From: Prevotella melaninogenica
GTDB lineage: Bacteria > Bacteroidota > Bacteroidia > Bacteroidales > Bacteroidaceae
Assembly (NCBI RefSeq): GCF_018127925.1
Contig: NZ_CP072348.1
Location: 875,501-939,500 of the forward strand
Direction of reading: 5' to 3'
Length of the DNA stretch: 64,000 nucleotides
Shown here: in pieces, positions 1 to 64,000 of the stretch
Layout: every line of letters starts with the position of its first letter
How positions within the stretch are numbered: the stretch's first letter is position 1
The notes under the pieces: generated by a model
Told to the model about the DNA's origin: nothing
The model's database searches: none
What the model saw: the letters and a program-made list of their open reading frames with translations, nothing else
Program-made: the position numbers and the translations under genes

Positions 1-1
1 A

Positions 2-589
2 TTAGGTGCCAACCCTGCCGAATTTGCAGGTGAGAATCCGTTTACGGGTGAGATAGAAGTACAGCTGAAAGCTAACTATGCTAACAATGACTCTATCCGC
101 AATATTGTTCAGCAGTTGCGTACCTATCGTGGTGTGAGTGACATCACTTATCCACAGAGCTTGGTAGAAAGTGTAAACCAAACTTTGGGTAAGATTAGTT
201 TGGTATTATTGGTTATTGCTGTATTGCTCACCATCATATCATTCTCTCTGATTAACAACACTATCCGATTGAGTATCTATGCACATCGCTTCTCAATCCA
301 CACGATGAAACTTGTTGGTGGTTCATGGAGTTTTATCCGTGCACCATTCTTGCGCCGTGCGGTATTAGAAGGATTGGTTTCAGCCCTATTGGCAATTGCA
401 GTCTTGGGTATCGGAATATGTCTCCTGTACGAAAAGGAACCAGAGATTACGAAATTACTGTCATGGGATGCATTGATTATCACAGCAATCGTAATGTTAG
501 CTTTTGGTGTGATTATTGCAACCTTCTGCGCATGGCTGTCAGTAAACAAGTTCCTGCGCATGAAGGCAGGTGACTTATATAAGATTTAA
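2..589 (+). CDS. ftsX: Cell division protein FtsX, 3' part (5' end outside window)
   Basis: The reading frame is open from base 2, so the gene starts before the window; 195 codons are visible. FtsX is the inner-membrane partner of the FtsE ATPase and relays divisome signals to peptidoglycan hydrolases. The visible part starts with the end of the periplasmic loop (LGANPAEF, then ENPFTGEIEV, typical of FtsX) and carries three hydrophobic segments around residues 60-85, 115-140 and 155-180 of the fragment, as expected for the permease-like C-terminal half. It ends at TAA 587-589. DUF3098 and uppP follow on the same strand. Confidence 0.9.
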   Translation, partial: LGANPAEFAGENPFTGEIEVQLKANYANNDSIRNIVQQLRTYRGVSDITYPQSLVESVNQTLGKISLVLLVIAVLLTIISFSLINNTIRLSIYAHRFSIHTMKLVGGSWSFIRAPFLRRAVLEGLVSALLAIAVLGIGICLLYEKEPEITKLLSWDALIITAIVMLAFGVIIATFCAWLSVNKFLRMKAGDLYKI

Positions 590-720
590 AAGGAACAGTA
601 AAAAGGGGAAAAGATAAGAGAGTAAAAGTTTCTTGTAGATGGAAAAGAGAAAAACTCATTATTCCAACTAACTTCTTTAACTTCTCAATCTCAGCCCCTT
701 GAACTCTTCAAAAATAGAAT

Positions 721-963
721 ATGGACAAAAGAAATTTAGCTTTTGGTAAGACCAACTTTATTTTGTTGGCTATAGGTGTAGCCGTTGTTATTCTCGGCTT
801 TATCCTTATGAGTGGTGGAACATCTACTGAAACCGTATTTGATCCAGACATCTTCAGTGCCCGTCACATCAAGGTAGCGCCCATTGTTACCTTTATTGGT
901 TTTATCTCTATCATTGGTGCTATTCTCTATCAGCCGAAAGAAACTAAAGAAGTGGAGGAATAA
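721..963 (+). CDS. DUF3098 family small membrane protein
   Basis: An 80-residue protein with two hydrophobic segments (about 13-31 and 50-68) joined by a short loop containing FDPDIFSARHIKVAP, the conserved core of DUF3098. Both termini are charged and probably cytoplasmic. The family is found in Bacteroidetes next to ftsX and uppP, so a cell-envelope role is inferred from context; the biochemical function is unknown. Its stop codon TAA shares its last base with the ATG of uppP, indicating translational coupling. Confidence 0.85.
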   Translation: MDKRNLAFGKTNFILLAIGVAVVILGFILMSGGTSTETVFDPDIFSARHIKVAPIVTFIGFISIIGAILYQPKETKEVEE

Positions 964-1823
964 TGACACTTTTACAAACGATTATTATCTCTATTGTCGA
1001 AGGGCTAACGGAGTTCCTTCCTGTGTCATCTACGGGTCACATGATTATTACACAAAATCTTTTAGGTGTACCATCAGGTGACGATTTTGTACATGCCTTT
1101 ACCTTCATCATCCAGTTTGGTGCTATCCTCTCTGTCGTATGCTTATATTGGAAACGCTTTTTCCAAATCGATCATACCCCAGTGCCTGTTGATGAAACTT
1201 GTACTTTCAAAAGGATTATTCACCCAATCCGCTTCTACTGGTTATTGTTCATTGGTGTCCTACCAGCTGTTATCATTGGCTTAGCAGCTAAGAAAAGTGG
1301 TTTACTTGACTGGCTGCTCGACTCAGTTTGGGTTGTAGCAATAATGCTCGTTGTGGGTGGTATCTTCATGCTTTACTGCGATAAACTGTTCAATAAGGGA
1401 AAAGAAGAGAATCAAGTAACTGAAAAACGTGCCTTTAGCATTGGTCTTTTCCAGTGCTTATCGGTTATACCTGGCACAAGTCGCTCTATGGCTACCATCG
1501 TTGGCGGTATGGCAAACGGATTGACACGTAAGCGTGCAGCAGAGTTCTCATTCTTCCTTGCAGTACCTACTATGGCTGGTGCAACACTACTCGACCTACT
1601 TGATTTATTAAAAGGTGACAGCACATGGGCGTCTGCTCATAACCTTATAATGCTCGCTGTAGGCTGTGTTGTATCATTTATCGTTGCGCTATTGGCAATG
1701 AAATGGTTTGTAAGTTTCCTTGCAAAATATGGTTTCAAGTGGTTCGGTTGGTATCGTATCATCGTTGGCGTTATCATTATTATAATGCTACTCTGTGATA
1801 TTCCACTGAATATGGTTGACTAA
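963..1823 (+). CDS. uppP: Undecaprenyl-diphosphatase UppP (BacA)
   Basis: A 286-residue polytopic membrane protein. UppP dephosphorylates undecaprenyl diphosphate to the monophosphate, regenerating the lipid carrier for peptidoglycan and O-antigen and giving bacitracin tolerance. The N-terminal motif EGLTEFLPVSSTGH and the second motif PGTSRSMATIVGG are the two family active-site signatures, and length is normal. The start codon overlaps the DUF3098 stop by one base. truB follows after about 20 bases. Confidence 0.97.
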   Translation: MTLLQTIIISIVEGLTEFLPVSSTGHMIITQNLLGVPSGDDFVHAFTFIIQFGAILSVVCLYWKRFFQIDHTPVPVDETCTFKRIIHPIRFYWLLFIGVLPAVIIGLAAKKSGLLDWLLDSVWVVAIMLVVGGIFMLYCDKLFNKGKEENQVTEKRAFSIGLFQCLSVIPGTSRSMATIVGGMANGLTRKRAAEFSFFLAVPTMAGATLLDLLDLLKGDSTWASAHNLIMLAVGCVVSFIVALLAMKWFVSFLAKYGFKWFGWYRIIVGVIIIIMLLCDIPLNMVD

Positions 1824-1844
1824 TCTTATATACTTATTGCCCTA

Positions 1845-2543
1845 ATGAACTTCAAAGAAGGAGTAATCATCCCTATCGACAAGCCCTACGGAATCACCAG
1901 TTTCAAGGCATTGGCGCACGTACGTTACCTTTGTACACAGGCGAATGACGGAAAAGTAAAGATTGGTCATGCAGGTACTTTAGACCCTTTGGCTACAGGA
2001 GTACTCATCCTTGCTACGGGTAAGATGACAAAGCAGATTGAAACCTTGCAGACACACACAAAGGAATATACAGCTACTCTTCAGTTGGGAGCAACCACAC
2101 CGAGCTACGATATGGAGCATGAGGTGAATGAAACCTTCCCAACAGAACACATAACAAGGGAACTGATAGACGCTACACTTCCTCAGTTTGTGGGTGATAT
2201 CGAGCAGATTCCACCAACTTACAGTGCTGTAAAGGTGGATGGTAAGCGTGCTTTCGACTATCGAAGAAAAGGTAAGGATGTTACGTTAAAACCTAAGAAC
2301 ATTCGCATTGATGAGATAGAAGTATTAGACTTCGATGCAGAGAAGATGCAACTATCAATTCGTGTGGTCTGCGGTAAAGGTACTTATATCCGCGCATTGG
2401 CACGCGACCTTGGCAGAGCTGTGAATAGCGGAGCCTATCTTACAGCATTGCGCCGCACACGTGTTGGAGACGTAAAAGTGGAAGACTGCGTCAATTATGA
2501 CCAGTTTGAAGCATGGCTTCAGCAACAAACAATAGAAAAATAA
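1845..2543 (+). CDS. truB: tRNA pseudouridine(55) synthase TruB
   Basis: A 232-residue enzyme that isomerises U55 to pseudouridine in the T-loop of tRNAs. The signature GHAGTLDPLATGVL is present, with the catalytic aspartate at D47; the KxxKxYxA-type motif (KEYTATLQLG) and the RALARDLG segment are also visible. It is short compared with E. coli TruB and lacks a full C-terminal PUA extension, as is common in Bacteroidetes. It sits between uppP and queA, so two tRNA-modification genes are adjacent. Confidence 0.96.
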   Translation: MNFKEGVIIPIDKPYGITSFKALAHVRYLCTQANDGKVKIGHAGTLDPLATGVLILATGKMTKQIETLQTHTKEYTATLQLGATTPSYDMEHEVNETFPTEHITRELIDATLPQFVGDIEQIPPTYSAVKVDGKRAFDYRRKGKDVTLKPKNIRIDEIEVLDFDAEKMQLSIRVVCGKGTYIRALARDLGRAVNSGAYLTALRRTRVGDVKVEDCVNYDQFEAWLQQQTIEK

Positions 2544-2564
2544 TAAACTCCCCAATATAAAAAT

Positions 2565-3749
2565 ATGAAGCTTTCACAGTTTAAATTCAACTTACCAAAA
2601 GAGCAGGTAGCCTTATATCCACATTCATCTGAGCGTGTACTGACACGTACTGATGGCAGCACACAGACCTTCACTGTTACACGTCGTGACGAAGGTAGAC
2701 TGATGGTGTTACACCGTAAGTCAGGAAAGATTGACATGTTTAAGGGTGAGATCAATGGTGAACCTAAGGAAGAAGACTACATCCGCTTCAAAGATGTATT
2801 CAATTACTTCGATGAGGGCGATGCTTTTATCTTCAATGATACTAAGGTTTTCCCAGCTCGTCTGTATGGAACAAAGGAGAAGACTGATGCTAAGATTGAG
2901 GTATTCCTCCTTCGTGAACTGAATCAGGAGATGCGTCTTTGGGACGTATTGGTTGAGCCTGCACGTAAGATTCGTATCGGAAATAAGCTTTTCTTTGACG
3001 AATCTGGCACAATGGTGGCTGAGGTTATTGACAACACGACTTCTCGTGGTCGCACACTTCGTTTCCTTTACGACTGTCCGCACGATGAATTTAAGCGTGA
3101 GTTGTTTGCTTTGGGTGAAGCTCCATTACCACGTTATATCATTGACAATCGTCCAAAGGAGGATGGAGAAGAGTTTGCACACGCAACAGCTGACGACATG
3201 GAGCACTTCCAGTCAGTCTTTGCAAAGAACGAAGGCGCAGTCTCTGCACCAGGAACAAACATCCACTTCTCTGAACACATGATGAAGATGATGGATATTA
3301 AGGGAATCAAGAAAGCATTCATCACTTTACATTGTGGCTTAGGTAACTTCCATGACATTGAAGTAGAAGATCTTACAAAGCACAAGATGGATTCTGAAGA
3401 GATGCACATCAATGCCGATGCTTGTCGTATTGCCAATGGTGCTAAACAGGCAGGACATCGCCTTTGTGCCGTCGGTGCGAGTGTTGTTAAGGCTACAGAG
3501 ACAGCCGTTGGTACAGATGGTATGTTGAAAGAGTACGATGGTTGGACCAATGAATTTATCTTCCCTCCATACAACTTTGGCTTTGCTGACTCTATGTTGG
3601 TTAATTTCTATCACCCATATTCAACCTTATTGATGGAAACAGCAGCCTTCGGAGGTTATGATCTTGTGATGGAAGCATATGACAAAGCGGTAAAGAATGG
3701 TTATATGTTTGGTTGCTTCGGTGACTCATTGTTGATTCTCAACGATTAA
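2565..3749 (+). CDS. queA: S-adenosylmethionine:tRNA ribosyltransferase-isomerase QueA
   Basis: A 394-residue enzyme of queuosine synthesis that transfers and isomerises the ribosyl moiety of SAM onto preQ1-modified tRNA, giving epoxyqueuosine. Family motifs include FIFNDTKVFPARLYG, ALGEAPLPRYI and the C-terminal FIFPPYNF and NFYHPYSTLLM. Compared with the usual roughly 345-355 residues it is long: extra residues lie near positions 26-70, between the N-terminal PKEQVALYP and the FNYFDEGDAF segment. folK starts one base after its stop, so the two are surely cotranscribed. Confidence 0.95.
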   Translation: MKLSQFKFNLPKEQVALYPHSSERVLTRTDGSTQTFTVTRRDEGRLMVLHRKSGKIDMFKGEINGEPKEEDYIRFKDVFNYFDEGDAFIFNDTKVFPARLYGTKEKTDAKIEVFLLRELNQEMRLWDVLVEPARKIRIGNKLFFDESGTMVAEVIDNTTSRGRTLRFLYDCPHDEFKRELFALGEAPLPRYIIDNRPKEDGEEFAHATADDMEHFQSVFAKNEGAVSAPGTNIHFSEHMMKMMDIKGIKKAFITLHCGLGNFHDIEVEDLTKHKMDSEEMHINADACRIANGAKQAGHRLCAVGASVVKATETAVGTDGMLKEYDGWTNEFIFPPYNFGFADSMLVNFYHPYSTLLMETAAFGGYDLVMEAYDKAVKNGYMFGCFGDSLLILND

Positions 3750-3750
3750 T

Positions 3751-4161
3751 ATGCACATAGTTTATTTATCCCTCGGCACAAATCTTGGCAATAGAAAGGC
3801 TATTATGCACGAGGCGATAGCATTGATAGAAAAAAAGATTGGCACAGTTTTGCGCCAATCTTCTTTTCATGAAACGGAGCCTTGGGGGTTTGAGAGTCCT
3901 AATCTCTTCCTCAATGCCTGTGTATGTGTTTCAACATCGCTTGCCCCTCGACAGCTATTAGAGGTGACACAAGCTATAGAAATAGAGATGGGGCGGGTAA
4001 AAAAGTCTATCAATGCACAATATACAGACCGCATCATTGATATTGACATCCTGCTTTACGACAAGCTAAATATCAATGAACCAGACCTTATCATTCCCCA
4101 CCCTCTTATGGAAGAGCGTGAATTTGTTATGCTTCCTTTAAAGGAGATATGGGAGGATTAG
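3751..4161 (+). CDS. folK: 2-amino-4-hydroxy-6-hydroxymethyldihydropteridine diphosphokinase FolK
   Basis: A 136-residue pyrophosphokinase that transfers diphosphate from ATP to hydroxymethyl-dihydropterin in folate synthesis. LSLGTNLGNR at the N terminus, ETEPWGF in the pterin-binding loop, and DRIIDIDILLYD with the metal-binding aspartates are all intact. It is somewhat shorter than E. coli FolK at the C terminus, which is common. It follows queA with a one-base gap. Another folate/pterin gene, folE, lies at 28533. Confidence 0.93.
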   Translation: MHIVYLSLGTNLGNRKAIMHEAIALIEKKIGTVLRQSSFHETEPWGFESPNLFLNACVCVSTSLAPRQLLEVTQAIEIEMGRVKKSINAQYTDRIIDIDILLYDKLNINEPDLIIPHPLMEEREFVMLPLKEIWED

Positions 4162-4273
4162 ACTGTCTCAAGTCATAAAATAAACTAAATCTATTTGCTT
4201 TAAGTGTTCTCAAACTTACACAACCCTGACATAAAATATAACAAACCAATATTTTGACTAATAAGATAAACAA

Positions 4274-6709
4274 ATGAAAAGAACTTTATTATTAGTACTA
4301 ACTGCGTTTACTAACATTCTACTTGCTAACGCAGAACCCATCACTAAAGCGCGTGCTTTGAGTATTGCAGCTAAATACATCAACAACCCAAAACTATCGA
4401 ACGATACTCCCAAAACCCGCTCATCACAAGCGAATGAGCAACCAGCCTATTACATCTTTACAAATCCAAACGACAAGAAATTCGTTATTATCTCTGGAGA
4501 AAGTAAACTCAACGAGCTCGTGGGTTATGGAGATAAGATGACAGAAAACCCCAACGACCAGCCTCCATACTTCAAACTGTTCTTAAAGGAATATGAACGT
4601 GTTGTAAAAGAAGTGCGTTCTAAAGCTACAGTTACTACCCCACAGCGTCCTATCAAACGAAAGGTAGAACCCTTGCTTACTTGTAAGTGGAGCCAGTATG
4701 ACCCTTTCAATAAGTACACCCCACTAAGTGATGGTCAGCATACACCTACTGGCTGTGTTGCAACAGCCACAGCACAGGTGATGTTCTACAATAAATGGCC
4801 TAAGAATCGACCACAAGATTATATAGCATCAACAGGTGATGATGCTAAGAAGAGTGCTACTTATTGGTGGGATGAGATGAAGAACACGACTAATGAGATG
4901 GGAACGGAACATTCTCGACAAGCCGTTGGCGTATTGATGTATGATATTGGTAAGGCTGTCAATATGAGATACTATTATAGAGGTAGTGACTCAAACTTAC
5001 AATATGCTTGCAATGCACTTCGCGACAAGTTCGACTATACCGTGCGTTATCTTGACAAAAACTTCCTTCCTGCCAATGACTTCCTCAATGAGGTGATGCA
5101 AGAAATCTCAGACGGATACCCTGTCTTGGTAGTAGGTGGTCCTCATGCCTTTGTTTATGATGGCTATGATGAGCAAGGCCTCATTCACACCAACTGGGGC
5201 TGGGGAGGTGAAAACGACGGATACTTCGACATCAACATAGTTACCCTTAATGTTTCAGGCTTTGCCCTCAATAGTGGAACATTCTGGGACGATATCTCAG
5301 TTGTCTTTGCCCATCCTAACGACGGTAAGGCTACACCTTTTAAGGATATAGAGCGCGGATTAGATGCAAGAACCACCACTTCACTCACTATTGACAAGAC
5401 AGAAGCAAACCGTTCTGAAAGTTTCAGTGCAAAGATTGAGAAGTTAGGCTCGTATAGTTCGGTGAAAGGTGAACTTGGTGTATTCACTGGGAAGGTTGTA
5501 CTTGCCCTTTATAATGACAAGAACGAACGAGTAAAAATCTTCAACTCAACTGCAAGCGACCAGACTTGGGCATCTATCTTTACTTCCATGTCCTTTGATG
5601 TTACTGATATTAACTTTAAGGGTATTGCTGACGGAAACTACCGTTTAGTACCCGTATTCTCTGAGATGCTCAATACCAAGACGAAAGAACACGGCGACTG
5701 GAAGCCAATCAATCACGCCAATGAGATAGAAGTAAAACTCACTCCAAATGCAGTACAGCTCAATACAAATAACCCAAAGGATGTAGTTGTTATTGAAAAG
5801 GCACCAAGCCTACTTGCACCTTATTATGAGGGTTCTGGATTTAAGGGTGCATACAGCTTCACGATGTATAACCCTGGACGTGAAGAGGTGCGTGGTGAGC
5901 TTGTGATGACACTTACAAATCAAGAGACAAAGAAAGAATATAATGGTTATCTACTTACTCCAAACGTTGTTGCACAACGTCTTGGACGAACTACCTTTGT
6001 CATTAATATGCTTCCACTATATTACAACAAACCAAGTTTAGGGAATCTTCCAAGAGGCAAATATGACGTCAAACTATCAATAAAAGCCAATAGAAAAGGA
6101 ACCGAAGTAGAGATACCTATTGACATGAAAGAGCCATTCGAGATCGAAGTATTACCTTATGTCAATAATGGAAATATCGAATTAACTTTCCTCGACTACT
6201 ATGCGGATGGTAAATACGCCAATTACAGCACCTTCCAACTTAATAAGATAAAGAATATCAGTCTGCAAGTACATTCTAAAGTATCTGGCTATCAGATCAG
6301 AAATGGCTACCGCGGTCCAATCCATTATCGTCTACTCGATTTGACAAGTAACAAGTGGATTGAATTAGGAACTGTTCATAATGTTTATCTCCCTTGTGAT
6401 GCAGACAACAATGCAGCCGAGACACGTATCACATTCTCTGCTTCTCAGTTAGAACCTAACCATTCATACGAAATACATTTAGAGCTTGAGCGAGACGGAC
6501 AACGACAAGATACATGGAACCCACTTGTACTACGCAATGTCTTCAACACCATCAATGAGTTAAATCCTACAGGAATCAATTCAATTAATTACAACAAAAA
6601 TACCGCAAAAAATATCTTTACACTACAAGGTATTCGCCTGTCAAAGACTTGGGAAGAACTCCCTGCAGGCATCTATATCATTGATGGTAAGAAAGTAATT
6701 AAGAAATAG
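4274..6709 (+). CDS. Secreted C10-family cysteine protease (streptopain/interpain-like) with type IX-like tail
   Basis: An 811-residue secreted protease. Residues 1-20 form a Sec signal peptide ending in ANA, followed by a propeptide resembling the SpeB/interpain prodomain (FVIISGESKLNELVGYGD). The peptidase C10 domain spans roughly 130-350: the catalytic cysteine is C161 in TPTGCVATA, the histidine is H291 in GGPHAFVYDG, and HTNWGWGGENDGYF follows. Residues 380-740 look like beta-rich immunoglobulin-type modules. The last 50 residues (IFTLQGIRLS, then LPAGIYIIDGKKVIKK) match Prevotella-style type IX sorting tails, so surface or extracellular location is inferred; porW and porX lie further along. 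A terminator hairpin follows. Confidence 0.9.
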   Translation: MKRTLLLVLTAFTNILLANAEPITKARALSIAAKYINNPKLSNDTPKTRSSQANEQPAYYIFTNPNDKKFVIISGESKLNELVGYGDKMTENPNDQPPYFKLFLKEYERVVKEVRSKATVTTPQRPIKRKVEPLLTCKWSQYDPFNKYTPLSDGQHTPTGCVATATAQVMFYNKWPKNRPQDYIASTGDDAKKSATYWWDEMKNTTNEMGTEHSRQAVGVLMYDIGKAVNMRYYYRGSDSNLQYACNALRDKFDYTVRYLDKNFLPANDFLNEVMQEISDGYPVLVVGGPHAFVYDGYDEQGLIHTNWGWGGENDGYFDINIVTLNVSGFALNSGTFWDDISVVFAHPNDGKATPFKDIERGLDARTTTSLTIDKTEANRSESFSAKIEKLGSYSSVKGELGVFTGKVVLALYNDKNERVKIFNSTASDQTWASIFTSMSFDVTDINFKGIADGNYRLVPVFSEMLNTKTKEHGDWKPINHANEIEVKLTPNAVQLNTNNPKDVVVIEKAPSLLAPYYEGSGFKGAYSFTMYNPGREEVRGELVMTLTNQETKKEYNGYLLTPNVVAQRLGRTTFVINMLPLYYNKPSLGNLPRGKYDVKLSIKANRKGTEVEIPIDMKEPFEIEVLPYVNNGNIELTFLDYYADGKYANYSTFQLNKIKNISLQVHSKVSGYQIRNGYRGPIHYRLLDLTSNKWIELGTVHNVYLPCDADNNAAETRITFSASQLEPNHSYEIHLELERDGQRQDTWNPLVLRNVFNTINELNPTGINSINYNKNTAKNIFTLQGIRLSKTWEELPAGIYIIDGKKVIKK

Positions 6710-6784
6710 GAAAGAGACTATCTGTATAACAAATACGGATAATATTGAGTTTTCAAACTCCAATAAAAAGATTAAAAGCCAAGT

Positions 6785-6830
6785 CGGTCATTGTGTATTA
6801 TCTCATAATATGCGATGACCGATTTTCTGT
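6785..6830 (+). terminator. Hairpin terminator after the C10 protease
   Basis: A 17-bp stem with a few G-U pairs and a 3-base loop (CGGTCATTG... / ...CGATGACCG) is followed by ATTTTCTGTT. It lies 75 bases after the protease stop. Confidence 0.7.
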
Positions 6831-6898
6831 TAAGGCAAATCATACCATAATTACCAATCTCTTTGTAAATATTTTTCACCGCTTCGATTTTTATTAAG

Positions 6899-7051
6899 GC
6901 TTAATTGGACTCGAATTAACGCCCTTTTGGCTTCTAAAAGGTGCCCTTTTGAAGTCTTATTAATGCCCTTTTGCAAGCCAATTAAGCACCTTTTGCAAAC
7001 CATTCTTGTAACATCCTCAATATAAAAGAGTTACAAAGGCGCATAGAAAGA
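6899..7051. repeat. Family A 22-bp-period element, copy A1
   Basis: Seven units start at 6899, 6921, 6943, 6965, 6986, 7008 and 7030 (spacing 22,22,22,21,22,22). Units 2-4 start GCCCTTTTG, unit 5 GCACCTTTTG, unit 6 GTAAC and unit 7 GTTACAA. Copies A2 and A3 share the same register. It lies between the convergent C10 protease and rpsO genes. The rest of the gap (7052-7232) is AT-rich and I see nothing else in it. Confidence 0.85.
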
Positions 7052-7234
7052 CTATTCTTTACTATTTTTCTACTATGACATCAGGAGATAATGTAAAGAA
7101 AATTCAAGCCTTCTAAAAACTTTTAGAAAACTCTATTACACGGACATTCTAATACTTAGAATATTGAGATAATATAAAAAAGGAAACAAAACTATCTCTT
7201 AAGAACAAAAACAATAGTAGCAGGAGACAAAGAA

Positions 7235-7290
7235 AAAAGGTAAGAAAGTAAAGTATGGATAAACCAACTTTAACTTTCTTACCTTTTATT
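7235..7290 (-). terminator. Terminator of rpsO
   Basis: Inverted repeat AAAGGTAAGAAAGT...ACTTTCTTACCTTT, followed on the minus strand by TTTTTTC. It lies just past the rpsO stop and could work in both directions. Confidence 0.75.
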
Positions 7291-7308
7291 TTTTTGCTTT
7301 CAGAAGTC

Positions 7309-7584
7309 TTACTTACGTAGACCCAAAGCCTTGATGATAGCACGGTAGCGCTCAACATCGCGATCGTAGAGGTAATCGAGCAATGCACGACGCTTACCTA
7401 CGAGCTGTGTCAATGAACGAGTTGTAACATAATCCTTGCGATTCTTCTTTACGTGCTCGGTCAAGTGCTTGATACGATAAGAGAAAAGAGCAATCTGGCT
7501 CTCAGCTGAACCTGTATCAGTTGTGCTCTGTGCCTTACCATACTGTGCGAAGATTTCTGCCTTCTTTGTCTTGTCTAAATACAT
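7309..7584 (-). CDS. rpsO: 30S ribosomal protein S15
   Basis: A 91-residue ribosomal protein that binds 16S rRNA early in 30S central-domain assembly. DTGSAESQIALFSYRIKHLTEH and the GKRRALLDYL core of S15 are intact, and length is normal for the family. It is a single-gene transcription unit with its own strong promoter (7693-7723) and terminator. Its leader of about 100 bases could host S15 autoregulation, but I cannot demonstrate a specific structure. Confidence 0.98.
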   Translation of the reverse strand: MYLDKTKKAEIFAQYGKAQSTTDTGSAESQIALFSYRIKHLTEHVKKNRKDYVTTRSLTQLVGKRRALLDYLYDRDVERYRAIIKALGLRK

Positions 7585-7692
7585 AATTTTGTTTTGATTA
7601 ATGTGATTTGCAATTACATCTTTCCGTCGTTAGCCGCCTTAATCACAACGGGTTACGACATCAAATGCATCGGACGTTCCGAAAATGCTGTG

Positions 7693-7723
7693 CAAAGTTA
7701 CAACTTTTTATTGGAACCACAAA
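7693..7723 (-). promoter_or_regulatory. rpsO promoter, Bacteroidetes type
   Basis: Read on the minus strand: TTTG, 19 bases, TAACTTTG. This fits the Bacteroidetes -33/-7 consensus TTTG-N19-21-TAnnTTTG exactly. Confidence 0.75.
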
Positions 7724-7743
7724 CGTTTTCCATTTTTTATTCG

Positions 7744-7751
7744 TAATTTTG
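7744..7751 (+). promoter_or_regulatory. typA promoter -7 box
   Basis: TAATTTTG matches TAnnTTTG and ends 37 bases before the typA ATG. I see no clear -33 TTTG. It is divergent from the rpsO promoter. Confidence 0.6.
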
Positions 7752-7788
7752 CAGCATAAATTTAGCGTAAGCTTTTTAAGGTATTTAA

Positions 7789-9591
7789 ATGCAAGATATT
7801 CGTAACATCGCAGTTATTGCACACGTAGACCACGGTAAGACAACCTTGGTTGACAAGATGATGCTCGCTGGAAAACTTTTCCGTGACGGACAAGACAACA
7901 GCGGAGAAGTTCTCGACTCTAATGACTTGGAGCGCGAACGAGGGATAACAATTCTGAGTAAGAATGTAAGTATTAATTGGAAAGGAGTAAAAATCAACAT
8001 CCTCGACACGCCGGGTCACTCTGACTTCGGTGGTGAGGTTGAGCGTGTGCTGAACATGGCAGACGGCTGTTTGTTGCTCGTAGACGCTTTTGAAGGTCCT
8101 ATGCCACAGACACGTTTTGTGCTACAAAAGGCCCTTCAACTTGGTTTGAAACCAGTTGTTGTTATTAACAAGGTAGACAAACCTAACTGTCGTCCTGAGG
8201 AAGTATATGAGATGGTATTCGATCTCATGTGCGACCTTAACGCTACAGAAGACCAGTTGAACTTCCCTGTTGTCTATGGTTCAGCTAAGAATGGCTGGAT
8301 GAATGAAGACTGGAAGAAGCCAACAGATAATATTGAATATCTGCTCGACCTCATTATTAAGGCAATCCCTGCTCCTAAGCAGATTGAAGGAACACCACAG
8401 ATGCTGATTACATCTTTGGACTATTCAAGCTATACAGGACGTATCGCCGTTGGTCGTGTACACCGTGGTACACTGAAAGATGGACAGAATATTACAATCT
8501 GTCACCGCGACGGAACACAGGAACGCACTAAGATTAAAGAGCTTCATACCTTCGAAGGTATGGGACATAAGAAGACTGATGCCGTAGATTCAGGCGACAT
8601 TTGTGCCGTAATTGGCTTAGAGAAGTTTGAGATTGGTGATACTATTGCTGATTTTGAGAATCCAGAACCACTGCCACCTATCGCTGTTGACGAACCAACA
8701 ATGAGTATGCTCTTCACCATCAACGACTCTCCTTTCTTTGGAAAAGAAGGTAAGTTCTGTACCTCTCGTCACATTAGCGATCGTCTGAATAAGGAACTTG
8801 AAAAGAACCTTGCACTTCGTGTGCGTCCGATGGAGGACTCTATGGATAAGTGGATTGTTAGTGGTCGTGGTGTACTTCACCTCTCTGTCCTCATTGAGAC
8901 AATGCGTCGCGAGGGCTATGAGTTGCAGGTTGGTCAGCCACAGGTTATCTATAAGGAGATTGATGGTCAGAAGTGTGAGCCTATTGAGGAGTTGACAATC
9001 AACGTACCAACAGATTTCTCAAGTAAGATGATTGATATGGTGACTCGTCGTAAGGGTGATCTTCTCGGTATGGATGCTGAGGGTGAGCGTGTGAACATCA
9101 CCTTTGAAATACCATCACGTGGTATCATTGGTCTGCGTACCAACGTCTTAACAGCCAGCCAGGGTGAAGCTATCATGGCGCACCGTTTCAAAGATTATCA
9201 GCCATTCAAGGGCGAAATCGTACGCCGTACAAATGGTTCAATGATTGCATTGGAAGCTGGTACTGCCTACGCATACGCTATCGATAAGTTGCAGGATCGT
9301 GGTAAGTTCTTCATCGATTCAGGTGAGGAAGTTTATGGCGGACAGGTTGTTGGCGAGCATGTTCACGACAATGACCTCGTTATCAACGTTACGAAGGCAA
9401 AGCAGTTAACCAACGTCCGTGCATCTGGTTCTGACGAGAAGGCACGCGTCATCCCTAAGACCGAGATGAGTCTTGAGGAATGTCTTGAGTACATCAAGGG
9501 CAACGAGTATGTTGAGGTAACTCCAAAGAACATTCGTATGCGTAAGATTACGCTCGATCATAATGATCGTAAGCGTGAGAGTAAAGAATAG
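7789..9591 (+). CDS. typA: Ribosome-associated GTPase TypA/BipA
   Basis: A 600-residue translational GTPase of the EF-G-like group that assists ribosome assembly and stress adaptation. The G domain shows G1 [10 protein letters not shown]3 [16 protein letters not shown] and G4 NKVDKP. Domain II starts near residue 205 ([19 protein letters not shown]), the EF-G III/V-like domains follow, and the BipA-specific C-terminal domain ([16 protein letters not shown], ending in [10 protein letters not shown]) completes it. Length is normal. It is transcribed alone and ends in a clear terminator. Confidence 0.98.
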
Positions 9592-9617
9592 ACATCTTAC
9601 TAATAATAAGTTAGAAA

Positions 9618-9650
9618 GGCGGCTGTCCACAACGGATAGCCGTCTTTTTT
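9618..9650 (+). terminator. Terminator of typA
   Basis: Stem GGCGGCTGTCC / GGATAGCCGTC with loop ACAAC, followed directly by TTTTTT. Confidence 0.9.
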
Positions 9651-9714
9651 CGCTTAAAACAGGAATAACTTTTATTATAATTCATATTGGTTACTTACTA
9701 TGCTACTTTTTGTT

Positions 9715-9722
9715 TATCTTTG
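9715..9722 (+). promoter_or_regulatory. -7 box upstream of the ADP-ribosylglycohydrolase
   Basis: TATCTTTG matches TAnnTTTG. It would give a leader of about 120 bases before the ATG at 9849. Confidence 0.5.
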
Positions 9723-9848
9723 TATCTAACAAGTAGATTTGATAATAAAGAGCTCAAGTATAAATAAGAGTAGTGTCTAAAGAAAGCAGAAGAGAAGTTA
9801 AGTCGATTGCTTCTGCCACAAAACACTAAGCAAATAAAGGTTTTAGCT

Positions 9849-11060
9849 ATGTTAGGAGCAATCATTGGAGATATCATTGGCTCAGTATATGAGTTCAACA
9901 ATAAGAAGCAGAAAGACTTTCATCTCTTTACCCCGATGAGTCGGTTTACAGATGACACTGTGATGACTTTGGCTGTTGCAGAATGGCTAACAGAAGACAA
10001 GGAACACAGTGAAGAAGGGCTTGTACTGCGAATGCAAGACTTGGGTAGACGTTATCCTTACGTTGGTTACGGCGGTGGTTTTAGGCGGTGGCTGTACAAT
10101 CAGCAACCAAAACCTTATAACAGCTATGGGAATGGGGCGGCTATGAGAGTAAGCCCTATTGCTTTCTATGCACAGAGCTTAGAGGAGACCTTAAGACTTG
10201 CTACTATCTCAGCAAAGGTTACTCATAATCATCCAGAAGGTATAAAAGGTGCCAAAGCAATTGCCTCCGCAACCTATCTTGCACGCACAGGAGCATCAAA
10301 AACAGAGATAAAAGCTTATGTGGAGGCAAATTTCAAATATAATTTAAACCTGCAGTTAGACCATATCCGTTCCATTGTCTGCGATGCTATGAGTTGTCAG
10401 AAAACTGTTCCAGCAGCTATTTGGGCATTTTTAGAAGGCGAGGACTTTGAGGACGTGATACGTATTGCTGTCTCCTTGGGCGGTGATTCAGACACAATAG
10501 CAGCAATGGCTGGAAGTATTGCACAAGCTTTTTATGGTCTTCCTCTAAAGCTTGCCACCTATTGTTACGCACTGCTAACACCATACTTACGCACTATTCT
10601 CAATAAGTTCGAAGAAAGTATAGGAGTACTTGCTCCCGACCCTTTCGACATTGAAAGATTTATCAAGGCTCAGAATGCTGACAACACCTACCAACGAGCG
10701 TTGGAAGAAATGCAGCGAGGGCATAAAACCTCACACTGGATATGGTTTATCTTCCCACAACTAAAAGGACTTGGACATAGTCGCTATTCACAATATTACG
10801 GCTTAGCTGATGCGGACGAAACTCGTACATTCCTTGCAAACTCATGCTTGAATAAACGACTGCGTGAGATAACCTGCACCCTACTGACACATAAAGACAG
10901 AAACATAGAACAACTTATGGGCAGTTATGTTGATGCTTTAAAGCTAAAATCTTCAATGACATTATTTGATGCTATTAGTCCAAATGATATCTTTTCAGAA
11001 GTTCTAAAAACATTTTACAATGGTGAGAAGGACCACAATACGATAAAAAAGATAGGCTAA
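9849..11060 (+). CDS. ADP-ribosylglycohydrolase fused to a DUF1810 domain
   Basis: 403 residues from the ATG at 9849; an in-frame TTG at 9807 is possible, but family homology begins at MLGAIIGDIIGSVYE. Residues 1-265 form an ADP-ribosylglycohydrolase (DraG/ARH-like) domain with the metal-binding motifs GDIIGSVYE, FTDDT (about 33-37) and GGDSDT (about 211-216), expected to remove ADP-ribose from a protein, nucleic acid or small molecule. Residues 275-400 match DUF1810 (HWIWFIFPQLKGLGHS, then YYGLADADETR). All metal ligands look intact. The fusion suggests DUF1810 acts in the same ADP-ribose pathway; the substrate is unknown. Confidence 0.88.
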   Translation: MLGAIIGDIIGSVYEFNNKKQKDFHLFTPMSRFTDDTVMTLAVAEWLTEDKEHSEEGLVLRMQDLGRRYPYVGYGGGFRRWLYNQQPKPYNSYGNGAAMRVSPIAFYAQSLEETLRLATISAKVTHNHPEGIKGAKAIASATYLARTGASKTEIKAYVEANFKYNLNLQLDHIRSIVCDAMSCQKTVPAAIWAFLEGEDFEDVIRIAVSLGGDSDTIAAMAGSIAQAFYGLPLKLATYCYALLTPYLRTILNKFEESIGVLAPDPFDIERFIKAQNADNTYQRALEEMQRGHKTSHWIWFIFPQLKGLGHSRYSQYYGLADADETRTFLANSCLNKRLREITCTLLTHKDRNIEQLMGSYVDALKLKSSMTLFDAISPNDIFSEVLKTFYNGEKDHNTIKKIG

Positions 11061-11163
11061 AACGTGGAGAAACCTTATCAAAACATCCCTCTTACATTAA
11101 GATTTCATTCTCTTTTTCTTCTTTTCTTTTATAAGAAACAACAGAACATTCAGCAAAAATACT

Positions 11164-11171
11164 TACCTTTG
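11164..11171 (+). promoter_or_regulatory. -7 box upstream of the radical SAM gene
   Basis: TACCTTTG matches TAnnTTTG, 22 bases before the ATG at 11193. No good -33 element is visible. Confidence 0.45.
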
Positions 11172-11192
11172 TTGTTATAAAATAAATATTCA

Positions 11193-11975
11193 ATGAGCAC
11201 GATTATCTATCCATCCCCTATATTTGGACCAGTTCACAGCCGTCGTTTAGGTATTTCCTTAGGCATTAACTTGATGCCAGCAGACGGTAAGATATGCACA
11301 TTCGACTGCATATATTGCGAATGTGGCTTCAACAAAGATCACCGCACAAAGACGCCCCACCCTACTCGTGAACATGTTGCGGAAGCTTTGGAAACCAAGT
11401 TAAAGGAGATGCAACAAGAGAATATTCACCCTGATGTATTGACTTTTGCAGGTAATGGCGAGCCTACCTCCCACCCACACTTTGATGAAATCATTGACGA
11501 CACAATCCGCCTACGTAACAAATATTGCCCACAGGCTAAGATATCTGTCCTCAGTAACTCTACCTTTATCCACCGTCCGAAGATTCATGAAGCACTATCA
11601 AAGGTCGACAATAACATTCTGAAACTCGATACCATCAATGCTGAATATATCAATAAGGTAGACCGTCCTACGCAGCCTTCCTATGATGTAAAAAGAATCA
11701 TTGCAGATATCAAGTCTTTCAACGGACAAACAATTATCCAAACAATGTTTATGAAAGGGACTACTGAAGACGGATATGATGTTAACAACACAACCGAAGC
11801 CTTCGTTGCACCGTGGCTTGAGACAATCAAAGAGATTGCTCCCCGTGAAGTAATGATTTACACCATCGATCGTGAGACGCCCGACCAGCACCTGCAAAAG
11901 GCTACACGCGAAGAATTAGATGCTATCTGTGATCGTGTCATCGCATTGGGAATCCCTTGCACAGCATCATATTAA
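11193..11975 (+). CDS. Radical SAM protein
   Basis: A 260-residue radical SAM enzyme. The cluster-binding CxxxCxxC motif is CTFDCIYC at C35, C39 and C42, followed by a fourth Cys at 44. A glycine-rich FAGNGEPTSHPHF motif (about residues 89-101) resembles the GGE SAM-binding motif, and the middle forms the partial TIM barrel (SVLSNST, LKLDTINAEYINKVDRP). There is no extra iron-sulfur (SPASM) domain. The reaction is unknown; the family resembles the compact wyosine/YfkB-like group. It stands alone before a convergent junction. Confidence 0.85.
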   Translation: MSTIIYPSPIFGPVHSRRLGISLGINLMPADGKICTFDCIYCECGFNKDHRTKTPHPTREHVAEALETKLKEMQQENIHPDVLTFAGNGEPTSHPHFDEIIDDTIRLRNKYCPQAKISVLSNSTFIHRPKIHEALSKVDNNILKLDTINAEYINKVDRPTQPSYDVKRIIADIKSFNGQTIIQTMFMKGTTEDGYDVNNTTEAFVAPWLETIKEIAPREVMIYTIDRETPDQHLQKATREELDAICDRVIALGIPCTASY

Positions 11976-12231
11976 CGTTTCTCTATTCTTAATATCCCTA
12001 TCACGGAAAGATTCCTATTATAGAAAAATATCCAATACGAAAGTATAAACCAAACATAATGGACACACTTTTGATGTGCCTATTTTATTTTGACGAATGT
12101 ATAAATCCTCCGTCTCTCTTACTTATAAAACAAATTACTTTAAGTTTAGTTGAGGGTTACTTGCATTACCAGAAGCCTACAGAGCCTACTGAAATGTCAT
12201 AACTTTTCTTATTCCTACAATCTCAATACAT
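11976..12231. other. Gene-free, AT-rich stretch
   Basis: No ORF, RNA gene or convincing hairpin is seen between the radical SAM stop and repeat A2. A single pair of TTACTT motifs 22 bases apart (12135, 12157) is too weak to call an array. Confidence 0.5.
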
Positions 12232-12384
12232 GCTCTTTTGGCTTCTAAAAGACGCCTTATTGACTTGCAAAAGGTGCCCTTTTGAGGTCTAACTAACGCC
12301 CTTTTGAGGCCCAATTAAGCACCTCTTACTTTACTACTTTGTAACTAACTGATTCGCTGTTGATTGCAAACTTGCTCTTTACAC
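12232..12384. repeat. Family A 22-bp-period element, copy A2
   Basis: Seven units start at 12232, 12254, 12276, 12298, 12319, 12341 and 12363, with the same spacing as A1 (22,22,22,21,22,22). Units 3-4 start GCCCTTTTG, unit 5 GCACCTCTT and unit 6 GTAAC; units 1, 2 and 7 are more diverged. It lies between the convergent radical SAM and LpxA-like genes. 12385-12510 shows nothing further. Confidence 0.85.
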
Positions 12385-12513
12385 GCGTTTTAGTCTTTAT
12401 TTGTAGCTATTTTACCCAAATTTATGTCATGATTTTTCAAAACATTATCTACGAAATTTAAAGCACAAATCAGGCACCAGTTTAACCCAAATTAATAAAT
12501 GAATTAAATAAAA

Positions 12514-12541
12514 AAGAGAGCCAACCTCACGGCTGTCTCTC
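12514..12541 (-). terminator. Terminator of the LpxA-like gene / efflux operon
   Basis: On the minus strand GAGA(CA)GCC and GGCTCTC form a bulged hairpin followed by TTTTTT. Confidence 0.6.
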
Positions 12542-12569
12542 CCCATCATAAAATTTATAGGTATGAAAA

Positions 12570-13352
12570 TTATAATTTACTGATAATTCCTTCTTCTGTA
12601 CCTCGCACGAATTCGAGGATGTTACGGATAGCAGGTGAGTCTGGTACCTGCTGTTCAATCTGGATACAAGCATCAAAGACCGATGTCTGACCGTGGAACA
12701 ACAGACGATAAGCATTCGCAATATGCTTAATTACCTTATCATCAAGTCCTGCAGTCGTACTGATAGTGCTGTTTACACCATTAAAGCCAATAGGCGCTCC
12801 CCCAGCTATAACATAAGGAGGAACATCCTTAGAGAAGGTTGTACCAGCTTGTACCACAGCATATTCACCTACACGAGTATTGGCTTTCTCAACAACATTA
12901 GATGAGATAAGAGCACCAGTACCAATGTTACAATCACCAGCCACCTTTGCGCCATAACCAAAGACACAACGGTCACCAACAACAGTGTCATGACTGATAT
13001 GTGCACCTTCCATCAAGAAGTTGTTTGAACCAAGAACTGTCTTACAACCACGATGTGTAGCACGATTGATGACAACATTCTCTCGAATAATATTATTATC
13101 GCCTATAATCAGTTCGCTCTTTTCGCCCACAAACTCAAAGTCCTGTGGCAAGGCAGCGAGTACTGAGCCTTGGTGAATCTTGTTGCCGTTACCCATACGA
13201 GTACCATTTAAGATACTCACAAAGGGGAAGATAATACAGTTATCGCCAATGACAACATCATCCTCTATATATACAAATGGGAATATCTTACAGCCGTCTC
13301 CTATCTTTGCTTTTGGAGAAATATCAGCTTTTGGACTAATTTCGCTACTCAT
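12570..13352 (-). CDS. LpxA-like UDP-GlcNAc acyltransferase family protein
   Basis: A 260-residue left-handed beta-helix acyltransferase with hexapeptide repeats (residues 4-180) and the LpxA-type alpha-helical C terminus (DKVIKHIANAYRLLF). LpxA performs the first lipid A step, 3-O-acylation of UDP-GlcNAc. H118 and H121 in HISHD match the catalytic region, but the positions of E. coli H144, H160 and Q161 appear to be D140, E155 and K156. It also lacks the lpxC/fabZ neighbours usual for Bacteroidetes lpxA. It may be a paralogue with another acyl or sugar-nucleotide substrate, so I leave the symbol blank. It lies downstream of the efflux operon. Confidence 0.8.
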   Translation of the reverse strand: MSSEISPKADISPKAKIGDGCKIFPFVYIEDDVVIGDNCIIFPFVSILNGTRMGNGNKIHQGSVLAALPQDFEFVGEKSELIIGDNNIIRENVVINRATHRGCKTVLGSNNFLMEGAHISHDTVVGDRCVFGYGAKVAGDCNIGTGALISSNVVEKANTRVGEYAVVQAGTTFSKDVPPYVIAGGAPIGFNGVNSTISTTAGLDDKVIKHIANAYRLLFHGQTSVFDACIQIEQQVPDSPAIRNILEFVRGTEEGIISKL

Positions 13353-13525
13353 AATCTTAAATATTTAATTTTTCAGTATCTACCGACAATCACCTTCAAG
13401 GGCAGCCTTATCAGTTATGTCGGTAATCATAATTATAACGTACTAATGAGAATTTTGCTCAGAATGATTCTGAATTGTAACTTGGAAGTAATCATAATTA
13501 TGTATTATGAATTGTGAATTATGAA

Positions 13526-14905
13526 TTACTTCGCACCTCCACCTAAGGCTTTGTACAGATTGACTATTGACTGAAGCTTTGTAAACTGCTCCTGAACCTG
13601 TGAGATTTCAGCATTAAGCAGACTCTGCTGTGCGGTAATAACCTCAAGATAAGTACTTGAACTCTGAGTATAGAGCATCTGTGTGTGCTCAACATTCTTC
13701 TTCAAAACATCAATCTGTTGCTGACGCAACTGCTCTTTTTCATTAGCAGCATTGTATGCTACAAGTGCATTGCTTACCTCTGAGCCAGCCTTAAGAATAC
13801 TATTCTGCCATGTGTTGTATGCCTGCTTGTACTTATCTTCGGCAACACGCAAACCTGCTGTCAGCTGACCACGCATAAAGATAGGCTGTGTAAGGCTACC
13901 CACAACACTTAAAAGGAGTTTACCTGGGTTCACCATACCACCACTATTAGTCCAAGCCCCAGTAGGAGAAATGGTCAATAATGGATAGAAACGGCTGCGA
14001 GCTGTCTGAACATTATAGAAGCACTGTGCCAAAGCCATTTCGTTTGCATGTACATCAGCACGATTGCTCAATAGCTGTACACCGATACCACCTGCAAAGT
14101 TAGCTGGCAGACTCTGATTGTCAAGACTACCACGTGCTACGGTCTGAGCAGGCTCACCAAGGAGTAAGCTAAGCGTATTCTCTGTCTCACGAATCTGACG
14201 ACGGATATCTGCAGCCTGTGTCTGAACACTGTAGAAAGCAGCCTCAGCACTCTGTACACTCGTTGAACGAGCACGACCAAACTCCATCTGAAGTTTCATC
14301 ACATCCCAAGTATTCTTGGTCAGACCTAACATGTCATCGACAATCTGCCTTTGACGGTCGAGCATTAAGAGGGTATAATAAAGATTAGCGACACTACTTA
14401 TAAGCGTTGTCTGTGCATAAACCTTATAATCTTGTGCCTGCATCATCGTCATCTGAGCAGCCTTCTTTGAAGAACGCAACTTACCAAAGAGGTCTACCTC
14501 CCAACTCGCTGCAACAGGAAGAGTATAAGACTGAGTTGATGATGTATGTGTACCGAAATGAGAAATAGTTCCTGTCGGTGCAAAGACTACTGATGGTAAA
14601 AAAGACAACTTAGCCGCTTTAACCTGCTGCTCAGCAATATCAACATTCAATGCAGCATTAAGTAAGTCTGGATTATTATTAAGCGCCTTCTCAATAAGAG
14701 TCTGCAGATGTGGGTCAGTAAAGACACTGCGCCATGGCAGATTACCAAAGTCATTAGCACCCTCAAGCGCAGCCTTGTCATCAATAGGGTCGCGAACAAT
14801 GCCACTCATTTTCACGTCAGGGCGTTCGTAATTGCCATAGAGACTCTTACAGCCTGTCAGTAACAGGGCTGCAAGAGCTATGATGATTATATTTAATTTC
14901 TTCAT
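13526..14905 (-). CDS. RND efflux outer-membrane factor (OprM/NodT family)
   Basis: A 459-residue outer-membrane lipoprotein with lipobox LLLTGCKS (Cys19). It is the TolC-like exit duct of a tripartite pump: two OEP repeats of about 200 residues with the long alpha-helical barrel (Q- and A-rich helices, e.g. AEAAFYSVQTQAADIRRQI). PWRSVFTDPHLQTLIEKAL is a typical N-terminal motif. It is the third gene of the efflux operon, 20 bases after the inner-membrane pump. The 170-base gap before the LpxA-like gene holds AT-rich direct repeats (GTAATCATAATTAT at 13423 and 13488). Confidence 0.95.
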   Translation of the reverse strand: MKKLNIIIIALAALLLTGCKSLYGNYERPDVKMSGIVRDPIDDKAALEGANDFGNLPWRSVFTDPHLQTLIEKALNNNPDLLNAALNVDIAEQQVKAAKLSFLPSVVFAPTGTISHFGTHTSSTQSYTLPVAASWEVDLFGKLRSSKKAAQMTMMQAQDYKVYAQTTLISSVANLYYTLLMLDRQRQIVDDMLGLTKNTWDVMKLQMEFGRARSTSVQSAEAAFYSVQTQAADIRRQIRETENTLSLLLGEPAQTVARGSLDNQSLPANFAGGIGVQLLSNRADVHANEMALAQCFYNVQTARSRFYPLLTISPTGAWTNSGGMVNPGKLLLSVVGSLTQPIFMRGQLTAGLRVAEDKYKQAYNTWQNSILKAGSEVSNALVAYNAANEKEQLRQQQIDVLKKNVEHTQMLYTQSSSTYLEVITAQQSLLNAEISQVQEQFTKLQSIVNLYKALGGGAK

Positions 14906-14925
14906 TGTTATTCCTTTATTAGTGT

Positions 14926-17900
14926 CTACTCTTCAATCTTATAATCCGTTGCAGGTCCCTTTGAGAACTGCTCGAGTTCCTTGATTACATCACGGCTTGC
15001 CTCATCCTCAAATACGAGAGGCTTAACACGCTCCTGTAAGTACTGGAAGAAGGCGAACAGAGCTGGTACAACGAATACCTGACAGAGCGTACCGATAAGC
15101 ATACCACCGACAGCAGCTGCACCCAACGTCTGGTTACCATTACGACCTACACCACTTGCAAACATCAATGGTAACAAACCAATAATCATTGCAAGAGAGG
15201 TCATAAGAATAGGACGCAGACGAGCACCAGCACCTAAGATTGCTGCATACTTAATCGCCATACCTGTACGACGACGCTCAAGAGCGAACTCTACAATAAG
15301 AATAGCATTCTTTGCCAACAGACCAATCAACATAATCAGTGAAATCTGCATATAGATATCATTGTTATGTCCGAAGATCAACGTAAAGATAAATGCACCA
15401 GACAAACCGATAGGAATAGAAAGAATTACAGCCAAAGGAAGGATGTAACTCTCATACTGAGCACTCAAAATCAAGTAAACGAATACGATACAAAGAACGA
15501 AAATCATTGCGGTAGAGTTAGATGACTCCTGCTCTGAACGAGTCAGACCAGAGAACTCATAACCATAACCCTGTGGCAACACTTGTTTTGCAACCTCCTC
15601 TGCAGCCTGAATAGCCTGACCTGAAGAATAACCATCAGCTGGTGTAGCACTGATAGAGATAGAGGTAAAGAGGTTGAAACGAGTAATGTTTGATGGACCA
15701 TAAACACGCTTCAATGTGCAAAACTCACTTACAGGTGCCATTCCACCAGCTGTTCTTACATAGATATTCGTCAGTCCACTCTCACTCATACGACTCTCAA
15801 CCGTGCCTTGAATCATAACACGGAAGAGCTTACCATAAGAGTTGAAGTTTGAAGCATACATACCACCATAATATCCCTGCAATACTGAGAGAATTGCAGC
15901 TGGTGATGTACCAGCCTGCTTTGCCTTTGCCACATCAACATCAACCATATACTGTGGATAGTTAGGATTATAAGTGGTAAGTGCACGGCTGAACTCTGGA
16001 CGCTTATTCAATGCAGCTAAATAATCCTGTGCTACCTTATAGAACTTATTAAGATCGCCACCTGTCTTATCCTGCAATACAAAAGAAACACCATTTGATA
16101 GACCATAACCAGGAATCATCGGAGGACCGAAAGCAATAATCTGTGCTCCCTTGATACTTGATGTCTGCTTGTAAATCATACCCAAAATCATATTCGATGA
16201 TGTTGGATCGATAAACAGACCAGCTATACCTGCGCCATCAAAGACAGACTTAATACGATCTATCATTCCATACTCACGCTCGGCAAATGGCTTTAGCTTA
16301 ATAATAAAGGTTGACTGGTTAGAACCCTGTCCAGCGATGAAGTTGTAACCTACAATCTGCTCACGGCGCTCAATATATGGGTTGCTTGCCAACATTTTGT
16401 CAATCTGGTCGGTCACCTTCTGGGTTTCAACCTGTGATGTACCCGGTGGCAAACTAATCATTGCAAACAATGTACCCATATCCTCATTTGGAACAAGACC
16501 AGTCTTAGTGAAATTCATTGTCAGAACAAGCGCAACAATACCCAAAACAACAGTGAGGCTTGATATCCAACGGTGATTTATAATCTTCTCAACAACCTTC
16601 TGATACTTGTTGTTAATCTTATCATACTGGGTATTGAAAGCCATGTGGAAACGGTCAACACGTGACAGTTTCTTGTGCTCCTCATCCTTGCTATGTGGCT
16701 TCAGGAAGATAGCACAGAGCGCTGGAGAAAGTGTCAAAGCATTCAAAGCAGAGATGACGATAGACACAGCCATCGTAACACCAAACTCACGATAGAATGT
16801 ACCAGAAGTTCCACCAATAAAGGATACAGGAACAAACACGGCTGACATCACCAAAGTAATAGAGATAATAGCACCAGAGATTTCGTTCATTGCATCAATA
16901 GCTGCTGTCATAGCGCTCTTATAACCTAAGTCGAGCTTTGCATGTACAGCCTCAACGACCACGATGGCATCATCGACCACAATTGCAATTGCCAACAGCA
17001 ACGCCGAGAGTGTCAGCAGGTTGATGGAGAATCCGAATACCCAAAGGAAGAAGAAGGTTCCTATCAAAGCCACAGGAACTGCAATCATTGGAATTAACGT
17101 TGAACGAATGTCCTGCAAGAAGATATACACAACGAAAAATACCAATAAAAGAGTTATAAACAATGTAAAGACCACCTCTTCGATTGAAGCAAAGAGGAAC
17201 TCTGTTACGTCCTGCTCAATTGTAACTTTCATGCCCGGCGGCATCTGCTTCTGAGCATCAGCCAAGGCAGTCTTCACATCATCTGCAATCTGTGTAGCAT
17301 TTGAACCAGCAATCTGGTTTACCATACCAATAACAGCAGGACGGCTGTTGTTCTTCATCATAACTGAATACTGCAGACCACCTAACTCAACCTTTGCTAC
17401 ATCGCGCAAGTGAACTGTTTGACCATTGGTATTGCTTGAGATGATAATATTACCATACTCCTCAGGGGTCTTCAGACGACCTTTGTAACGCATGGTATAT
17501 TCAAACTTCTGATTACTCTGCTCACCAAATGAACCCGGTGCAGCCTCGATATTCTGCTCTGCCAAAGCCATAGATACATCTGATGGAACCAGCTTATGCT
17601 GCTTCATCTTATCAGGATACAGCCAAACTCGCATAGAGTAGGTCTTCATACCCGGTGTCTGTACGTCACCAACACCATTGATACGCTTCAACATTGGCAC
17701 GATATTGATATTGTTATAGTTCGTCAAGAACTCGTCATCATATCGTCCGTCATCTGTTGTCAATGAATACATCACAACGTTTGAACTCTGACGCTTTGAT
17801 ACCGTCACACCCACACGTGTCACCTCAGCTGGCAACAATGCCTGTGCTTGTGACACACGGTTCTGTACGTTGACAGCTGCCATATTTGGATCTGCACCCT

Positions 17901-18189
17901 GCTTGAAGTAAACCGTAATCATTGCCATACCAGCATTGGTTGCGGTTGATTCCATATAGGTCATGTTCTCAACACCGTTGATACTTTCCTCCAATGGTGT
18001 GATAACAGAATTCAGCACGGTCTGTGCATCTGCTCCCTGATAAAATGTCGAAATCGAAATCGTAGGAGGGGCAATATTCGGATATTGTTCAATAGGCAGT
18101 GATACCAATCCAATGATACCCAAGAGTACAAAGAAGATTGATATAACCGTTGACAATACCGGTCGTTTGATAAAATTCGTAAATGTCAT
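14926..18189 (-). CDS. RND multidrug efflux permease (HAE1/AcrB family)
   Basis: A 1087-residue inner-membrane proton antiporter with 12 transmembrane helices and two large periplasmic porter loops. The N terminus (FIKRPVLSTVISIFFVLLGIIGL), the TM4 proton-relay aspartates in AIAIVVDDAIVVVEAV, the TM10 lysine in GLLAKNAILIVEFALERR, and the FIGGTSGTFYREFG segment are hallmarks of hydrophobe/amphiphile exporters. It carries drugs, dyes or bile-type compounds to the outer-membrane factor; the substrate cannot be told from sequence. It lies between the adaptor and outer-membrane genes. Confidence 0.97.
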   Translation of the reverse strand: MTFTNFIKRPVLSTVISIFFVLLGIIGLVSLPIEQYPNIAPPTISISTFYQGADAQTVLNSVITPLEESINGVENMTYMESTATNAGMAMITVYFKQGADPNMAAVNVQNRVSQAQALLPAEVTRVGVTVSKRQSSNVVMYSLTTDDGRYDDEFLTNYNNINIVPMLKRINGVGDVQTPGMKTYSMRVWLYPDKMKQHKLVPSDVSMALAEQNIEAAPGSFGEQSNQKFEYTMRYKGRLKTPEEYGNIIISSNTNGQTVHLRDVAKVELGGLQYSVMMKNNSRPAVIGMVNQIAGSNATQIADDVKTALADAQKQMPPGMKVTIEQDVTEFLFASIEEVVFTLFITLLLVFFVVYIFLQDIRSTLIPMIAVPVALIGTFFFLWVFGFSINLLTLSALLLAIAIVVDDAIVVVEAVHAKLDLGYKSAMTAAIDAMNEISGAIISITLVMSAVFVPVSFIGGTSGTFYREFGVTMAVSIVISALNALTLSPALCAIFLKPHSKDEEHKKLSRVDRFHMAFNTQYDKINNKYQKVVEKIINHRWISSLTVVLGIVALVLTMNFTKTGLVPNEDMGTLFAMISLPPGTSQVETQKVTDQIDKMLASNPYIERREQIVGYNFIAGQGSNQSTFIIKLKPFAEREYGMIDRIKSVFDGAGIAGLFIDPTSSNMILGMIYKQTSSIKGAQIIAFGPPMIPGYGLSNGVSFVLQDKTGGDLNKFYKVAQDYLAALNKRPEFSRALTTYNPNYPQYMVDVDVAKAKQAGTSPAAILSVLQGYYGGMYASNFNSYGKLFRVMIQGTVESRMSESGLTNIYVRTAGGMAPVSEFCTLKRVYGPSNITRFNLFTSISISATPADGYSSGQAIQAAEEVAKQVLPQGYGYEFSGLTRSEQESSNSTAMIFVLCIVFVYLILSAQYESYILPLAVILSIPIGLSGAFIFTLIFGHNNDIYMQISLIMLIGLLAKNAILIVEFALERRRTGMAIKYAAILGAGARLRPILMTSLAMIIGLLPLMFASGVGRNGNQTLGAAAVGGMLIGTLCQVFVVPALFAFFQYLQERVKPLVFEDEASRDVIKELEQFSKGPATDYKIEE

Positions 18190-18271
18190 AATACCTAATT
18201 GTTTATTTAGGGTTTGTAAATATCGAATGAGCTAAGCAATTCATCATCACCCCTCATTCAACACCTATCAC

Positions 18272-19606
18272 CTACTTATCTTCTCCCTTCATAGCTTTGA
18301 GAAAGCCTGATGCTGAACCTTGGTTCTCGCCAAGTTTCTCTGCTTTCTCAATGGCTTTATCATACTCTGCTGGAGTAAGTGCCGTAATCTTTGCACCATC
18401 CTCAAGACTTGAAAGGCCCTTGCTCACAATACGGTCGCCCATTTTAAGACCACTTGTAACAATATAATTGATACCATCATTCTGTGGATCAACGGTTATC
18501 TCGGCATAATGTACCTTGCTATCAGCATCAACCTTATATACAAAGATCTTATCCTGAACCTGTACAGTAGCTTCCTGTGGTACCAACAAAGCACGGTTGT
18601 TATTCTTTGCGATAACAATCTGACCGCTACCACCACTCTTCAACAAGTGCTCTGGGTTAGGGAAACGGGCAATAACACTCACTGTACCAGTTGTTGCATC
18701 TATGATACCACTGGTCTTAACAACTACACCTTCATGGTTATAAGTTGTACCATCAGCTAACATCAAACTAACACTTGGGAAAGACTTGATAGCATTAGCC
18801 AAACCATTATTAGTACGGCTAAGCTTTAAGACATCAGACTCTGTCATTGAAAAGTAAACTTCTATAGAAGAAGTGTTACTAACAGTGGTAACAGGCTGTG
18901 CAGAAGAAGCACTAACCAAAGCACCTTCCTTATAAGGAAGACTACCAACATAACCTGATGCAGGACTCTTCACATAGCAGAAACCGAGATTATCTTTAGC
19001 AGTTGAGAGCATTGCCTGAGCCTGACGAACAGCTGCATGCGCCTGTGTCACTGCTGCATTAGCAGATGCTACGCCACTCTGTGCTTGGCTAACAGCAGCC
19101 TGGGCTGTCTCGTATGCATTCTTTGCAGCCTCCAACTCATAATCACCTATTACCTTATTATTATAAAGGTTCTTACTGTTACTATAAGTCAATCGTGAAG
19201 TTGCAGCCTGCGCATTGGCTGAATTAAGACTTGCATTAGCTTGTACGACACGAGCCTGAGCACCTGCAACACCACTCTGTGCTGATGCAACCTGAGCCTC
19301 GGCCTGACGAACAGCAGCCTGATAAGTAGAGTTATCTACCACGAAGAGGACCTGCCCTGCACGGACATACTCACCTTCATGTACATAAAGTTTCGTGATA
19401 AAGCCACTAACTTTTGGACGTACCTCAACATCCTGCACACCCTTAATGGTTGCTGGGAATGTCGTTTTCAACTGTGCATTAGCTGCACTAATTGTAACTA
19501 CTGGATACTCATCGTTTGTTGGGAGACTTTGTCTACCTCCTCCACCACAACTGGTAAGTAACACTGTCACTGCTGTTATAGCAGACAATAAGATACTTTT
19601 TTTCAT
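18272..19606 (-). CDS. RND efflux periplasmic adaptor (membrane fusion protein)
   Basis: A 444-residue periplasmic lipoprotein with signal and lipobox VLLTSCGG (Cys20). Adaptors of the AcrA type bridge pump and outer-membrane duct. A lipoyl half-motif (VEVRPKVSGFITKLYVHEGEYVRAG), a long Ala/Gln-rich coiled-coil hairpin (about 90-200), the second lipoyl half (YVKSPASGYVGSLPYKEG) and beta-barrel regions follow in normal order. It is the first gene of the operon; a dyad at 19709-19735 overlaps the likely promoter and could bind a repressor. Confidence 0.96.
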   Translation of the reverse strand: MKKSILLSAITAVTVLLTSCGGGGRQSLPTNDEYPVVTISAANAQLKTTFPATIKGVQDVEVRPKVSGFITKLYVHEGEYVRAGQVLFVVDNSTYQAAVRQAEAQVASAQSGVAGAQARVVQANASLNSANAQAATSRLTYSNSKNLYNNKVIGDYELEAAKNAYETAQAAVSQAQSGVASANAAVTQAHAAVRQAQAMLSTAKDNLGFCYVKSPASGYVGSLPYKEGALVSASSAQPVTTVSNTSSIEVYFSMTESDVLKLSRTNNGLANAIKSFPSVSLMLADGTTYNHEGVVVKTSGIIDATTGTVSVIARFPNPEHLLKSGGSGQIVIAKNNNRALLVPQEATVQVQDKIFVYKVDADSKVHYAEITVDPQNDGINYIVTSGLKMGDRIVSKGLSSLEDGAKITALTPAEYDKAIEKAEKLGENQGSASGFLKAMKGEDK

Positions 19607-19697
19607 ACCTAAATAAATTATATATTCTTTTTATTATCTCAATTCAACAGGAAAAACAAGGCTTAACCTGTATACTAAAAGTTTATTTATTATTAAG

Positions 19698-19735
19698 CAA
19701 AGTACGATAAAACTATAATTCTATAGTATAGTTTT
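19698..19735 (-). promoter_or_regulatory. Putative efflux-operon promoter and operator
   Basis: On the minus strand TACTTTG (19698-19704) is a slightly short -7 box about 90 bases before the adaptor ATG. Directly upstream lies the dyad AAAACTATA / TATAGTTTT with a 9-base spacer (19709-19735), covering the -33 region. This is a typical repressor layout, but no regulator gene is adjacent. Confidence 0.45.
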
Positions 19736-19802
19736 GAGCGTACAAATTTAATATTATTATTTAATTCAACTCTGTTTATAACTTCTTTTTTAACAATAAT
19801 TT

Positions 19803-21227
19803 CTATACCAACCCTAATTCCTTTGCCTTTTCTCGTAATAAAGCTAAAAGCGGTTCACGTTCATTAGGAACTTTATTATCGAGCACAGCATCCTTTAGCG
19901 TTTTTTTCAAAACTCCGACCTCCCTACTCGGCTTCAAATTAAACATCTCCATAATCTCGTTTCCATCAACACAAGGCTGTAAAAGACGCTTATAATCACG
20001 GTCTTTCAAGTCCTTTAGTTTCTCACGAACAATACGGAAGTTATCCAAGAAGCGTTGTTTTCGAACAGCATTCTTACTTGTTATATCTGCCTCACAGAGT
20101 GTCATCAAGTCATCAATGTCGTCACCTGCATCATTCATCAATCGACGTACCGCAGAGTCGGTCACCTCTTCATCAGCAATAGCAATCGGACGCATATGTA
20201 AGTCAACTTGTTTCTGCACATACTTCATCTTGCTATCCATCGGGAGTTTAAGACGACGAAAGATAGTTGGAACCATTTTTGCACCAACAAAGTTATGGTT
20301 GTGGAAGGTCCAACCTACTGTTGCATCCCAACGTTTACACTTAGCCTTACCGACATCATGCAACAATGCCGACCAACGCAACCAAAGATTATCCGTATGC
20401 TTACAAATATTATCTAACACCTCTAAGGTGTGATAGAAGTTATTCTTATGTGCACGTCCATTTCTTGTGTCTACAACATCAAGTGCAACAAGCTCTGGAA
20501 GGATGAGTTGTAAGAGTCCACAACGATACAACTCTATAAAGCCCTTACTTGGAGTTGCCGTCATCATTATCTTATTCAACTCTTCCTCAATACGCTCTCC
20601 ACTAATAATCTTGATTCGTTCTGCATTACGCTCCAAAGCCTCGAAGGTCTCGTCTTCTATGAAAAAGTTAAGCTGTGTAGCAAAACGTACACAACGCATC
20701 ATACGCAATGGATCATCTGAGAAGGTTACATCAGGATCAAGTGGTGTACGGATAATACCATCCCAAAGGTCATCAATACCTCCAAATGGGTCTACCAATT
20801 CTCCGAAACGTGCTTTATTCAAGCATACCGCCATCGCATTAATCGTAAAGTCACGACGATTCTGGTCATCTTCTAATGTACCGTCTTCAACTATTGGTTT
20901 CCTGCTGTCGTGGCTATAACTTTCCTTTCTTGCTCCGACAAATTCAACTTCGATATTCTTGTACTTTACTTGTGCTGTACCAAAATTACGGAAGACTGAC
21001 AAATGTGCCTTCTTACCCAAGATGGCTTTCAATTCACTTGCAACCTGAATACCACTCCCAACAACAACGACATCAATGTCATTTGAAGGACGTTCCAAAA
21101 ACAAATCACGAACGTAACCACCTACGACATAGCATTCTAATCCAAGTTTATCGGCTGCTGTTGAAATATGATGAAATATATCTTTGTCTATAAGCTGTGC
21201 CAATTCGGCATCTGAAAGATCTCGCAT
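19803..21227 (-). CDS. cca: tRNA nucleotidyltransferase / poly(A) polymerase family with HD domain
   Basis: A 474-residue class II nucleotidyltransferase that adds or repairs the 3' CCA of tRNAs. The N-terminal polymerase domain shows VVGGYVRD and the metal pair in NDIDVVVVG; the RRDFTINAMA and DPLRMMRCVRFATQL motifs follow; a C-terminal HD domain carries LLHDVGKAKCKR. The layout fits Bacteroidetes CCA enzymes. The one tRNA in the window (45371) already encodes CCA, so a repair role is plausible. Start and length are normal. Confidence 0.93.
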   Translation of the reverse strand: MRDLSDAELAQLIDKDIFHHISTAADKLGLECYVVGGYVRDLFLERPSNDIDVVVVGSGIQVASELKAILGKKAHLSVFRNFGTAQVKYKNIEVEFVGARKESYSHDSRKPIVEDGTLEDDQNRRDFTINAMAVCLNKARFGELVDPFGGIDDLWDGIIRTPLDPDVTFSDDPLRMMRCVRFATQLNFFIEDETFEALERNAERIKIISGERIEEELNKIMMTATPSKGFIELYRCGLLQLILPELVALDVVDTRNGRAHKNNFYHTLEVLDNICKHTDNLWLRWSALLHDVGKAKCKRWDATVGWTFHNHNFVGAKMVPTIFRRLKLPMDSKMKYVQKQVDLHMRPIAIADEEVTDSAVRRLMNDAGDDIDDLMTLCEADITSKNAVRKQRFLDNFRIVREKLKDLKDRDYKRLLQPCVDGNEIMEMFNLKPSREVGVLKKTLKDAVLDNKVPNEREPLLALLREKAKELGLV

Positions 21228-21325
21228 AATTAAATGTTATCTGTGTATGAATAGCCATGCAAAGATACGCATTTTAGTTAAGCCACACAAATAACTAACC
21301 TGTTTTGATAAGACCCTCAAAAAAT

Positions 21326-21369
21326 AGTTCGCGAACAATCTTAAGAAAGTTCGCGAATTCTATTTGATT
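21326..21369. repeat. Array D: two 22-bp units with TTCGCGAA palindrome
   Basis: GTTCGCGAA occurs at 21327 and again at 21349, exactly 22 bases apart, in two units (21326-21347 and 21348-21369). TTCGCGAA is a perfect 8-bp palindrome. It lies between the HU-like gene and cca, both minus strand. Confidence 0.55.
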
Positions 21370-21571
21370 TATTCTTGATTAAAGCTAATCCTTTACTATA
21401 AACAATTTGCGGAGAGAGGAGAAGGCCCTCAACTCCCCCGAAAGAGGAAGAACCCCATTTGCAGAATATTCGCTATAAGGCTTACCTTATAAGGTTTACG
21501 CTCAAAATCTTTGCTGTGTGCCGTTTGGCTTATCATTCACAATAATACATTCAAACATGTGGGGGTATCTC
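21370..21571. other. Gene-free stretch between cca and the HU-like gene
   Basis: Apart from a short C-rich segment (ACTCCCCCGAAAGAGG near 21432) resembling the REP-like hairpin downstream, I see no gene or strong structure here. Confidence 0.4.
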
Positions 21572-21620
21572 GGTGTTCACTCCCCTCTCCAATAGGAGAG
21601 GGGTTGGGGGTGAGGCCGCT
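21572..21620 (-). repeat. REP-like C-rich hairpin downstream of the HU-like gene
   Basis: CCCCTCTCC-AATA-GGAGAGGGG (21582-21603), flanked by TTGGGGGTGAG. A relative (CCCCCAACCCCTCC-GAAA-GGAGGGG) occurs at 52478-52503. It lies about 25 bases past the HU-like stop and may act as a terminator. Confidence 0.65.
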
Positions 21621-21628
21621 TGATTGGT

Positions 21629-22063
21629 TTAGCCTTCTGGCAAAGGTCCAGGAGTCTTTCCGCCCCCTTCTTCCTTAGAGCCCGATTTTTCCTCTTTCAC
21701 TGTCTCATACGAGTTCTCGCGCAGCGCAGCCTTCAGTTCTACACCTGGCGTAAACGTTACGCGCGGCTTGATGGTCTCTGTCTTAAAAGCCTTTTCCGTT
21801 GCAGCCCCCTCGCTTGACAGTGTCAAGCGCATCGTGCCAAACTCGCCCAGCTGCACGCTAAAACCGTCACGAAGATAATGAGGCAGACAATCCATAAAGT
21901 TCGACAGTACGTTCTCAATGTCACCACGCGTCAGCGAAGAACGCCCCGCAATGTCATGCGCAATATCATGCAGACTTTTCTTGCCCAAATTTACGGGATT
22001 AGCATAGAGTTTTACCTCTGTTTTCTTTTGCGGATTCTTCCGCGCTACTAATTTGATTCTCAT
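21629..22063 (-). CDS. HU-like DNA-binding protein with Gly-rich tail
   Basis: A 144-residue protein of the Bacteroidetes HU-related (histone-like) family. Residues 1-110 give the HU/IHF fold (KSLHDIAHDIAGRSSLTRGDIENVL, then LSSEGAATEKAF and RVTFTPGVELKAAL); residues 120-144 form a low-complexity tail (SKEEGGGKTPGPLPEG). Such proteins bind DNA nonspecifically and shape the nucleoid; many paralogues per genome are usual in Prevotella. It sits alone, with a 20-bp palindrome 209-259 bases upstream. Confidence 0.88.
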   Translation of the reverse strand: MRIKLVARKNPQKKTEVKLYANPVNLGKKSLHDIAHDIAGRSSLTRGDIENVLSNFMDCLPHYLRDGFSVQLGEFGTMRLTLSSEGAATEKAFKTETIKPRVTFTPGVELKAALRENSYETVKEEKSGSKEEGGGKTPGPLPEG

Positions 22064-22271
22064 AATATCAAATATTTTTAAAAGTGAATAAATTATTTAT
22101 AAGGGAGTTTCCCTTGGAATTTATATCCTACGAAAAAGTATTTGCTTATTTCCCCATTCAACCCTCTATTACTTCCGTTCAATCAATGACTGTTAGTCTA
22201 GAGTAGAGTCTAGGAAGATAAAAAATACATACGGTCAGAAGAAAATTTTTCTTTGAGAAAAATATTTTTTC

Positions 22272-22322
22272 ATACGGTTCCCCGTAAATTTCTAACCGTA
22301 TTAAATTTACGGGGAACCGTAT
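22272..22322. repeat. Perfect 20-bp inverted repeat
   Basis: atacggttccccgtaaattt (22272-22291) and its exact reverse complement (22303-22322) are separated by an 11-base loop. AT-rich flanks extend the stem. It lies between the surface-lipoprotein gene and the HU-like gene, both minus strand. The rest of 22064-22271 shows nothing clear. Confidence 0.85.
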
Positions 22323-22381
22323 AAAAATTTTCTTTCCTTCGCAGTCTAATTTCAGCAAGTCGTTTTCCTCACAGTTCAACT

Positions 22382-22447
22382 TGCTTTCGTCATTGACAAA
22401 ATATACTTTCGTGCTCCATGAAATGTACTTTCGTCAAAATGGCTTTT
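22382..22447. repeat. Array E: three 22-bp units TRCTTTCGT
   Basis: TGCTTTCGT at 22382, TACTTTCGT at 22404 and TACTTTCGT at 22426 are exactly 22 bases apart. The array ends 16 bases before the stop of the surface-lipoprotein gene. Confidence 0.65.
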
Positions 22448-22463
22448 AAACTTTGTTGAAATC

Positions 22464-24059
22464 TTACTCGAATGCCTGTGCCCTGTGTCCAGCATAACGT
22501 TGATTGATGCCTACACTAATAGAACTATTAGTGATTTCGAGGTAGTATGCAAGTAAATTACTACCACCATTAACTGGACTAGCGCTAGACGACCAATAAT
22601 AGCCCCAATCACCACAGTTAAGCAATTTTCCCTGAAAACCTCCATAAGTTCCTATAGACGGTAAAAAGAAAAATTTACTTATCTCAGAAGCAGACGGTAG
22701 GATGTTGGAAACAGTAGTATTGCTTGTAGTATTTTGAGTAGTACGCCAATCAGTACCATCATAAGCATGCTCTTTATCATAACCACTAATGTAAGCTTTC
22801 TTCTTCAACCATACGCCACTTTTATATAAGTGCCCCATAGTTGTCCATACCTCGTCATGATCCAAGCGAGGGTCGCCCTTCATACAGTACCATGACATCT
22901 CATTGACATTGGGGAGAGTCTGAAAGAAAGGAGTTGTCGCATCATTTCTTACATACATACCAGGATTACTGTCGTTAAACCAGCGGGTTGGATCTGTCGC
23001 TTTACTTTGTGGATAGAATGTAGAAGCTGTAGCACCAGGTAAATAATATCTGAGAGTTGGCTGCCATAGAGGATTGTTATGTGTCCATTCGTAACCTTTC
23101 CAGTATTGATCCTGTGCATCCCACATATAGTAATGATCGCCGTCGTAACTGGTTACGTTGAGATCGGCCGTCATATCGTAGTAGGTATTCTTTGCATAAT
23201 TGAAAGAACTTAGTGTTTTAGTAATAGTACCTTCTACTTCAGTTGCTACATCCCTCACCCAATAACGTATTTTAAGTGTATGTGTACCGGGCTTAATAAC
23301 CATGTAAGCACCGTTAGTACTTACACTGGAAGAGGTAGTGTTGAGTGGGAAGCCGTTAGGGTTACTACCCCATCCTCCAGTGGTGAGTATAATTTTTTTA
23401 CCACTACCAGAACCAGTCAGTTCGCCTGTTGTAGAGTTGAGAGTATAGGTATCGGTGATATCGTTGTCAGAGGTTACTTCAACCTTTGTAAGGTAGCAGT
23501 CTCTCAGAACTGTATTGCTTGTGTAAGGCTGAAAGACAAGGATAGCTGCCTGATGGTCAAGTGCAAAAGCAAACGAACCGTTTGACTGTTTCGATGCATC
23601 AGCCGTTCCGCAGTCACCTGATACGCCGAGGTAAACAGTTGAATTTGGTGTTTCTTGAAACTGAGAGGCTGAAATAGTTACTTGGTCATTGCTACCGTTT
23701 CTACCAGGATAATAAACCTTATAAGTTGTGCTATTTTCAAATTTACCAGGCACCTTAAATTTGAAAGAAGCAACTTTGGCAGATGGTGCGTTATTACTTT
23801 TTTGCCATGTGCCGTCGTCGTCCTTTACATAAATATAGTCGCCTGCTTCCCAAAAGAAATCACCACTGGTGTAGTCCATTGAAGTGCGGGTCTTAGCCTC
23901 GTCACCTGCTACGAAAGTTGTTAGATTCTTGTCGTTATCAGTCTCTGTACTTGTTGTACCCTGTGCTACATCTTCATTGGCACACGAAGCGAACACCAAA
24001 GCGAGCCCACAGAAAGTTGCGAACGAAAGCAGGCGTGTCTTAAATAAATTCTTTTTCAT
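22464..24059 (-). CDS. Fimbrillin-like surface lipoprotein with FISUMP-type C terminus
   Basis: A 531-residue lipoprotein; signal peptide and lipobox LVFASCAN (Cys26). Residues 30-280 resemble FimA/Mfa-like beta-sandwich domains (TRTSMDYTSGDFFWEAGDYI, then VYYPGRNGSNDQV, and FALDHQAAILVF). Residues 310-531 resemble the lectin-like Fibrobacter-paralogous domain (FLPSIGTYGG, WGYYWSSSASP, and HRAQAFE). Surface exposure and a role in adhesion or glycan binding are inferred. The 69-residue gene lies 54 bases upstream on the same strand. The sequence is Ser/Thr-rich, unlike its neighbours. Confidence 0.8.
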   Translation of the reverse strand: MKKNLFKTRLLSFATFCGLALVFASCANEDVAQGTTSTETDNDKNLTTFVAGDEAKTRTSMDYTSGDFFWEAGDYIYVKDDDGTWQKSNNAPSAKVASFKFKVPGKFENSTTYKVYYPGRNGSNDQVTISASQFQETPNSTVYLGVSGDCGTADASKQSNGSFAFALDHQAAILVFQPYTSNTVLRDCYLTKVEVTSDNDITDTYTLNSTTGELTGSGSGKKIILTTGGWGSNPNGFPLNTTSSSVSTNGAYMVIKPGTHTLKIRYWVRDVATEVEGTITKTLSSFNYAKNTYYDMTADLNVTSYDGDHYYMWDAQDQYWKGYEWTHNNPLWQPTLRYYLPGATASTFYPQSKATDPTRWFNDSNPGMYVRNDATTPFFQTLPNVNEMSWYCMKGDPRLDHDEVWTTMGHLYKSGVWLKKKAYISGYDKEHAYDGTDWRTTQNTTSNTTVSNILPSASEISKFFFLPSIGTYGGFQGKLLNCGDWGYYWSSSASPVNGGSNLLAYYLEITNSSISVGINQRYAGHRAQAFE

Positions 24060-24113
24060 TGTCTGTCTTTTCTTTTTTGATTCTGTTTTCTTTTTTATTA
24101 ATAACTCTCTTAC

Positions 24114-24323
24114 TTAGTCTTCCCATGGAGAAGAAGTACCCTTGCTACTTTCCTCTATGTCTTCCCACTCTGCTACGGCCTTAGCACTTGATGGACCTGA
24201 AGCGTGATGTCCAGGCTTGTGCTGGCTTGGGAAAGAGGTAGCCATAAGACTAGTTTCTTCACTCATCTTTGCTATCTGGCACTGTGGCACGAGATAGGCT
24301 TTTCTTTCTTTTGTTTTCATCAT
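24114..24323 (-). CDS. Small 69-residue Prevotella peptide with HKPGHH motif
   Basis: I recognise no named family. The first 30 residues (MMKTKERKAYLVPQCQIAKM) have the Y-x-x-P-Q-x pattern common at the start of short orphan proteins in Bacteroidales, then SLMATS. The second half holds QHKPGHHASGPSSAK and an acidic, Trp-containing end (AEWEDIEESSK...PWED). No signal peptide or membrane segment is visible. It lies 54 bases before the surface lipoprotein gene and is probably cotranscribed. The MATS/FPSQ boundary looks like a leader/core split, but that is speculative. Confidence 0.55.
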   Translation of the reverse strand: MMKTKERKAYLVPQCQIAKMSEETSLMATSFPSQHKPGHHASGPSSAKAVAEWEDIEESSKGTSSPWED

Positions 24324-24745
<422 letters not shown>

Positions 24746-24780
24746 GCAAAATATCTGAAACTACCAAATATAAAGCACTA

Positions 24781-24863
24781 AAAAAGGCAAAGAAATCAAA
24801 GTTTCTTTGCTGTGCTGGATTGGCTGGATATGTCATTGCTAATTGTTTCACGCCGCAAAGATA
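24781..24863 (-). ncRNA. Candidate short RNA (promoter plus terminator)
   Basis: On the minus strand a -7 box TATCTTTG (+ strand 24856-24863) is followed about 45 bases later by a perfect hairpin GCAAAGAAA-CTTTGA-TTTCTTTGC and CTTTTTT (24781-24810). The predicted transcript is about 65-75 bases. No -33 box is obvious. It may equally be an attenuator. Confidence 0.3.
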
Positions 24864-25010
24864 AGAAGAAATATTGGAATAATAAAAAAATGTAGAAGAA
24901 AAATATATAAATCATGAAAAGAAAGCAGAACTGTGAGCTATATATGTGGACTATCAGCAAGAAGGATGGGATTAGTTGGTAATTCATTCGTTTATTACAA
25001 TGAAATTCTG

Positions 25011-25018
25011 TATTTTTG
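25011..25018 (+). promoter_or_regulatory. -7 box upstream of the DUF1599 gene
   Basis: TATTTTTG matches TAnnTTTG, 21 bases before the ATG at 25040. It would drive the run from DUF1599 towards tpiA. Confidence 0.55.
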
Positions 25019-25039
25019 CAGTCAAATTGATTCACAATA

Positions 25040-25588
25040 ATGGCAAGTCAACTGACAAAGACACAGCAGGAATTTCAAGATGTACTCGCAGAGTGCAGAA
25101 GTCTCTTTGAAAAGAAGCTCCACGACTATGGTGCTTCATGGCGTATTTTGCGCCCTTCTTCCCTTACTGATCAGCTTTTTATTAAGGCGAAACGCATCCG
25201 TTCTTTGGAGATTACGGGTGAAAGTTTGGTGGGTGAAGGTATTCGCCCAGAGTTCATCGCGCTGATAAACTACAGTATCGTAGGACTTATCCAGTTGGAA
25301 AAAGGCTTTGTCGACAACGTTGACATGACACCTGATGAGGCATTAGCACTATACGATAGCTACGCAAAGGAATCTTACGAGCTGATGATAAAGAAGAATC
25401 ACGACTATGGCGAGGCTTGGCGCGATATGCGTGTCAGCAGCTATACCGACCTTATCTTAACAAAGATTGAACGCATTAAGGAGATTGAAGACCTTGGCGG
25501 TGCAACACTCGTCAGCGAGGGTATCGATGCCAATTATATGGATATAATGAACTACGCTGTTTTTGGAGCAATCAAACTACATGAATAA
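25040..25588 (+). CDS. DUF1599 (nucleotide modification-associated domain 1) protein, duplicated
   Basis: A 182-residue protein made of two copies of the same module: residues 15-90 (KKLHDYGASWRILRPSS, then LVGEGIRPEFIALINYSIVG) and 108-182 (KKNHDYGEAWRDMRVSS, then LVSEGIDANYMDIMNYAVFG). This is DUF1599, also called nucleotide modification-associated domain 1; the HDYG and WR residues probably form a conserved site. The catalysed reaction is unknown. Its last 8 bases overlap the next gene, indicating coupling. In Bacteroidales it is commonly found beside the DoxX-like gene and tpiA. Confidence 0.9.
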   Translation: MASQLTKTQQEFQDVLAECRSLFEKKLHDYGASWRILRPSSLTDQLFIKAKRIRSLEITGESLVGEGIRPEFIALINYSIVGLIQLEKGFVDNVDMTPDEALALYDSYAKESYELMIKKNHDYGEAWRDMRVSSYTDLILTKIERIKEIEDLGGATLVSEGIDANYMDIMNYAVFGAIKLHE

Positions 25589-26891
25589 AATAAAGTCCAT
25601 ACTGGTAAACTTCAGCCGTGCCCTACTTGCTTTGACATTCATCTTTTCGGGTTTTGTCAAAGCGATTGACCCTTTAGGTTCGCAATATAAGATTGCAGAA
25701 TACTTAGAGGCGGTGCAGTTGTCGGCATATATTCCAGATTGGGCACAATTGATTTTATCAGTCGGACTATCAGCAATAGAGTTCACCTTGGGTGTGATGC
25801 TCTTGCTTGCTATCCGTCGCCGACTCGCCAGCAAGTTATCACTCATCATGATGGTAGTGATGACGCTTGTAACCCTTTGGCTTACTGTAAGCAATCCAAT
25901 ACAAGACTGTGGATGCTTCGGTGATGCCATTCATCTCACGAATACGCAGACATTCATCAAGAATCTAATCCTCTTGACAGCAGCCATCATCCTTGCATGC
26001 TGGCCACTTTATCAAATACGCTTTGTATCAAAAACAAATCAGTGGATAGCCTTTTATTTCACGATTGTCTTTATTGTCACAGCCTCCACACTGAGTCTTT
26101 ATCATCTACCTATCTTTGATTTCCGTCCTTACTACATCGGACAGAATATCAAAAAGGGAATGGAAATACCCAAAGGGGCTAAGCTAACGACTTATAAGAC
26201 GACCTTCATCTGTGAGAAGAATGGCGTAACAAAAGAATTCACTGAAAATGATTACCCATACGATGATTCAACATGGGTGTTCAAAGACACACATCAAGAG
26301 ATTCTCGAAAAAGGCTATGAACCTCCTATCCACGACTTTTCAATTACTGACGAAAAGACAGGAGAAGACCTTACTGATAGCATACTAACCAAAGATGGAT
26401 ATACTTTCCTACTCGTAGCTCCAGTATTGGAGCGTGCCGATGATAGTAACTTTGGTGAGATTGATGCTATCTATGAATACGCGAAAGAGAATGGTTATGG
26501 TTTCTATGGACTCACAGCAAGTACGGATAAAGCCGTAAAACACTGGCGAGATATTACAGGAGCCGAGTATCCATTCTATACGACGGATGGTACAACCCTA
26601 AAAACCATTATCCGAAGTAATCCCGGTTTGGTACTGCTTTATAAAGGCACCATCATCAATAAGTGGAGTCATAATGACCTGCCAAAACAAGCAGAACTAA
26701 ACGCTCCATTGTCACTTATTGAGGCAGGACGTGAACCAGAAAATAAGACATGGACAAAGATTGTGCTAATCCTCATTTGCTATATCTTCCCGCTGACCCT
26801 CCTTATTGTTGCCGACCGCATCTGGTCATGGACACGATGGGTAAGAAAGCGCGAGGAATGGTTGAAGCAAAAAGAGGAGTGGTTAATATAA
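25581..26891 (+). CDS. DoxX/MauE-like membrane protein with thioredoxin-like C-terminal domain (BT_3928 type)
   Basis: 436 residues from the ATG at 25581, which overlaps the previous gene by 8 bases. Residues 8-150 hold four transmembrane helices of the DoxX/MauE type with the DCGCFGDAIHLTNTQTFIKN signature; a further helix lies near 160-178, a periplasmic thioredoxin-like region spans 240-375 (HDFSITDEKTGEDLTDSIL, then YTFLLVAPV, but no CxxC), and a C-terminal helix sits near 395-415. A role in periplasmic redox or quinone-linked chemistry is inferred from family. tpiA follows after 48 bases. Confidence 0.88.
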   Translation: MNKIKSILVNFSRALLALTFIFSGFVKAIDPLGSQYKIAEYLEAVQLSAYIPDWAQLILSVGLSAIEFTLGVMLLLAIRRRLASKLSLIMMVVMTLVTLWLTVSNPIQDCGCFGDAIHLTNTQTFIKNLILLTAAIILACWPLYQIRFVSKTNQWIAFYFTIVFIVTASTLSLYHLPIFDFRPYYIGQNIKKGMEIPKGAKLTTYKTTFICEKNGVTKEFTENDYPYDDSTWVFKDTHQEILEKGYEPPIHDFSITDEKTGEDLTDSILTKDGYTFLLVAPVLERADDSNFGEIDAIYEYAKENGYGFYGLTASTDKAVKHWRDITGAEYPFYTTDGTTLKTIIRSNPGLVLLYKGTIINKWSHNDLPKQAELNAPLSLIEAGREPENKTWTKIVLILICYIFPLTLLIVADRIWSWTRWVRKREEWLKQKEEWLI

Positions 26892-26939
26892 AAAGAACAA
26901 TCAAATAAATTATATCAACTTTTAAAACGTAAAAGACAA

Positions 26940-27701
26940 ATGAGAAAGAAAATTGTAGCAGGTAACTGGAAGATGAACGAGACCCTGCAGGAAGGTATTG
27001 CTTTGGCAAAGGAAATCAACGACTCATTGAAGGCAGAGAAGCCAAACTGTGATGTTGTTATCTGTACTCCATTCATTCACCTTGCAAGTGTTGCACAGGT
27101 ATTGGACGCTGAGGGCGTTGCTCTCGGTGCTGAAAACTGCGCTGACAAGGAGAAGGGTGCTTACACTGGTGAGGTTTCTGCCGCTATGGTAAAGAGTACT
27201 GGTGCACAGTATGTAATCCTCGGTCACTCTGAGCGTCGCCAGTACTATGGTGAGACAGCAGAGATTTTGAAGGAGAAGGTACAATTGGCATTGGCTAACG
27301 GCTTGAAGGTTATCTTCTGCTGCGGTGAGACTCTTGAGGAGCGTGAGGCTGAGAAGCAGAACGAGGTAGTAAAGGCTGAACTCAAGGGTTCTGTATTCCA
27401 CCTTTCTGCTGAGGAGTGGAAGAACATCGTTTTGGCTTACGAGCCAATCTGGGCTATCGGTACTGGTAAGACAGCTACATCTGATCAGGCTCAGGAGATG
27501 TTGGCTTACATCCGCTCTATCGTTGCTGAGAAGTATGGTAAAGAGGCTGCAGAGGACACAACAATCCTCTATGGTGGTAGCTGTAACGCAAGCAATGCTG
27601 CAGAGTTGTTCAGCAAGTCTGACATCGACGGTGGCTTGATTGGTGGTGCTTCATTGAAGGCTGCTGACTTCAAGGCTATCATCGACGCTTGGAAGAAGTA
27701 A
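26940..27701 (+). CDS. tpiA: Triosephosphate isomerase
   Basis: A 253-residue glycolytic enzyme interconverting dihydroxyacetone phosphate and glyceraldehyde-3-phosphate. Catalytic motifs are intact: GNWKMN (Lys), ILGHSERR (His), [15 protein letters not shown] (Glu and the flexible loop 6), and the phosphate-binding GGSC and GGLIGGASL. Codon use is strongly biased towards GCT/GGT, as expected for a highly expressed gene. A terminator follows. Confidence 0.99.
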
Positions 27702-27716
27702 TTCAAAGAAAATCTA

Positions 27717-27780
27717 AGAGGCTGTATCAAATTGCTACTTGGTCAACAACCATTGGCATTTTTGATACAACCTCTATTTC
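27717..27780 (+). terminator. Terminator of tpiA
   Basis: Inverted repeat AGAGGCTGTATCAAA (27717) / TTTGATACAACCTCT (27761), with one G-U pair, then ATTTCAATTTTT. Confidence 0.75.
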
Positions 27781-27799
27781 AATTTTTATACACTAAAGA

Positions 27800-28465
27800 A
27801 TGAAAAGACTCCTTACAATCATAGTTTTTATGCTGACTGCTGTTGTGGCTGTTAATGCCCAAGGGTCGGTGACGGTGTCGCAGAGTGCCGAGATTGACGC
27901 ATTGGTGAATGGCAAGAAAGCTTCAAAGAAAAATAATAAAGACCGACAGAAAGTAGAGAGTCAAAACGAGAGCGCACGTCCAGCTATCAAGACGCCAGAC
28001 ACGAGACAGCTAACTGTTCCAAAGCTAAACGAGCATAAGCCAGAAATAGCACGCCCAGACAATAGCACCTTACAACCTGTCAGAACAAAGATTGTAAAAC
28101 GTTTAGTCAGAAGACCGCACGTCCCTTCATGGGATGAGGTTGAAGACACGCGGATTGTGACCAAACGTATCAAAAAAGGTACACAGAAAGTAAGAGGCTT
28201 CCGTGTACAAGTTTATAGCGGTGGTAATACTCGTATTGCTCACCAACAAGCAGACAAAGCAGGACAGAAAGCAAAACAGCTCTTCCCTGAGCAGCCTGTT
28301 TACGTACATTTCTATCCACCACGTTGGATGTGTCTTGTTGGTAACTTCACCAACTATGAGGCAGCAAAGAAGATTATGCGAACACTCCGAAAGGAAGGCT
28401 ATCCACATGCTAACGTCATCCGAATGATGGTGAGCATTAAGACAACACAACCTGTAGATTTCTAA
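27800..28465 (+). CDS. SPOR-domain periplasmic protein
   Basis: A 221-residue exported protein with a Sec signal peptide ending in VNAQ (residues 1-21). Residues 22-130 are basic and low-complexity (KKASKKNNKDRQ). Residues 135-215 form a SPOR domain (KVRGFRVQVYSGGNTRIAHQ, then VYVHFYPPRWMCLVGNFTNY, then A-KKIMRTLRKEGYP), which binds denuded peptidoglycan at the division site. It lies between tpiA and folE. Confidence 0.9.
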   Translation: MKRLLTIIVFMLTAVVAVNAQGSVTVSQSAEIDALVNGKKASKKNNKDRQKVESQNESARPAIKTPDTRQLTVPKLNEHKPEIARPDNSTLQPVRTKIVKRLVRRPHVPSWDEVEDTRIVTKRIKKGTQKVRGFRVQVYSGGNTRIAHQQADKAGQKAKQLFPEQPVYVHFYPPRWMCLVGNFTNYEAAKKIMRTLRKEGYPHANVIRMMVSIKTTQPVDF

Positions 28466-28532
28466 GGTTTATTCCACCTTATTATCATAAAGAGAACCCT
28501 AACAAATACAATTAATCAGAAATCAAAATAAT

Positions 28533-29126
28533 ATGACGCCAGAAATACCATTCCGTGAAGGATTAGACGAACTTGCATCACACTACAAGCAGGTGCTTAC
28601 ACTCTTAGGAGAAGACCCTGAAAGAGAAGGTTTGCAGAAAACACCTATGCGTGTTGCAAAGGCTATGCAGGTACTTACACGTGGTTATACACAAGACCCA
28701 CATAAGGTGTTGACAGATGCTTTGTTTGAAGAGAAGTACAACCAGATGGTTATTGTGAAAGATATTGACTTCTTCTCCATGTGTGAACACCACATTCTTC
28801 CGTTCTATGGTAAGGCGCATGTTGCATATATACCAAACGGATATATAACGGGATTGAGCAAGATTGCACGTGTTGTGGATATCTTCTCACACCGTCTACA
28901 AGTGCAGGAACGCTTGACAGAGCAGATAATGCAGTGCATCAATGACACACTGAAGCCACAAGGAGTAATGGTTGTCATCGAAGCAAAGCACATGTGTATG
29001 CAGATGCGTGGCGTAGAAAAGCAGAATTCTATCACTACAACAAGTGCTTATAGCGGTGTATTTGAATCAAGTAAGACTCGCAATGAGTTCATGGACTTGC
29101 TGCGTGGAGAGACCAAGAGAATATAA
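28533..29126 (+). CDS. folE: GTP cyclohydrolase I FolE
   Basis: A 197-residue enzyme converting GTP to 7,8-dihydroneopterin triphosphate, the entry to folate and other pterins. Zinc-binding and active-site motifs [44 protein letters not shown] and [19 protein letters not shown] are complete. Length is normal for the type IA enzyme. It is followed by two small lipoprotein genes and xth on the same strand. Confidence 0.98.
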
Positions 29127-29159
29127 TTAAAGCACTATTATAAACTAAAACTTAAAGAC

Positions 29160-29795
29160 ATGAAAAGAACAATGAAAGCAGCGGTAATGCTATTATGTAC
29201 ATTCGCCTTAACAGTGATGACCACTGGATGTTCCAATGACAACAATGAAGTAGAGCATCAGAAAAGTGCAGAACAGGTTCTTAACAATATGGTTGGGATT
29301 TATGAAGGAACACTGGGGTTTACCTATGGAACATCCACAGCAACTTCAAGTAGCTTGGGATGGAAGACAAATTGTAAGGTAGATAAGGATCACAATATTA
29401 TCTTTGATCAATTTCCTTACCACACATTGGCTAATGGTGTATCAAAGAAAGGATTGGTCGGAGTAGCATCACCTTTGCTTGCAAGACTGCAAAAAGTAGA
29501 GAACAGTCCACTTAAAATAAAAATTGAAGCTGTTGGATTGAATTATAATAGAACAGAACTTTTTATCGTTCCAGATGTGAAGTTTAATGTAACAGGCACT
29601 AAAGAGATATACGAACTATCAGGACAAATTAGACCATCAAAAAACAACTATTATACAATGAGCACATCAGAAATGAACCTAGAGTTCACTGTAAATAAGT
29701 TGGTGAGAATTAATAAAGAACATGGGACGGCATTAGTTGAAAATGATTTTGATATGCCTGTGACCTATTATTTGAAAGTAAAAAGAGTTAAATGA
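29160..29795 (+). CDS. DUF4840 lipoprotein (copy 1)
   Basis: A 211-residue lipoprotein, lipobox VMTTGCSN (Cys24). The rest resembles DUF4840: an N-terminal VLNNMVGIYEGTL stretch, a middle with FDQFPYHTLANGVS, and a C-terminal sheet (SEMNLEFTVNKLVRI). Its function is unknown; outer-membrane or periplasmic location is inferred from the lipobox. Its TGA overlaps by four bases (ATGA) an ATG that opens a 15-codon xth-like remnant, the same junction that copy 2 has with the real xth. Paralogous to copy 2. Confidence 0.75.
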   Translation: MKRTMKAAVMLLCTFALTVMTTGCSNDNNEVEHQKSAEQVLNNMVGIYEGTLGFTYGTSTATSSSLGWKTNCKVDKDHNIIFDQFPYHTLANGVSKKGLVGVASPLLARLQKVENSPLKIKIEAVGLNYNRTELFIVPDVKFNVTGTKEIYELSGQIRPSKNNYYTMSTSEMNLEFTVNKLVRINKEHGTALVENDFDMPVTYYLKVKRVK

Positions 29796-29821
29796 AACTG
29801 ATTTCATGGAATGTAAACGGG
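29792..29821 (+). pseudogene. Remnant of the xth start (10 codons)
   Basis: MKLISWNVNG is encoded at 29792-29821, with 27 of 30 bases identical to the start of the intact xth (30534-30563). Similarity ends there, and the frame closes at a TAA six codons later. It overlaps the end of the first lipoprotein gene by ATGA, exactly as intact xth overlaps the second. Confidence 0.8.
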
Positions 29822-29865
29822 GGCTTACCTATATTTTAAGAGAAAGAACCCAAATACAAAAGTTT

Positions 29866-30537
29866 ATGAAAAAGATAATAAAACTTACAGCTATGGCATT
29901 ATGTACCCTCGCATTATGCCTCACAAGCTGCTCAAAAGACGACAACAATGAAAATATAGGGGGTAAGGAAAAAGAACTAACAAAAGAACAATTCCTTGAA
30001 GCACAGACAAAGGTTTTAAACAGTATTCCCGGTAATTACAAAGGTTTTATCAGTGCTGATGCAAAAAATCAGGGGCTTAGTGGTCATATTAAATGGACTG
30101 TCAATAGGAATGGCATAGTAGTTTGCAAGAACTTTCCTTATGAAGCTCTTGCGTTTGGAATATCTACTGATGACAACAGCAGCGAAGCCGCTCACCTTTG
30201 TTCAGCATTAAAAAAAGCTCCGTTAGCCAACCTTCAGTTCCGCCTTATAGGCAATCCTGACTCTAAAGATCCAGCAGATTTATATGCAACCCCACGTATT
30301 ACAACAAAAATACAGACCTCTCAGGGTACTTATAACGTAGTCGGTCAGTTACGAAATGATAGACTTAATGCACACTATGATATAAAGTCATCCAGCCTCA
30401 ATATGAAATTTATAATCTACAGATTGGATAAAGTTATAGAACATCAGGATGGACGCACTGAATATAAACAAGAACAGAAATTCAGCATACCTGTTGAGTT
30501 TGAACTAAGAACAATAGAAAAGAAAGAAATACAATGA
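29866..30537 (+). CDS. DUF4840 lipoprotein (copy 2)
   Basis: 223 residues from the ATG at 29866, chosen because it opens the lipoprotein signal MKKIIKLTAMALCTLALCLTSC (Cys22); an upstream in-frame ATG at 29806 would prepend 20 residues encoded by the xth-like remnant. The body shares the copy 1 pattern: ILNSIPGNYKGFI, KNFPYEALAFGIS and SSLNMKFIIYRLDKV. The genes look like diverged tandem copies. Its TGA overlaps the xth ATG. Confidence 0.75.
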   Translation: MKKIIKLTAMALCTLALCLTSCSKDDNNENIGGKEKELTKEQFLEAQTKVLNSIPGNYKGFISADAKNQGLSGHIKWTVNRNGIVVCKNFPYEALAFGISTDDNSSEAAHLCSALKKAPLANLQFRLIGNPDSKDPADLYATPRITTKIQTSQGTYNVVGQLRNDRLNAHYDIKSSSLNMKFIIYRLDKVIEHQDGRTEYKQEQKFSIPVEFELRTIEKKEIQ

Positions 30538-31283
30538 AGTTTATTTCATGGAATGTAAACGGGCTTCGCGCCTGTGTAGGAAAAGAGTTTGAGCAGCAAT
30601 TCAAGGACTTGGATGCTGATTTCTTCTGCCTACAAGAGACAAAGATGCAAGCAGGACAGCTCGATCTCAGTTTTCCTGGTTATGAATCTTATTGGAATTA
30701 CGCTGACAAGAAGGGCTATTCTGGTACGGCAATATACACAAAGCATAAGCCATTGAGCGTGACTTATGGTATTGATATTGATGAGCACGACCATGAGGGA
30801 CGTGTAATTACACTCGAGATGGAAGACTTCTACCTCGTAACTGTTTATACACCGAACTCACAGGATGGGCTTCGTCGATTGGAGTATCGTATGAAGTGGG
30901 AAGATGACTTCCAAGCCTATCTCCACAAACTCGATGAGAAAAAGCCTGTTATCGTATGTGGTGACATGAATGTTGCCCATCAGGAGATAGACCTCAAGAA
31001 CCCAAAGACAAACCGCAAGAATGCTGGCTTCACTGATGAAGAGCGTGAGAAGATGACCCAATTACTAAGCAATGGCTTCATCGACACCTTCCGTACCCTT
31101 TATCCAGAGCAGGTTACTTACTCTTGGTGGTCATATCGTTTCCGTGCAAGAGAGAAGAATACGGGGTGGCGTATCGACTATTTCCTCATCTCAGAACGTC
31201 TCAAAGACCGCCTCGAAGATGCTAAGATTCATACTGAGATTATGGGAAGCGACCACTGTCCTGTGGAAATTATCTTGAAATAA
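30534..31283 (+). CDS. xth: Exodeoxyribonuclease III (AP endonuclease)
   Basis: A 249-residue endonuclease/exonuclease/phosphatase-fold enzyme that cuts DNA 5' to abasic sites in base-excision repair. Motifs are intact: MKFISWNVNGLRA, LQETKMQ (Glu), YSGTAIYT, CGDMNVAH (Asp-Asn), GWRIDYFLIS and GSDHCPVEI (Asp-His). It is translationally coupled to the preceding DUF4840 gene by the ATGA overlap. SGNH and MBOAT genes follow closely. Confidence 0.97.
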   Translation: MKFISWNVNGLRACVGKEFEQQFKDLDADFFCLQETKMQAGQLDLSFPGYESYWNYADKKGYSGTAIYTKHKPLSVTYGIDIDEHDHEGRVITLEMEDFYLVTVYTPNSQDGLRRLEYRMKWEDDFQAYLHKLDEKKPVIVCGDMNVAHQEIDLKNPKTNRKNAGFTDEEREKMTQLLSNGFIDTFRTLYPEQVTYSWWSYRFRAREKNTGWRIDYFLISERLKDRLEDAKIHTEIMGSDHCPVEIILK

Positions 31284-31292
31284 GACAATCAT

Positions 31293-32045
31293 ATGCACGC
31301 CCAGATAAAGACACTACTCTTGATGGCTGCTGTCATGGCAGCCATTATTGTCTATGCTGTTATCCCAACTGAGATAACAATGGGCAGCTATACTATCCGC
31401 AAGATAACGCTTGTCAACCTAAGCCGACCGCTTATTGAGAAAACAAAACAAACAAAGCATACCGCTAAAAAGGTACATCGCAACCAAACAATCCTTTTCA
31501 TTGGAGACTCAATGGTGGAAGGCCTTTCACGTAGGTTGGGTGATTATGCAGGCGAAAACGGACACAAACTATATACCGTCATCTGGTATAGCTCTTCTAC
31601 AGAACGTTGGGGAACCACCCAAACCTTAGAACACTTCATTGCTGAATATAAGCCAACATACATACTCATCTGCCTTGGCAGTAATGAGCTCTTTATCAAC
31701 GATCTTGCCAATCGTACGCAATATGTACAACAATTAGTAAAAAAAATAGGTAATATTCCTTTCGTATGGATAAGTCCTTCTGATTGGAATGGCGATACTG
31801 GCATTAATGATGTCATAAAGGAAAATGTCGGGAAAGGACATTTCTTTGACAGTCGTAACCTAAAACTCAAAAGAGGTAGCGACCATTATCATCCTACATG
31901 GGCAGCAGCTGCCTATTGGATGGATACCGCGGCTAAGTTTATAAGGAGTAAAGAGTGTGCTAATCCGCTACAACTCAACAATCCAAAAGCCCATCACAAG
32001 GCAACAAATACAAAGCTTTTGCAACCTTCCTTTGAAGGCTATTAA
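31293..32045 (+). CDS. SGNH/GDSL-family hydrolase or O-acetyltransferase
   Basis: A 250-residue protein with an N-terminal membrane anchor (about 8-27). The SGNH fold shows block I FIGDSMVEG (catalytic Ser), block III CLGSNELF (Asn) and block V GSDHYHPTWAAAAYW (Asp/His). The next gene encodes an MBOAT acyltransferase; such pairs transfer acetyl groups to surface polysaccharides (as in alginate and cellulose O-acetylation), so a periplasmic acyl-transfer role is inferred rather than lipase activity. Confidence 0.82.
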   Translation: MHAQIKTLLLMAAVMAAIIVYAVIPTEITMGSYTIRKITLVNLSRPLIEKTKQTKHTAKKVHRNQTILFIGDSMVEGLSRRLGDYAGENGHKLYTVIWYSSSTERWGTTQTLEHFIAEYKPTYILICLGSNELFINDLANRTQYVQQLVKKIGNIPFVWISPSDWNGDTGINDVIKENVGKGHFFDSRNLKLKRGSDHYHPTWAAAAYWMDTAAKFIRSKECANPLQLNNPKAHHKATNTKLLQPSFEGY

Positions 32046-32078
32046 ATAGGAAACAAGCTACAAATAAACGATTAATAG

Positions 32079-33560
32079 ATGACAAATATAACACAGCTGA
32101 TGACTGCCTTCTTTGACTTCTTGTCTTCACAAGACAAGAACTGGTCGCTGTGTACATTACCATTTATGGCTTCGTTCCTTTTTTTCTTTGCCATATACAT
32201 AGGATTAAACCGCTATCGCCAAACATGGACAAAGGCATACGTCATAGCTTTTAGTCTTTTCTTTGCTTTCAAAGCGAATGGAGTTTTGATGTGGCTATTG
32301 CCCATTGTTACGATTAGTTCATGGTATCTCACTCGCTTTATGATGCGCTTAAAGCGTGGAAAAGTGCGTAAAATTGGACTTGCCATTGTCATCCTTACTG
32401 AGTTGTTACCCCTACTCTACTACAAATACACGAACTTTACACTTGAGATATTCCACGAACTATTGCGTAGCAACTTCTCACCAGAGAAAATGTTGCTACC
32501 TGTCGGTATCTCATTCTTCACCTTTCAAGCTATCAGTTACACCGTTGATGTCTATAAAGGACGCTATCCTAAGACAGCAGAACTGATTGACTACGTTTTC
32601 TTCCTTACCTTTTTCCCACTCCTTATCGCTGGTCCCATCACCCGCGCTGAAGTATTACTCCCACAGGTTCAAACGCCAAAAGACAATGTCAACGAGAACC
32701 TTGTTTATAAAGGTCTGTGGCTTATCATCTGCGGATTGATAAAGAAAGCCCTCATCGCCGACTATATTGCACAATACAATAATATTGTTTTTGATGCGCC
32801 AGCAAGTCAAAGCGGCTTTGGAGATTTGATGGGAGTATTGGGCTTTTCAGTTCAAATCTATTTCGATTTCTCGGGCTACAGCGACCTTGCTATTGGTGTT
32901 GCCGCCCTGATGGGATATGAGCTAAAAGACAATTTCAGATTCCCTTATCAGAGTCTGAACCTCACAGAGTTCTGGCATCGTTGGCATATAGCCCTCTCCA
33001 CATGGTTCCGTGACTATCTTTACATCCCATTGGGAGGAAACAGAAAAGGCGAACTTCGCACCTATCTCAATAGCTTCTTGGCGATGATAGTGGCAGGTCT
33101 GTGGCATGGTGCATCATGGATGTTCATTGTATGGGGCGTACTTCATGGCATTGGACTGGTCATTCATAAGTTCTGTCGAAACAATGGATTGGATAAGATA
33201 CCAGACAATAAATACACAAAAGGTATCAGTTGGTTTATTACGTTTAGCTATGTTTCCCTTGCATGGATATTCTTCCGTGCAGCGGATATGACAACTGCTA
33301 CAACATTAATAGACAACATCCTGCATACTATCAGCCTCTCAGATGCCTACACCTTCCTAATGGAATACCCACTATGGCTTGCCGTTGTGCTGATAAGTTT
33401 AGAACTTCATAGTATTCGAGAGACTGATTATAACTGGCTGCAAAATAAGTTTATCAATTCTTCATGGCTCGTAAAGCTATGTATCTTTGCTGTTGTTATG
33501 CAGTTAGTTATTAATCTTAGTCATCATAGTATCCAACCTTTTATTTACACACAATTCTAA
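32079..33560 (+). CDS. MBOAT-family membrane-bound O-acyltransferase
   Basis: A 493-residue polytopic membrane protein of the AlgI/DltB group. The signatures FWHRWHIALSTWFRDYLYIPLGG and the catalytic-His motif LWHGASWMFIVWGVLHG are present, with about ten membrane segments. It is thought to carry acetyl groups across the inner membrane to the partner SGNH protein encoded just upstream. The acceptor polysaccharide is not evident from this window. Confidence 0.92.
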   Translation: MTNITQLMTAFFDFLSSQDKNWSLCTLPFMASFLFFFAIYIGLNRYRQTWTKAYVIAFSLFFAFKANGVLMWLLPIVTISSWYLTRFMMRLKRGKVRKIGLAIVILTELLPLLYYKYTNFTLEIFHELLRSNFSPEKMLLPVGISFFTFQAISYTVDVYKGRYPKTAELIDYVFFLTFFPLLIAGPITRAEVLLPQVQTPKDNVNENLVYKGLWLIICGLIKKALIADYIAQYNNIVFDAPASQSGFGDLMGVLGFSVQIYFDFSGYSDLAIGVAALMGYELKDNFRFPYQSLNLTEFWHRWHIALSTWFRDYLYIPLGGNRKGELRTYLNSFLAMIVAGLWHGASWMFIVWGVLHGIGLVIHKFCRNNGLDKIPDNKYTKGISWFITFSYVSLAWIFFRAADMTTATTLIDNILHTISLSDAYTFLMEYPLWLAVVLISLELHSIRETDYNWLQNKFINSSWLVKLCIFAVVMQLVINLSHHSIQPFIYTQF

Positions 33561-33561
33561 G

Positions 33562-34050
33562 ATGGTTATCAAATACAAATATAGTGGCTCATTACTCTTA
33601 GAAGCGTTATTATTCACACCCATCCCCATCTTCTTTTCTATATGGTTTTTCTTTGGGCACAAAGGTGTAGACGCTGCCCATCCTTTCATGCTCATTATCG
33701 CACTCTCATTCATACTTCATACTGTTTCGTTTTGGCTTTTCAGACTTTTTGTTGCCTGCCAAAAACTATGGGAAAAAGACTATCTATCCATCAAAGGTGA
33801 CCATATTTGCTTCTACGATTGTCTACGTCGCAAATATACAGAAGTAACTGCTGATGAAATAGAAGGGATAAACGACTACCATTATTACTTCGTTCCTTTC
33901 ATCGTTCAGATAATTTATACAACAAAAGGAAAAATCTTCACCCTTCCAGAACTTACTAACGAAGGGCAAGAAAGGGTTACAGAAATCATTTACGACTTCC
34001 TATATCAGGCTGAAAAAGAGAAGGATGAAAAGCATACAACCATACCCTAA
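33562..34050 (+). CDS. Small membrane protein, unrecognised
   Basis: 162 residues with two hydrophobic helices (about 10-32 and 42-63) close to the N terminus, then a soluble part (FYDCLRRKYTEVTADEIEGINDYHYYFVPFIVQIIYTTKGKIFTLPELT) that resembles a PH-like beta sandwich. It begins one base after the MBOAT stop, so it belongs to the same transcript, but I recognise no family. The C terminus is Lys/Glu-rich. Confidence 0.65.
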   Translation: MVIKYKYSGSLLLEALLFTPIPIFFSIWFFFGHKGVDAAHPFMLIIALSFILHTVSFWLFRLFVACQKLWEKDYLSIKGDHICFYDCLRRKYTEVTADEIEGINDYHYYFVPFIVQIIYTTKGKIFTLPELTNEGQERVTEIIYDFLYQAEKEKDEKHTTIP

Positions 34051-34201
34051 AAGAAGATAAGTATAACCTATCAACTTTCCGTCTCCTCCCTTTGGTGAAA
34101 CAAAACAAATGCTTTCGTATTTCATTCACCTTCGAGACAAGCAATGAACAAGCATTAATCGACTCTGAACCAGCTCTTTACCGACAATCACATCTATATC
34201 T

Positions 34202-34272
34202 ATTTGTTTGGTGCGAAGCCTCCGCACCATTGGTGCTTACCATCCGCACCACACGTGCTAAGGCTCCGCACG
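34202..34272. repeat. Family B 22-bp array, copy B1
   Basis: GCAC at 34224, 34246 and 34268 and GTGC at 34211, 34233 and 34255 recur every 22 bases; the core is GCACCATTGGTGC. It lies between convergent genes, in reverse orientation to B3. Confidence 0.85.
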
Positions 34273-34276
34273 ACTC

Positions 34277-35386
34277 TTATTGGAAGTGTAAAATGAGGGG
34301 AAGGTTATATCTAAAAGCTACAGGTTTACCGTTATGCATTGCAGGTTTCCAACCTCTTAATAATTGAAGTGCTGCAGCAACACTGCGGTTCAACTCAATA
34401 TTATTTACCGTTAGAAAGACTATATCTTTCAAAGAACCATCCGTATCAACAATAAAAGAGGCGTAAATTCTCCCCACAGGAGTTGTTGCTGGGTTAAGTC
34501 CTGTATCGGAAAAATTCTGCCCAAAAGCCGCAACTAAATTTCCATCAAACTGTGGCAATATTTCTGGGAAGACAGAATCAGGTGATAAGGAGACATATAC
34601 AGCCTCATTAGGAAGTTTCTTAGTGCCTGCATAAGATAATGACTGTTTCTGCCACTTCTTAAAACTCTTAGAGAAAAGTACATCTACCATGTCATTACTT
34701 ACTTCTGAATAAACTCCTCCACCGTTATCAACACCAAGGTCGAAACGTATATTCTGTCCTATCAGTGCAAACTGATTGGGTAGAATATCCCAATTTATAG
34801 AGTCCTCAGTATGCGTATTTGCCGTATAATCTAACAATTCATAGAACTGATAACGAACATTAGGATCCTGCCACATGCGTGTCTGATTAAACACATCATT
34901 CTGCGTTAAGACTTTCTTATTGATAAGATCAAAGGTAAAATAAGAATGCTTTGCCGTAATGACACTTGTTGCATTACGCTCCTCCAAGCGGGCAAGAAAA
35001 GAAATGTATCTGCCTGGCTCCAACCAAAGACATCGTAACCCCATATCGTAAAAACGCCTTTCAGCATCCGCATCATCCTTTATAGTTCGCACTTCTTTAC
35101 CTAACGAAGACGCAAACTGCTTCCAACCAGTATCATAACTTTCAGAAGGCTGGTTAAAGAAAAAGCTTGTAAGATAGTGCTGTAGTTCTGGTAAGACAGA
35201 TCCATCCAAGCCTTTTGGCCATTCAAAATCCTTTGAAATAATCGTCAACGTATCACCCTTCTCATATAGATGACGAGACGACTCATAAAGCATAGCATCC
35301 TTAGACGCAATTGTTCCTGCCGACTGTCCGAATGCCATAAGACTTACAAACAGTAACAGGAACAAAGTATTAAGTCGGTTAATCAT
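34277..35386 (-). CDS. Exported DUF3298-like protein with C-terminal TonB_C domain
   Basis: A 369-residue protein with a Sec signal peptide (about 1-20, ending FGQSAG). The middle resembles DUF3298 (AKHSYFTFDLINKKVLTQNDVF, as in RsiV-like periplasmic domains). Residues 300-369 form a TonB C-terminal domain (GRIYASFIVDTDGSLKDIVF, then VAAALQLLRGWKPAMHNGKPV). There is no N-terminal membrane anchor or Pro-rich linker, so it is not a classic TonB. Its ATG overlaps the stop of the DUF4251 gene by four bases. Confidence 0.7.
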   Translation of the reverse strand: MINRLNTLFLLLFVSLMAFGQSAGTIASKDAMLYESSRHLYEKGDTLTIISKDFEWPKGLDGSVLPELQHYLTSFFFNQPSESYDTGWKQFASSLGKEVRTIKDDADAERRFYDMGLRCLWLEPGRYISFLARLEERNATSVITAKHSYFTFDLINKKVLTQNDVFNQTRMWQDPNVRYQFYELLDYTANTHTEDSINWDILPNQFALIGQNIRFDLGVDNGGGVYSEVSNDMVDVLFSKSFKKWQKQSLSYAGTKKLPNEAVYVSLSPDSVFPEILPQFDGNLVAAFGQNFSDTGLNPATTPVGRIYASFIVDTDGSLKDIVFLTVNNIELNRSVAAALQLLRGWKPAMHNGKPVAFRYNLPLILHFQ

Positions 35387-35946
35387 AATTTCATGAATGT
35401 TGTCTGGTGTCTCTTACTTGCTTTTTGACCCTTTGGTGTAAAAACATCATTAAGCTCCATCACCCCAGAAAAGCTAATCGTCTCCTTTTCACTGGGATTA
35501 ATTACCAATGACACAGTAGCATTATCGAAGACTTCAAGTACAATCTGATAGCTCTCGAAATCATTACGAGTGGTCATGAAGATACGACGTCCGCCCTTCA
35601 TCGGTTCTTCCCTATAACTCGTTAGAGGTTCTACAAGGCTCAAACCGCCACCACGTCCGTAAGGAATATAGTAAGCTCTACCGAAATAAGGGAGGAAAAG
35701 TCCTACCGAATCACCACTCACCTCGAGTCCCCAGTCGTCCTGTAAATAGACAGCAGGACCACGCATAGGGTACATACGATCCACAAAGACGCGGTAGCGA
35801 TGCTCTGCTAAGTGAGCCTTCACAGCAGTAGCACGCAACTGCGCCATCTTCTCCTTTGACACAGGATTACCCTCTGAATCATAATAAGTTGTAGCACAAC
35901 CCACCATTAGGACAGCTACAAAAAGAAATAAAACTAAACGTTTCAT
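35383..35946 (-). CDS. DUF4251 lipoprotein
   Basis: A 187-residue lipoprotein with lipobox LMVGCATT (Cys17). Residues 45-175 match DUF4251 (VDRMYPMRGPAVYLQDD, then LEVSGDSVGLFLPYFGRAY, then MKGGRRIFMTTRNDFESYQI), a Bacteroidales beta-rich family of unknown function. It is cotranscribed with the DUF3298/TonB_C gene through an ATGA overlap. Confidence 0.85.
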   Translation of the reverse strand: MKRLVLFLFVAVLMVGCATTYYDSEGNPVSKEKMAQLRATAVKAHLAEHRYRVFVDRMYPMRGPAVYLQDDWGLEVSGDSVGLFLPYFGRAYYIPYGRGGGLSLVEPLTSYREEPMKGGRRIFMTTRNDFESYQIVLEVFDNATVSLVINPSEKETISFSGVMELNDVFTPKGQKASKRHQTTFMKL

Positions 35947-36076
35947 TGCATACCTCTCTTTCTTTTAAGTCGTTATAGTATTTTTTCTTTCTACTTTACA
36001 AGCTTTAGAACAACGTTTACACAAAGTTGTGAAGATTCTTATAGTCTACTGTTCAGTCTAAAGAACAGTTCTTATA

Positions 36077-36529
36077 CTATTCGATCTTTTCAATCTTTGG
36101 AGCCTCCATCTTCTCAATAGAAGGTGCTGCCTGCTTAGCAGGAAGTTCTGAAGATGGAGTAACGTCTGGAGCAGGTGCAGCGATAGGAGCATCGTATTGG
36201 TTAGACTGCACCTTATCAGAAGCCTCCTTCCCCTTATCATCTTTACCAGCCTTAGCCTTTTCAGCCTCAGCAGCTTTCTCCTCATCAGTCATCATATCTT
36301 CTTTTGATGGCTTCATATTAGGCCAAAGATAATCGCCTACTATGTCTATTGTGTCTGCATCTGCATTGCGTTTCTGTACCTCTTCCTCCTCCTGTTCAGT
36401 CATTGGAGCATCATCTGAAGCCACAATAAGATTATAAATTAAGCCCAAGAATACGAGGACAGCCAGTCCACAAAGAACTTTAAAGGTCAGCGACTTTGTA
36501 AATTTACGCTGCTTATTCTGATTTGACAT
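36077..36529 (-). CDS. Single-pass membrane protein with acidic, low-complexity tail
   Basis: 150 residues; one transmembrane helix near 16-34 (FKVLCGLAVLVFLGLIYNLIV), then an acidic stretch (PMTEQEEEEVQKRNADAD), a short conserved-looking VGDYLWPNMKPSKEDMMT and an Ala/Lys/Pro-rich tail. No family recognised. It appears monocistronic, with a -7 box (36613-36620) enclosed by a 16-bp inverted repeat. Confidence 0.65.
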   Translation of the reverse strand: MSNQNKQRKFTKSLTFKVLCGLAVLVFLGLIYNLIVASDDAPMTEQEEEEVQKRNADADTIDIVGDYLWPNMKPSKEDMMTDEEKAAEAEKAKAGKDDKGKEASDKVQSNQYDAPIAAPAPDVTPSSELPAKQAAPSIEKMEAPKIEKIE

Positions 36530-36586
36530 AGTCTTGTTATTATTCTGTTTTGTTAAGAATCAATTTATACTTCACGGAGAAACGCA

Positions 36587-36645
36587 ATCGGTACATTCTC
36601 CTTCTATCTTTTGCAAAGATAAACATTTAAAAGGAGAATGTACCG
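36587..36645 (-). promoter_or_regulatory. Promoter enclosed by a 16-bp inverted repeat
   Basis: tcggtacattctcctt (36587-36602) and its exact reverse complement (36630-36645) flank 27 bases that hold the minus-strand -7 box TATCTTTG (36613-36620), itself part of TATCTTTTGCAAAGATA. It fits an operator around the promoter of the gene at 36077-36529. Confidence 0.55.
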
Positions 36646-36727
36646 AAAGGATAGTAAAAAACTGCTTTTTTCTTACAGAAAACACTTAAATCATTATTGA
36701 TTCTTTGGTTTTCTATATTGCTTAAGT

Positions 36728-38071
36728 TTACTCCTTGATGCGGATAAAGGCATTGGCAAGAATAGCTGTAAGGCCACCTGTAGTGATACCACTTGAAAAA
36801 ATGTTCTTGATGATATCAGGCATCTTGTCAAGAATACCAGGTACCAACTCTACGCTCAGACCCATTGCAAAACTGATAGCCATGACCAACACTGCCTTAC
36901 GAGTAATATCAGTAGAAGCGATAATACGAATACCTGCAGCGGCAACAGTACCAAACATCAACAAGGTTGCACCGCCCAAAACAGGATCAGGAATAAGTGA
37001 GAACACCTTACCTACTACTGGGAACAATCCTAAAAGAACCAAAGCACCAGCAATGAAATAACCAACATAACGGCTGGCAACACCTGTAAGCTGTATCATA
37101 CCATTATTTTGGGCAAAGATAGAGTTAGGAAAACTATTGAAGACAGCAGCCAATAAAGAGTTGAAACCATCTGCAAGAACACCACCCTGCGCTCTTTTCA
37201 AGAAGACAGGACCTTCAACAGGCTCACCAGAGATGAGCGAATTGGCTGTAATATCACCAAAAGCCTCTACAGCTGTTACGAGATAAATAAGTCCGATACC
37301 AATGATTGTACCTAAATCAAAGTTCAATCCATATTTGAAAGGAACTGGAATATTAAGGCTACCACTACCTTTGAGGCTTGAAAAGTCAATCATATTGAGT
37401 GCATAAGCAGCTACACAGCCTATCAATAGTCCCAACACAATGGATCCCATACGTAGGAAACGGTTGTTTGAACGGTTGAAGAAAATAATGCTAACCAATA
37501 CGAGTAACGCAAGTCCAAGGTTCTGCATAGAGCCAAATGTACCAGCATCAACAGCCGACTGACCACCACCACAAGAGTTGATACCTGCCTTAATAAGACA
37601 CATACCAATAAGAGAAACGACGATACCTGACACCAATGGAGTGATAATCTTACGTGTGTAAGGCAAGAGACGGCTCACAACCATCTCTACAACAGAGGCA
37701 ACAAGACAAGCACCAAAGATGTAACTGAGTCCCATTTCTACGTTCATCTTGCCGTTAATCATACCTAACACACCTGCTCCGATGATTGGACTGATGAAAG
37801 AGAAAGACGTTCCTTGAATACAAAGAAGCCCTGCTCCAATCGGACCAAACCTACGACACTGAATAAAGGTAGCCAATCCAGACACAAAGAGAGACATTGA
37901 CACGAGGAAACCTGTGGTATCCAAGTCGAATTTCAATGCTGAACTGATGATGAGTGGTGGTGTGATAATGGCTACGAAGATTGCCAACAGATGCTGCAAA
38001 GCAGCAAAGATAGTTTCACGAATTGGTGGACGATCATTCAGACCATAGATAAGTTCCTTAGACTTTTCCAT
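36728..38071 (-). CDS. Uracil/xanthine permease family (NCS2) transporter
   Basis: A 447-residue, 14-helix nucleobase:cation symporter of the NCS2 family (PbuX/UraA). Signatures include LLCIQGTSFSFISPI and the conserved GIGLIYLVTAVEAFGDITANS motif with the substrate-binding Glu. It lies 213 bases downstream of xpt on the same strand, so xanthine or a related purine is the likely substrate by analogy with xpt-pbuX. A 22-bp array (C) and a hairpin separate the two genes. Confidence 0.9.
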   Translation of the reverse strand: MEKSKELIYGLNDRPPIRETIFAALQHLLAIFVAIITPPLIISSALKFDLDTTGFLVSMSLFVSGLATFIQCRRFGPIGAGLLCIQGTSFSFISPIIGAGVLGMINGKMNVEMGLSYIFGACLVASVVEMVVSRLLPYTRKIITPLVSGIVVSLIGMCLIKAGINSCGGGQSAVDAGTFGSMQNLGLALLVLVSIIFFNRSNNRFLRMGSIVLGLLIGCVAAYALNMIDFSSLKGSGSLNIPVPFKYGLNFDLGTIIGIGLIYLVTAVEAFGDITANSLISGEPVEGPVFLKRAQGGVLADGFNSLLAAVFNSFPNSIFAQNNGMIQLTGVASRYVGYFIAGALVLLGLFPVVGKVFSLIPDPVLGGATLLMFGTVAAAGIRIIASTDITRKAVLVMAISFAMGLSVELVPGILDKMPDIIKNIFSSGITTGGLTAILANAFIRIKE

Positions 38072-38134
38072 TCTTTTTGTTATTTAAAACGATATAATAA
38101 AGGTAAGATGTTATTCTTTACTGAAATAAAAGGG

Positions 38135-38222
38135 TAGCTTTGGTGGTTCCAAAGTATAGTTCCATCCCTCTTAAAAGTTAGTTCTACGCCTCTTAAAGAG
38201 TAATCTCAATGCTTTAAAGAAG
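38135..38222. repeat. Array C: four 22-bp units between xpt and the permease
   Basis: Units start at 38135 (TAGCTTT), 38157 (TAGTTCC), 38179 (TAGTTCT) and 38201 (TAATCTC). Each holds a small dyad, for example CTTTGGTGGTTCCAAAG and CTCTTAAAGAG. The genes on both sides run on the minus strand. Confidence 0.6.
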
Positions 38223-38260
38223 CGTTTGCGTTAAAGATAATTACCATATAAAACAAGAAA

Positions 38261-38280
38261 GGTGGGCACACAAGCCCACC
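38261..38280 (-). terminator. Terminator of xpt
   Basis: Stem GGTGGGC / GCCCACC with a 6-base loop just after the xpt stop, followed on the minus strand by TTTCTTGTTTT. Confidence 0.7.
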
Positions 38281-38284
38281 TCGT

Positions 38285-38857
38285 TTATGTTTCTCTCATT
38301 TTAATCTCACAGTTTTCAAGCGACTCGATGATAGCCAAACTCTCACAACGAACACCTGCTGCTTCAATCGCATCACGACCATGTTGGAATGCTTTCTCTA
38401 TGATAAAGCCCATACCAACTAACTCTGCACCTGCCTTCTTGCAAAGATCTATGATTCCTTTCGCCGCATTACCATAAGCCAAGAAGTCATCAACAAACAG
38501 AACCTTGTCGCCTTTACCGAGATACTCTTTGGATATCACGACGTTATACTCTCTTTGTTTGGTAAACGAGAAGACGCTTGTTGAAAGCATATCGCCCATT
38601 GTTGAAGGCTTTTTCTTCTTCGCAAAGACCACAGGAAGGTCGAGCAAAAAGCCCATCATAATGGCAGGAGCAATGCCACTCGCTTCAATTGTGATAATCT
38701 TGTTGATTTCTGTTGATGCATAACGGCGGATAAACTCCACACAAATCTGCTTCATCAGATTAGGATCCATCTGGTGATTAATAAACTTATCTACCTTCAA
38801 GATTCCGTCTGGGAAGCACTTTCCATCCTTTAGGATACGGTCACGTAATGCTTTCAT
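38285..38857 (-). CDS. xpt: Xanthine phosphoribosyltransferase
   Basis: A 190-residue type I phosphoribosyltransferase joining xanthine and PRPP to XMP in purine salvage. The PRPP loop [17 protein letters not shown] and the N-terminal [25 protein letters not shown] match the Xpt family; [21 protein letters not shown] follows. A -7 box TACTTTTG (minus strand, 38900-38907) lies upstream. The leader is too short for a purine riboswitch. Confidence 0.96.
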
Positions 38858-38899
38858 TGTGCAATTAATCGTTTGTCTGTTTCGAGAATTAATTGCCTA

Positions 38900-38907
38900 C
38901 AAAAGTA
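38900..38907 (-). promoter_or_regulatory. xpt promoter -7 box
   Basis: TACTTTTG on the minus strand, 42 bases before the xpt ATG. No -33 TTTG at the right distance. Confidence 0.5.
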
Positions 38908-39012
38908 GTAAAAATCTCAAATATAACGTGCATAAATGAAGGTTTTTCTACACCTTACCCACATAAAAGTAGATAATCATCGATTAATCCACGCTGTTAC
39001 AAAAACTTTTAT

Positions 39013-39063
39013 TACTTTTGCACCCGTTTGTCGGTTGGGGAAAGCTCCACCTTCCGACGTTTT
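39013..39063 (+). promoter_or_regulatory. Promoter and leader hairpin of the BtuB-like receptor
   Basis: TACTTTTG (39013-39020) matches TAnnTTTG; transcription would start near 39026, after the ATG at 38936, which supports the later start at 39077. The leader folds GTCGG...TGGGG-AAAG-CTCCA...CCGAC. Confidence 0.55.
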
Positions 39064-39076
39064 CTTTAATTATATT

Positions 39077-41152
39077 ATGTACAAACCAACATTTCAAAAG
39101 CGCAGCGTTCTGAAGTTTAAACACTTCTCCAACCATGGCTATTCGCTCTTTTCCGTTCTTGGAAAAGAGGTTCTGATTGGTGTACTGAGCGTCGCTACCT
39201 TGCAAAATGCTACTGCCAAGGGCATTAGTATTGAAACAGAGAAGGCAGAGACGGACTCAACTATCACCAACAGAGGCGTCATGATGGAGGAAGTGAACGT
39301 CACTGGAACGCGAGCACCGCTGACAGTTAGTCAGCAAGCGAGAATGGTAACTGTACTGAGTCGTGAGGATATTCAGGCGGCTCCAGTACAAAGTGTAAAC
39401 GATTTGCTAAAGTATGCCGTTGGTGTTGACGTCCGCCAGAAAGGTCCTTTAGGTACTTTGACCGACGTAAGTATTCGTGGTGGCAACTCAGAACAAATCA
39501 CAGTCCTCCTTAATGGTATCAATATCTGTGATGCACAGACTGGACATAACTCCTTTGACTTCCCTGTTGACATCAGTGAAATCGAACGAATAGAAGTCCT
39601 TGAGGGTCCAGCAGCCCGCGTTTATGGTACATCTTCTTTATTAGGTGCTATAAACATCGTAACCAGAACTCCACAAAAGACAAGTCTCTCTGCCCATATT
39701 GAAGGTGGTTCCTACGGCTATCTCAGTGCTGGCATACGTGGAAACATTGCTTCAAAAGACCGTTGGAACAATCAGCTATCAGCTTCTTACACCCGTAGTG
39801 ATGGCTATCTTCGCAACAAGGCAGGCAGCCTCAACGCTGATTACCGCACTGCAAAAGTTTTTTATCAAGGTAATTATACGGATGAAGACATGGTGGTTCG
39901 CTGGCATACAGGTATGAGTCTGAAAGACTTTGGCTCAAATACTTTCTATTCGGCAAAGTACGATGACCAGTTTGAACATACTTTCAAGACCTTCACAGCC
40001 ATTCAAGCTGAGAATCTAAAGGGCCGTTTCCACATTCGCCCTTCTATCTATTGGAACCGTAATATGGACCGCTTTGAACTCTTCCGTGGCGCATCCAATA
40101 AGTATCCTTTCAACTATCACCGCACTGATATCTATGGTGTAAACCTCAATGCTTACTTTGATTGGAACCTTGGACGCACAGCTCTTGCTGCAGAGTTACG
40201 CAATGAAGACCTCGTAAGTGGTAACCTCGGTGAACCACTCTCTCGTCCAAAGCATATCCATGGAACAGACAGAGACTACACTGTCGGACTTAATCGCACA
40301 AATATCCAGTTTGTTCTTGAGCATAATATCATCCTTGACCGCTTCACATTGTCGGCTGGTTTGACAGCTGTCAAGAACAGTCAAGCAGACATGCCAATGC
40401 ATGTTTACCCCGGAGTTGATGCAAGTTACCGTATAGGAAACGCTTGGAAGCTATATGCTTCTTATAATTCATCCCTCCGTATGCCGTCAGTAACAGAGTT
40501 ATTCTACTCAGTTGGTGGTCATAAGGCAGACAAACATCTTCGCCCAGAAGAACTTTCAGCATTCGAAACGGGTGTGAAATATGACAACAAGGGCGTCACT
40601 GCCAAGGCAAGTGTTTACTGGAATAACCACAAGAATCTCATCGACTGGATCAGTGATGGCACATTAGATGCCAACGGAGCAGTGCTATGGAAGAGTGTAA
40701 ACTTCGGAAAGATAAAGCACTTTGGAACAGAGGCTTCACTCGAATTCGACCTCTATCAGCTTCTTCCTTCACAGAAGTTCTTTAAGAAGTTTGGTGTAGC
40801 TTATAGCTATATCCACCAGAAGAAGGTTGATAATCAAGGCTATGTAAGCAAATATGCGTTGGAATATTTGAAGAACAAGTTTGTCAGCAATCTCCAGTTG
40901 AACCTCTGGCGTAATCTTGACCTTGGTTTCTACTATCGCTTCCAACATCGTATGGGAAACTATATTGATACGAACAACCAACGACAAAGCTATAAGAGTT
41001 ATGGCGTTGTTGATAGCCGTATGACTTGGAATGCAAAGAAGTGGACGGCATATGTTGAAGCAAACAACTTATTTGGTGCCCATTACGTTGACTATGGGAA
41101 TGTTCCACAGCCAGGCGCATGGGTCGTTGCTGGTGTAAGTCTGAACCTTTAG
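39077..41152 (+). CDS. TonB-dependent receptor, BtuB-like
   Basis: 691 residues from the ATG at 39077; an ATG at 38936 lies upstream of the probable promoter. After a leader (to about 45), a TonB-box-like segment EEVNVTGTR is followed by the plug domain (VSQQARMVTVLSREDIQAAPVQS, RGGNSEQITVLLNGINI, IERIEVLEGPAARVYGTSSLLGAINI) and a 22-strand barrel ending in WVVAGVSLNL. The plug most resembles vitamin B12 (BtuB/CirA) receptors; substrate is inferred. I see no cobalamin riboswitch upstream. Confidence 0.88.
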   Translation: MYKPTFQKRSVLKFKHFSNHGYSLFSVLGKEVLIGVLSVATLQNATAKGISIETEKAETDSTITNRGVMMEEVNVTGTRAPLTVSQQARMVTVLSREDIQAAPVQSVNDLLKYAVGVDVRQKGPLGTLTDVSIRGGNSEQITVLLNGINICDAQTGHNSFDFPVDISEIERIEVLEGPAARVYGTSSLLGAINIVTRTPQKTSLSAHIEGGSYGYLSAGIRGNIASKDRWNNQLSASYTRSDGYLRNKAGSLNADYRTAKVFYQGNYTDEDMVVRWHTGMSLKDFGSNTFYSAKYDDQFEHTFKTFTAIQAENLKGRFHIRPSIYWNRNMDRFELFRGASNKYPFNYHRTDIYGVNLNAYFDWNLGRTALAAELRNEDLVSGNLGEPLSRPKHIHGTDRDYTVGLNRTNIQFVLEHNIILDRFTLSAGLTAVKNSQADMPMHVYPGVDASYRIGNAWKLYASYNSSLRMPSVTELFYSVGGHKADKHLRPEELSAFETGVKYDNKGVTAKASVYWNNHKNLIDWISDGTLDANGAVLWKSVNFGKIKHFGTEASLEFDLYQLLPSQKFFKKFGVAYSYIHQKKVDNQGYVSKYALEYLKNKFVSNLQLNLWRNLDLGFYYRFQHRMGNYIDTNNQRQSYKSYGVVDSRMTWNAKKWTAYVEANNLFGAHYVDYGNVPQPGAWVVAGVSLNL

Positions 41153-41162
41153 CGAATTATTT

Positions 41163-41205
41163 TCATGAAAAAAAATATTTTTCTTCATGATAATAAATAT
41201 TTATT
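41163..41205. repeat. AT-rich near-palindromes
   Basis: A 28-base near-palindrome (TCATGAAAAAAAATATTTTT... at 41163-41190) and the 14-base palindrome AATAAATATTTATT (41192-41205) lie before the terminator hairpin. Confidence 0.6.
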
Positions 41206-41215
41206 TTCATACAAA

Positions 41216-41269
41216 AAAAGAATTATCATCACGTAAATAAATCATTATCTACGTGATGATAATTCTTTT
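41216..41269. terminator. Bidirectional terminator between receptor and GH20 genes
   Basis: Perfect 20-bp inverted repeat (aaaagaattatcatcacgta 41216-41235; complement 41250-41269) with a 14-base loop, A-rich before and T-rich after. Confidence 0.85.
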
Positions 41270-41332
41270 ATAAATAATCAGTCGGAGCCGTAAAGACATT
41301 CATTTTACAGCCCGAAGACCATCATTCACAAC

Positions 41333-43498
41333 CTATCTTACGTTGACCGCAACACCACGACGTTGCATATCATCTGTCAACGGACGAACTCGTGTGAGGA
41401 ACTCCTTATAACTTCTACGTTCTGGTACACTCCATCCTGCCTCAGCCAAAGCGGCTGCACGTGGGAATGCTTGATAATAAATTCGTTCTGTAGAGTTGAT
41501 ACATTCACTCCAAAGCGTTCCACTCACACCAAGCAAATTATCACGTACAAACACACTATCCTGCCCCCATGCAGGGTCAAGACGATAGGTTTGTTCAAGC
41601 GTTGTTACCGGCATTCCCCAGTTTTTCTCTGGCATATCCCCCTTCTGCTGTGGATAGTCAAGGTAGCAGTGTTCACCTGGACAGAGCATTATCTTCGCCT
41701 TATTGCGTACGGCAGCATCAATAGCCGTCTTCGTCAAACCATGTCGCCATGCATAGACCACACAACCCGGCTGAATCGTCTTAAACTCCTGTTCATACCA
41801 GTACATTGGTGTCTTTCCTAATGAATGAAGTTTATTAATCACGCGGTCGAAGAGATATTGCTGCAACTGCCAGTTCTCTGTGTAGCCTTCTTTCTTCTTC
41901 AATGCCGTACAAGCTGCGCAATCTGACCATGCACCCAATGGTGGTTGCCCAGCCTCATCACCACCCAAATGAACATATGGAGCAGGGAATACATCGGCTA
42001 ACTCTGTCAAGACATTATCGAGAAACTCATAGACAAATGGCTCTGCAGGACAAAGTAACTCATTACTCACACCACAAGTCAAGCGAATAGGTACAGGCTT
42101 CTTAGCACAAGAGAGCTGTGGAAAGCAGTGAATAGCAGCTACCTCATGGCCTGGGAGCTCAATCTCTGGAATCACCATCACATGATACTGAGCTGCGAAA
42201 CGAACCAATTCTCGCATCTGGTCTTGTGTATAATAACCGCTGATATGCTCTGGCATGTCATCCATTCCGACACGATCAGAACCCTTCTCTATGAGTTCTG
42301 GGTATTTCTTTATCTCTATACGCCATGCCTGATCATCTACCAAATGAAGGTGGAGTGCATTAAACTTATAGCGTGCCATCTCAACAATAAAGCCCTTCAA
42401 ATCCTCAAACGGAATAAAATGACGCACTGGGTCAACCATCAATTCACGGATTGCCGTACGTGGTTCATCTGTAATATTGAGGGCAGGAATCTTCACTGAA
42501 CGTGAGGAAACACCATTACCAATACAGAGTTGTTCGAGTGTCATCAGTCCATAGAACACCCCAGTTGCTGTGCGTCCTTTGATAGTTACTCCCTTATCAT
42601 TCACCTGCAAGGTGTAAGCCTGATCATTGGTAAGCGACTTGTCAAGTGCCAGATGCACCATCGGACCAGTCTTTCGTCCTTTCTTATAGACTGTTCGCTC
42701 ACCGAGAATGCGCTCAGCTTGCATCTTTTCATTACTCAATTCCAGTGGAGCCTGTACCCCTACAACATCTTTCCATTTGAGAGGAAGATTATTCTTATAG
42801 ACTTCTAACTTGAGAGGACAAGGTACGAGGAGATTCTCTGGGTCGCATACATTCTCCATTTCATGACGTGAGAAGAAGTTTCGCCAGCCCGGTGCGTTAC
42901 GATATGCTTTCTTTGCTTGAGTAGGAACGACAAGTTTCACACGACTAAGATCTATACCATCAAAAGCATTGTCAGCACAAACAGGAGGAACAACTGCCGA
43001 GAGACGAACTTCACGAAGTCCACGACAATTAGCAAATGCGAAAGCACCTATGCGTGTAGAGCCGTCGAAAGACAGTTCTGTCAACTGACGACAACCATTA
43101 AAAGCTGACGCATCTACCACACGTGTAGTTGCTGGGAAATATAGTTTTCCACTGATTCCATCACAAGCAAAGAACGCTTGCGTACCGATAGAATCAAGTT
43201 TTGGAGGAAGTATAAGTGATGTAAGACGGTGACAAGAGTGCATCGCATTGCGAGGAATCACTTTACAGTCAGACTGTGAAAGATCGAGTACGGTCTCATT
43301 CACCTTTACATCACGCAGAGTTCTGAAGTTCTGCGCATTAGCTGACTGACCCAACAAAAGACAAGCAAAAAGTATTGATATGCCTTTTCCCGCATATCTT
43401 CTCCAAGATAGGAAACTATTTAGCACATTTTTTTTATCAATAAACTGCAGAGAATTCTCCAATAGATTTGCCCAAGAGGTTACGCTCATTGTAGCCAT
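41333..43498 (-). CDS. GH20 beta-N-acetylhexosaminidase with N-terminal leucine-rich repeats
   Basis: 721 residues from the ATG at 43498; an in-frame TTG at 43528 has no homology support. A signal segment runs to about 56 (LFACLLLGQSANAQ). Residues 57-215 hold BspA-type leucine-rich repeats (IPRNAMHSCHRLTSLILPPKLDSIGTQAFF). A GH20b-like segment precedes the GH20 barrel, whose catalytic Asp-Glu pair is D514-E515 in HLGGDEAG, with WSECINSTE later. It should cleave terminal GlcNAc/GalNAc from host or bacterial glycans. Repeats plus GH20 in one chain are unusual and may give host attachment. Confidence 0.9.
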   Translation of the reverse strand: MATMSVTSWANLLENSLQFIDKKNVLNSFLSWRRYAGKGISILFACLLLGQSANAQNFRTLRDVKVNETVLDLSQSDCKVIPRNAMHSCHRLTSLILPPKLDSIGTQAFFACDGISGKLYFPATTRVVDASAFNGCRQLTELSFDGSTRIGAFAFANCRGLREVRLSAVVPPVCADNAFDGIDLSRVKLVVPTQAKKAYRNAPGWRNFFSRHEMENVCDPENLLVPCPLKLEVYKNNLPLKWKDVVGVQAPLELSNEKMQAERILGERTVYKKGRKTGPMVHLALDKSLTNDQAYTLQVNDKGVTIKGRTATGVFYGLMTLEQLCIGNGVSSRSVKIPALNITDEPRTAIRELMVDPVRHFIPFEDLKGFIVEMARYKFNALHLHLVDDQAWRIEIKKYPELIEKGSDRVGMDDMPEHISGYYTQDQMRELVRFAAQYHVMVIPEIELPGHEVAAIHCFPQLSCAKKPVPIRLTCGVSNELLCPAEPFVYEFLDNVLTELADVFPAPYVHLGGDEAGQPPLGAWSDCAACTALKKKEGYTENWQLQQYLFDRVINKLHSLGKTPMYWYEQEFKTIQPGCVVYAWRHGLTKTAIDAAVRNKAKIMLCPGEHCYLDYPQQKGDMPEKNWGMPVTTLEQTYRLDPAWGQDSVFVRDNLLGVSGTLWSECINSTERIYYQAFPRAAALAEAGWSVPERRSYKEFLTRVRPLTDDMQRRGVAVNVR

Positions 43499-43561
43499 TT
43501 TCTTGTTTGTTTTAATTACGTAATACAATAGATTTTGGTTTTATCATCCCAATAGAGTAGG

Positions 43562-43569
43562 CAAAGATA
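43562..43569 (-). promoter_or_regulatory. -7 box of the GH20 gene
   Basis: TATCTTTG on the minus strand, about 64 bases before the ATG. Divergent from the promoter at 43638-43669. Confidence 0.5.
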
Positions 43570-43637
43570 CAAATAAGATTTGAGATAAAAACATTTTCCT
43601 TTGACATAACATATAATTCAACAAACTATTATAAACA

Positions 43638-43669
43638 TTGCGAGATATTGAAAAATCTTATTATCTTTG
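43638..43669 (+). promoter_or_regulatory. Promoter of the DUF2569-like gene
   Basis: TTG (43638) - 21 bases - TATCTTTG (43662-43669), Bacteroidetes type. Confidence 0.6.
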
Positions 43670-43747
43670 CCCTACTCTTTCCTCATAGAGTATGAAAACG
43701 AACTGCAATAGCAGGCAAATATAACCACCACTATTACTCGAAACAGT

Positions 43748-44866
43748 ATGGAAACAAATATAACTAAAAACATAAAAGACATGGAAAAGACGTCTAAAAA
43801 TCCTCAGCAGATAGGGACACAAGATAATAAGAATGACAAGAACAAAGCGACATCTGCCTATACACAACAACAGTTAGAGGCAAACACGCAGATTAAAGGG
43901 TTTCTTGCCATCTATCTCCTTACGGCTATCATTGGTGTTATCTATAGCTTATTTCTCGGCTTGAAAGCCTATAACATAATAGGAGAAGACCTATCGAGCA
44001 ATATTGCAATCGCAAATATATTTACCATTTTCACACTTTGCTACACAGGACTCTATACCATCTATGCTTTTATAAGACGCAAGGCTAATGCCACGTTCTA
44101 CGCTAAGGCCTATGCAGGACTGATGCTCTTTGCTAATATACTGATACTCATCACCTCCCTTACAGAAGGACACTTGACAGCTGACTGCCTGCTTTACCTC
44201 GGTGGTCTCTGCCTCGGAATCATCTGGATGGGCTATTTGTTTGTCTCAACCAAGGTGAAAGAGGCTACTCCCTCAGCCTGTCGTAATGCGCCACAAATGA
44301 ACCGAGCAGTCATAATAGGCCTGTTCACCACATCAATCGTGCTATTCCTCTTAGGAACACCAGATTTAGTAATGAACTTTACAACCAAAGCTAAGCAGAG
44401 AAAAGAGATGCTTAGTAGGAAGCTACAGCCCAACCAACGTACCAACGGAGTGTTTATCTTTACAATCCCCAAAGGTTTCACCTGTGAAAGGCAACAGTTT
44501 AAAGAAAAGTTACCTATCGACCCTTTGTTCGAAATACACAATAAATACGTTGGTAGTGCGGGCCTAACTGCATTCTATTTATCTGATGAATATACAGAAA
44601 AAGTTTATAGGAGTTGGGAAAAGGAAATACTCAAAAATTTCGATGACGTTTCTCCTCAACTAATTGCAGAGGGTCAAGAGAACATTAACGGCAATACTTG
44701 TACATACCGCATCAGGAAGATTGAGAAAAAAGGAGAAACTGTTTTCTGGCGTTACTGTATCCTTATTGATAAGAAAAAAGAGAAGGCTTGTATCATATCT
44801 GCCTTCGACAATGGTGTGTCTGTCGGTTATATCACCGAGCTTATCAAATCTATTAAATTCGAATAA
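43748..44866 (+). CDS. DUF2569-like membrane protein
   Basis: 372 residues. Residues 1-45 are hydrophilic (Lys/Asn/Gln-rich); 48-165 carry four transmembrane helices of the DUF2569 type (QIKGFLAIYLLTAIIGVIYS); a fifth helix lies near 190-210. The C-terminal part (220-372) is soluble (IFTIPKGFTCERQQF, then SWEKEILKNF) and of unknown function. A second ATG at 43781 is possible. Monocistronic, before a convergent junction. Confidence 0.75.
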   Translation: METNITKNIKDMEKTSKNPQQIGTQDNKNDKNKATSAYTQQQLEANTQIKGFLAIYLLTAIIGVIYSLFLGLKAYNIIGEDLSSNIAIANIFTIFTLCYTGLYTIYAFIRRKANATFYAKAYAGLMLFANILILITSLTEGHLTADCLLYLGGLCLGIIWMGYLFVSTKVKEATPSACRNAPQMNRAVIIGLFTTSIVLFLLGTPDLVMNFTTKAKQRKEMLSRKLQPNQRTNGVFIFTIPKGFTCERQQFKEKLPIDPLFEIHNKYVGSAGLTAFYLSDEYTEKVYRSWEKEILKNFDDVSPQLIAEGQENINGNTCTYRIRKIEKKGETVFWRYCILIDKKKEKACIISAFDNGVSVGYITELIKSIKFE

Positions 44867-45004
44867 AAGCGCTTCTTTCTAAAGAAAGAGGGGAGAATGG
44901 TGGGAAGGTAATCCCTACTCTACATCCTCTCAGCCATCTCATAACACGTTGACAGCCTGCTCATCTCGTGTACAGAAGGACTTTTACTGGGTCATAAACC
45001 ATCC
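44867..45004. other. Gene-free stretch after the DUF2569-like gene
   Basis: Only a short hairpin (TTCTTT..AAAGAA near 44873) is visible before repeat B2; no gene. Confidence 0.4.
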
Positions 45005-45070
45005 TTACGATTAGTGCTAAGCCCCCGCACCATGCATGTTCAGCCTCCGCAACATGCGTGCTGGAGTTTT
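45005..45070. repeat. Family B 22-bp array, copy B2
   Basis: Units start GCACCATGC (45027) and GCAACATGC (45049), 22 bases apart; GTGC at 45014 and 45058 is in the same register. It lies between the convergent DUF2569-like and tRNA genes. 45071-45330 shows nothing else. Confidence 0.75.
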
Positions 45071-45330
45071 GTGCGATGAAAAAGAACTGTAAGGAATGAT
45101 TATAGTGATGCTCTCACCGTATAAAGAAATGTGCCCTCTCTTTTATAATCGTTATCCTACTGTATTTCAGGAGAAGCATGATAAGGTAAGAGGCTACCCA
45201 AGCCACAGACACAATCTATGGTTAATCAAAATTCATCTCTCGACTTAGTCCGGGTCAGTCCTCAATAGAGAACGACACCCACAATAGATAAACAGGATAG
45301 GAAAGAAGTAAGTACACCTCTTTTAACAAA

Positions 45331-45356
45331 AAAGGGAACTGATAAACAGTCCCTTT
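45331..45356 (-). terminator. Terminator of tRNA-Pro
   Basis: AAAGGGA(A)CT / AGTCCCTTT hairpin, followed on the minus strand by TTTTTTGTT. Confidence 0.7.
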
Positions 45357-45370
45357 GTAATAATGTTTTA

Positions 45371-45448
45371 TGGTCGGGATGACCAGGCTCGAACTGGCGA
45401 CCACTGGTCCCCCAGACCAGCATTCTAAACCTACTGAACTACATCCCG
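45371..45448 (-). tRNA. tRNA-Pro (anticodon GGG)
   Basis: On the minus strand the acceptor CGGGATG pairs with CATCCCG, discriminator A, and CCA is encoded. The anticodon arm CTGGT-CTGGGGG-ACCAG gives anticodon GGG. The T arm contains GTTCGAGCC. C1-G72 fits proline. Confidence 0.95.
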
Positions 45449-45465
45449 CTCTTTTTAAAGCAATG

Positions 45466-45497
45466 CAAAATTAGTTACTTTCCACCATATTAGCAAA
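45466..45497 (-). promoter_or_regulatory. tRNA-Pro promoter
   Basis: Minus strand TTTG-N20-TAATTTTG, matching the Bacteroidetes consensus. Confidence 0.7.
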
Positions 45498-45536
45498 CTT
45501 TTGGACTTCTTTTTCTCTTATACCAAGTTTATTTCG

Positions 45537-45544
45537 TACTTTTG
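45537..45544 (+). promoter_or_regulatory. aroA promoter -7 box
   Basis: TACTTTTG matches TAnnTTTG, 29 bases before the aroA ATG. Confidence 0.55.
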
Positions 45545-45572
45545 TCCTATAATAAATTTGCACTAAATACAC

Positions 45573-46826
45573 ATGCAATACATCATAACTTGCCCCGAAC
45601 GTATTGATACTTCTATCACGCTTCCCGCATCAAAAAGTATCAGTAATCGTGCATTGATTATCCAAGCACTCACCAAGGGAGGAATGATGCCAGAAAACCT
45701 ATCGGATTGTGACGATACAGAGGTTATCATCCGTGGACTAAGTAAGCAGTCGGATATTATCGACATTAAAGCTGCAGGAACAGCAATGCGCTTTATGACT
45801 GCTTATCTAAGTGCAACGGAAGGAGAATATACAATCACAGGAACAGAACGAATGAAACACCGTCCGATTGGTATTCTTGTAGATGCACTGCGATATTTAG
45901 GGGCAGAGATTGAATATGTTGGCGAAGAAGGTTATCCCCCACTCCACATCCGTGGCAGACAACTTGAAGGAGGTTCATTGCAGATACCAGGCAACGTTAG
46001 TTCGCAGTATATCTCTGCACTATTGATGATTGCGCCTATTCTGACAAAAGGATTAGAACTAAAGCTGACGGGTAACATTATTTCACGACCTTACATAGAC
46101 CTCACATTGCATCTTATGCATGAGTTTGGTGTATCGGCAGAATGGTCAGACTTTGATACAATTAGCGTAAAGTCACAAGCCTATCAGCAACGTGCCTACA
46201 CAATAGAAAGTGATTGGAGCGCAGCAAGCTATTGGTATGAGATACTTGCTCTGACAGATGACACACGCTCAAAGGTAGCTTTGCAAGGACTGAAAGATGG
46301 GTCACGACAAGGCGACTCGGCTGTGCGCTATATCTTCTCACTATTAGGAATAAAGACAAGTTTTAAGGATAAAGATTCTAACAGCTTACCAGAAGCGATA
46401 TTGACACGCCACTCACGAATGCTGAACAGAATGGAGTATGACTTTACCAATCAGCCAGACTTGGCCCAAACGCTCATCGCTGTGTGTCCGATATTAGGAA
46501 TACCCTTCCATTTCACAGGCTTAGGTACGCTAAAAATTAAAGAGACTGACCGCATTGAAGCTATGAAGAGAGAGATGGAGAAGTTAGGTTATATCCTCTA
46601 TGATGAGAATGGAACAGAGCTTTCATGGAATGGTGAACGATGTGAACCAATGGCAGAACCCATCATAGAAACCTACGAAGACCATCGCATGGCAATGTCG
46701 TTTGCCCCATTAGCTATCAAGTTGGGCGAGATACGCATCAATCATCCAGAGGTAGTTTCTAAGTCTTATCCCCACTATTGGGACGATTTACGCAAAGCGG
46801 GCTTCCTTATACAAGAAGTGGATTAA
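45573..46826 (+). CDS. aroA: 3-phosphoshikimate 1-carboxyvinyltransferase (EPSP synthase)
   Basis: A 417-residue shikimate-pathway enzyme joining shikimate-3-phosphate and phosphoenolpyruvate. Motifs PASKSISNRALIIQAL (shikimate-3-phosphate binding), AGTAMRFMTAYL, GNVSSQYISALL, KIKETDRIEAMKREM and EDHRMAMSFA are present, although some differ from the E. coli type. Length is slightly below the usual 427, as often in Bacteroidetes. Confidence 0.95.
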   Translation: MQYIITCPERIDTSITLPASKSISNRALIIQALTKGGMMPENLSDCDDTEVIIRGLSKQSDIIDIKAAGTAMRFMTAYLSATEGEYTITGTERMKHRPIGILVDALRYLGAEIEYVGEEGYPPLHIRGRQLEGGSLQIPGNVSSQYISALLMIAPILTKGLELKLTGNIISRPYIDLTLHLMHEFGVSAEWSDFDTISVKSQAYQQRAYTIESDWSAASYWYEILALTDDTRSKVALQGLKDGSRQGDSAVRYIFSLLGIKTSFKDKDSNSLPEAILTRHSRMLNRMEYDFTNQPDLAQTLIAVCPILGIPFHFTGLGTLKIKETDRIEAMKREMEKLGYILYDENGTELSWNGERCEPMAEPIIETYEDHRMAMSFAPLAIKLGEIRINHPEVVSKSYPHYWDDLRKAGFLIQEVD

Positions 46827-46868
46827 CCTACTCACAGAGCCGCTCAAACAATAAAACGAAGTAAAAGA

Positions 46869-47267
46869 ATGAATATATTTTTCATTGGCATAGGTTCTCT
46901 TTTAATCTTAGCGATTATAGCTGCTATCGCAACAAAGCTCACCAAGAAGAAAGAAGGTGAGCCAGATGTTGTCATGCCGACATCTGGGGATTGTTCTTCT
47001 TGTGACGGAACAGATGATAAATGCGAACAGGTATGTATGATGGAAGCAGCTGTAAAAGGCGTAGAATACTATGACGATGAAGAACTTGATCGTTTTCGTG
47101 GTAGGCCGTCTGACCAATATACCGACGAGGAAGCTGAGGAGTTTGCAACGGTTCTTTATACGATGCAACCCCATGAGGTGAAAGGTTGGAACAGAAGCCT
47201 TATCCTTCGGGAAATCAACCTACCCAATCAAATTAAAGATGAATTGATAACAATGATAGAAGGTTAA
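46869..47267 (+). CDS. Conserved Bacteroidales membrane protein with Cys motif
   Basis: 132 residues; one N-terminal transmembrane helix (3-22), then a cysteine cluster CSSCDGTDDKCEQVC (about residues 42-56) that could bind a metal or iron-sulfur cluster, and a conserved acidic, helical C terminus (YYDDEELDRFRGRPSDQYTDEEAEEF). I recall it as a conserved Bacteroidales family; its function is unknown. It lies between aroA and porW. Confidence 0.75.
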   Translation: MNIFFIGIGSLLILAIIAAIATKLTKKKEGEPDVVMPTSGDCSSCDGTDDKCEQVCMMEAAVKGVEYYDDEELDRFRGRPSDQYTDEEAEEFATVLYTMQPHEVKGWNRSLILREINLPNQIKDELITMIEG

Positions 47268-47334
47268 GCCTGTTATATCTGTATCTATTGCTGTCTGAAG
47301 ATACATGCTTTAGAACAGAACAATAAAATAAAAT

Positions 47335-50300
47335 GTGAAGAAAAGAGTATTAAGACATATTATCCCCTCTCTGTTGGCAATCAGTGTACTAACAATTATT
47401 AGTTGCTCAACTAAGAATAACACCGCGCAAACGCGTTGGTGGCATGCCTTCAATACACGTTATAACGTCTACTATAACGGTGCACAAGCTTATATTGATG
47501 GTTCATTAGAGAAGGAGAAGGGAAATAAGGATAACTTCACAGAACTCATCCCACTCTATACTGTCGGCAATAAGAATAGTCGTGACTTAGGAAAGGGTAA
47601 CTTCGATAGGGCTATAGAAAAGGCTGAGAAGGCGATTGCAAAGCATAGTATCAAGAAAAGACCAGAATGGACAAAGAGTAGACGAAAGACAGAAAAGGAC
47701 ATAGAATGGCTATCGCGCCGTGAATATAACCCCTTCTTATGGAAGGCATGGATGCTCATGGGGCGTTCACAATTCCATAAAGGTGCCTTTGAAGAAGCGG
47801 CTGCTACCTTTGCTTATATGAGCCGCATCTACAAAGGACAACCTGCAATCTATGGGAAAGCAAGGGCTTGGTTAGCTAAATGTTACATAGAACAAGACTG
47901 GCTCTATGATGCTGAGGATGTCATTCGGAATATGCAGCGCGACTCTTTGGACTGGCGAGCTGTGAAAGAATGGGACTATACCTATGCTGATTATTACCTG
48001 CATTCAGGTGAGTTTGAGAAGGCTGTTCCTTATCTCCAAAAGGTTATCAAGCATGAAATGCGTAAGAAGCAGAAGGCTCGTGAGTTGTATCTACTCGGAC
48101 AAGTATTGGCTTCACTCGGCAGAAATGAGGAAGCTTACAAAGCGTTCCAACGTGTAATTCGTACCAACCCTCCCTATGAATTAGAGTTCAATGCACGTAT
48201 TGCACAGACTGAAGTTACCGCTAAGGGGCAGACGAAGAAGATGATTAGTAAGCTCAAGCAAATGGCTGCTTCGGACAATAACAAGGAGTATCTTGACCAA
48301 GTATATTACGCTATGGGCAATATACACCTTGCTGCACGAGATACGCTTGCAGCCATTAATGCATACGAGTTAGGTAACAAGAAGGCAACAAGAAGTGGTA
48401 TTGAGAAAGGCGTATTACTGCTCCACCTCGGTGATCTCTACTGGGCAAAGGAACGCTTTGGAGATGCTAAACGATGCTATGGAGAAGCTATCGGACTCCT
48501 TGATAAGGACCGTAAAGACTATGAGCAGTTGTCTGAACGTTCAAAGATATTGGACGAATTAGCGCCTTATACAGATGCCGTACAGCTCCAAGACTCACTT
48601 CAATATCTTGCAAAATGTTCTGAACAAGAGCGTAATGCTGCGATTGATCGTGTTATCACAGCCCTTAAGAAGAAAGAAAAAGAAGAACGACAGTTGCAGA
48701 CTGCAATGAATAATGGACAGCAGCAAGGTATGGATGGCAACTTTGGAAACAATAACCTTGGGACGCCTAAGCCTTTAAATAATAGACAACAGCAAGGAAA
48801 TACGTGGTATTTCTATAACCCAACAGCGGTTCAACAAGGTAAGACTACCTTCCAACAACTATGGGGTAAACGAGAGAATGTTGATAACTGGCAGCGCATT
48901 AATCAAAGTGTTGTGGGCAAAATAGGCAATACCAACATGCCTATTGAACTTACAGAGCAGCAAAGGGATTCTATCATGCACGCTGAAGCACGACAAGATT
49001 CTATCAAACAAGCAGCTGACTCGCTTAAGAATGACCCTCATAAACGTGAGTATTATCTGTCACAGATACCGTTCACTGCGGAACAGTTGGAGGCAAGTAA
49101 TAAGATATTAGAAGATGGTTTGCACCATTCTGGTGTTATCTTTAAGGACAGACTCGACAACCTTCGGTTAGCTGAAAAGGCCTTAAGGCGTGTGAGTGAC
49201 AACTATCCTGACTATGAACAGATGGATGATGTGTACTATCATCTCTACCTACTCTACATGCGTAAGAATGAACCCCAGGTGGCTGAGAACTATGTTACAC
49301 GCCTAAGTCAGAAGTTCCCAAAGAGTAAGTGGACTGCTCTCCTTACTGATCCGTACTACAAACAGAACCTTCGCTTCGGTGTGCAGATAGAAGATTCTCT
49401 CTATGCAGCAACCTACGAAGCCTTCAAACAAGGTCGATATGGTGAGGTCGCAGCTAATACTCGCATCTCTGATTCACGCTTCCCAATGGGTGCCAATAGG
49501 GATAAGTTCCTCTTCATTGGAGGCTTAGGGAAACTGAACAATGGCGATCCTACGGGTTGTGTCAATGACATGAAAGAGGTTGTAAAGAACTATCCAAGCA
49601 GCCGTATCAGTGAGATGGCGGGTATGATTGTTAATGGTGTGCAAGCTGGAAAGAAGCTACGTGGAGGTAAGTTTGACCTTGACGACATCTGGAGCTATCG
49701 TGCAAATGTAATGAAAGATAGCGATAGCATACAACAAGCTAAACTTTCTTCAGAGCGTGATATAGACTTTAAGTTCCTGTTAGTGTACCACCCTGACTCC
49801 CTGAAAGAGAACAAGTTACTATTCGAATTAGCACGATTCAACTTCACAAACTTCCTCGTTCGTAACTTTGAAATTGAGATAGAAGACCTCAATGGCTTAC
49901 ATCAGATGCAGGTATCAGGCTTCCGTAGCTTTGATGAGGCTTATCAATATGCACGTCAATTATTCGCATCACAGGCTGTAGCACAGCAAATGGGCAAGAG
50001 TACAAAGGGAATTATTATCAGCGAAAAGAACCTTAAACTGATAGGAACAATATATAGTTACAAGGACTACGAGGCGTTCTATGCAAAGCATTTTGCACCT
50101 TTAGTCGTGACACAAAGATACTTACTGAGTGAGCCAGCTGAGGTTGCTACACCACGTGAACGCGATATACAGCAGGAGATAGAACAGAAACATGCAAATG
50201 ATCCTGACCTCTATCCTGACACACAGGACGTACCTGTTGACAACACGATGACTATCCCAATGGAGGAGTCAAAGCCTAAGAAGACGGAACAGAAGGTAAT

Positions 50301-50832
50301 CGAACAAGATAACAATACCTTTGAGATTCCTGTAGAGGACAAGAAGCCAGTTGTAGAAGATAAGAAACCTGCAACTGAGAAGAAGCCTATAATAGAAGAA
50401 AAGAAGCCTATAACGGAGGAGAAAAAGCCTGTACTGGACGACAACAGCACCTACTTCATACCAGAGGAGGAACCTGCAAAGCCAACTACTCCTGTAACAC
50501 CGGCTAAGCCAACAGTGCCAACAACTCCAAACAAGACAACTAAGCCTGTTATACCAGCTAAGCCTACGACTCCAGTAGCACCAGCAAAAACTACAAAGCC
50601 AGTGGCAACGGACAAGTCTGCTAAGCCTACAGCGCCAAAGACGCAACAGCCTTCTACGCAGAAGCCACAGGCTACACCTGCACCAAAGAAGAAGGTTTCG
50701 GATGACGGTCCGATAATCTACTTCGGTGATGAAGTGCCACAACAGAACAAGACAAACAACAAGAATAATAAAAAGAACCAGCCCATCCAGAACGATATCG
50801 AAGATGAATACTACGATTTGGAGGGGTTCTAA
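47335..50832 (+). CDS. porW: Type IX secretion lipoprotein PorW/SprE
   Basis: 1165 residues from GTG 47335; the ATG at 47333 is followed by a stop. The lipobox is LTIISCST (Cys24). TPR-type helical repeats fill most of the chain (ARAWLAKCYIEQDWLYDAEDV, then GRNEEAYKAFQRVIRTNP). The N-terminal TRWWHAFNTRYNVYYNGAQAY is a hallmark of the PorW/SprE family, which supports the type IX motor and translocon. From about residue 960 the tail is low complexity (KKPVVEDKKPATEKKP, then PAKPT repeats). porX follows after 18 bases. Confidence 0.88.
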   Translation: MKKRVLRHIIPSLLAISVLTIISCSTKNNTAQTRWWHAFNTRYNVYYNGAQAYIDGSLEKEKGNKDNFTELIPLYTVGNKNSRDLGKGNFDRAIEKAEKAIAKHSIKKRPEWTKSRRKTEKDIEWLSRREYNPFLWKAWMLMGRSQFHKGAFEEAAATFAYMSRIYKGQPAIYGKARAWLAKCYIEQDWLYDAEDVIRNMQRDSLDWRAVKEWDYTYADYYLHSGEFEKAVPYLQKVIKHEMRKKQKARELYLLGQVLASLGRNEEAYKAFQRVIRTNPPYELEFNARIAQTEVTAKGQTKKMISKLKQMAASDNNKEYLDQVYYAMGNIHLAARDTLAAINAYELGNKKATRSGIEKGVLLLHLGDLYWAKERFGDAKRCYGEAIGLLDKDRKDYEQLSERSKILDELAPYTDAVQLQDSLQYLAKCSEQERNAAIDRVITALKKKEKEERQLQTAMNNGQQQGMDGNFGNNNLGTPKPLNNRQQQGNTWYFYNPTAVQQGKTTFQQLWGKRENVDNWQRINQSVVGKIGNTNMPIELTEQQRDSIMHAEARQDSIKQAADSLKNDPHKREYYLSQIPFTAEQLEASNKILEDGLHHSGVIFKDRLDNLRLAEKALRRVSDNYPDYEQMDDVYYHLYLLYMRKNEPQVAENYVTRLSQKFPKSKWTALLTDPYYKQNLRFGVQIEDSLYAATYEAFKQGRYGEVAANTRISDSRFPMGANRDKFLFIGGLGKLNNGDPTGCVNDMKEVVKNYPSSRISEMAGMIVNGVQAGKKLRGGKFDLDDIWSYRANVMKDSDSIQQAKLSSERDIDFKFLLVYHPDSLKENKLLFELARFNFTNFLVRNFEIEIEDLNGLHQMQVSGFRSFDEAYQYARQLFASQAVAQQMGKSTKGIIISEKNLKLIGTIYSYKDYEAFYAKHFAPLVVTQRYLLSEPAEVATPRERDIQQEIEQKHANDPDLYPDTQDVPVDNTMTIPMEESKPKKTEQKVIEQDNNTFEIPVEDKKPVVEDKKPATEKKPIIEEKKPITEEKKPVLDDNSTYFIPEEEPAKPTTPVTPAKPTVPTTPNKTTKPVIPAKPTTPVAPAKTTKPVATDKSAKPTAPKTQQPSTQKPQATPAPKKKVSDDGPIIYFGDEVPQQNKTNNKNNKKNQPIQNDIEDEYYDLEGF

Positions 50833-50850
50833 GGAAAGGAGATAACAACT

Positions 50851-52467
50851 ATGAGCAATGGATTGTTACTTTGGGTAGATGATGAGATTGAGTTGTTAAA
50901 GGCTCATATCATCTTCCTTGAGAAGAAAGGATACGAAGTGGTGACGGTCAGCAATGGTACTGATGCCATTGACCAATGCCAAACACAGACATTCGATCTC
51001 GTTCTCTTGGACGAGCAGATGCCTGGATTATCAGGTTTAGAGACGTTACAACGTATTAAGGAGATTCAACCTGCCACACCTATCGTCATGGTAACGAAGA
51101 GCGAGGAGGAAGATATTATGAACCAGGCTATCGGTGCAAAGATTGCCGATTACCTTATTAAGCCTGTCAACCCTAATCAGATTCTCCTTACACTGAAGAA
51201 GAATATCCACCAAAAAGAGATTGTTACGGAAGTAACTCAAAGCGGTTATCAGCAAAACTACCAACAAATTGCTATGCAGATAGCCGACTGCCGAACATTC
51301 AATGACTGGAAGGACGTCTATCGAAAGCTTGTACATTGGGAACTGGAACTAAGCAGTGCTGATAGCAATATGACCGAGATGCTGAAGATGCAAAAGGAAG
51401 AAGCCAACAATGGTTTTGCTAAATACATTGCGAAGAACTATCTTGATTGGGTAGCACCACAAGACAACAAAGTCAGCAATAGCTTCTCTAAATTGGCTGG
51501 ACAGAAGAAACAGCAGACGAACAACGATGATAATCGTCCGCTGCTTAGTACGGATATCTTCAAAAGTAAGGTGTTCCCACTCATTGACAAAGGTGAGAAG
51601 GTGTTTCTCATCGTCATTGATAACTTCCGACTCGACCAATGGCGCATTCTCTCAAAAGAGATTGGCGACATGTTTGACATTGAAGAAGACCTCTACATGA
51701 GTATTCTTCCAACTGCCACACAGTATGCTCGTAATGCTATTTTCAGCGGTCTTATGCCAAAGCAGATAGCAACAATGTTCCCAGAACTATGGGTAGATGA
51801 AGACGAGGAAGAAGGTAAAAACCTTAACGAGGAACCACTCATACAAACACAGATAGACCGCTATCGCCGACATGATAAGTTCTCTTATCATAAGATTAAC
51901 AACTCTACTGGTGCAGACAAGTTCATGCAGCAATATAAGAACCTTGCGCAGAACGACCTCAATGTACTTGTAGTAAACTTCGTCGACATGCTTTCTCACG
52001 CTCGTACAGAGATGAGAATGATACGTGAATTAGCAAGTAACGAGAGCGCATATCGCTCTATTACGCTTAGTTGGTTCCAACATAGCGTATTGGCAGATGT
52101 ATTCAAAGAGTTGGCGCAGTCTGACTATAAGGTCATCATTACAACCGATCACGGTTCTATCCGTACGACGAATCCAATCAAGATTATCGGTGACCGCAAT
52201 ACGAATACCAATCTGCGTTATAAATTAGGAAAGAGCCTCAACTACGATGCACGTCAGGTATTCGCTATCAAGAATCCTCATCTTGCACAGCTCCCTGCAC
52301 CAAACCTCAGCACAAGCTATGTCTTTGCAACAGGCGACTCGTTCTTTGCCTACCCTAATAATTATAACTATTACGTCTCTTACTATAAAGATACATTCCA
52401 GCACGGAGGTATCTCAATGGAAGAGATGATTGTCCCATTGGCAACACTTAGTCCGAGGAAGAGGTAA
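50851..52467 (+). CDS. porX: PorX: response regulator with PglZ domain
   Basis: 538 residues. An N-terminal receiver domain (1-120) with acidic pair D10-D11, phosphoacceptor D54 in LVLLDEQMPGL, K104 in YLIKPVNP; then a linker and a PglZ alkaline-phosphatase-like domain (about 225-530: VIDNFRLDQWRIL, NFVDMLSHARTEM, IITTDHGS, YYKDTFQHGGISMEEMIVPL) with metal-binding His/Asp. PorX controls type IX secretion gene expression and hydrolyses oligonucleotides in studied homologues. It is directly downstream of porW; the PorY sensor is not in the window. Confidence 0.93.
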   Translation: MSNGLLLWVDDEIELLKAHIIFLEKKGYEVVTVSNGTDAIDQCQTQTFDLVLLDEQMPGLSGLETLQRIKEIQPATPIVMVTKSEEEDIMNQAIGAKIADYLIKPVNPNQILLTLKKNIHQKEIVTEVTQSGYQQNYQQIAMQIADCRTFNDWKDVYRKLVHWELELSSADSNMTEMLKMQKEEANNGFAKYIAKNYLDWVAPQDNKVSNSFSKLAGQKKQQTNNDDNRPLLSTDIFKSKVFPLIDKGEKVFLIVIDNFRLDQWRILSKEIGDMFDIEEDLYMSILPTATQYARNAIFSGLMPKQIATMFPELWVDEDEEEGKNLNEEPLIQTQIDRYRRHDKFSYHKINNSTGADKFMQQYKNLAQNDLNVLVVNFVDMLSHARTEMRMIRELASNESAYRSITLSWFQHSVLADVFKELAQSDYKVIITTDHGSIRTTNPIKIIGDRNTNTNLRYKLGKSLNYDARQVFAIKNPHLAQLPAPNLSTSYVFATGDSFFAYPNNYNYYVSYYKDTFQHGGISMEEMIVPLATLSPRKR

Positions 52468-52477
52468 GAGGAAGCCT

Positions 52478-52503
52478 CCCCCAACCCCTCCGAAAGGAGG
52501 GGA
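52478..52503. repeat. REP-like C-rich hairpin after porX
   Basis: CCCCTCC-GAAA-GGAGGGG preceded by CCCCCAA, related to the element at 21572-21620. A few bases past the porX stop; may terminate transcription. Confidence 0.6.
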
Positions 52504-52700
52504 GATTTCCTCAAATACACTTAAGAATGGGATAGAGAATATATCTTATTAAGGGTAAGCGTGCTTAAGACATAAACATAGGTTGTATAGGTTCGTTCTC
52601 ACATAGGAAACTGTAAAATTCTTGAAAACATATAGTTCCATACAAATGGACGAACTGCTGACAACCATCTACCGCATAAACAGAATAAAAAGAAAACAAT

Positions 52701-53111
52701 ATGGAAATTACAATCAAAAGCCTCGATTCCATCCATGAGGCTGCAAAGGAATTTGTCAAGAGGATGGGTGATGGAAAGGTATTCGCTTTCTACGGAAAGA
52801 TGGGTGCAGGAAAGACTACTTTTATCAAGGCTCTTTGCGAGGTCTTGGGCGTAGAAGATGTTATCACCTCCCCTACTTTCGCTATTATCAACGAATATAC
52901 GGATGGCAACGGTGACCCAATCTATCACTTTGACTTCTATCGTATCAAGAAGTTGGAAGAGGTATATGACATGGGATATGAGGACTATTTCTACAGTGGT
53001 AACCTCTGCTTGTTAGAATGGCCAGAACTCATCGAGGAAATCCTCCCTGAGAATGTAATCAAGGTTACGATTGAAGAACAACCAGATGGTACTCGTAAGC
53101 TGAGTTGTTAA
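52701..53111 (+). CDS. tsaE: tRNA t6A biosynthesis ATPase TsaE
   Basis: A 136-residue P-loop protein with Walker A GKMGAGKTTFIKAL, SPTFAIINEY and HFDFYRIKKLEE, characteristic of TsaE, which acts with TsaB and TsaD to make N6-threonylcarbamoyladenosine at A37. Length is normal. It is 234 bases after porX, a gap with no ORF I trust. Confidence 0.95.
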   Translation: MEITIKSLDSIHEAAKEFVKRMGDGKVFAFYGKMGAGKTTFIKALCEVLGVEDVITSPTFAIINEYTDGNGDPIYHFDFYRIKKLEEVYDMGYEDYFYSGNLCLLEWPELIEEILPENVIKVTIEEQPDGTRKLSC

Positions 53112-53163
53112 TAAGAAAAGAACACCGAAAAATAGTTCATGCAAATACGAAATATCTTTACAT

Positions 53164-53186
53164 AAATTGCCGTTCATTGGGCAATT
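53164..53186 (+). terminator. Terminator-like hairpin after tsaE
   Basis: AAATTGCC / GGCAATTT with a 7-base loop, 52 bases after the tsaE stop; no strong T run. Confidence 0.45.
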
Positions 53187-53202
53187 TAATGGGATAAAAA
53201 CG

Positions 53203-53355
53203 CATTTTCGGGCACAATTGTAACTGTCTTGTATTCATAATGTTACAAAACAGAAAAAGAAAAGGTGCTTTATAAGCCTCTAAAAGGGCGTTAGTAAGAC
53301 CTTAAAAGGGCACCTTTTAGAAGCCAATTAAGACTTAATTCGAATGCAATTAAGC
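53203..53355. repeat. Family A 22-bp-period element, copy A3 (reverse orientation)
   Basis: The reverse complement has seven units with the same spacing as A1 and A2 (22,22,22,21,22,22 and a final 22). It includes GCCCTTTTA twice, GCACCTTTT, GTAAC and GTTACAA. Overall length is 153 bases, identical to A1. It lies between the convergent tsaE and DUF4834 genes. Confidence 0.85.
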
Positions 53356-53376
53356 ATCAATTGAAAATGTACAGAT

Positions 53377-53417
53377 AATAAAATAGGACAAATCAGATTG
53401 ATTTGTCCTATTTTATT
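53377..53417. terminator. Bidirectional terminator between tsaE and DUF4834
   Basis: Perfect 19-bp stem (AATAAAATAGGACAAATCA and its complement) with loop GAT, A/T-rich at both ends. Confidence 0.85.
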
Positions 53418-53445
53418 TATGTAAGTAATGTTGTGTTACATCTTA

Positions 53446-53715
53446 TTATGATTGAGTATCATCAGACTCCGTGAAGTCAACATACTCACCTTCGCTGTCT
53501 GGAATTACCTGCTTACGGCGTTCCTCTATTGGGCGATTATCGATAATAGTATTCTCTGTAGAGCTTGGTTCTTGATACTGATAGTTGTTAGGATTAAACT
53601 GACGACGTGCGCGTGTCATCTGCTTATAGAATGCAAAAGCCACCCATAAGATAATCACAAAAAACGCTATAAAAAAGAAGAACGCAAACTTCAGAATAAA
53701 AGCAATTATTGACAT
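53446..53715 (-). CDS. DUF4834 small membrane protein
   Basis: 89 residues: one membrane helix (3-28, FILKFAFFFFIAFFVIILWVAF), then a hydrophilic tail (ARRQFNPNNYQYQE, then ERRKQVIPDSEGEYVDFTE) as in the Bacteroidetes DUF4834 family. Function unknown. It follows pssA by 19 bases on the same strand and is probably in the psd-pssA operon. Confidence 0.8.
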   Translation of the reverse strand: MSIIAFILKFAFFFFIAFFVIILWVAFAFYKQMTRARRQFNPNNYQYQEPSSTENTIIDNRPIEERRKQVIPDSEGEYVDFTESDDTQS

Positions 53716-53734
53716 AGCTTTGAACTTATACCCC

Positions 53735-54439
53735 TTACTGTTGTGTTGGGGATTGTTTTACGATAGCTGACAGTATCACATACCATGCAATGATAATAGC
53801 AAATGACGAGATACCAAAGATGACTACCAATGGACAACAAGTAATCAAGAAGAGATACTTCACCTCATTACCCTTGAATGACCAGTGCTTGAACTTTAAT
53901 GCAAACATTGGGATCTCTGATACAAGTAGCCATGAACTAATAAGAATACCTGCAAGGAGGAAGTATAAAACCCAAGGACGAGTCTCTAACTTCTCCCCTA
54001 CACCTACAAGAAGTGAACCCCAAAAGAGTGCATTCGCAGGTGTTGGCAATCCTATAAAACCTAATGACTGACGTTCATCAAGATTAAACTTTGCAAGACG
54101 CAATGCCGAGAAAGCTGCCATGATAAAGGCTGTATAAGGCAGATAGTCGCGTAATGGCTCAAGAAAAACAGGATAAGACATTACGTATAACTGTGAAAAA
54201 ATGATAGCTGATGGTGCTGCACCGAAAGTAATAACATCTGCCAAAGAGTCTAACTCTTTACCAATAGGAGAACTAACATTCAGTAAGCGTGCCACCATTC
54301 CATCAAAGAAATCAAACACAGCACCTATAATAATAAATAGCAAAGCAACCTCTATCTTGCCTGCAAAAGCAAAACCAATAGCAATGCAACCAGAGATAAG
54401 GTTGCAACAAGTAATACTATTAGGAATATGTTTCTTCAT
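53735..54439 (-). CDS. pssA: CDP-diacylglycerol--serine O-phosphatidyltransferase PssA
   Basis: A 234-residue integral membrane CDP-alcohol phosphatidyltransferase making phosphatidylserine from CDP-diacylglycerol and serine. The catalytic motif DG-x2-AR-x8-G-x3-D-x3-D is complete in FDGMVARLLNVSSPIGKELD followed by SLAD. Six or more membrane helices. It is 2 bases downstream of psd, so both steps to phosphatidylethanolamine are coupled. Confidence 0.95.
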   Translation of the reverse strand: MKKHIPNSITCCNLISGCIAIGFAFAGKIEVALLFIIIGAVFDFFDGMVARLLNVSSPIGKELDSLADVITFGAAPSAIIFSQLYVMSYPVFLEPLRDYLPYTAFIMAAFSALRLAKFNLDERQSLGFIGLPTPANALFWGSLLVGVGEKLETRPWVLYFLLAGILISSWLLVSEIPMFALKFKHWSFKGNEVKYLFLITCCPLVVIFGISSFAIIIAWYVILSAIVKQSPTQQ

Positions 54440-54441
54440 CT

Positions 54442-55146
54442 TTACTTGTTATTTGGCTTCAACTTAGCAATCACTGTTTGGTCACCCGTTGTTGACTGTC
54501 CCATCTTAACACATACCTCAGAGCCTACAGGAAGGAAGATATCAACACGACTACCTAACTTAATAAAACCAAGATGCTCATCAATATAACAATCTTCACC
54601 AGGTTTAGCGTATGTCACGATACGGCGTGCCATAGCACCTGCAATCTGACGACAAAGGATGTCTGTACCATCAGGAGTTGTGATAATTGTATCTGCATGT
54701 TCGTTCTCCTCACTTGCCTTAGGTAGCCAAGCCTTGTGGAAGTTACCATCAAAATGCTGTACAGACTTTACTACTCCATCTACAGGGAACCAATTGGCAT
54801 GAACGTTCCATAGACTCATAAAGATTGAAATCATCAATCGGCGCTCATGAAAATATTCGTTTTCGTCTACCTCTTCTATAACAACGATATGGCCGTCGGC
54901 TGGAGCTACGACAATACCCTCCGTATCCTCACTACCAAAATAGCGGATAGGACACTGATAGAAATTAAGTACTATACCATAGACAGTACCGAACACGACT
55001 GTAAAAATCCAAAATGGTATCTTCGTTGGAACTGCAAACCAGAGAACCAAAGCTATAAGGACAAGACCTATACCTCCGTAGAGCAGTGTATTTGTCCCTT
55101 CGTGATGGATTCTAATCTTTTTGAGTTTCTTTTTTATTTTTCCCAT
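54442..55146 (-). CDS. psd: Phosphatidylserine decarboxylase, short type
   Basis: A 234-residue decarboxylase precursor producing phosphatidylethanolamine. The self-cleavage site is the Gly-Ser in [16 protein letters not shown], which generates the pyruvoyl subunit; [10 protein letters not shown] and [16 protein letters not shown] are further family motifs. N-terminal membrane helices lie at about 18-60. It has a strong promoter (55176-55207) and is the first gene of the psd-pssA unit. Confidence 0.95.
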
Positions 55147-55175
55147 GGTCGATAAACGACGTATTTGTTTTGTTG

Positions 55176-55207
55176 CAAAGGTACTTCTTTTTTGTCATTT
55201 CCACAAA
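55176..55207 (-). promoter_or_regulatory. psd promoter
   Basis: Minus strand TTTG-N20-TACCTTTG, an exact Bacteroidetes consensus. Confidence 0.75.
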
Positions 55208-55223
55208 TTTTCACTCTCAATCT

Positions 55224-55254
55224 TTTGTTATGTCGGCTTTTCATAGTAACTTTA
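55224..55254 (+). promoter_or_regulatory. dnaE promoter
   Basis: TTTG (55224) - 19 bases - TAACTTTA (55247-55254), one mismatch from the consensus. It supports the ATG at 55278. Confidence 0.5.
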
Positions 55255-55277
55255 CAGCTCAAAAACGCATAAGTTCA

Positions 55278-58200
55278 ATGGAAGATTACGTACATTTACA
55301 CGTCCACACCAATTATTCTATTCTTGATGGTCAGTCTAAGGTTACACGCCTTGTTGATAAGGCTATTGCAGACGGAATGAAGGGTATGGCGATTACTGAT
55401 CATGGTGTAATGTTCGGCATAAAAGAGTTTGCTGACTATTGTGCTAAGGTCAATAAAGGTAGGAAAGAGAAGGGTGAAGAGCCTTTCAAGCCTATCTTCG
55501 GATGTGAGATGTATGTAGCACGTCGCACAATGCATGATAAGGATAAGAGTATGCATGATAATTCAGGCTACCACCTTATCGTATTGGCAAAGAACTATAC
55601 AGGATACAAGAACCTTATTAAACTTGTATCTAATGCGTGGGTAGATGGTTATTACTATCGTCCCCGAACGGACCGTGAGCAGCTTGAGAAGTATCATGAG
55701 GGACTGATTGTGTGTACAGCTTGTATTGCAGGTGAAGTCCCTAACAAGATTATACATGATGACATCGAGGGGGCAAGAGAAGCTTGCGAATGGTATCACC
55801 GTGTCTTTGGAGATGATTTCTACCTTGAGTTGCAACGACATGAAGTAAAAGACCCAAGTTTAGTGGCAAACCGTGAGGCTTATCCTTTACAGCAGAAAGC
55901 TAATAAAGTTCTCATGAAGTTTGCACAAGAATATGGTATAAAGATAGTATGTACCAATGACTGTCACTTCGAAGACAAGGAGACCGCCGAGGCACATGAC
56001 CACTTACTATGTCTTTCAACAAATGAAGATTTAGATGATCCAAAGCGTATGCGCTACTCTAAACAAGAGTGGTTTAAAACGCGTGCAGAGATGAATGAGA
56101 TATTCTCAGACATCCCAGAAGCTATGACGAATACGCTGGAAATCCTTAATAAGGTAGAGACTTATGATATTAATCATAGTCCTATCATGCCTTTCTTCCC
56201 CATCCCAGAAGACTTCGGAACGGAAGAAGAATGGAAAAAGAAGTTCACTGAGGAAGACTTATACAAGGAGTTTACCACCGATGAGAATGGCGAGAACCCT
56301 CTTCCCCCTGAAGAAGGACAGAAGGTTATCGACCGTTTAGGAGGCTATGAGAAGATGTATCGCATTAAGTTTGAAGCCGATTATCTTGCGAAGTTAGCCT
56401 ACGATGGTGCCAAAAAACTATATGGCGACCCTCTTTCTGACGAGGTTAAGAATCATATTCGCTTTGAGTTACACGTCATGAAGACGATGGGTTTCCCTGG
56501 TTACTTCCTCATAGTACAAGACTTTATCAATGCTGCACGACAGGACTTGGACGTAATGGTAGGTCCGGGACGTGGTTCTGCCGCAGGTTCGGTAGTGGCT
56601 TATTGCTTAGGAATTACGCAGATTGATCCATTGAAGTATGACCTACTTTTTGAGCGATTCCTCAACCCTGACCGTGTCAACCTCCCTGATATTGATACCG
56701 ACTTTGATGATGACGGCCGCGGACGTGTGCTGCAGTGGGTAATGGATAAGTACGGACACGAGAACTGTGCACATATTATTACCTACTCTACAATGGCAAC
56801 AAAGAACTCTATCAAGGATGTTGCTCGTGTAGAGAAACTACCAGTAGATGTCTCTAATGCCCTTTGTAAGGCGATTCCAGAACGCTTACCTAATGGCATG
56901 AAGATGAACTTAACGAATGCTATCAAGTGTACTCCAGAGTTGCAGAATGCAGAGGTTAGTGAAGACATAAGGGAGCGTAATACGATTAAATACGCCAAGA
57001 TGTTGGAGGGAACAGTGCGCGGAACGGGTATCCATGCCTGTGGATTCATTATCTGTCGTAACCCTATTGATGAATGGGTACCTATCTCTACGGCAACAGA
57101 CCCAGACTTCCCAGAGAAGAAAGTACCAGTAACCCAGTATGATGGTCACGTAATTGAGTCTACAGGTCTTATCAAAATGGACTTCCTCGGACTGAAGACG
57201 CTATCCGAGTTAAAGGAGGCTTGCAAGGTTGTTAAGCAGACAACTGGCAACGTGATTGACCTTGAGAAGATTCCTATTGATGACGAACTGACCTACCAAC
57301 TCTATCAACGTGGACAGACCGTTGGTACATTCCAGTTTGAGTCGGCAGGTATGCAGAAGTATCTTCGTGAGCTTCATCCAACCGTGTTTGAAGACCTCAT
57401 CGCCATGAATGCGCTCTATCGTCCGGGTCCAATGGATTATATCCCAGACTTTATCAGGCGTAAACATGACCCTTCTTTGGTGAAGTACGACATCCCATGT
57501 ATGGAGAAGTACCTCAAAGACACATACGGTATCACGGTTTATCAGGAGCAAGTTATGCTCTTGAGTCGCCAGTTAGCCAACTTTACACGTGGTGAGAGTG
57601 ATGCTCTTCGTAAGGCAATGGGTAAGAAGATGAAGCCTATCGTCGACAAGATGAAGCCTAAATTCATCAAGCAAGGACAGGAGAACGGACACGACCCACA
57701 GATACTTGAGAAGATATGGAGCGACTGGGAGAAGTTTGCCAGCTACGCTTTCAACAAGTCACATGCCACTTGCTACTCATGGGTAGCTTACCAGACGGCT
57801 TACATGAAGGCGCATTATCCAGCCGAATATATGGCTGCGTTGATGACACGTCGCTTCAGTCAGATTACCGAAATCACAAAGTTGATGGAGGAATGTAAAG
57901 CATTGAAGATTGCAACCCTTGGTCCTGATGTCAACGAGAGTCAGATTGGCTTTGGTGTGAACAAGCATGGTGAGATTCGCTTCGGACTATCTGCTATCAA
58001 GGGAATGGGTGCAAGTGCGGCTGAAAGCATTGTACGCGAACGTGAGAAGAATGGTCCTTATAAAGATATATACGACTTTGCAGAGCGTGTCGACCTCAGT
58101 AATGTAAACCGCAAAGCGTTTGAAAGTTTGGCTTATAGTGGCGGCTTCGACAGCTTCGGTTTACAGCGAGAACAATACTTTGCAGTCACTGGAAAGGGTG

Positions 58201-58997
58201 ATTTATTTTTAGATACCATCGTCCGTTATGGGCAGCTTTTCCAAGCAGAAAAGGCACAACAACAGAACTCACTCTTCGGAGGTATGGATGCCGTTGATGT
58301 AGTACATCCTATTGCACCAAAGGCAGAGAAGTGGCCTGCCATTGAGAAATTAAATAAGGAGCGTGAGCTGGTAGGTATCTATCTGTCTGCTCACCCACTC
58401 GATGAATATAGTGTTGTACTGAACAATATGTGTAACACTCATTGCTCTAAGATTGGTCGCAATGCTGACATGACAGAATTGGCAAAGGCAGACGAAGTGA
58501 CATTTGGCGGTATTGTCACATCCGTAAACGAACGTTTCTCACAAAAGACAGGAAAGCCTTTTGGCTTTGTCACGATAGAAGACTTTGAAGGAACAGGCGA
58601 ATTAGCTCTGTTTGGTGACGACTGGGCACGGTGGAACAACCTCCTGAAGATGAACTACACCGTCTATATAACAGCTAAGTGTCAGCCTCGTTATCGCAAT
58701 AATCCTGACATGTTAGAGCTAAAAGTGCAAAAGATTGAGCAACTCTATGACGTGAAAGAAAATCGTTTGGAACGCTTTACCATCTCTATGGATGCAACAG
58801 CATTAGACGATGCCTTCGTTTCGGAATTAGCAACAGTCATCGAGGAACATATCGGTAACACACAACTTTACATACAGTTGCGAACGCCTGACAATACTGT
58901 ACTTATGCTAAGGAGTAAGAATGGTGGCGTTAACGTCGACCGTACGCTAATAGACTTTATCTCATCGAATGAGAAGATGGAGTTCCATATAAACTAA
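55278..58997 (+). CDS. dnaE: DNA polymerase III alpha subunit
   Basis: 1239 residues from ATG 55278, chosen because family homology opens with MEDYVHLHVHTNYSILDGQ and a promoter lies just upstream; an in-frame TTG at 55170 lies before that promoter. It shows an N-terminal PHP domain (HLHVHTNYS, ITDHGVMFG), the catalytic palm with VGPGRGSAAGSVV and PDIDTDFDDDGRG, fingers (FQFESAGMQKYL, YRPGPMDYIPDFI), a helix-hairpin-helix region and an OB fold (VTFGGIVTSVNERFSQKTGK). It is the replicative polymerase. Confidence 0.97.
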   Translation: MEDYVHLHVHTNYSILDGQSKVTRLVDKAIADGMKGMAITDHGVMFGIKEFADYCAKVNKGRKEKGEEPFKPIFGCEMYVARRTMHDKDKSMHDNSGYHLIVLAKNYTGYKNLIKLVSNAWVDGYYYRPRTDREQLEKYHEGLIVCTACIAGEVPNKIIHDDIEGAREACEWYHRVFGDDFYLELQRHEVKDPSLVANREAYPLQQKANKVLMKFAQEYGIKIVCTNDCHFEDKETAEAHDHLLCLSTNEDLDDPKRMRYSKQEWFKTRAEMNEIFSDIPEAMTNTLEILNKVETYDINHSPIMPFFPIPEDFGTEEEWKKKFTEEDLYKEFTTDENGENPLPPEEGQKVIDRLGGYEKMYRIKFEADYLAKLAYDGAKKLYGDPLSDEVKNHIRFELHVMKTMGFPGYFLIVQDFINAARQDLDVMVGPGRGSAAGSVVAYCLGITQIDPLKYDLLFERFLNPDRVNLPDIDTDFDDDGRGRVLQWVMDKYGHENCAHIITYSTMATKNSIKDVARVEKLPVDVSNALCKAIPERLPNGMKMNLTNAIKCTPELQNAEVSEDIRERNTIKYAKMLEGTVRGTGIHACGFIICRNPIDEWVPISTATDPDFPEKKVPVTQYDGHVIESTGLIKMDFLGLKTLSELKEACKVVKQTTGNVIDLEKIPIDDELTYQLYQRGQTVGTFQFESAGMQKYLRELHPTVFEDLIAMNALYRPGPMDYIPDFIRRKHDPSLVKYDIPCMEKYLKDTYGITVYQEQVMLLSRQLANFTRGESDALRKAMGKKMKPIVDKMKPKFIKQGQENGHDPQILEKIWSDWEKFASYAFNKSHATCYSWVAYQTAYMKAHYPAEYMAALMTRRFSQITEITKLMEECKALKIATLGPDVNESQIGFGVNKHGEIRFGLSAIKGMGASAAESIVREREKNGPYKDIYDFAERVDLSNVNRKAFESLAYSGGFDSFGLQREQYFAVTGKGDLFLDTIVRYGQLFQAEKAQQQNSLFGGMDAVDVVHPIAPKAEKWPAIEKLNKERELVGIYLSAHPLDEYSVVLNNMCNTHCSKIGRNADMTELAKADEVTFGGIVTSVNERFSQKTGKPFGFVTIEDFEGTGELALFGDDWARWNNLLKMNYTVYITAKCQPRYRNNPDMLELKVQKIEQLYDVKENRLERFTISMDATALDDAFVSELATVIEEHIGNTQLYIQLRTPDNTVLMLRSKNGGVNVDRTLIDFISSNEKMEFHIN

Positions 58998-59075
58998 GTC
59001 GAAAGTGGCACAATCTTTGATGATGAGTAAATAGATTGAAAAGACAATATTAATAAACTTATAAACAGAATAAAA

Positions 59076-59390
59076 ATGGAAGTAGTAATTACTAACGAGA
59101 ATTTAGAGACTTACAAGAATGGTGAGTTACCATTGGTAGTTGATTTATGGGCAACATGGTGTGGACCTTGTAAGATGATTGGTCCTATCATCTCAGAACT
59201 TGCTGAAGAGTACGATGGTAAGATTGTTGTAGGCAAGTGTGATGTTGAGGAGAATGATGACGTAGCTATCGACTTCGGTGTACGTAACATCCCAACCATC
59301 CTCTTCTTTAAGGGTGGTCAGTTGGTAGACAAGTTTGTTGGTGCAGCTTCAAAGGACGTTCTCAAAGAGAAGTTCGACGCTCTGCTCTAA
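59076..59390 (+). CDS. trxA: Thioredoxin
   Basis: A 104-residue thioredoxin with the redox site WCGPCKM (C29, C32), the cis-proline in VRNIPTILFFKGG and normal length; no signal peptide, so cytoplasmic. It reduces protein disulfides with electrons from thioredoxin reductase. It is 78 bases downstream of dnaE and ends with a good terminator. Confidence 0.98.
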   Translation: MEVVITNENLETYKNGELPLVVDLWATWCGPCKMIGPIISELAEEYDGKIVVGKCDVEENDDVAIDFGVRNIPTILFFKGGQLVDKFVGAASKDVLKEKFDALL

Positions 59391-59410
59391 GCTAAACACT
59401 TATAAATATA

Positions 59411-59456
59411 AAGCCATATCAGTAATCCTTTGATAGGATTCTGGTATGGCTTTTTT
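59411..59456 (+). terminator. Terminator of trxA
   Basis: AAGCCATATCAG / CTGGTATGGCTT hairpin followed by TTTTTT. Confidence 0.85.
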
Positions 59457-59553
59457 ATACATAAACTCTCACATCTAAACCACGTCACAACTAAAAAAGA
59501 CACATTAAACTGAAAGTTTTTCCTTTTTTTTTATTAGTAATCATATAATTTTA

Positions 59554-59595
59554 TATCTTTGCGATAGAAACCTATCGCTTTTTAAAAGCGCAACT
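59554..59595 (+). promoter_or_regulatory. Promoter and leader hairpins of the beta-barrel gene
   Basis: TATCTTTG (59554-59561) overlaps the start of GCGATAG-AAAC-CTATCGC (59561-59578), then CGCTTTTTAAAAGCG. The two hairpins share CGC and cannot both form. Confidence 0.45.
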
Positions 59596-59632
59596 GAGTT
59601 TGAACCTTTCAATTCACTTAACTTCATTAGTT

Positions 59633-61942
59633 ATGGAAAAACTATTGCTTATCCTCCTTCTGTTCTGCACCGGATTTCGAGCCAGCGCACAGTCCGTATC
59701 TGGAAAGGTGCTTGATGAAAACAAGAAGCCTATCCCCTACGCAAATGTCATTATCCTTTCAGCCAAGGATTCTACCTTCATTGTTGGTACAACAACCGCT
59801 GATGATGGTAGTTTCAACTTCAAGGAGGTTACAGTAGGTAATATCCTTAAAGCCTCCTTCGTAGGTTATGAGCCCTTCACTACGGTTCTTTCCAACCAAG
59901 ACAACCTGACTATCGTTCTGAAAGAAGATGCAAAAATGATGAAAGAGGTAGTTGTCAAAGGCAGTGCTCCCTTGCATAAGATGACAACAGAGGGCATACA
60001 AACGAACATAGAAAACACCATACTGAGCAAGCTCGGCACTTGTGAGGATGTTCTTGCACATGTCCCGGGACTGACAAAGAAGAAAGATGGCTATGAAGTC
60101 TTTGGTAAAGGGACTCCAATCATCTATATCAACGGTCGCCAGATGCGTGATATAACAGAGCTTGAACGCCTGAAATCAAACGATATCAAAAGCGTTGAGG
60201 TAATAACCAACCCCGGGAGTAAATATAATGCAGCCGTAAGAGCAGTCGTAAAGATACGCACGAAGAAGGCAATAGGCGACGGCTTTGGCTTCGATGTACG
60301 CTCCGCCTACTACCAGTCGGAAAATGTAGACCTCTCAGAACAGCTGAACTGGAAATATCGCCATAAGCGTCTGGAACTCTTTGGTACGCATGGCTATTCA
60401 CTTGACAACAACCTCGAACACAGCAAAACAACCACAATTGTTCACGTTGACACCCTCTGGCAGCAGGATTTCACGCAAAAAGTCCCCGATAAGAATTCTA
60501 TTTTCAAGAATATTATAGGAGCAGACTATCAGCTGAATGACAGCAATTCTGTCGGTATCAAATACATGATTAACTTCCCTCATGACTTCCCCCTATCTGT
60601 TTTTATTAGTAGTGATGTAACGGCAAACGGGACTTTCTACGACCATATTAACACCTTTGCAACATGCAAGCAGTCCCATCGTCCTTCCCAATTCATTAAT
60701 CTCTACTATGTTGGAAAGATAGGAAAGATGGACATAGACTTCAATGCTGATTATCTTTATAACAAGCAAAATAACCATACTACCTCTCGAGAAGAAAGTC
60801 GCAACAAGACCAGTCGCACCGTGACTTCCGACAATCAAGAGCGCAACAGGCTCTTTGCTTCTAAGCTAACCTTGGGCTATCCTGTTTTAGGAGGTAATCT
60901 GTCAGTGGGTGCAGAATATACCTATACAAACCGCAATGATGCATATAGCAATCCTGAAAACTATGTCCCAAGCTCATCCGCACAGCTAAAAGAGTCGAAT
61001 ATCGCTCCTTTTATGGAATACAAACACCAGCTATCAATCTGCCAGTTGACAGCTGGTTTACGCTGGGAGGCGGTACACTTCAACTATTATGAGAACGGAC
61101 AGCACATTGCTAATCAGAGTCGTTCGTTCAGCAACTTATTCCCAAGCATCTCTGCAGCTACTCAAATAGGAGACCTACAGATGCAATTAAGCTATGCAGC
61201 GAGGACATGTCGTCCTTCTTACCGTCAGTTAAGCAATAACGTTACATACGGCAATCGTTTCTTGATGCAGTCGGGTAACCCACTGCTTCAGCACGAATAT
61301 ATCCACGACATAAGCTTAGGAGCTATGTGGAAGTTCATCCAGTTTGGCATCTCATACAATGACCGTCGTCACGCCATTGTCTTCTGGAGCGAACAAGACA
61401 GTCATAACTCAGCTATCTCACGTCTTACCTACACGAATCTTCCAAGCATCAAGACAATATCTACTCAGTTAGCTTTTTCGCCAACAATCGGTATCTGGAC
61501 ACCTGAGTTCACGGCATTAATGAAGAAGCAATGGCTCACATTACATACAAGTACAAAGACTTATAAGCTGAACAAACCAATCTGGCAATTCAGCTTTAAC
61601 AACACCTTTGACTTTGGAAAAGGTTGGTTGCTATCAATGGAGTCCTACCTCGTTACAAAAGGCGATGGCGAAATTGCCTCATTAGCAAGCAATAGAGGTT
61701 CGCTTGACATCAACCTTACCAAGTCTTTCCTAAAAGACAGACTCGCACTTCGTATTGGTGGAACAGACTTGTTCCATACCCAAAAAGAAGGAGGAATTAG
61801 CTACACAGAGTCTATGGAGACTCAATATATTGGTACATACGACAGCCGTCAGTTTGTTCTAACTGTTACCTATAAGTTCAACACTTCACGAAGCAAATAC
61901 AAGGGTACAGGTGCCGGTCAGGCTGAAAAGAACAGATTATAG
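59633..61942 (+). CDS. TonB-dependent-receptor-like outer-membrane beta-barrel protein
   Basis: 769 residues from ATG 59633, which opens a Sec signal peptide (ending RASAQ). It has a carboxypeptidase-regulatory-like domain (about 20-100, GKVLDENKKPIPYANVIIL), a plug-like region (CEDVLAHVPGLTKKKDGYEVFG, then IIYINGRQM, SVEVITNPGSKY) and a large barrel (OMP_b-brl_3 type) ending VLTVTYKFNTS. It probably transports or binds an unknown ligand. It has no partner SusD-like gene. A convergent junction follows. Confidence 0.85.
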   Translation: MEKLLLILLLFCTGFRASAQSVSGKVLDENKKPIPYANVIILSAKDSTFIVGTTTADDGSFNFKEVTVGNILKASFVGYEPFTTVLSNQDNLTIVLKEDAKMMKEVVVKGSAPLHKMTTEGIQTNIENTILSKLGTCEDVLAHVPGLTKKKDGYEVFGKGTPIIYINGRQMRDITELERLKSNDIKSVEVITNPGSKYNAAVRAVVKIRTKKAIGDGFGFDVRSAYYQSENVDLSEQLNWKYRHKRLELFGTHGYSLDNNLEHSKTTTIVHVDTLWQQDFTQKVPDKNSIFKNIIGADYQLNDSNSVGIKYMINFPHDFPLSVFISSDVTANGTFYDHINTFATCKQSHRPSQFINLYYVGKIGKMDIDFNADYLYNKQNNHTTSREESRNKTSRTVTSDNQERNRLFASKLTLGYPVLGGNLSVGAEYTYTNRNDAYSNPENYVPSSSAQLKESNIAPFMEYKHQLSICQLTAGLRWEAVHFNYYENGQHIANQSRSFSNLFPSISAATQIGDLQMQLSYAARTCRPSYRQLSNNVTYGNRFLMQSGNPLLQHEYIHDISLGAMWKFIQFGISYNDRRHAIVFWSEQDSHNSAISRLTYTNLPSIKTISTQLAFSPTIGIWTPEFTALMKKQWLTLHTSTKTYKLNKPIWQFSFNNTFDFGKGWLLSMESYLVTKGDGEIASLASNRGSLDINLTKSFLKDRLALRIGGTDLFHTQKEGGISYTESMETQYIGTYDSRQFVLTVTYKFNTSRSKYKGTGAGQAEKNRL

Positions 61943-61953
61943 ACGGCAAAAAA

Positions 61954-62001
61954 GCACAAGTAAACTTAGCCTCTGACCCAATAGGCTTAGTTGACTTGTG
62001 C
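61954..62001. terminator. Long hairpin terminator after the beta-barrel gene
   Basis: 19-base arms (61954-61972, 61983-62001) with two mismatches; on the minus strand it is followed by TTTTTT. Confidence 0.7.
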
Positions 62002-62070
62002 CTGAATAACTCCCTACTTACCCCGAATTGCCTCTGCTTTGGCAGTATATCATAAGTTGTTTAGTACTCC

Positions 62071-62136
62071 GCACCATTGGTGCGAAGCACAAGCACGATA
62101 TGTGCGAAGCCTTAGCACAACATGTGCGCAGCAATA
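62071..62136. repeat. Family B 22-bp array, copy B3
   Basis: Three units start GCACCATTGGTGC (62071), GCACGATATGTGC (62093) and GCACAACATGTGC (62115), exactly 22 bases apart, each followed by a 9-base linker such as GAAGCCTTA. The core is GCAC-N5-GTGC. It lies between two terminators in a convergent junction. Confidence 0.9.
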
Positions 62137-62150
62137 TTACGTACAAAGAA

Positions 62151-62192
62151 AGAGGGTATATCCAAGACACTAACGTCTAAGATATACCCTCT
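62151..62192 (-). terminator. Terminator of the metalloprotease gene
   Basis: 12-bp perfect arms AGAGGGTATATC / GATATACCCTCT, with an inner AGAC/GTCT pair; followed on the minus strand by TTTCTTTG. Confidence 0.75.
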
Positions 62193-62215
62193 AAAATATA
62201 TGTTAACACGGAAGA

Positions 62216-64000
62216 TTAATCATTCATATAACGCTGAACACGCGCATACATCAACTCATACTGAGATTTGATAGTTGTATCCTTCGTTGTCTTAATGCGC
62301 TCCTCAAGTAGTTTCTGCAGTTTCTGTGCATAGTGGAATACATATTCAGCTGTGCGGTCGATGGTCTCTGTCCACATCGTCTCTGGTTCACCATAACCAA
62401 CACCAAAACCAAGGAAAGCCACATCCTGCTTATCATCACGCAAGCTGCGCACCTTACCAACCTGTCTTACCTCAACAATGTTAGCCTTCAGACGTTCAAC
62501 ATAGAGTTGCTGCATGGCGATATCATCATCGTCAAGATTCTCATCACCAGCGATTGTCTTAGCCCAAACATTATTATACGTATCTTCGCAATATTCCAAT
62601 GGAGAATAAGAAGTAGAGTCAGCATAATAGCTCAATGCTAAACGTGCGGTTGCAGAAAGAGCCATTTCCTGAATGCCACCTGCCAATGTCTTGTAAGGAT
62701 GAGAGTTAATCTGAGGTAAACGGTTCTCGATACTCTCAACACCACGCTTACCAAACTTGTGTGCTTCTTGCAACAACCACATTGCAGCAGCACGTTGTTT
62801 CTCCTTAGGCATCACCTCATAACGAGGAATACCAGAAGACTCTGTGGTCTGATTCAGCTTGATACCACCAATGACAGCATAGACATTACGAGCATAACCG
62901 TAAGCCTGAGAAACCATTTGACGATAGAGCTTAGCCTTACGAGTACCATCAGTACCGTCTGGAATCCACTCATCAAAATGACTGAGGATATACTCAAGGT
63001 TCTTAAGACCATATGTACTTGACTTCACAGCATCGTCACCGAGATCCTCCTCAATGGCGGTTGGGTCATAACGATAACGTGACTGCTGAAGTACGTAACG
63101 ATACATTGGGTCGTTAGCATGAGACTCAACAAGTGCCATCAATGGCTTTACGTCATCTCTGAAACTCTTTGAGTTAGGGAAAACACGGTAGCCCCACTCT
63201 ATTGCATAGTTGTCATACACACCGAGGTAAGGAGGAGTCAGTGACACACCCTTATCTGTTGGCTGTGCAACATAATTGAAACGAGCATAGTCCATGATAG
63301 ATGCTGTCGTACCATACTTCTGTGTGAAGCTTGCAGAACGTAGCGAATCAGTTGGGATTGCAGCCGATGAAGCCATGTTGTGCATCAGTCCGAGTGTATG
63401 TCCTACCTCGTGAGTTACAATATACTCCAATGTTGGCAACAAAATGCTATCAGGCATATCCAATGTTCGTGCAGCAGGATCAATCTGTGATGTCTGAATA
63501 AATCGCCAACTATTGATGACATTCACAACATCATTATACACCAATACGGTCGCTGTGATAATCTCACCTGTACGTGGATCAACCCATGATGGACCCATTG
63601 CATTCTCTGTAGCAGTAGGCAGATAACGAATGCAAGAATACTGGAAGTTATCAGGATCGAAGTTTGGATCATTAGTTGGGAAGTCCACTGCCTGCATCAC
63701 ATTCTTAAAACCGATACGCTCGAAAGCCTTATTCCATCTTAGAACAGCTTGTCTTATCGCAGGCTTCCATTTTTCAGGGAACGCATTATCGATATAGAAC
63801 ACAATAGGTTTTACAGGCTCGCTAAGCTGACCAGCAAAGTAAGCTGCAGGATCTTTTGGCTCTAAACGCCAACGATTGATAAAGCTTGCATGGTCGATAA
63901 GACTGTCATTGACGATAGACTTCGGTGTAAGGAAGTAGCCAAGACGAGTATCACTTAGACGAGGAGTCATCTTATCCTCTGGCAAGAGAGCCAAAGTAAA
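62216..64000 (-). CDS. Zinc-dependent metalloprotease, C-terminal part (5' end outside window)
   Basis: The frame is open through base 64000, so at least the N-terminal third is missing; about 594 codons are visible. The zinc-binding motif HEVGHTLGLMHNM (HExxHxxGxxH) lies near 63375-63413. WVDPRTGEIITATVLVYNDV and SIMDYARFNYVAQP fit Bacteroidetes metalloproteases of the DUF4953/DUF5117 type, which are exported; the signal is not visible. The gene ends at a strong terminator. Confidence 0.88.
   Translation of the reverse strand, partial: FTLALLPEDKMTPRLSDTRLGYFLTPKSIVNDSLIDHASFINRWRLEPKDPAAYFAGQLSEPVKPIVFYIDNAFPEKWKPAIRQAVLRWNKAFERIGFKNVMQAVDFPTNDPNFDPDNFQYSCIRYLPTATENAMGPSWVDPRTGEIITATVLVYNDVVNVINSWRFIQTSQIDPAARTLDMPDSILLPTLEYIVTHEVGHTLGLMHNMASSAAIPTDSLRSASFTQKYGTTASIMDYARFNYVAQPTDKGVSLTPPYLGVYDNYAIEWGYRVFPNSKSFRDDVKPLMALVESHANDPMYRYVLQQSRYRYDPTAIEEDLGDDAVKSSTYGLKNLEYILSHFDEWIPDGTDGTRKAKLYRQMVSQAYGYARNVYAVIGGIKLNQTTESSGIPRYEVMPKEKQRAAAMWLLQEAHKFGKRGVESIENRLPQINSHPYKTLAGGIQEMALSATARLALSYYADSTSYSPLEYCEDTYNNVWAKTIAGDENLDDDDIAMQQLYVERLKANIVEVRQVGKVRSLRDDKQDVAFLGFGVGYGEPETMWTETIDRTAEYVFHYAQKLQKLLEERIKTTKDTTIKSQYELMYARVQRYMND

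Follow-up and report, generated by a model that had tools for sequence, protein, structure and literature searches.

A fixed-length intergenic repeat with a 22-bp pitch and a putative IHF-type site in Prevotella melaninogenica

Copies, extent and genomic context of family A

The window analysed here, a stretch of 64 000 nt from the genome of Prevotella melaninogenica, carries three copies (A1–A3) of a repeat that we call family A, and four further arrays of other units at a pitch of 22 bp (Table 1). An initial annotation had described A1–A3 as seven-unit elements of 153 bp; indeed, all three have one common register (unit starts at 22, 22, 22, 21, 22 and 22), and the anchors GCCCTTTTG, GCACCTYTT and GTAAC (A1–A3) and GTTACAA (A1 and A3) lie where they had been placed. 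Without gaps, A1 and A2 are identical at 95 of the 153 bp, A1 and A3 at 111, and A2 and A3 at 98; at other offsets, identity among the three exceeds 45% only at +/-22. A profile built from these same copies finds them with nhmmer E-values of 2e-54 to 7e-54, and BLAST against the own genome gave at least 43 matches (best non-self E-value 9e-35; 40 of 200 first-look candidates were scored). The similarity within family A is far above chance.

Table 1. Features of the window, in window coordinates
Feature	Position	Strand	Basis or remark
Family A copy A1	6861..7106	+	profile match, ungapped column conservation; orthologue at the same site in G148 and G162
A1 left end motif, TGTAANNATNTTTCA-like	6864..6878	+	end-motif alignment
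A1 22-bp-pitch array, units 1–5, cols 6–101	6899..6994	+	register comparison
A1 place of IHF-consensus site	7009..7021	-	3 mismatches, poor match
A1 right end motif, orientation as left one	7092..7106	+	end-motif alignment
Family A copy A2	12194..12439	+	profile match; orthologue comparison
A2 IHF-consensus site (predicted)	12342..12354	-	1 mismatch
22-bp-pitch array, GCAC-N5-GTGC type	34204..34282	.	self-similarity scan
22-bp-pitch array, TTTTCATGAAAA type	41149..41250	.	self-similarity scan
22-bp-pitch array, GCAC-N5-GTGC type	44997..45062	.	self-similarity scan
Family A copy A3	53148..53393	-	profile match
A3 place of IHF-consensus site	53233..53245	+	2 mismatches
22-bp-pitch array, GCAC-N5-GTGC type	62063..62145	.	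self-similarity scan

Two statements of the initial annotation were too narrow. The boundaries of 153 bp are too short, the element measuring about 246 bp (approximately cols -32 to 213, with col 1 at window position 6894 in A1); ungapped column conservation among 55 copies rises at col -32 and drops beyond col 213. Three copies, too, is an underestimate: the profile scan of the genome that had been proposed found 58 copies in 522 529 bases, i.e. the window plus 40 stretches of the own genome, 29 of them picked around BLAST matches and 11 spaced along both contigs. Extrapolating from the 17 copies in the window and the 11 spaced stretches (284 kb) gives about 201 per genome (95% CI 117–322), so that A1–A3 are 3 of some 200. 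Net length relative to the model is unchanged in 56 of the 58 copies (one of these is partial and covers model positions 2–91 only), with one copy at -1 and one at -22. Other species contributed 70 distinct copies or relatives, of which 54 show zero net difference, 13 differ by +/-1 and 3 by -23, i.e. by one unit plus one base; the large length changes of family A are thus about one unit (-22, -23). BLAST matches to family A occur in 29 of the 398 genomes of the genus searched. The pattern GGCTTGCAAAAG taken twice is too strict for mapping the family: it matches 6 times in 4 of the 398 genomes, with a spacing of 22 in five cases and of 44 in the sixth. We found no description of a Prevotella repeat of this kind in the portion of the open-access literature covered by our search, and the motif letters of family A turned up in literature text only in unrelated papers, as judged by title.

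The copies are intergenic and occur in either orientation. Fifty-six could be classed by their neighbouring genes (two lie at stretch edges): 22 in convergent gaps, 27 between co-directional genes (15 oriented as the genes, 12 opposite) and 7 in divergent gaps, which places at least one gene 3' end next to 49 of the 56. This context derives from a simple ORF caller, not from mapped transcription units, and there is overlap with small ORF predictions in a few copies. Counting every gap of 250 bp or more in these stretches gives 34 convergent, 78 co-directional and 33 divergent ones; assuming that the 56 copy-bearing gaps are all among them leaves 12, 51 and 26, respectively, without a copy. With these approximate gap counts, convergent gaps are enriched in family A (22/56 versus 12/89, odds ratio 4.2, p 5e-4) and divergent gaps depleted (p 0.025).

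Conserved spacing, helical phasing and the IHF-like centre

The initial annotation had taken the even spacing as a sign of selection, and orthologue comparisons between three near species support this, with no indel over 185 columns and substitutions near the flank rate. In cols -24 to 160 we counted 0 indels in 6501 aligned bases (substitutions 9.0%), compared with 37 indels in 5718 bases of flank (100 bp on each side; substitutions 10.1%) and 8 indels in 1698 bases in cols 161–213. Thirty-six orthologue pairs from 48 comparisons entered these counts, the other 12, including two of A3, having no usable alignment over the element. The Poisson probability for cols -24 to 160 is 5e-19 with all events taken as independent and 8e-7 with a third of them so taken, for a zone chosen after a first look at the counts; the alignment stops inside it in 4 of the 36 pairs, so rearrangements and large changes there go uncounted. 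Over the whole of cols -32 to 213 there are 10 events in 8712 bases (1.15 per kb, versus 4.8 and 7.6 per kb in the flanks). Homopolymer density is alike in element zone and flank (6.7 versus 8.0 runs per kb). Substitutions in the array (cols 0–101) amount to 6.4–6.7%, below the flank, indicating that the sequence is constrained there too. They are flank-like in cols 102–160 (12.0%), where 0 indels in 2052 bases compare with 12.6 expected (one copy counted twice). Columns conserved among paralogues change in orthologues at 3.65% and unconserved ones at 14.3%, which suggests ongoing selection on individual copies.

Might the palindromic units act at the RNA level, as an array of hairpins, e.g. 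of bidirectional terminators? The enrichment in convergent gaps would suit such a role, the units give more stable folds than shuffled sequences on either strand (mean z -2.2 and -3.2, for 19 of the 55 copies), compensatory A-T/T-A changes occur at column pairs 10–24 and 11–23, and the consensus fold is stronger than its column-shuffled control (0.0 kcal/mol). However, this fold reaches only -2.4 to -2.9 kcal/mol and was rejected as weak, the right half is comparable to the left flank in its folding (mean z -0.9 and -1.2 versus -1.5 and -0.7), and a fixed length of 185 bp is needless for terminators. Known structured RNAs were ruled out by the lack of Rfam matches (none at gathering score in the window, none with E up to 1 at 6800–7200). 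Altogether we hold a function as RNA to be highly improbable. Mutual-information covariation was tried as well and left unused; its top pairs are mostly non-complementary, and we read them as subfamily linkage.

Along the DNA, AA/TT steps peak every 10.75–11 bp, with a second peak at 11.75–12 bp and out-of-phase tracts near cols -5 and 102–117, where the 11-bp phase slips. The phasing is significant individually in 49 of 55 copies versus 2 of 55 left flanks (dinucleotide shuffles; the flanks are shorter), and at 16 of 19 loci from distant members of the genus versus 2 of 19 controls of equal length. The helical repeat of 10.5 bp per turn becomes 11 in negatively supercoiled DNA (cf. PMC4132750, in part).

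At a fixed place after the array, on the minus strand from col 128 to col 116, the copies match the sequence WATCAANNNNTTR, stated as the IHF consensus in PMC8942017; a table in PMC6907758 lists the same consensus under H-NS, the rows for H-NS and IHF having apparently been interchanged. The match is perfect in 20 of 55 copies, with one mismatch in 24, two in 8 and three in 3, i.e. 44 of 55 copies have at most one mismatch. The next best register scanned reaches 11% of copies, and the flanks show a background of 0.0014 for each position and strand. Between orthologues, substitutions at the five strictest IHF positions amount to 1.1% (2/177), compared with 12.5% around them (p 1e-7). As the motif was spotted after viewing the alignment, loci from distant genus members served as an independent check: out of 24 loci scanned, 5 from nearer species were excluded, and among the remaining 19 loci with related arrays, 7 have a perfect IHF match nearby, while at 8 no IHF-like site (at most one mismatch) occurs within the 360 bp scanned. 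The earlier suggestion of a protein on one helix face fits these data, and the conserved motif points to the DNABII/IHF class as a candidate; binding itself we infer.

Candidate proteins are at hand, since the own genome has 39 matches to PF00216, four of them strong. One of the four resembles HU-beta. IHF models give the remaining three better scores than HU models do, with no score reaching the curated cut-offs, and on this basis the three appear to fall between the two classes. A further 28, weaker matches lie in open frames of 150–160 aa and look like a large family of HU-like paralogues.

In our preferred reading, to which we give about an even chance, family A would be a site with helical phasing and an IHF-like DNABII protein at its centre, which constrains supercoils at gene ends. 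It would act in the manner of the RIB/BIME elements of E. coli, which bind IHF and gyrase, without being one of them. This reading builds on features that are read from the sequence, namely copy number, fixed length, the absence of indels in cols -24 to 160, the one-unit steps, the 11-bp phasing and the match to the IHF consensus. The element appears laid out as an array at 22-bp pitch, followed at a fixed distance by the IHF-type site and then by phased T-tracts, A/T tracts being mostly about 11 bp apart. A DNABII protein would bend the centre, and the pre-curved, helically phased arms, whose 11 bp per turn is the twist expected of negatively supercoiled DNA, could wrap against it. The resulting nucleoprotein complex may pin or insulate supercoils at gene 3' ends; curved sequences of 250 bp and 75 bp are described as pinning plectonemes in vitro (PMC6301789, in part). 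A protein complex would then gauge the length of the element in two-turn steps, perhaps as a means of folding the chromosome where genes end. Against this model stand the poor match of A1 (3 mismatches) and the 11 of 55 copies with two or three mismatches, the indels in cols 161–213 and the one-base differences in 13 of 70 copies from other species. So do the slips of the 11-bp phase, the sequence constraint in the array, the 4 of 36 pairs with alignments that stop inside the zone, the intermediate scores of three DNABII proteins and the 8 of 19 distant loci with no IHF-like site in the scanned 360 bp.

Phased arms would also be expected if family A were a strong DNA gyrase site, wrapped as at the Mu SGS and BIME-2. 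In E. coli the gyrase motif extends over about 130 bp, its GC content varying with a period of 10.75 bp to either side of the cut, and gyrase cuts are over-represented in BIME-2 (PMC6379681, in part); family A, with phasing at 10.75–11 bp and mostly at gene 3' ends, resembles this. Its centre, however, has a sequence-specific IHF-like motif and not a degenerate cut site, and the phased length of about 240 bp is greater than one gyrase footprint, the likeness being judged from periodicity against the published description. A gyrase site therefore seems to us an unlikely identity.

Ends, descent and mobility

A similar 15-bp motif, TGTAANNATNTTTCA, lies in direct orientation at both ends of the element; with at most 4 mismatches it is found at the left end in 28 of 55 copies, at the right end in 48 and at both in 25. 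As a target-site duplication (TSD) the motif was rejected, the two ends of a copy being no more alike than ends from different copies (p 0.71, n=55). End alignment found no terminal inverted repeats (TIRs) in the common 246-bp form. A longer seed returned 62 profile rows, 9 of which cover nearly all of a 540-bp model, whereas 37 begin at model positions 168–183 (about cols -38 to -23). Most of the five 540-bp forms inspected have imperfect inverted repeats at their ends, and dozens of paralogues from near species match over 400–540 bp (one 20-kb query). Thus, one subfamily has spread inside a transposon-like unit, and part of the spread was transposon-like. The initial remark that terminal repeats are absent accordingly stands for the common form (no TIR, no TSD) and fails for the minority 540-bp form, with its imperfect inverted ends. 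That the element contains no gene is borne out, as none of 55 copies is open in any of the six frames, and a coding function was dismissed on this check. A plasmid or phage origin was likewise rejected, copy A2 being without match in plasmid and phage collections; a CRISPR-like array was set aside by inspection only.

For descent we compared 15 own-genome copies from five regions (part of the window, L020, L025, L031 and L041; A3 was left out) with two near species, G148 and G162, which are about 95.5% identical in the outer parts of the alignments. G148 has 15 of 15 copies, three of them only partial or recombinant, and G162 has 14 of 15, the remaining one being ambiguous after rearrangement. 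G003 and G042, which are more distant, lack a copy in the gaps of A1 and A2, and the A2 gap of G394 and G140 holds a diverged copy in opposite orientation. The G003 gap equivalent to that of A2 (L113 10429–10516) carries three 22-bp units of AAAAGCTCTTAAGCTTTT type, another kind of 22-bp array in the equivalent convergent gap; in G042 there is one such unit.

These histories bear on a further alternative, in which family A is a MITE or its relic and the units and the IHF site once served a transpososome. Dispersed copies, the 9 of 62 near-full 540-bp rows with imperfect inverted ends and the absence of A1 and A2 from the orthologous gaps of G003 and G042 all favour this view, and a Correia MITE has an IHF site (PMC10969869, in part). 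The 14 of 15 examined copies shared by both near species argue against it, however, as does the lack of a TSD. Nearby repeats B and C are polymorphic, with 9–11 bp overlaps at empty sites, and fixed copies of family A are still free of indels in cols -24 to 160, unlike a dead relic. We consider such an origin improbable as an account of family A.

Several mobile sequences and rearrangements were also seen, most of them at family A copies. Apparent inversions between species seem to have their breakpoints at inverted pairs of family A copies (L112 4805–9914; L025 8095–16557). An insertion of about 541 bp with inverted ends occurs twice in L031 (3115–3654 and 7631–8171), each time at one end of a family A copy; both sites are empty in G148 and G162, with overlaps of 10–11 bp, and by eye we take the insertion to resemble a truncated IS1595-type element. 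Another mobile repeat of about 306–345 bp adjoins family A copies at L041 18166–18509 and L025 2515–2820. The former copy is absent in G148 and G162, with a 9-bp overlap; the latter is absent in G148, and the region aligns through in G162. G148 also has a 255-bp insertion (L110 7283–7537) that is absent in the window near 9670; its inverted ends are long (GGTTCTTCCGGAATTTGGAGTGAT), and the overlap is 8 bp.

The 22-bp pitch beyond family A and its place among bacterial repeats

The pitch of 22 bp extends beyond family A. In a scan of 522 kb of the own genome for self-similar arrays (44-bp window, identity at least 64%, family A excluded) we found 25 arrays at lag 22, all intergenic, and 14 at lag 44, with at most 6 at other lags from 12 to 60. 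In 720 kb (36 stretches) from ten further genomes of the genus, we counted 43 intergenic arrays at lag 22, 29 at lag 44 and 13 at lag 66, while no other lag from 10 to 80 exceeded 7. The choice of the ten was not random, eight being selected as carriers of a family A BLAST match; G016 and G040, which have no such match, show 3 and 2 lag-22 arrays per 100 kb and at most 2 at lags besides 22 and 44. Seven genomes of the order that belong to other families, 367 kb in total (33 kb non-coding; 1347 bases read N), yielded no arrays at 22 or 44, with 12.9 expected at lag 22 from the density in the genus, and 100 kb of E. coli likewise had no arrays at either lag.

Together with family A, the own genome and the ten others hold 94 lag-22 arrays, which fall into 20 unit families at 16-of-22 identity (16 and 27 families at thresholds of 15 and 17). 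The largest, A-like family comprises 47 arrays; 14 families are single arrays, two or three of which may be due to chance, as estimated from the counts at other lags. With about 20 unit families at one pitch, it is the pitch and not the sequence that the arrays have in common. A rough test of palindromicity of the 22-bp units was mixed (p up to 0.05 in 26 of 94 arrays), so we do not claim palindromy as universal, and since many unrelated 22-bp arrays have, by eye, no A-tracts, curvature does not qualify as a feature common to every array. When arrays outside family A were compared with their orthologues, 5 of 6 comparisons had no indel in the array and one had gaps adding up to 44; a seventh comparison had no spanning alignment.

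The common pitch may reflect selection by a shared machinery or a duplication step of 22 nt. Under the latter, purely mutational origin, a duplication mechanism prefers a step of 22 nt and spacing is not selected; some 20 unit families at the same pitch and the one array whose orthologues differ by gaps adding up to 44 would be expected from it. It leaves unexplained, however, why diverged, non-duplicating orthologues are free of indels and why the distance to the IHF-like site is fixed, and we give it very little probability. For family A, the orthologue data favour selection over a 22-nt duplication step. With roughly equal odds for and against, we propose that intergenic DNA in Prevotella follows a design rule of 22-bp pitch that is independent of sequence. 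Many unrelated units, palindromic or direct repeats, would be set exactly two turns apart on underwound DNA (11 bp per turn), and a common nucleoid machinery would read the spacing and not the sequence; family A would be its most abundant embodiment here, tied to the IHF-like site.

Among known repeats, the interspersed RIB/BIME-1 elements of E. coli come close, their inter-REP sequence interacting with IHF (PMC2817692, in part) and their location being at the 3' end of transcription units, according to the title of Boccard and Prentki 1993 as cited there. Family A is similar in that the repeat contains a predicted IHF site (no more than one mismatch in 44 of 55 copies) and in its location at gene 3' ends (49 of 56 copies). 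It differs in having, by inspection, no opposed REP pair and an array on one side only, and is set apart from the RIB descriptions by its fixed length of about 246 bp, its 11-bp A/T phasing and its phylum. BIME-2 and strong gyrase sites are likewise intergenic with a GC/AT pattern phased near 10.75 bp (PMC6379681, in part), but family A has an IHF-like centre and a longer phased tract. BIMEs have been proposed as genome organisers (PMC6379681, in part) and as possible supercoil barriers (PMC6907758, in part). BrickBuilt of Porphyromonas gingivalis is also an intergenic Bacteroidales element with direct repeats, here of 23 nt; its repeat number ranges from 1 to 22.8, its TIRs are IS5-like and it occurs 19 times in ATCC 33277 (PMC4596501, in part), whereas family A has a fixed length (zero net change in 56 of 58 copies), a 22-bp pitch, about 200 copies and the IHF-like site. 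The Correia repeats of Neisseria are abundant and small too, one having a demonstrated IHF site (PMC10969869, in part), but they are MITEs lying mostly upstream of genes, while the common form of family A is devoid of TIRs and the family is under-represented in divergent gaps. From MITEs in general, the 246-bp form is distinguished by its lack of TIR and TSD.

Bacterial repeats are usually sorted by sequence, and elements defined by their spacing are missed by sequence-based repeat finding. In family A the letters change near the background rate, and length is fixed almost to the base in about 200 copies. If confirmed, the family would provide a natural assay of helical phasing in a living chromosome, a candidate system of topological insulators outside the proteobacteria and a role for IHF-like proteins in Bacteroidota.
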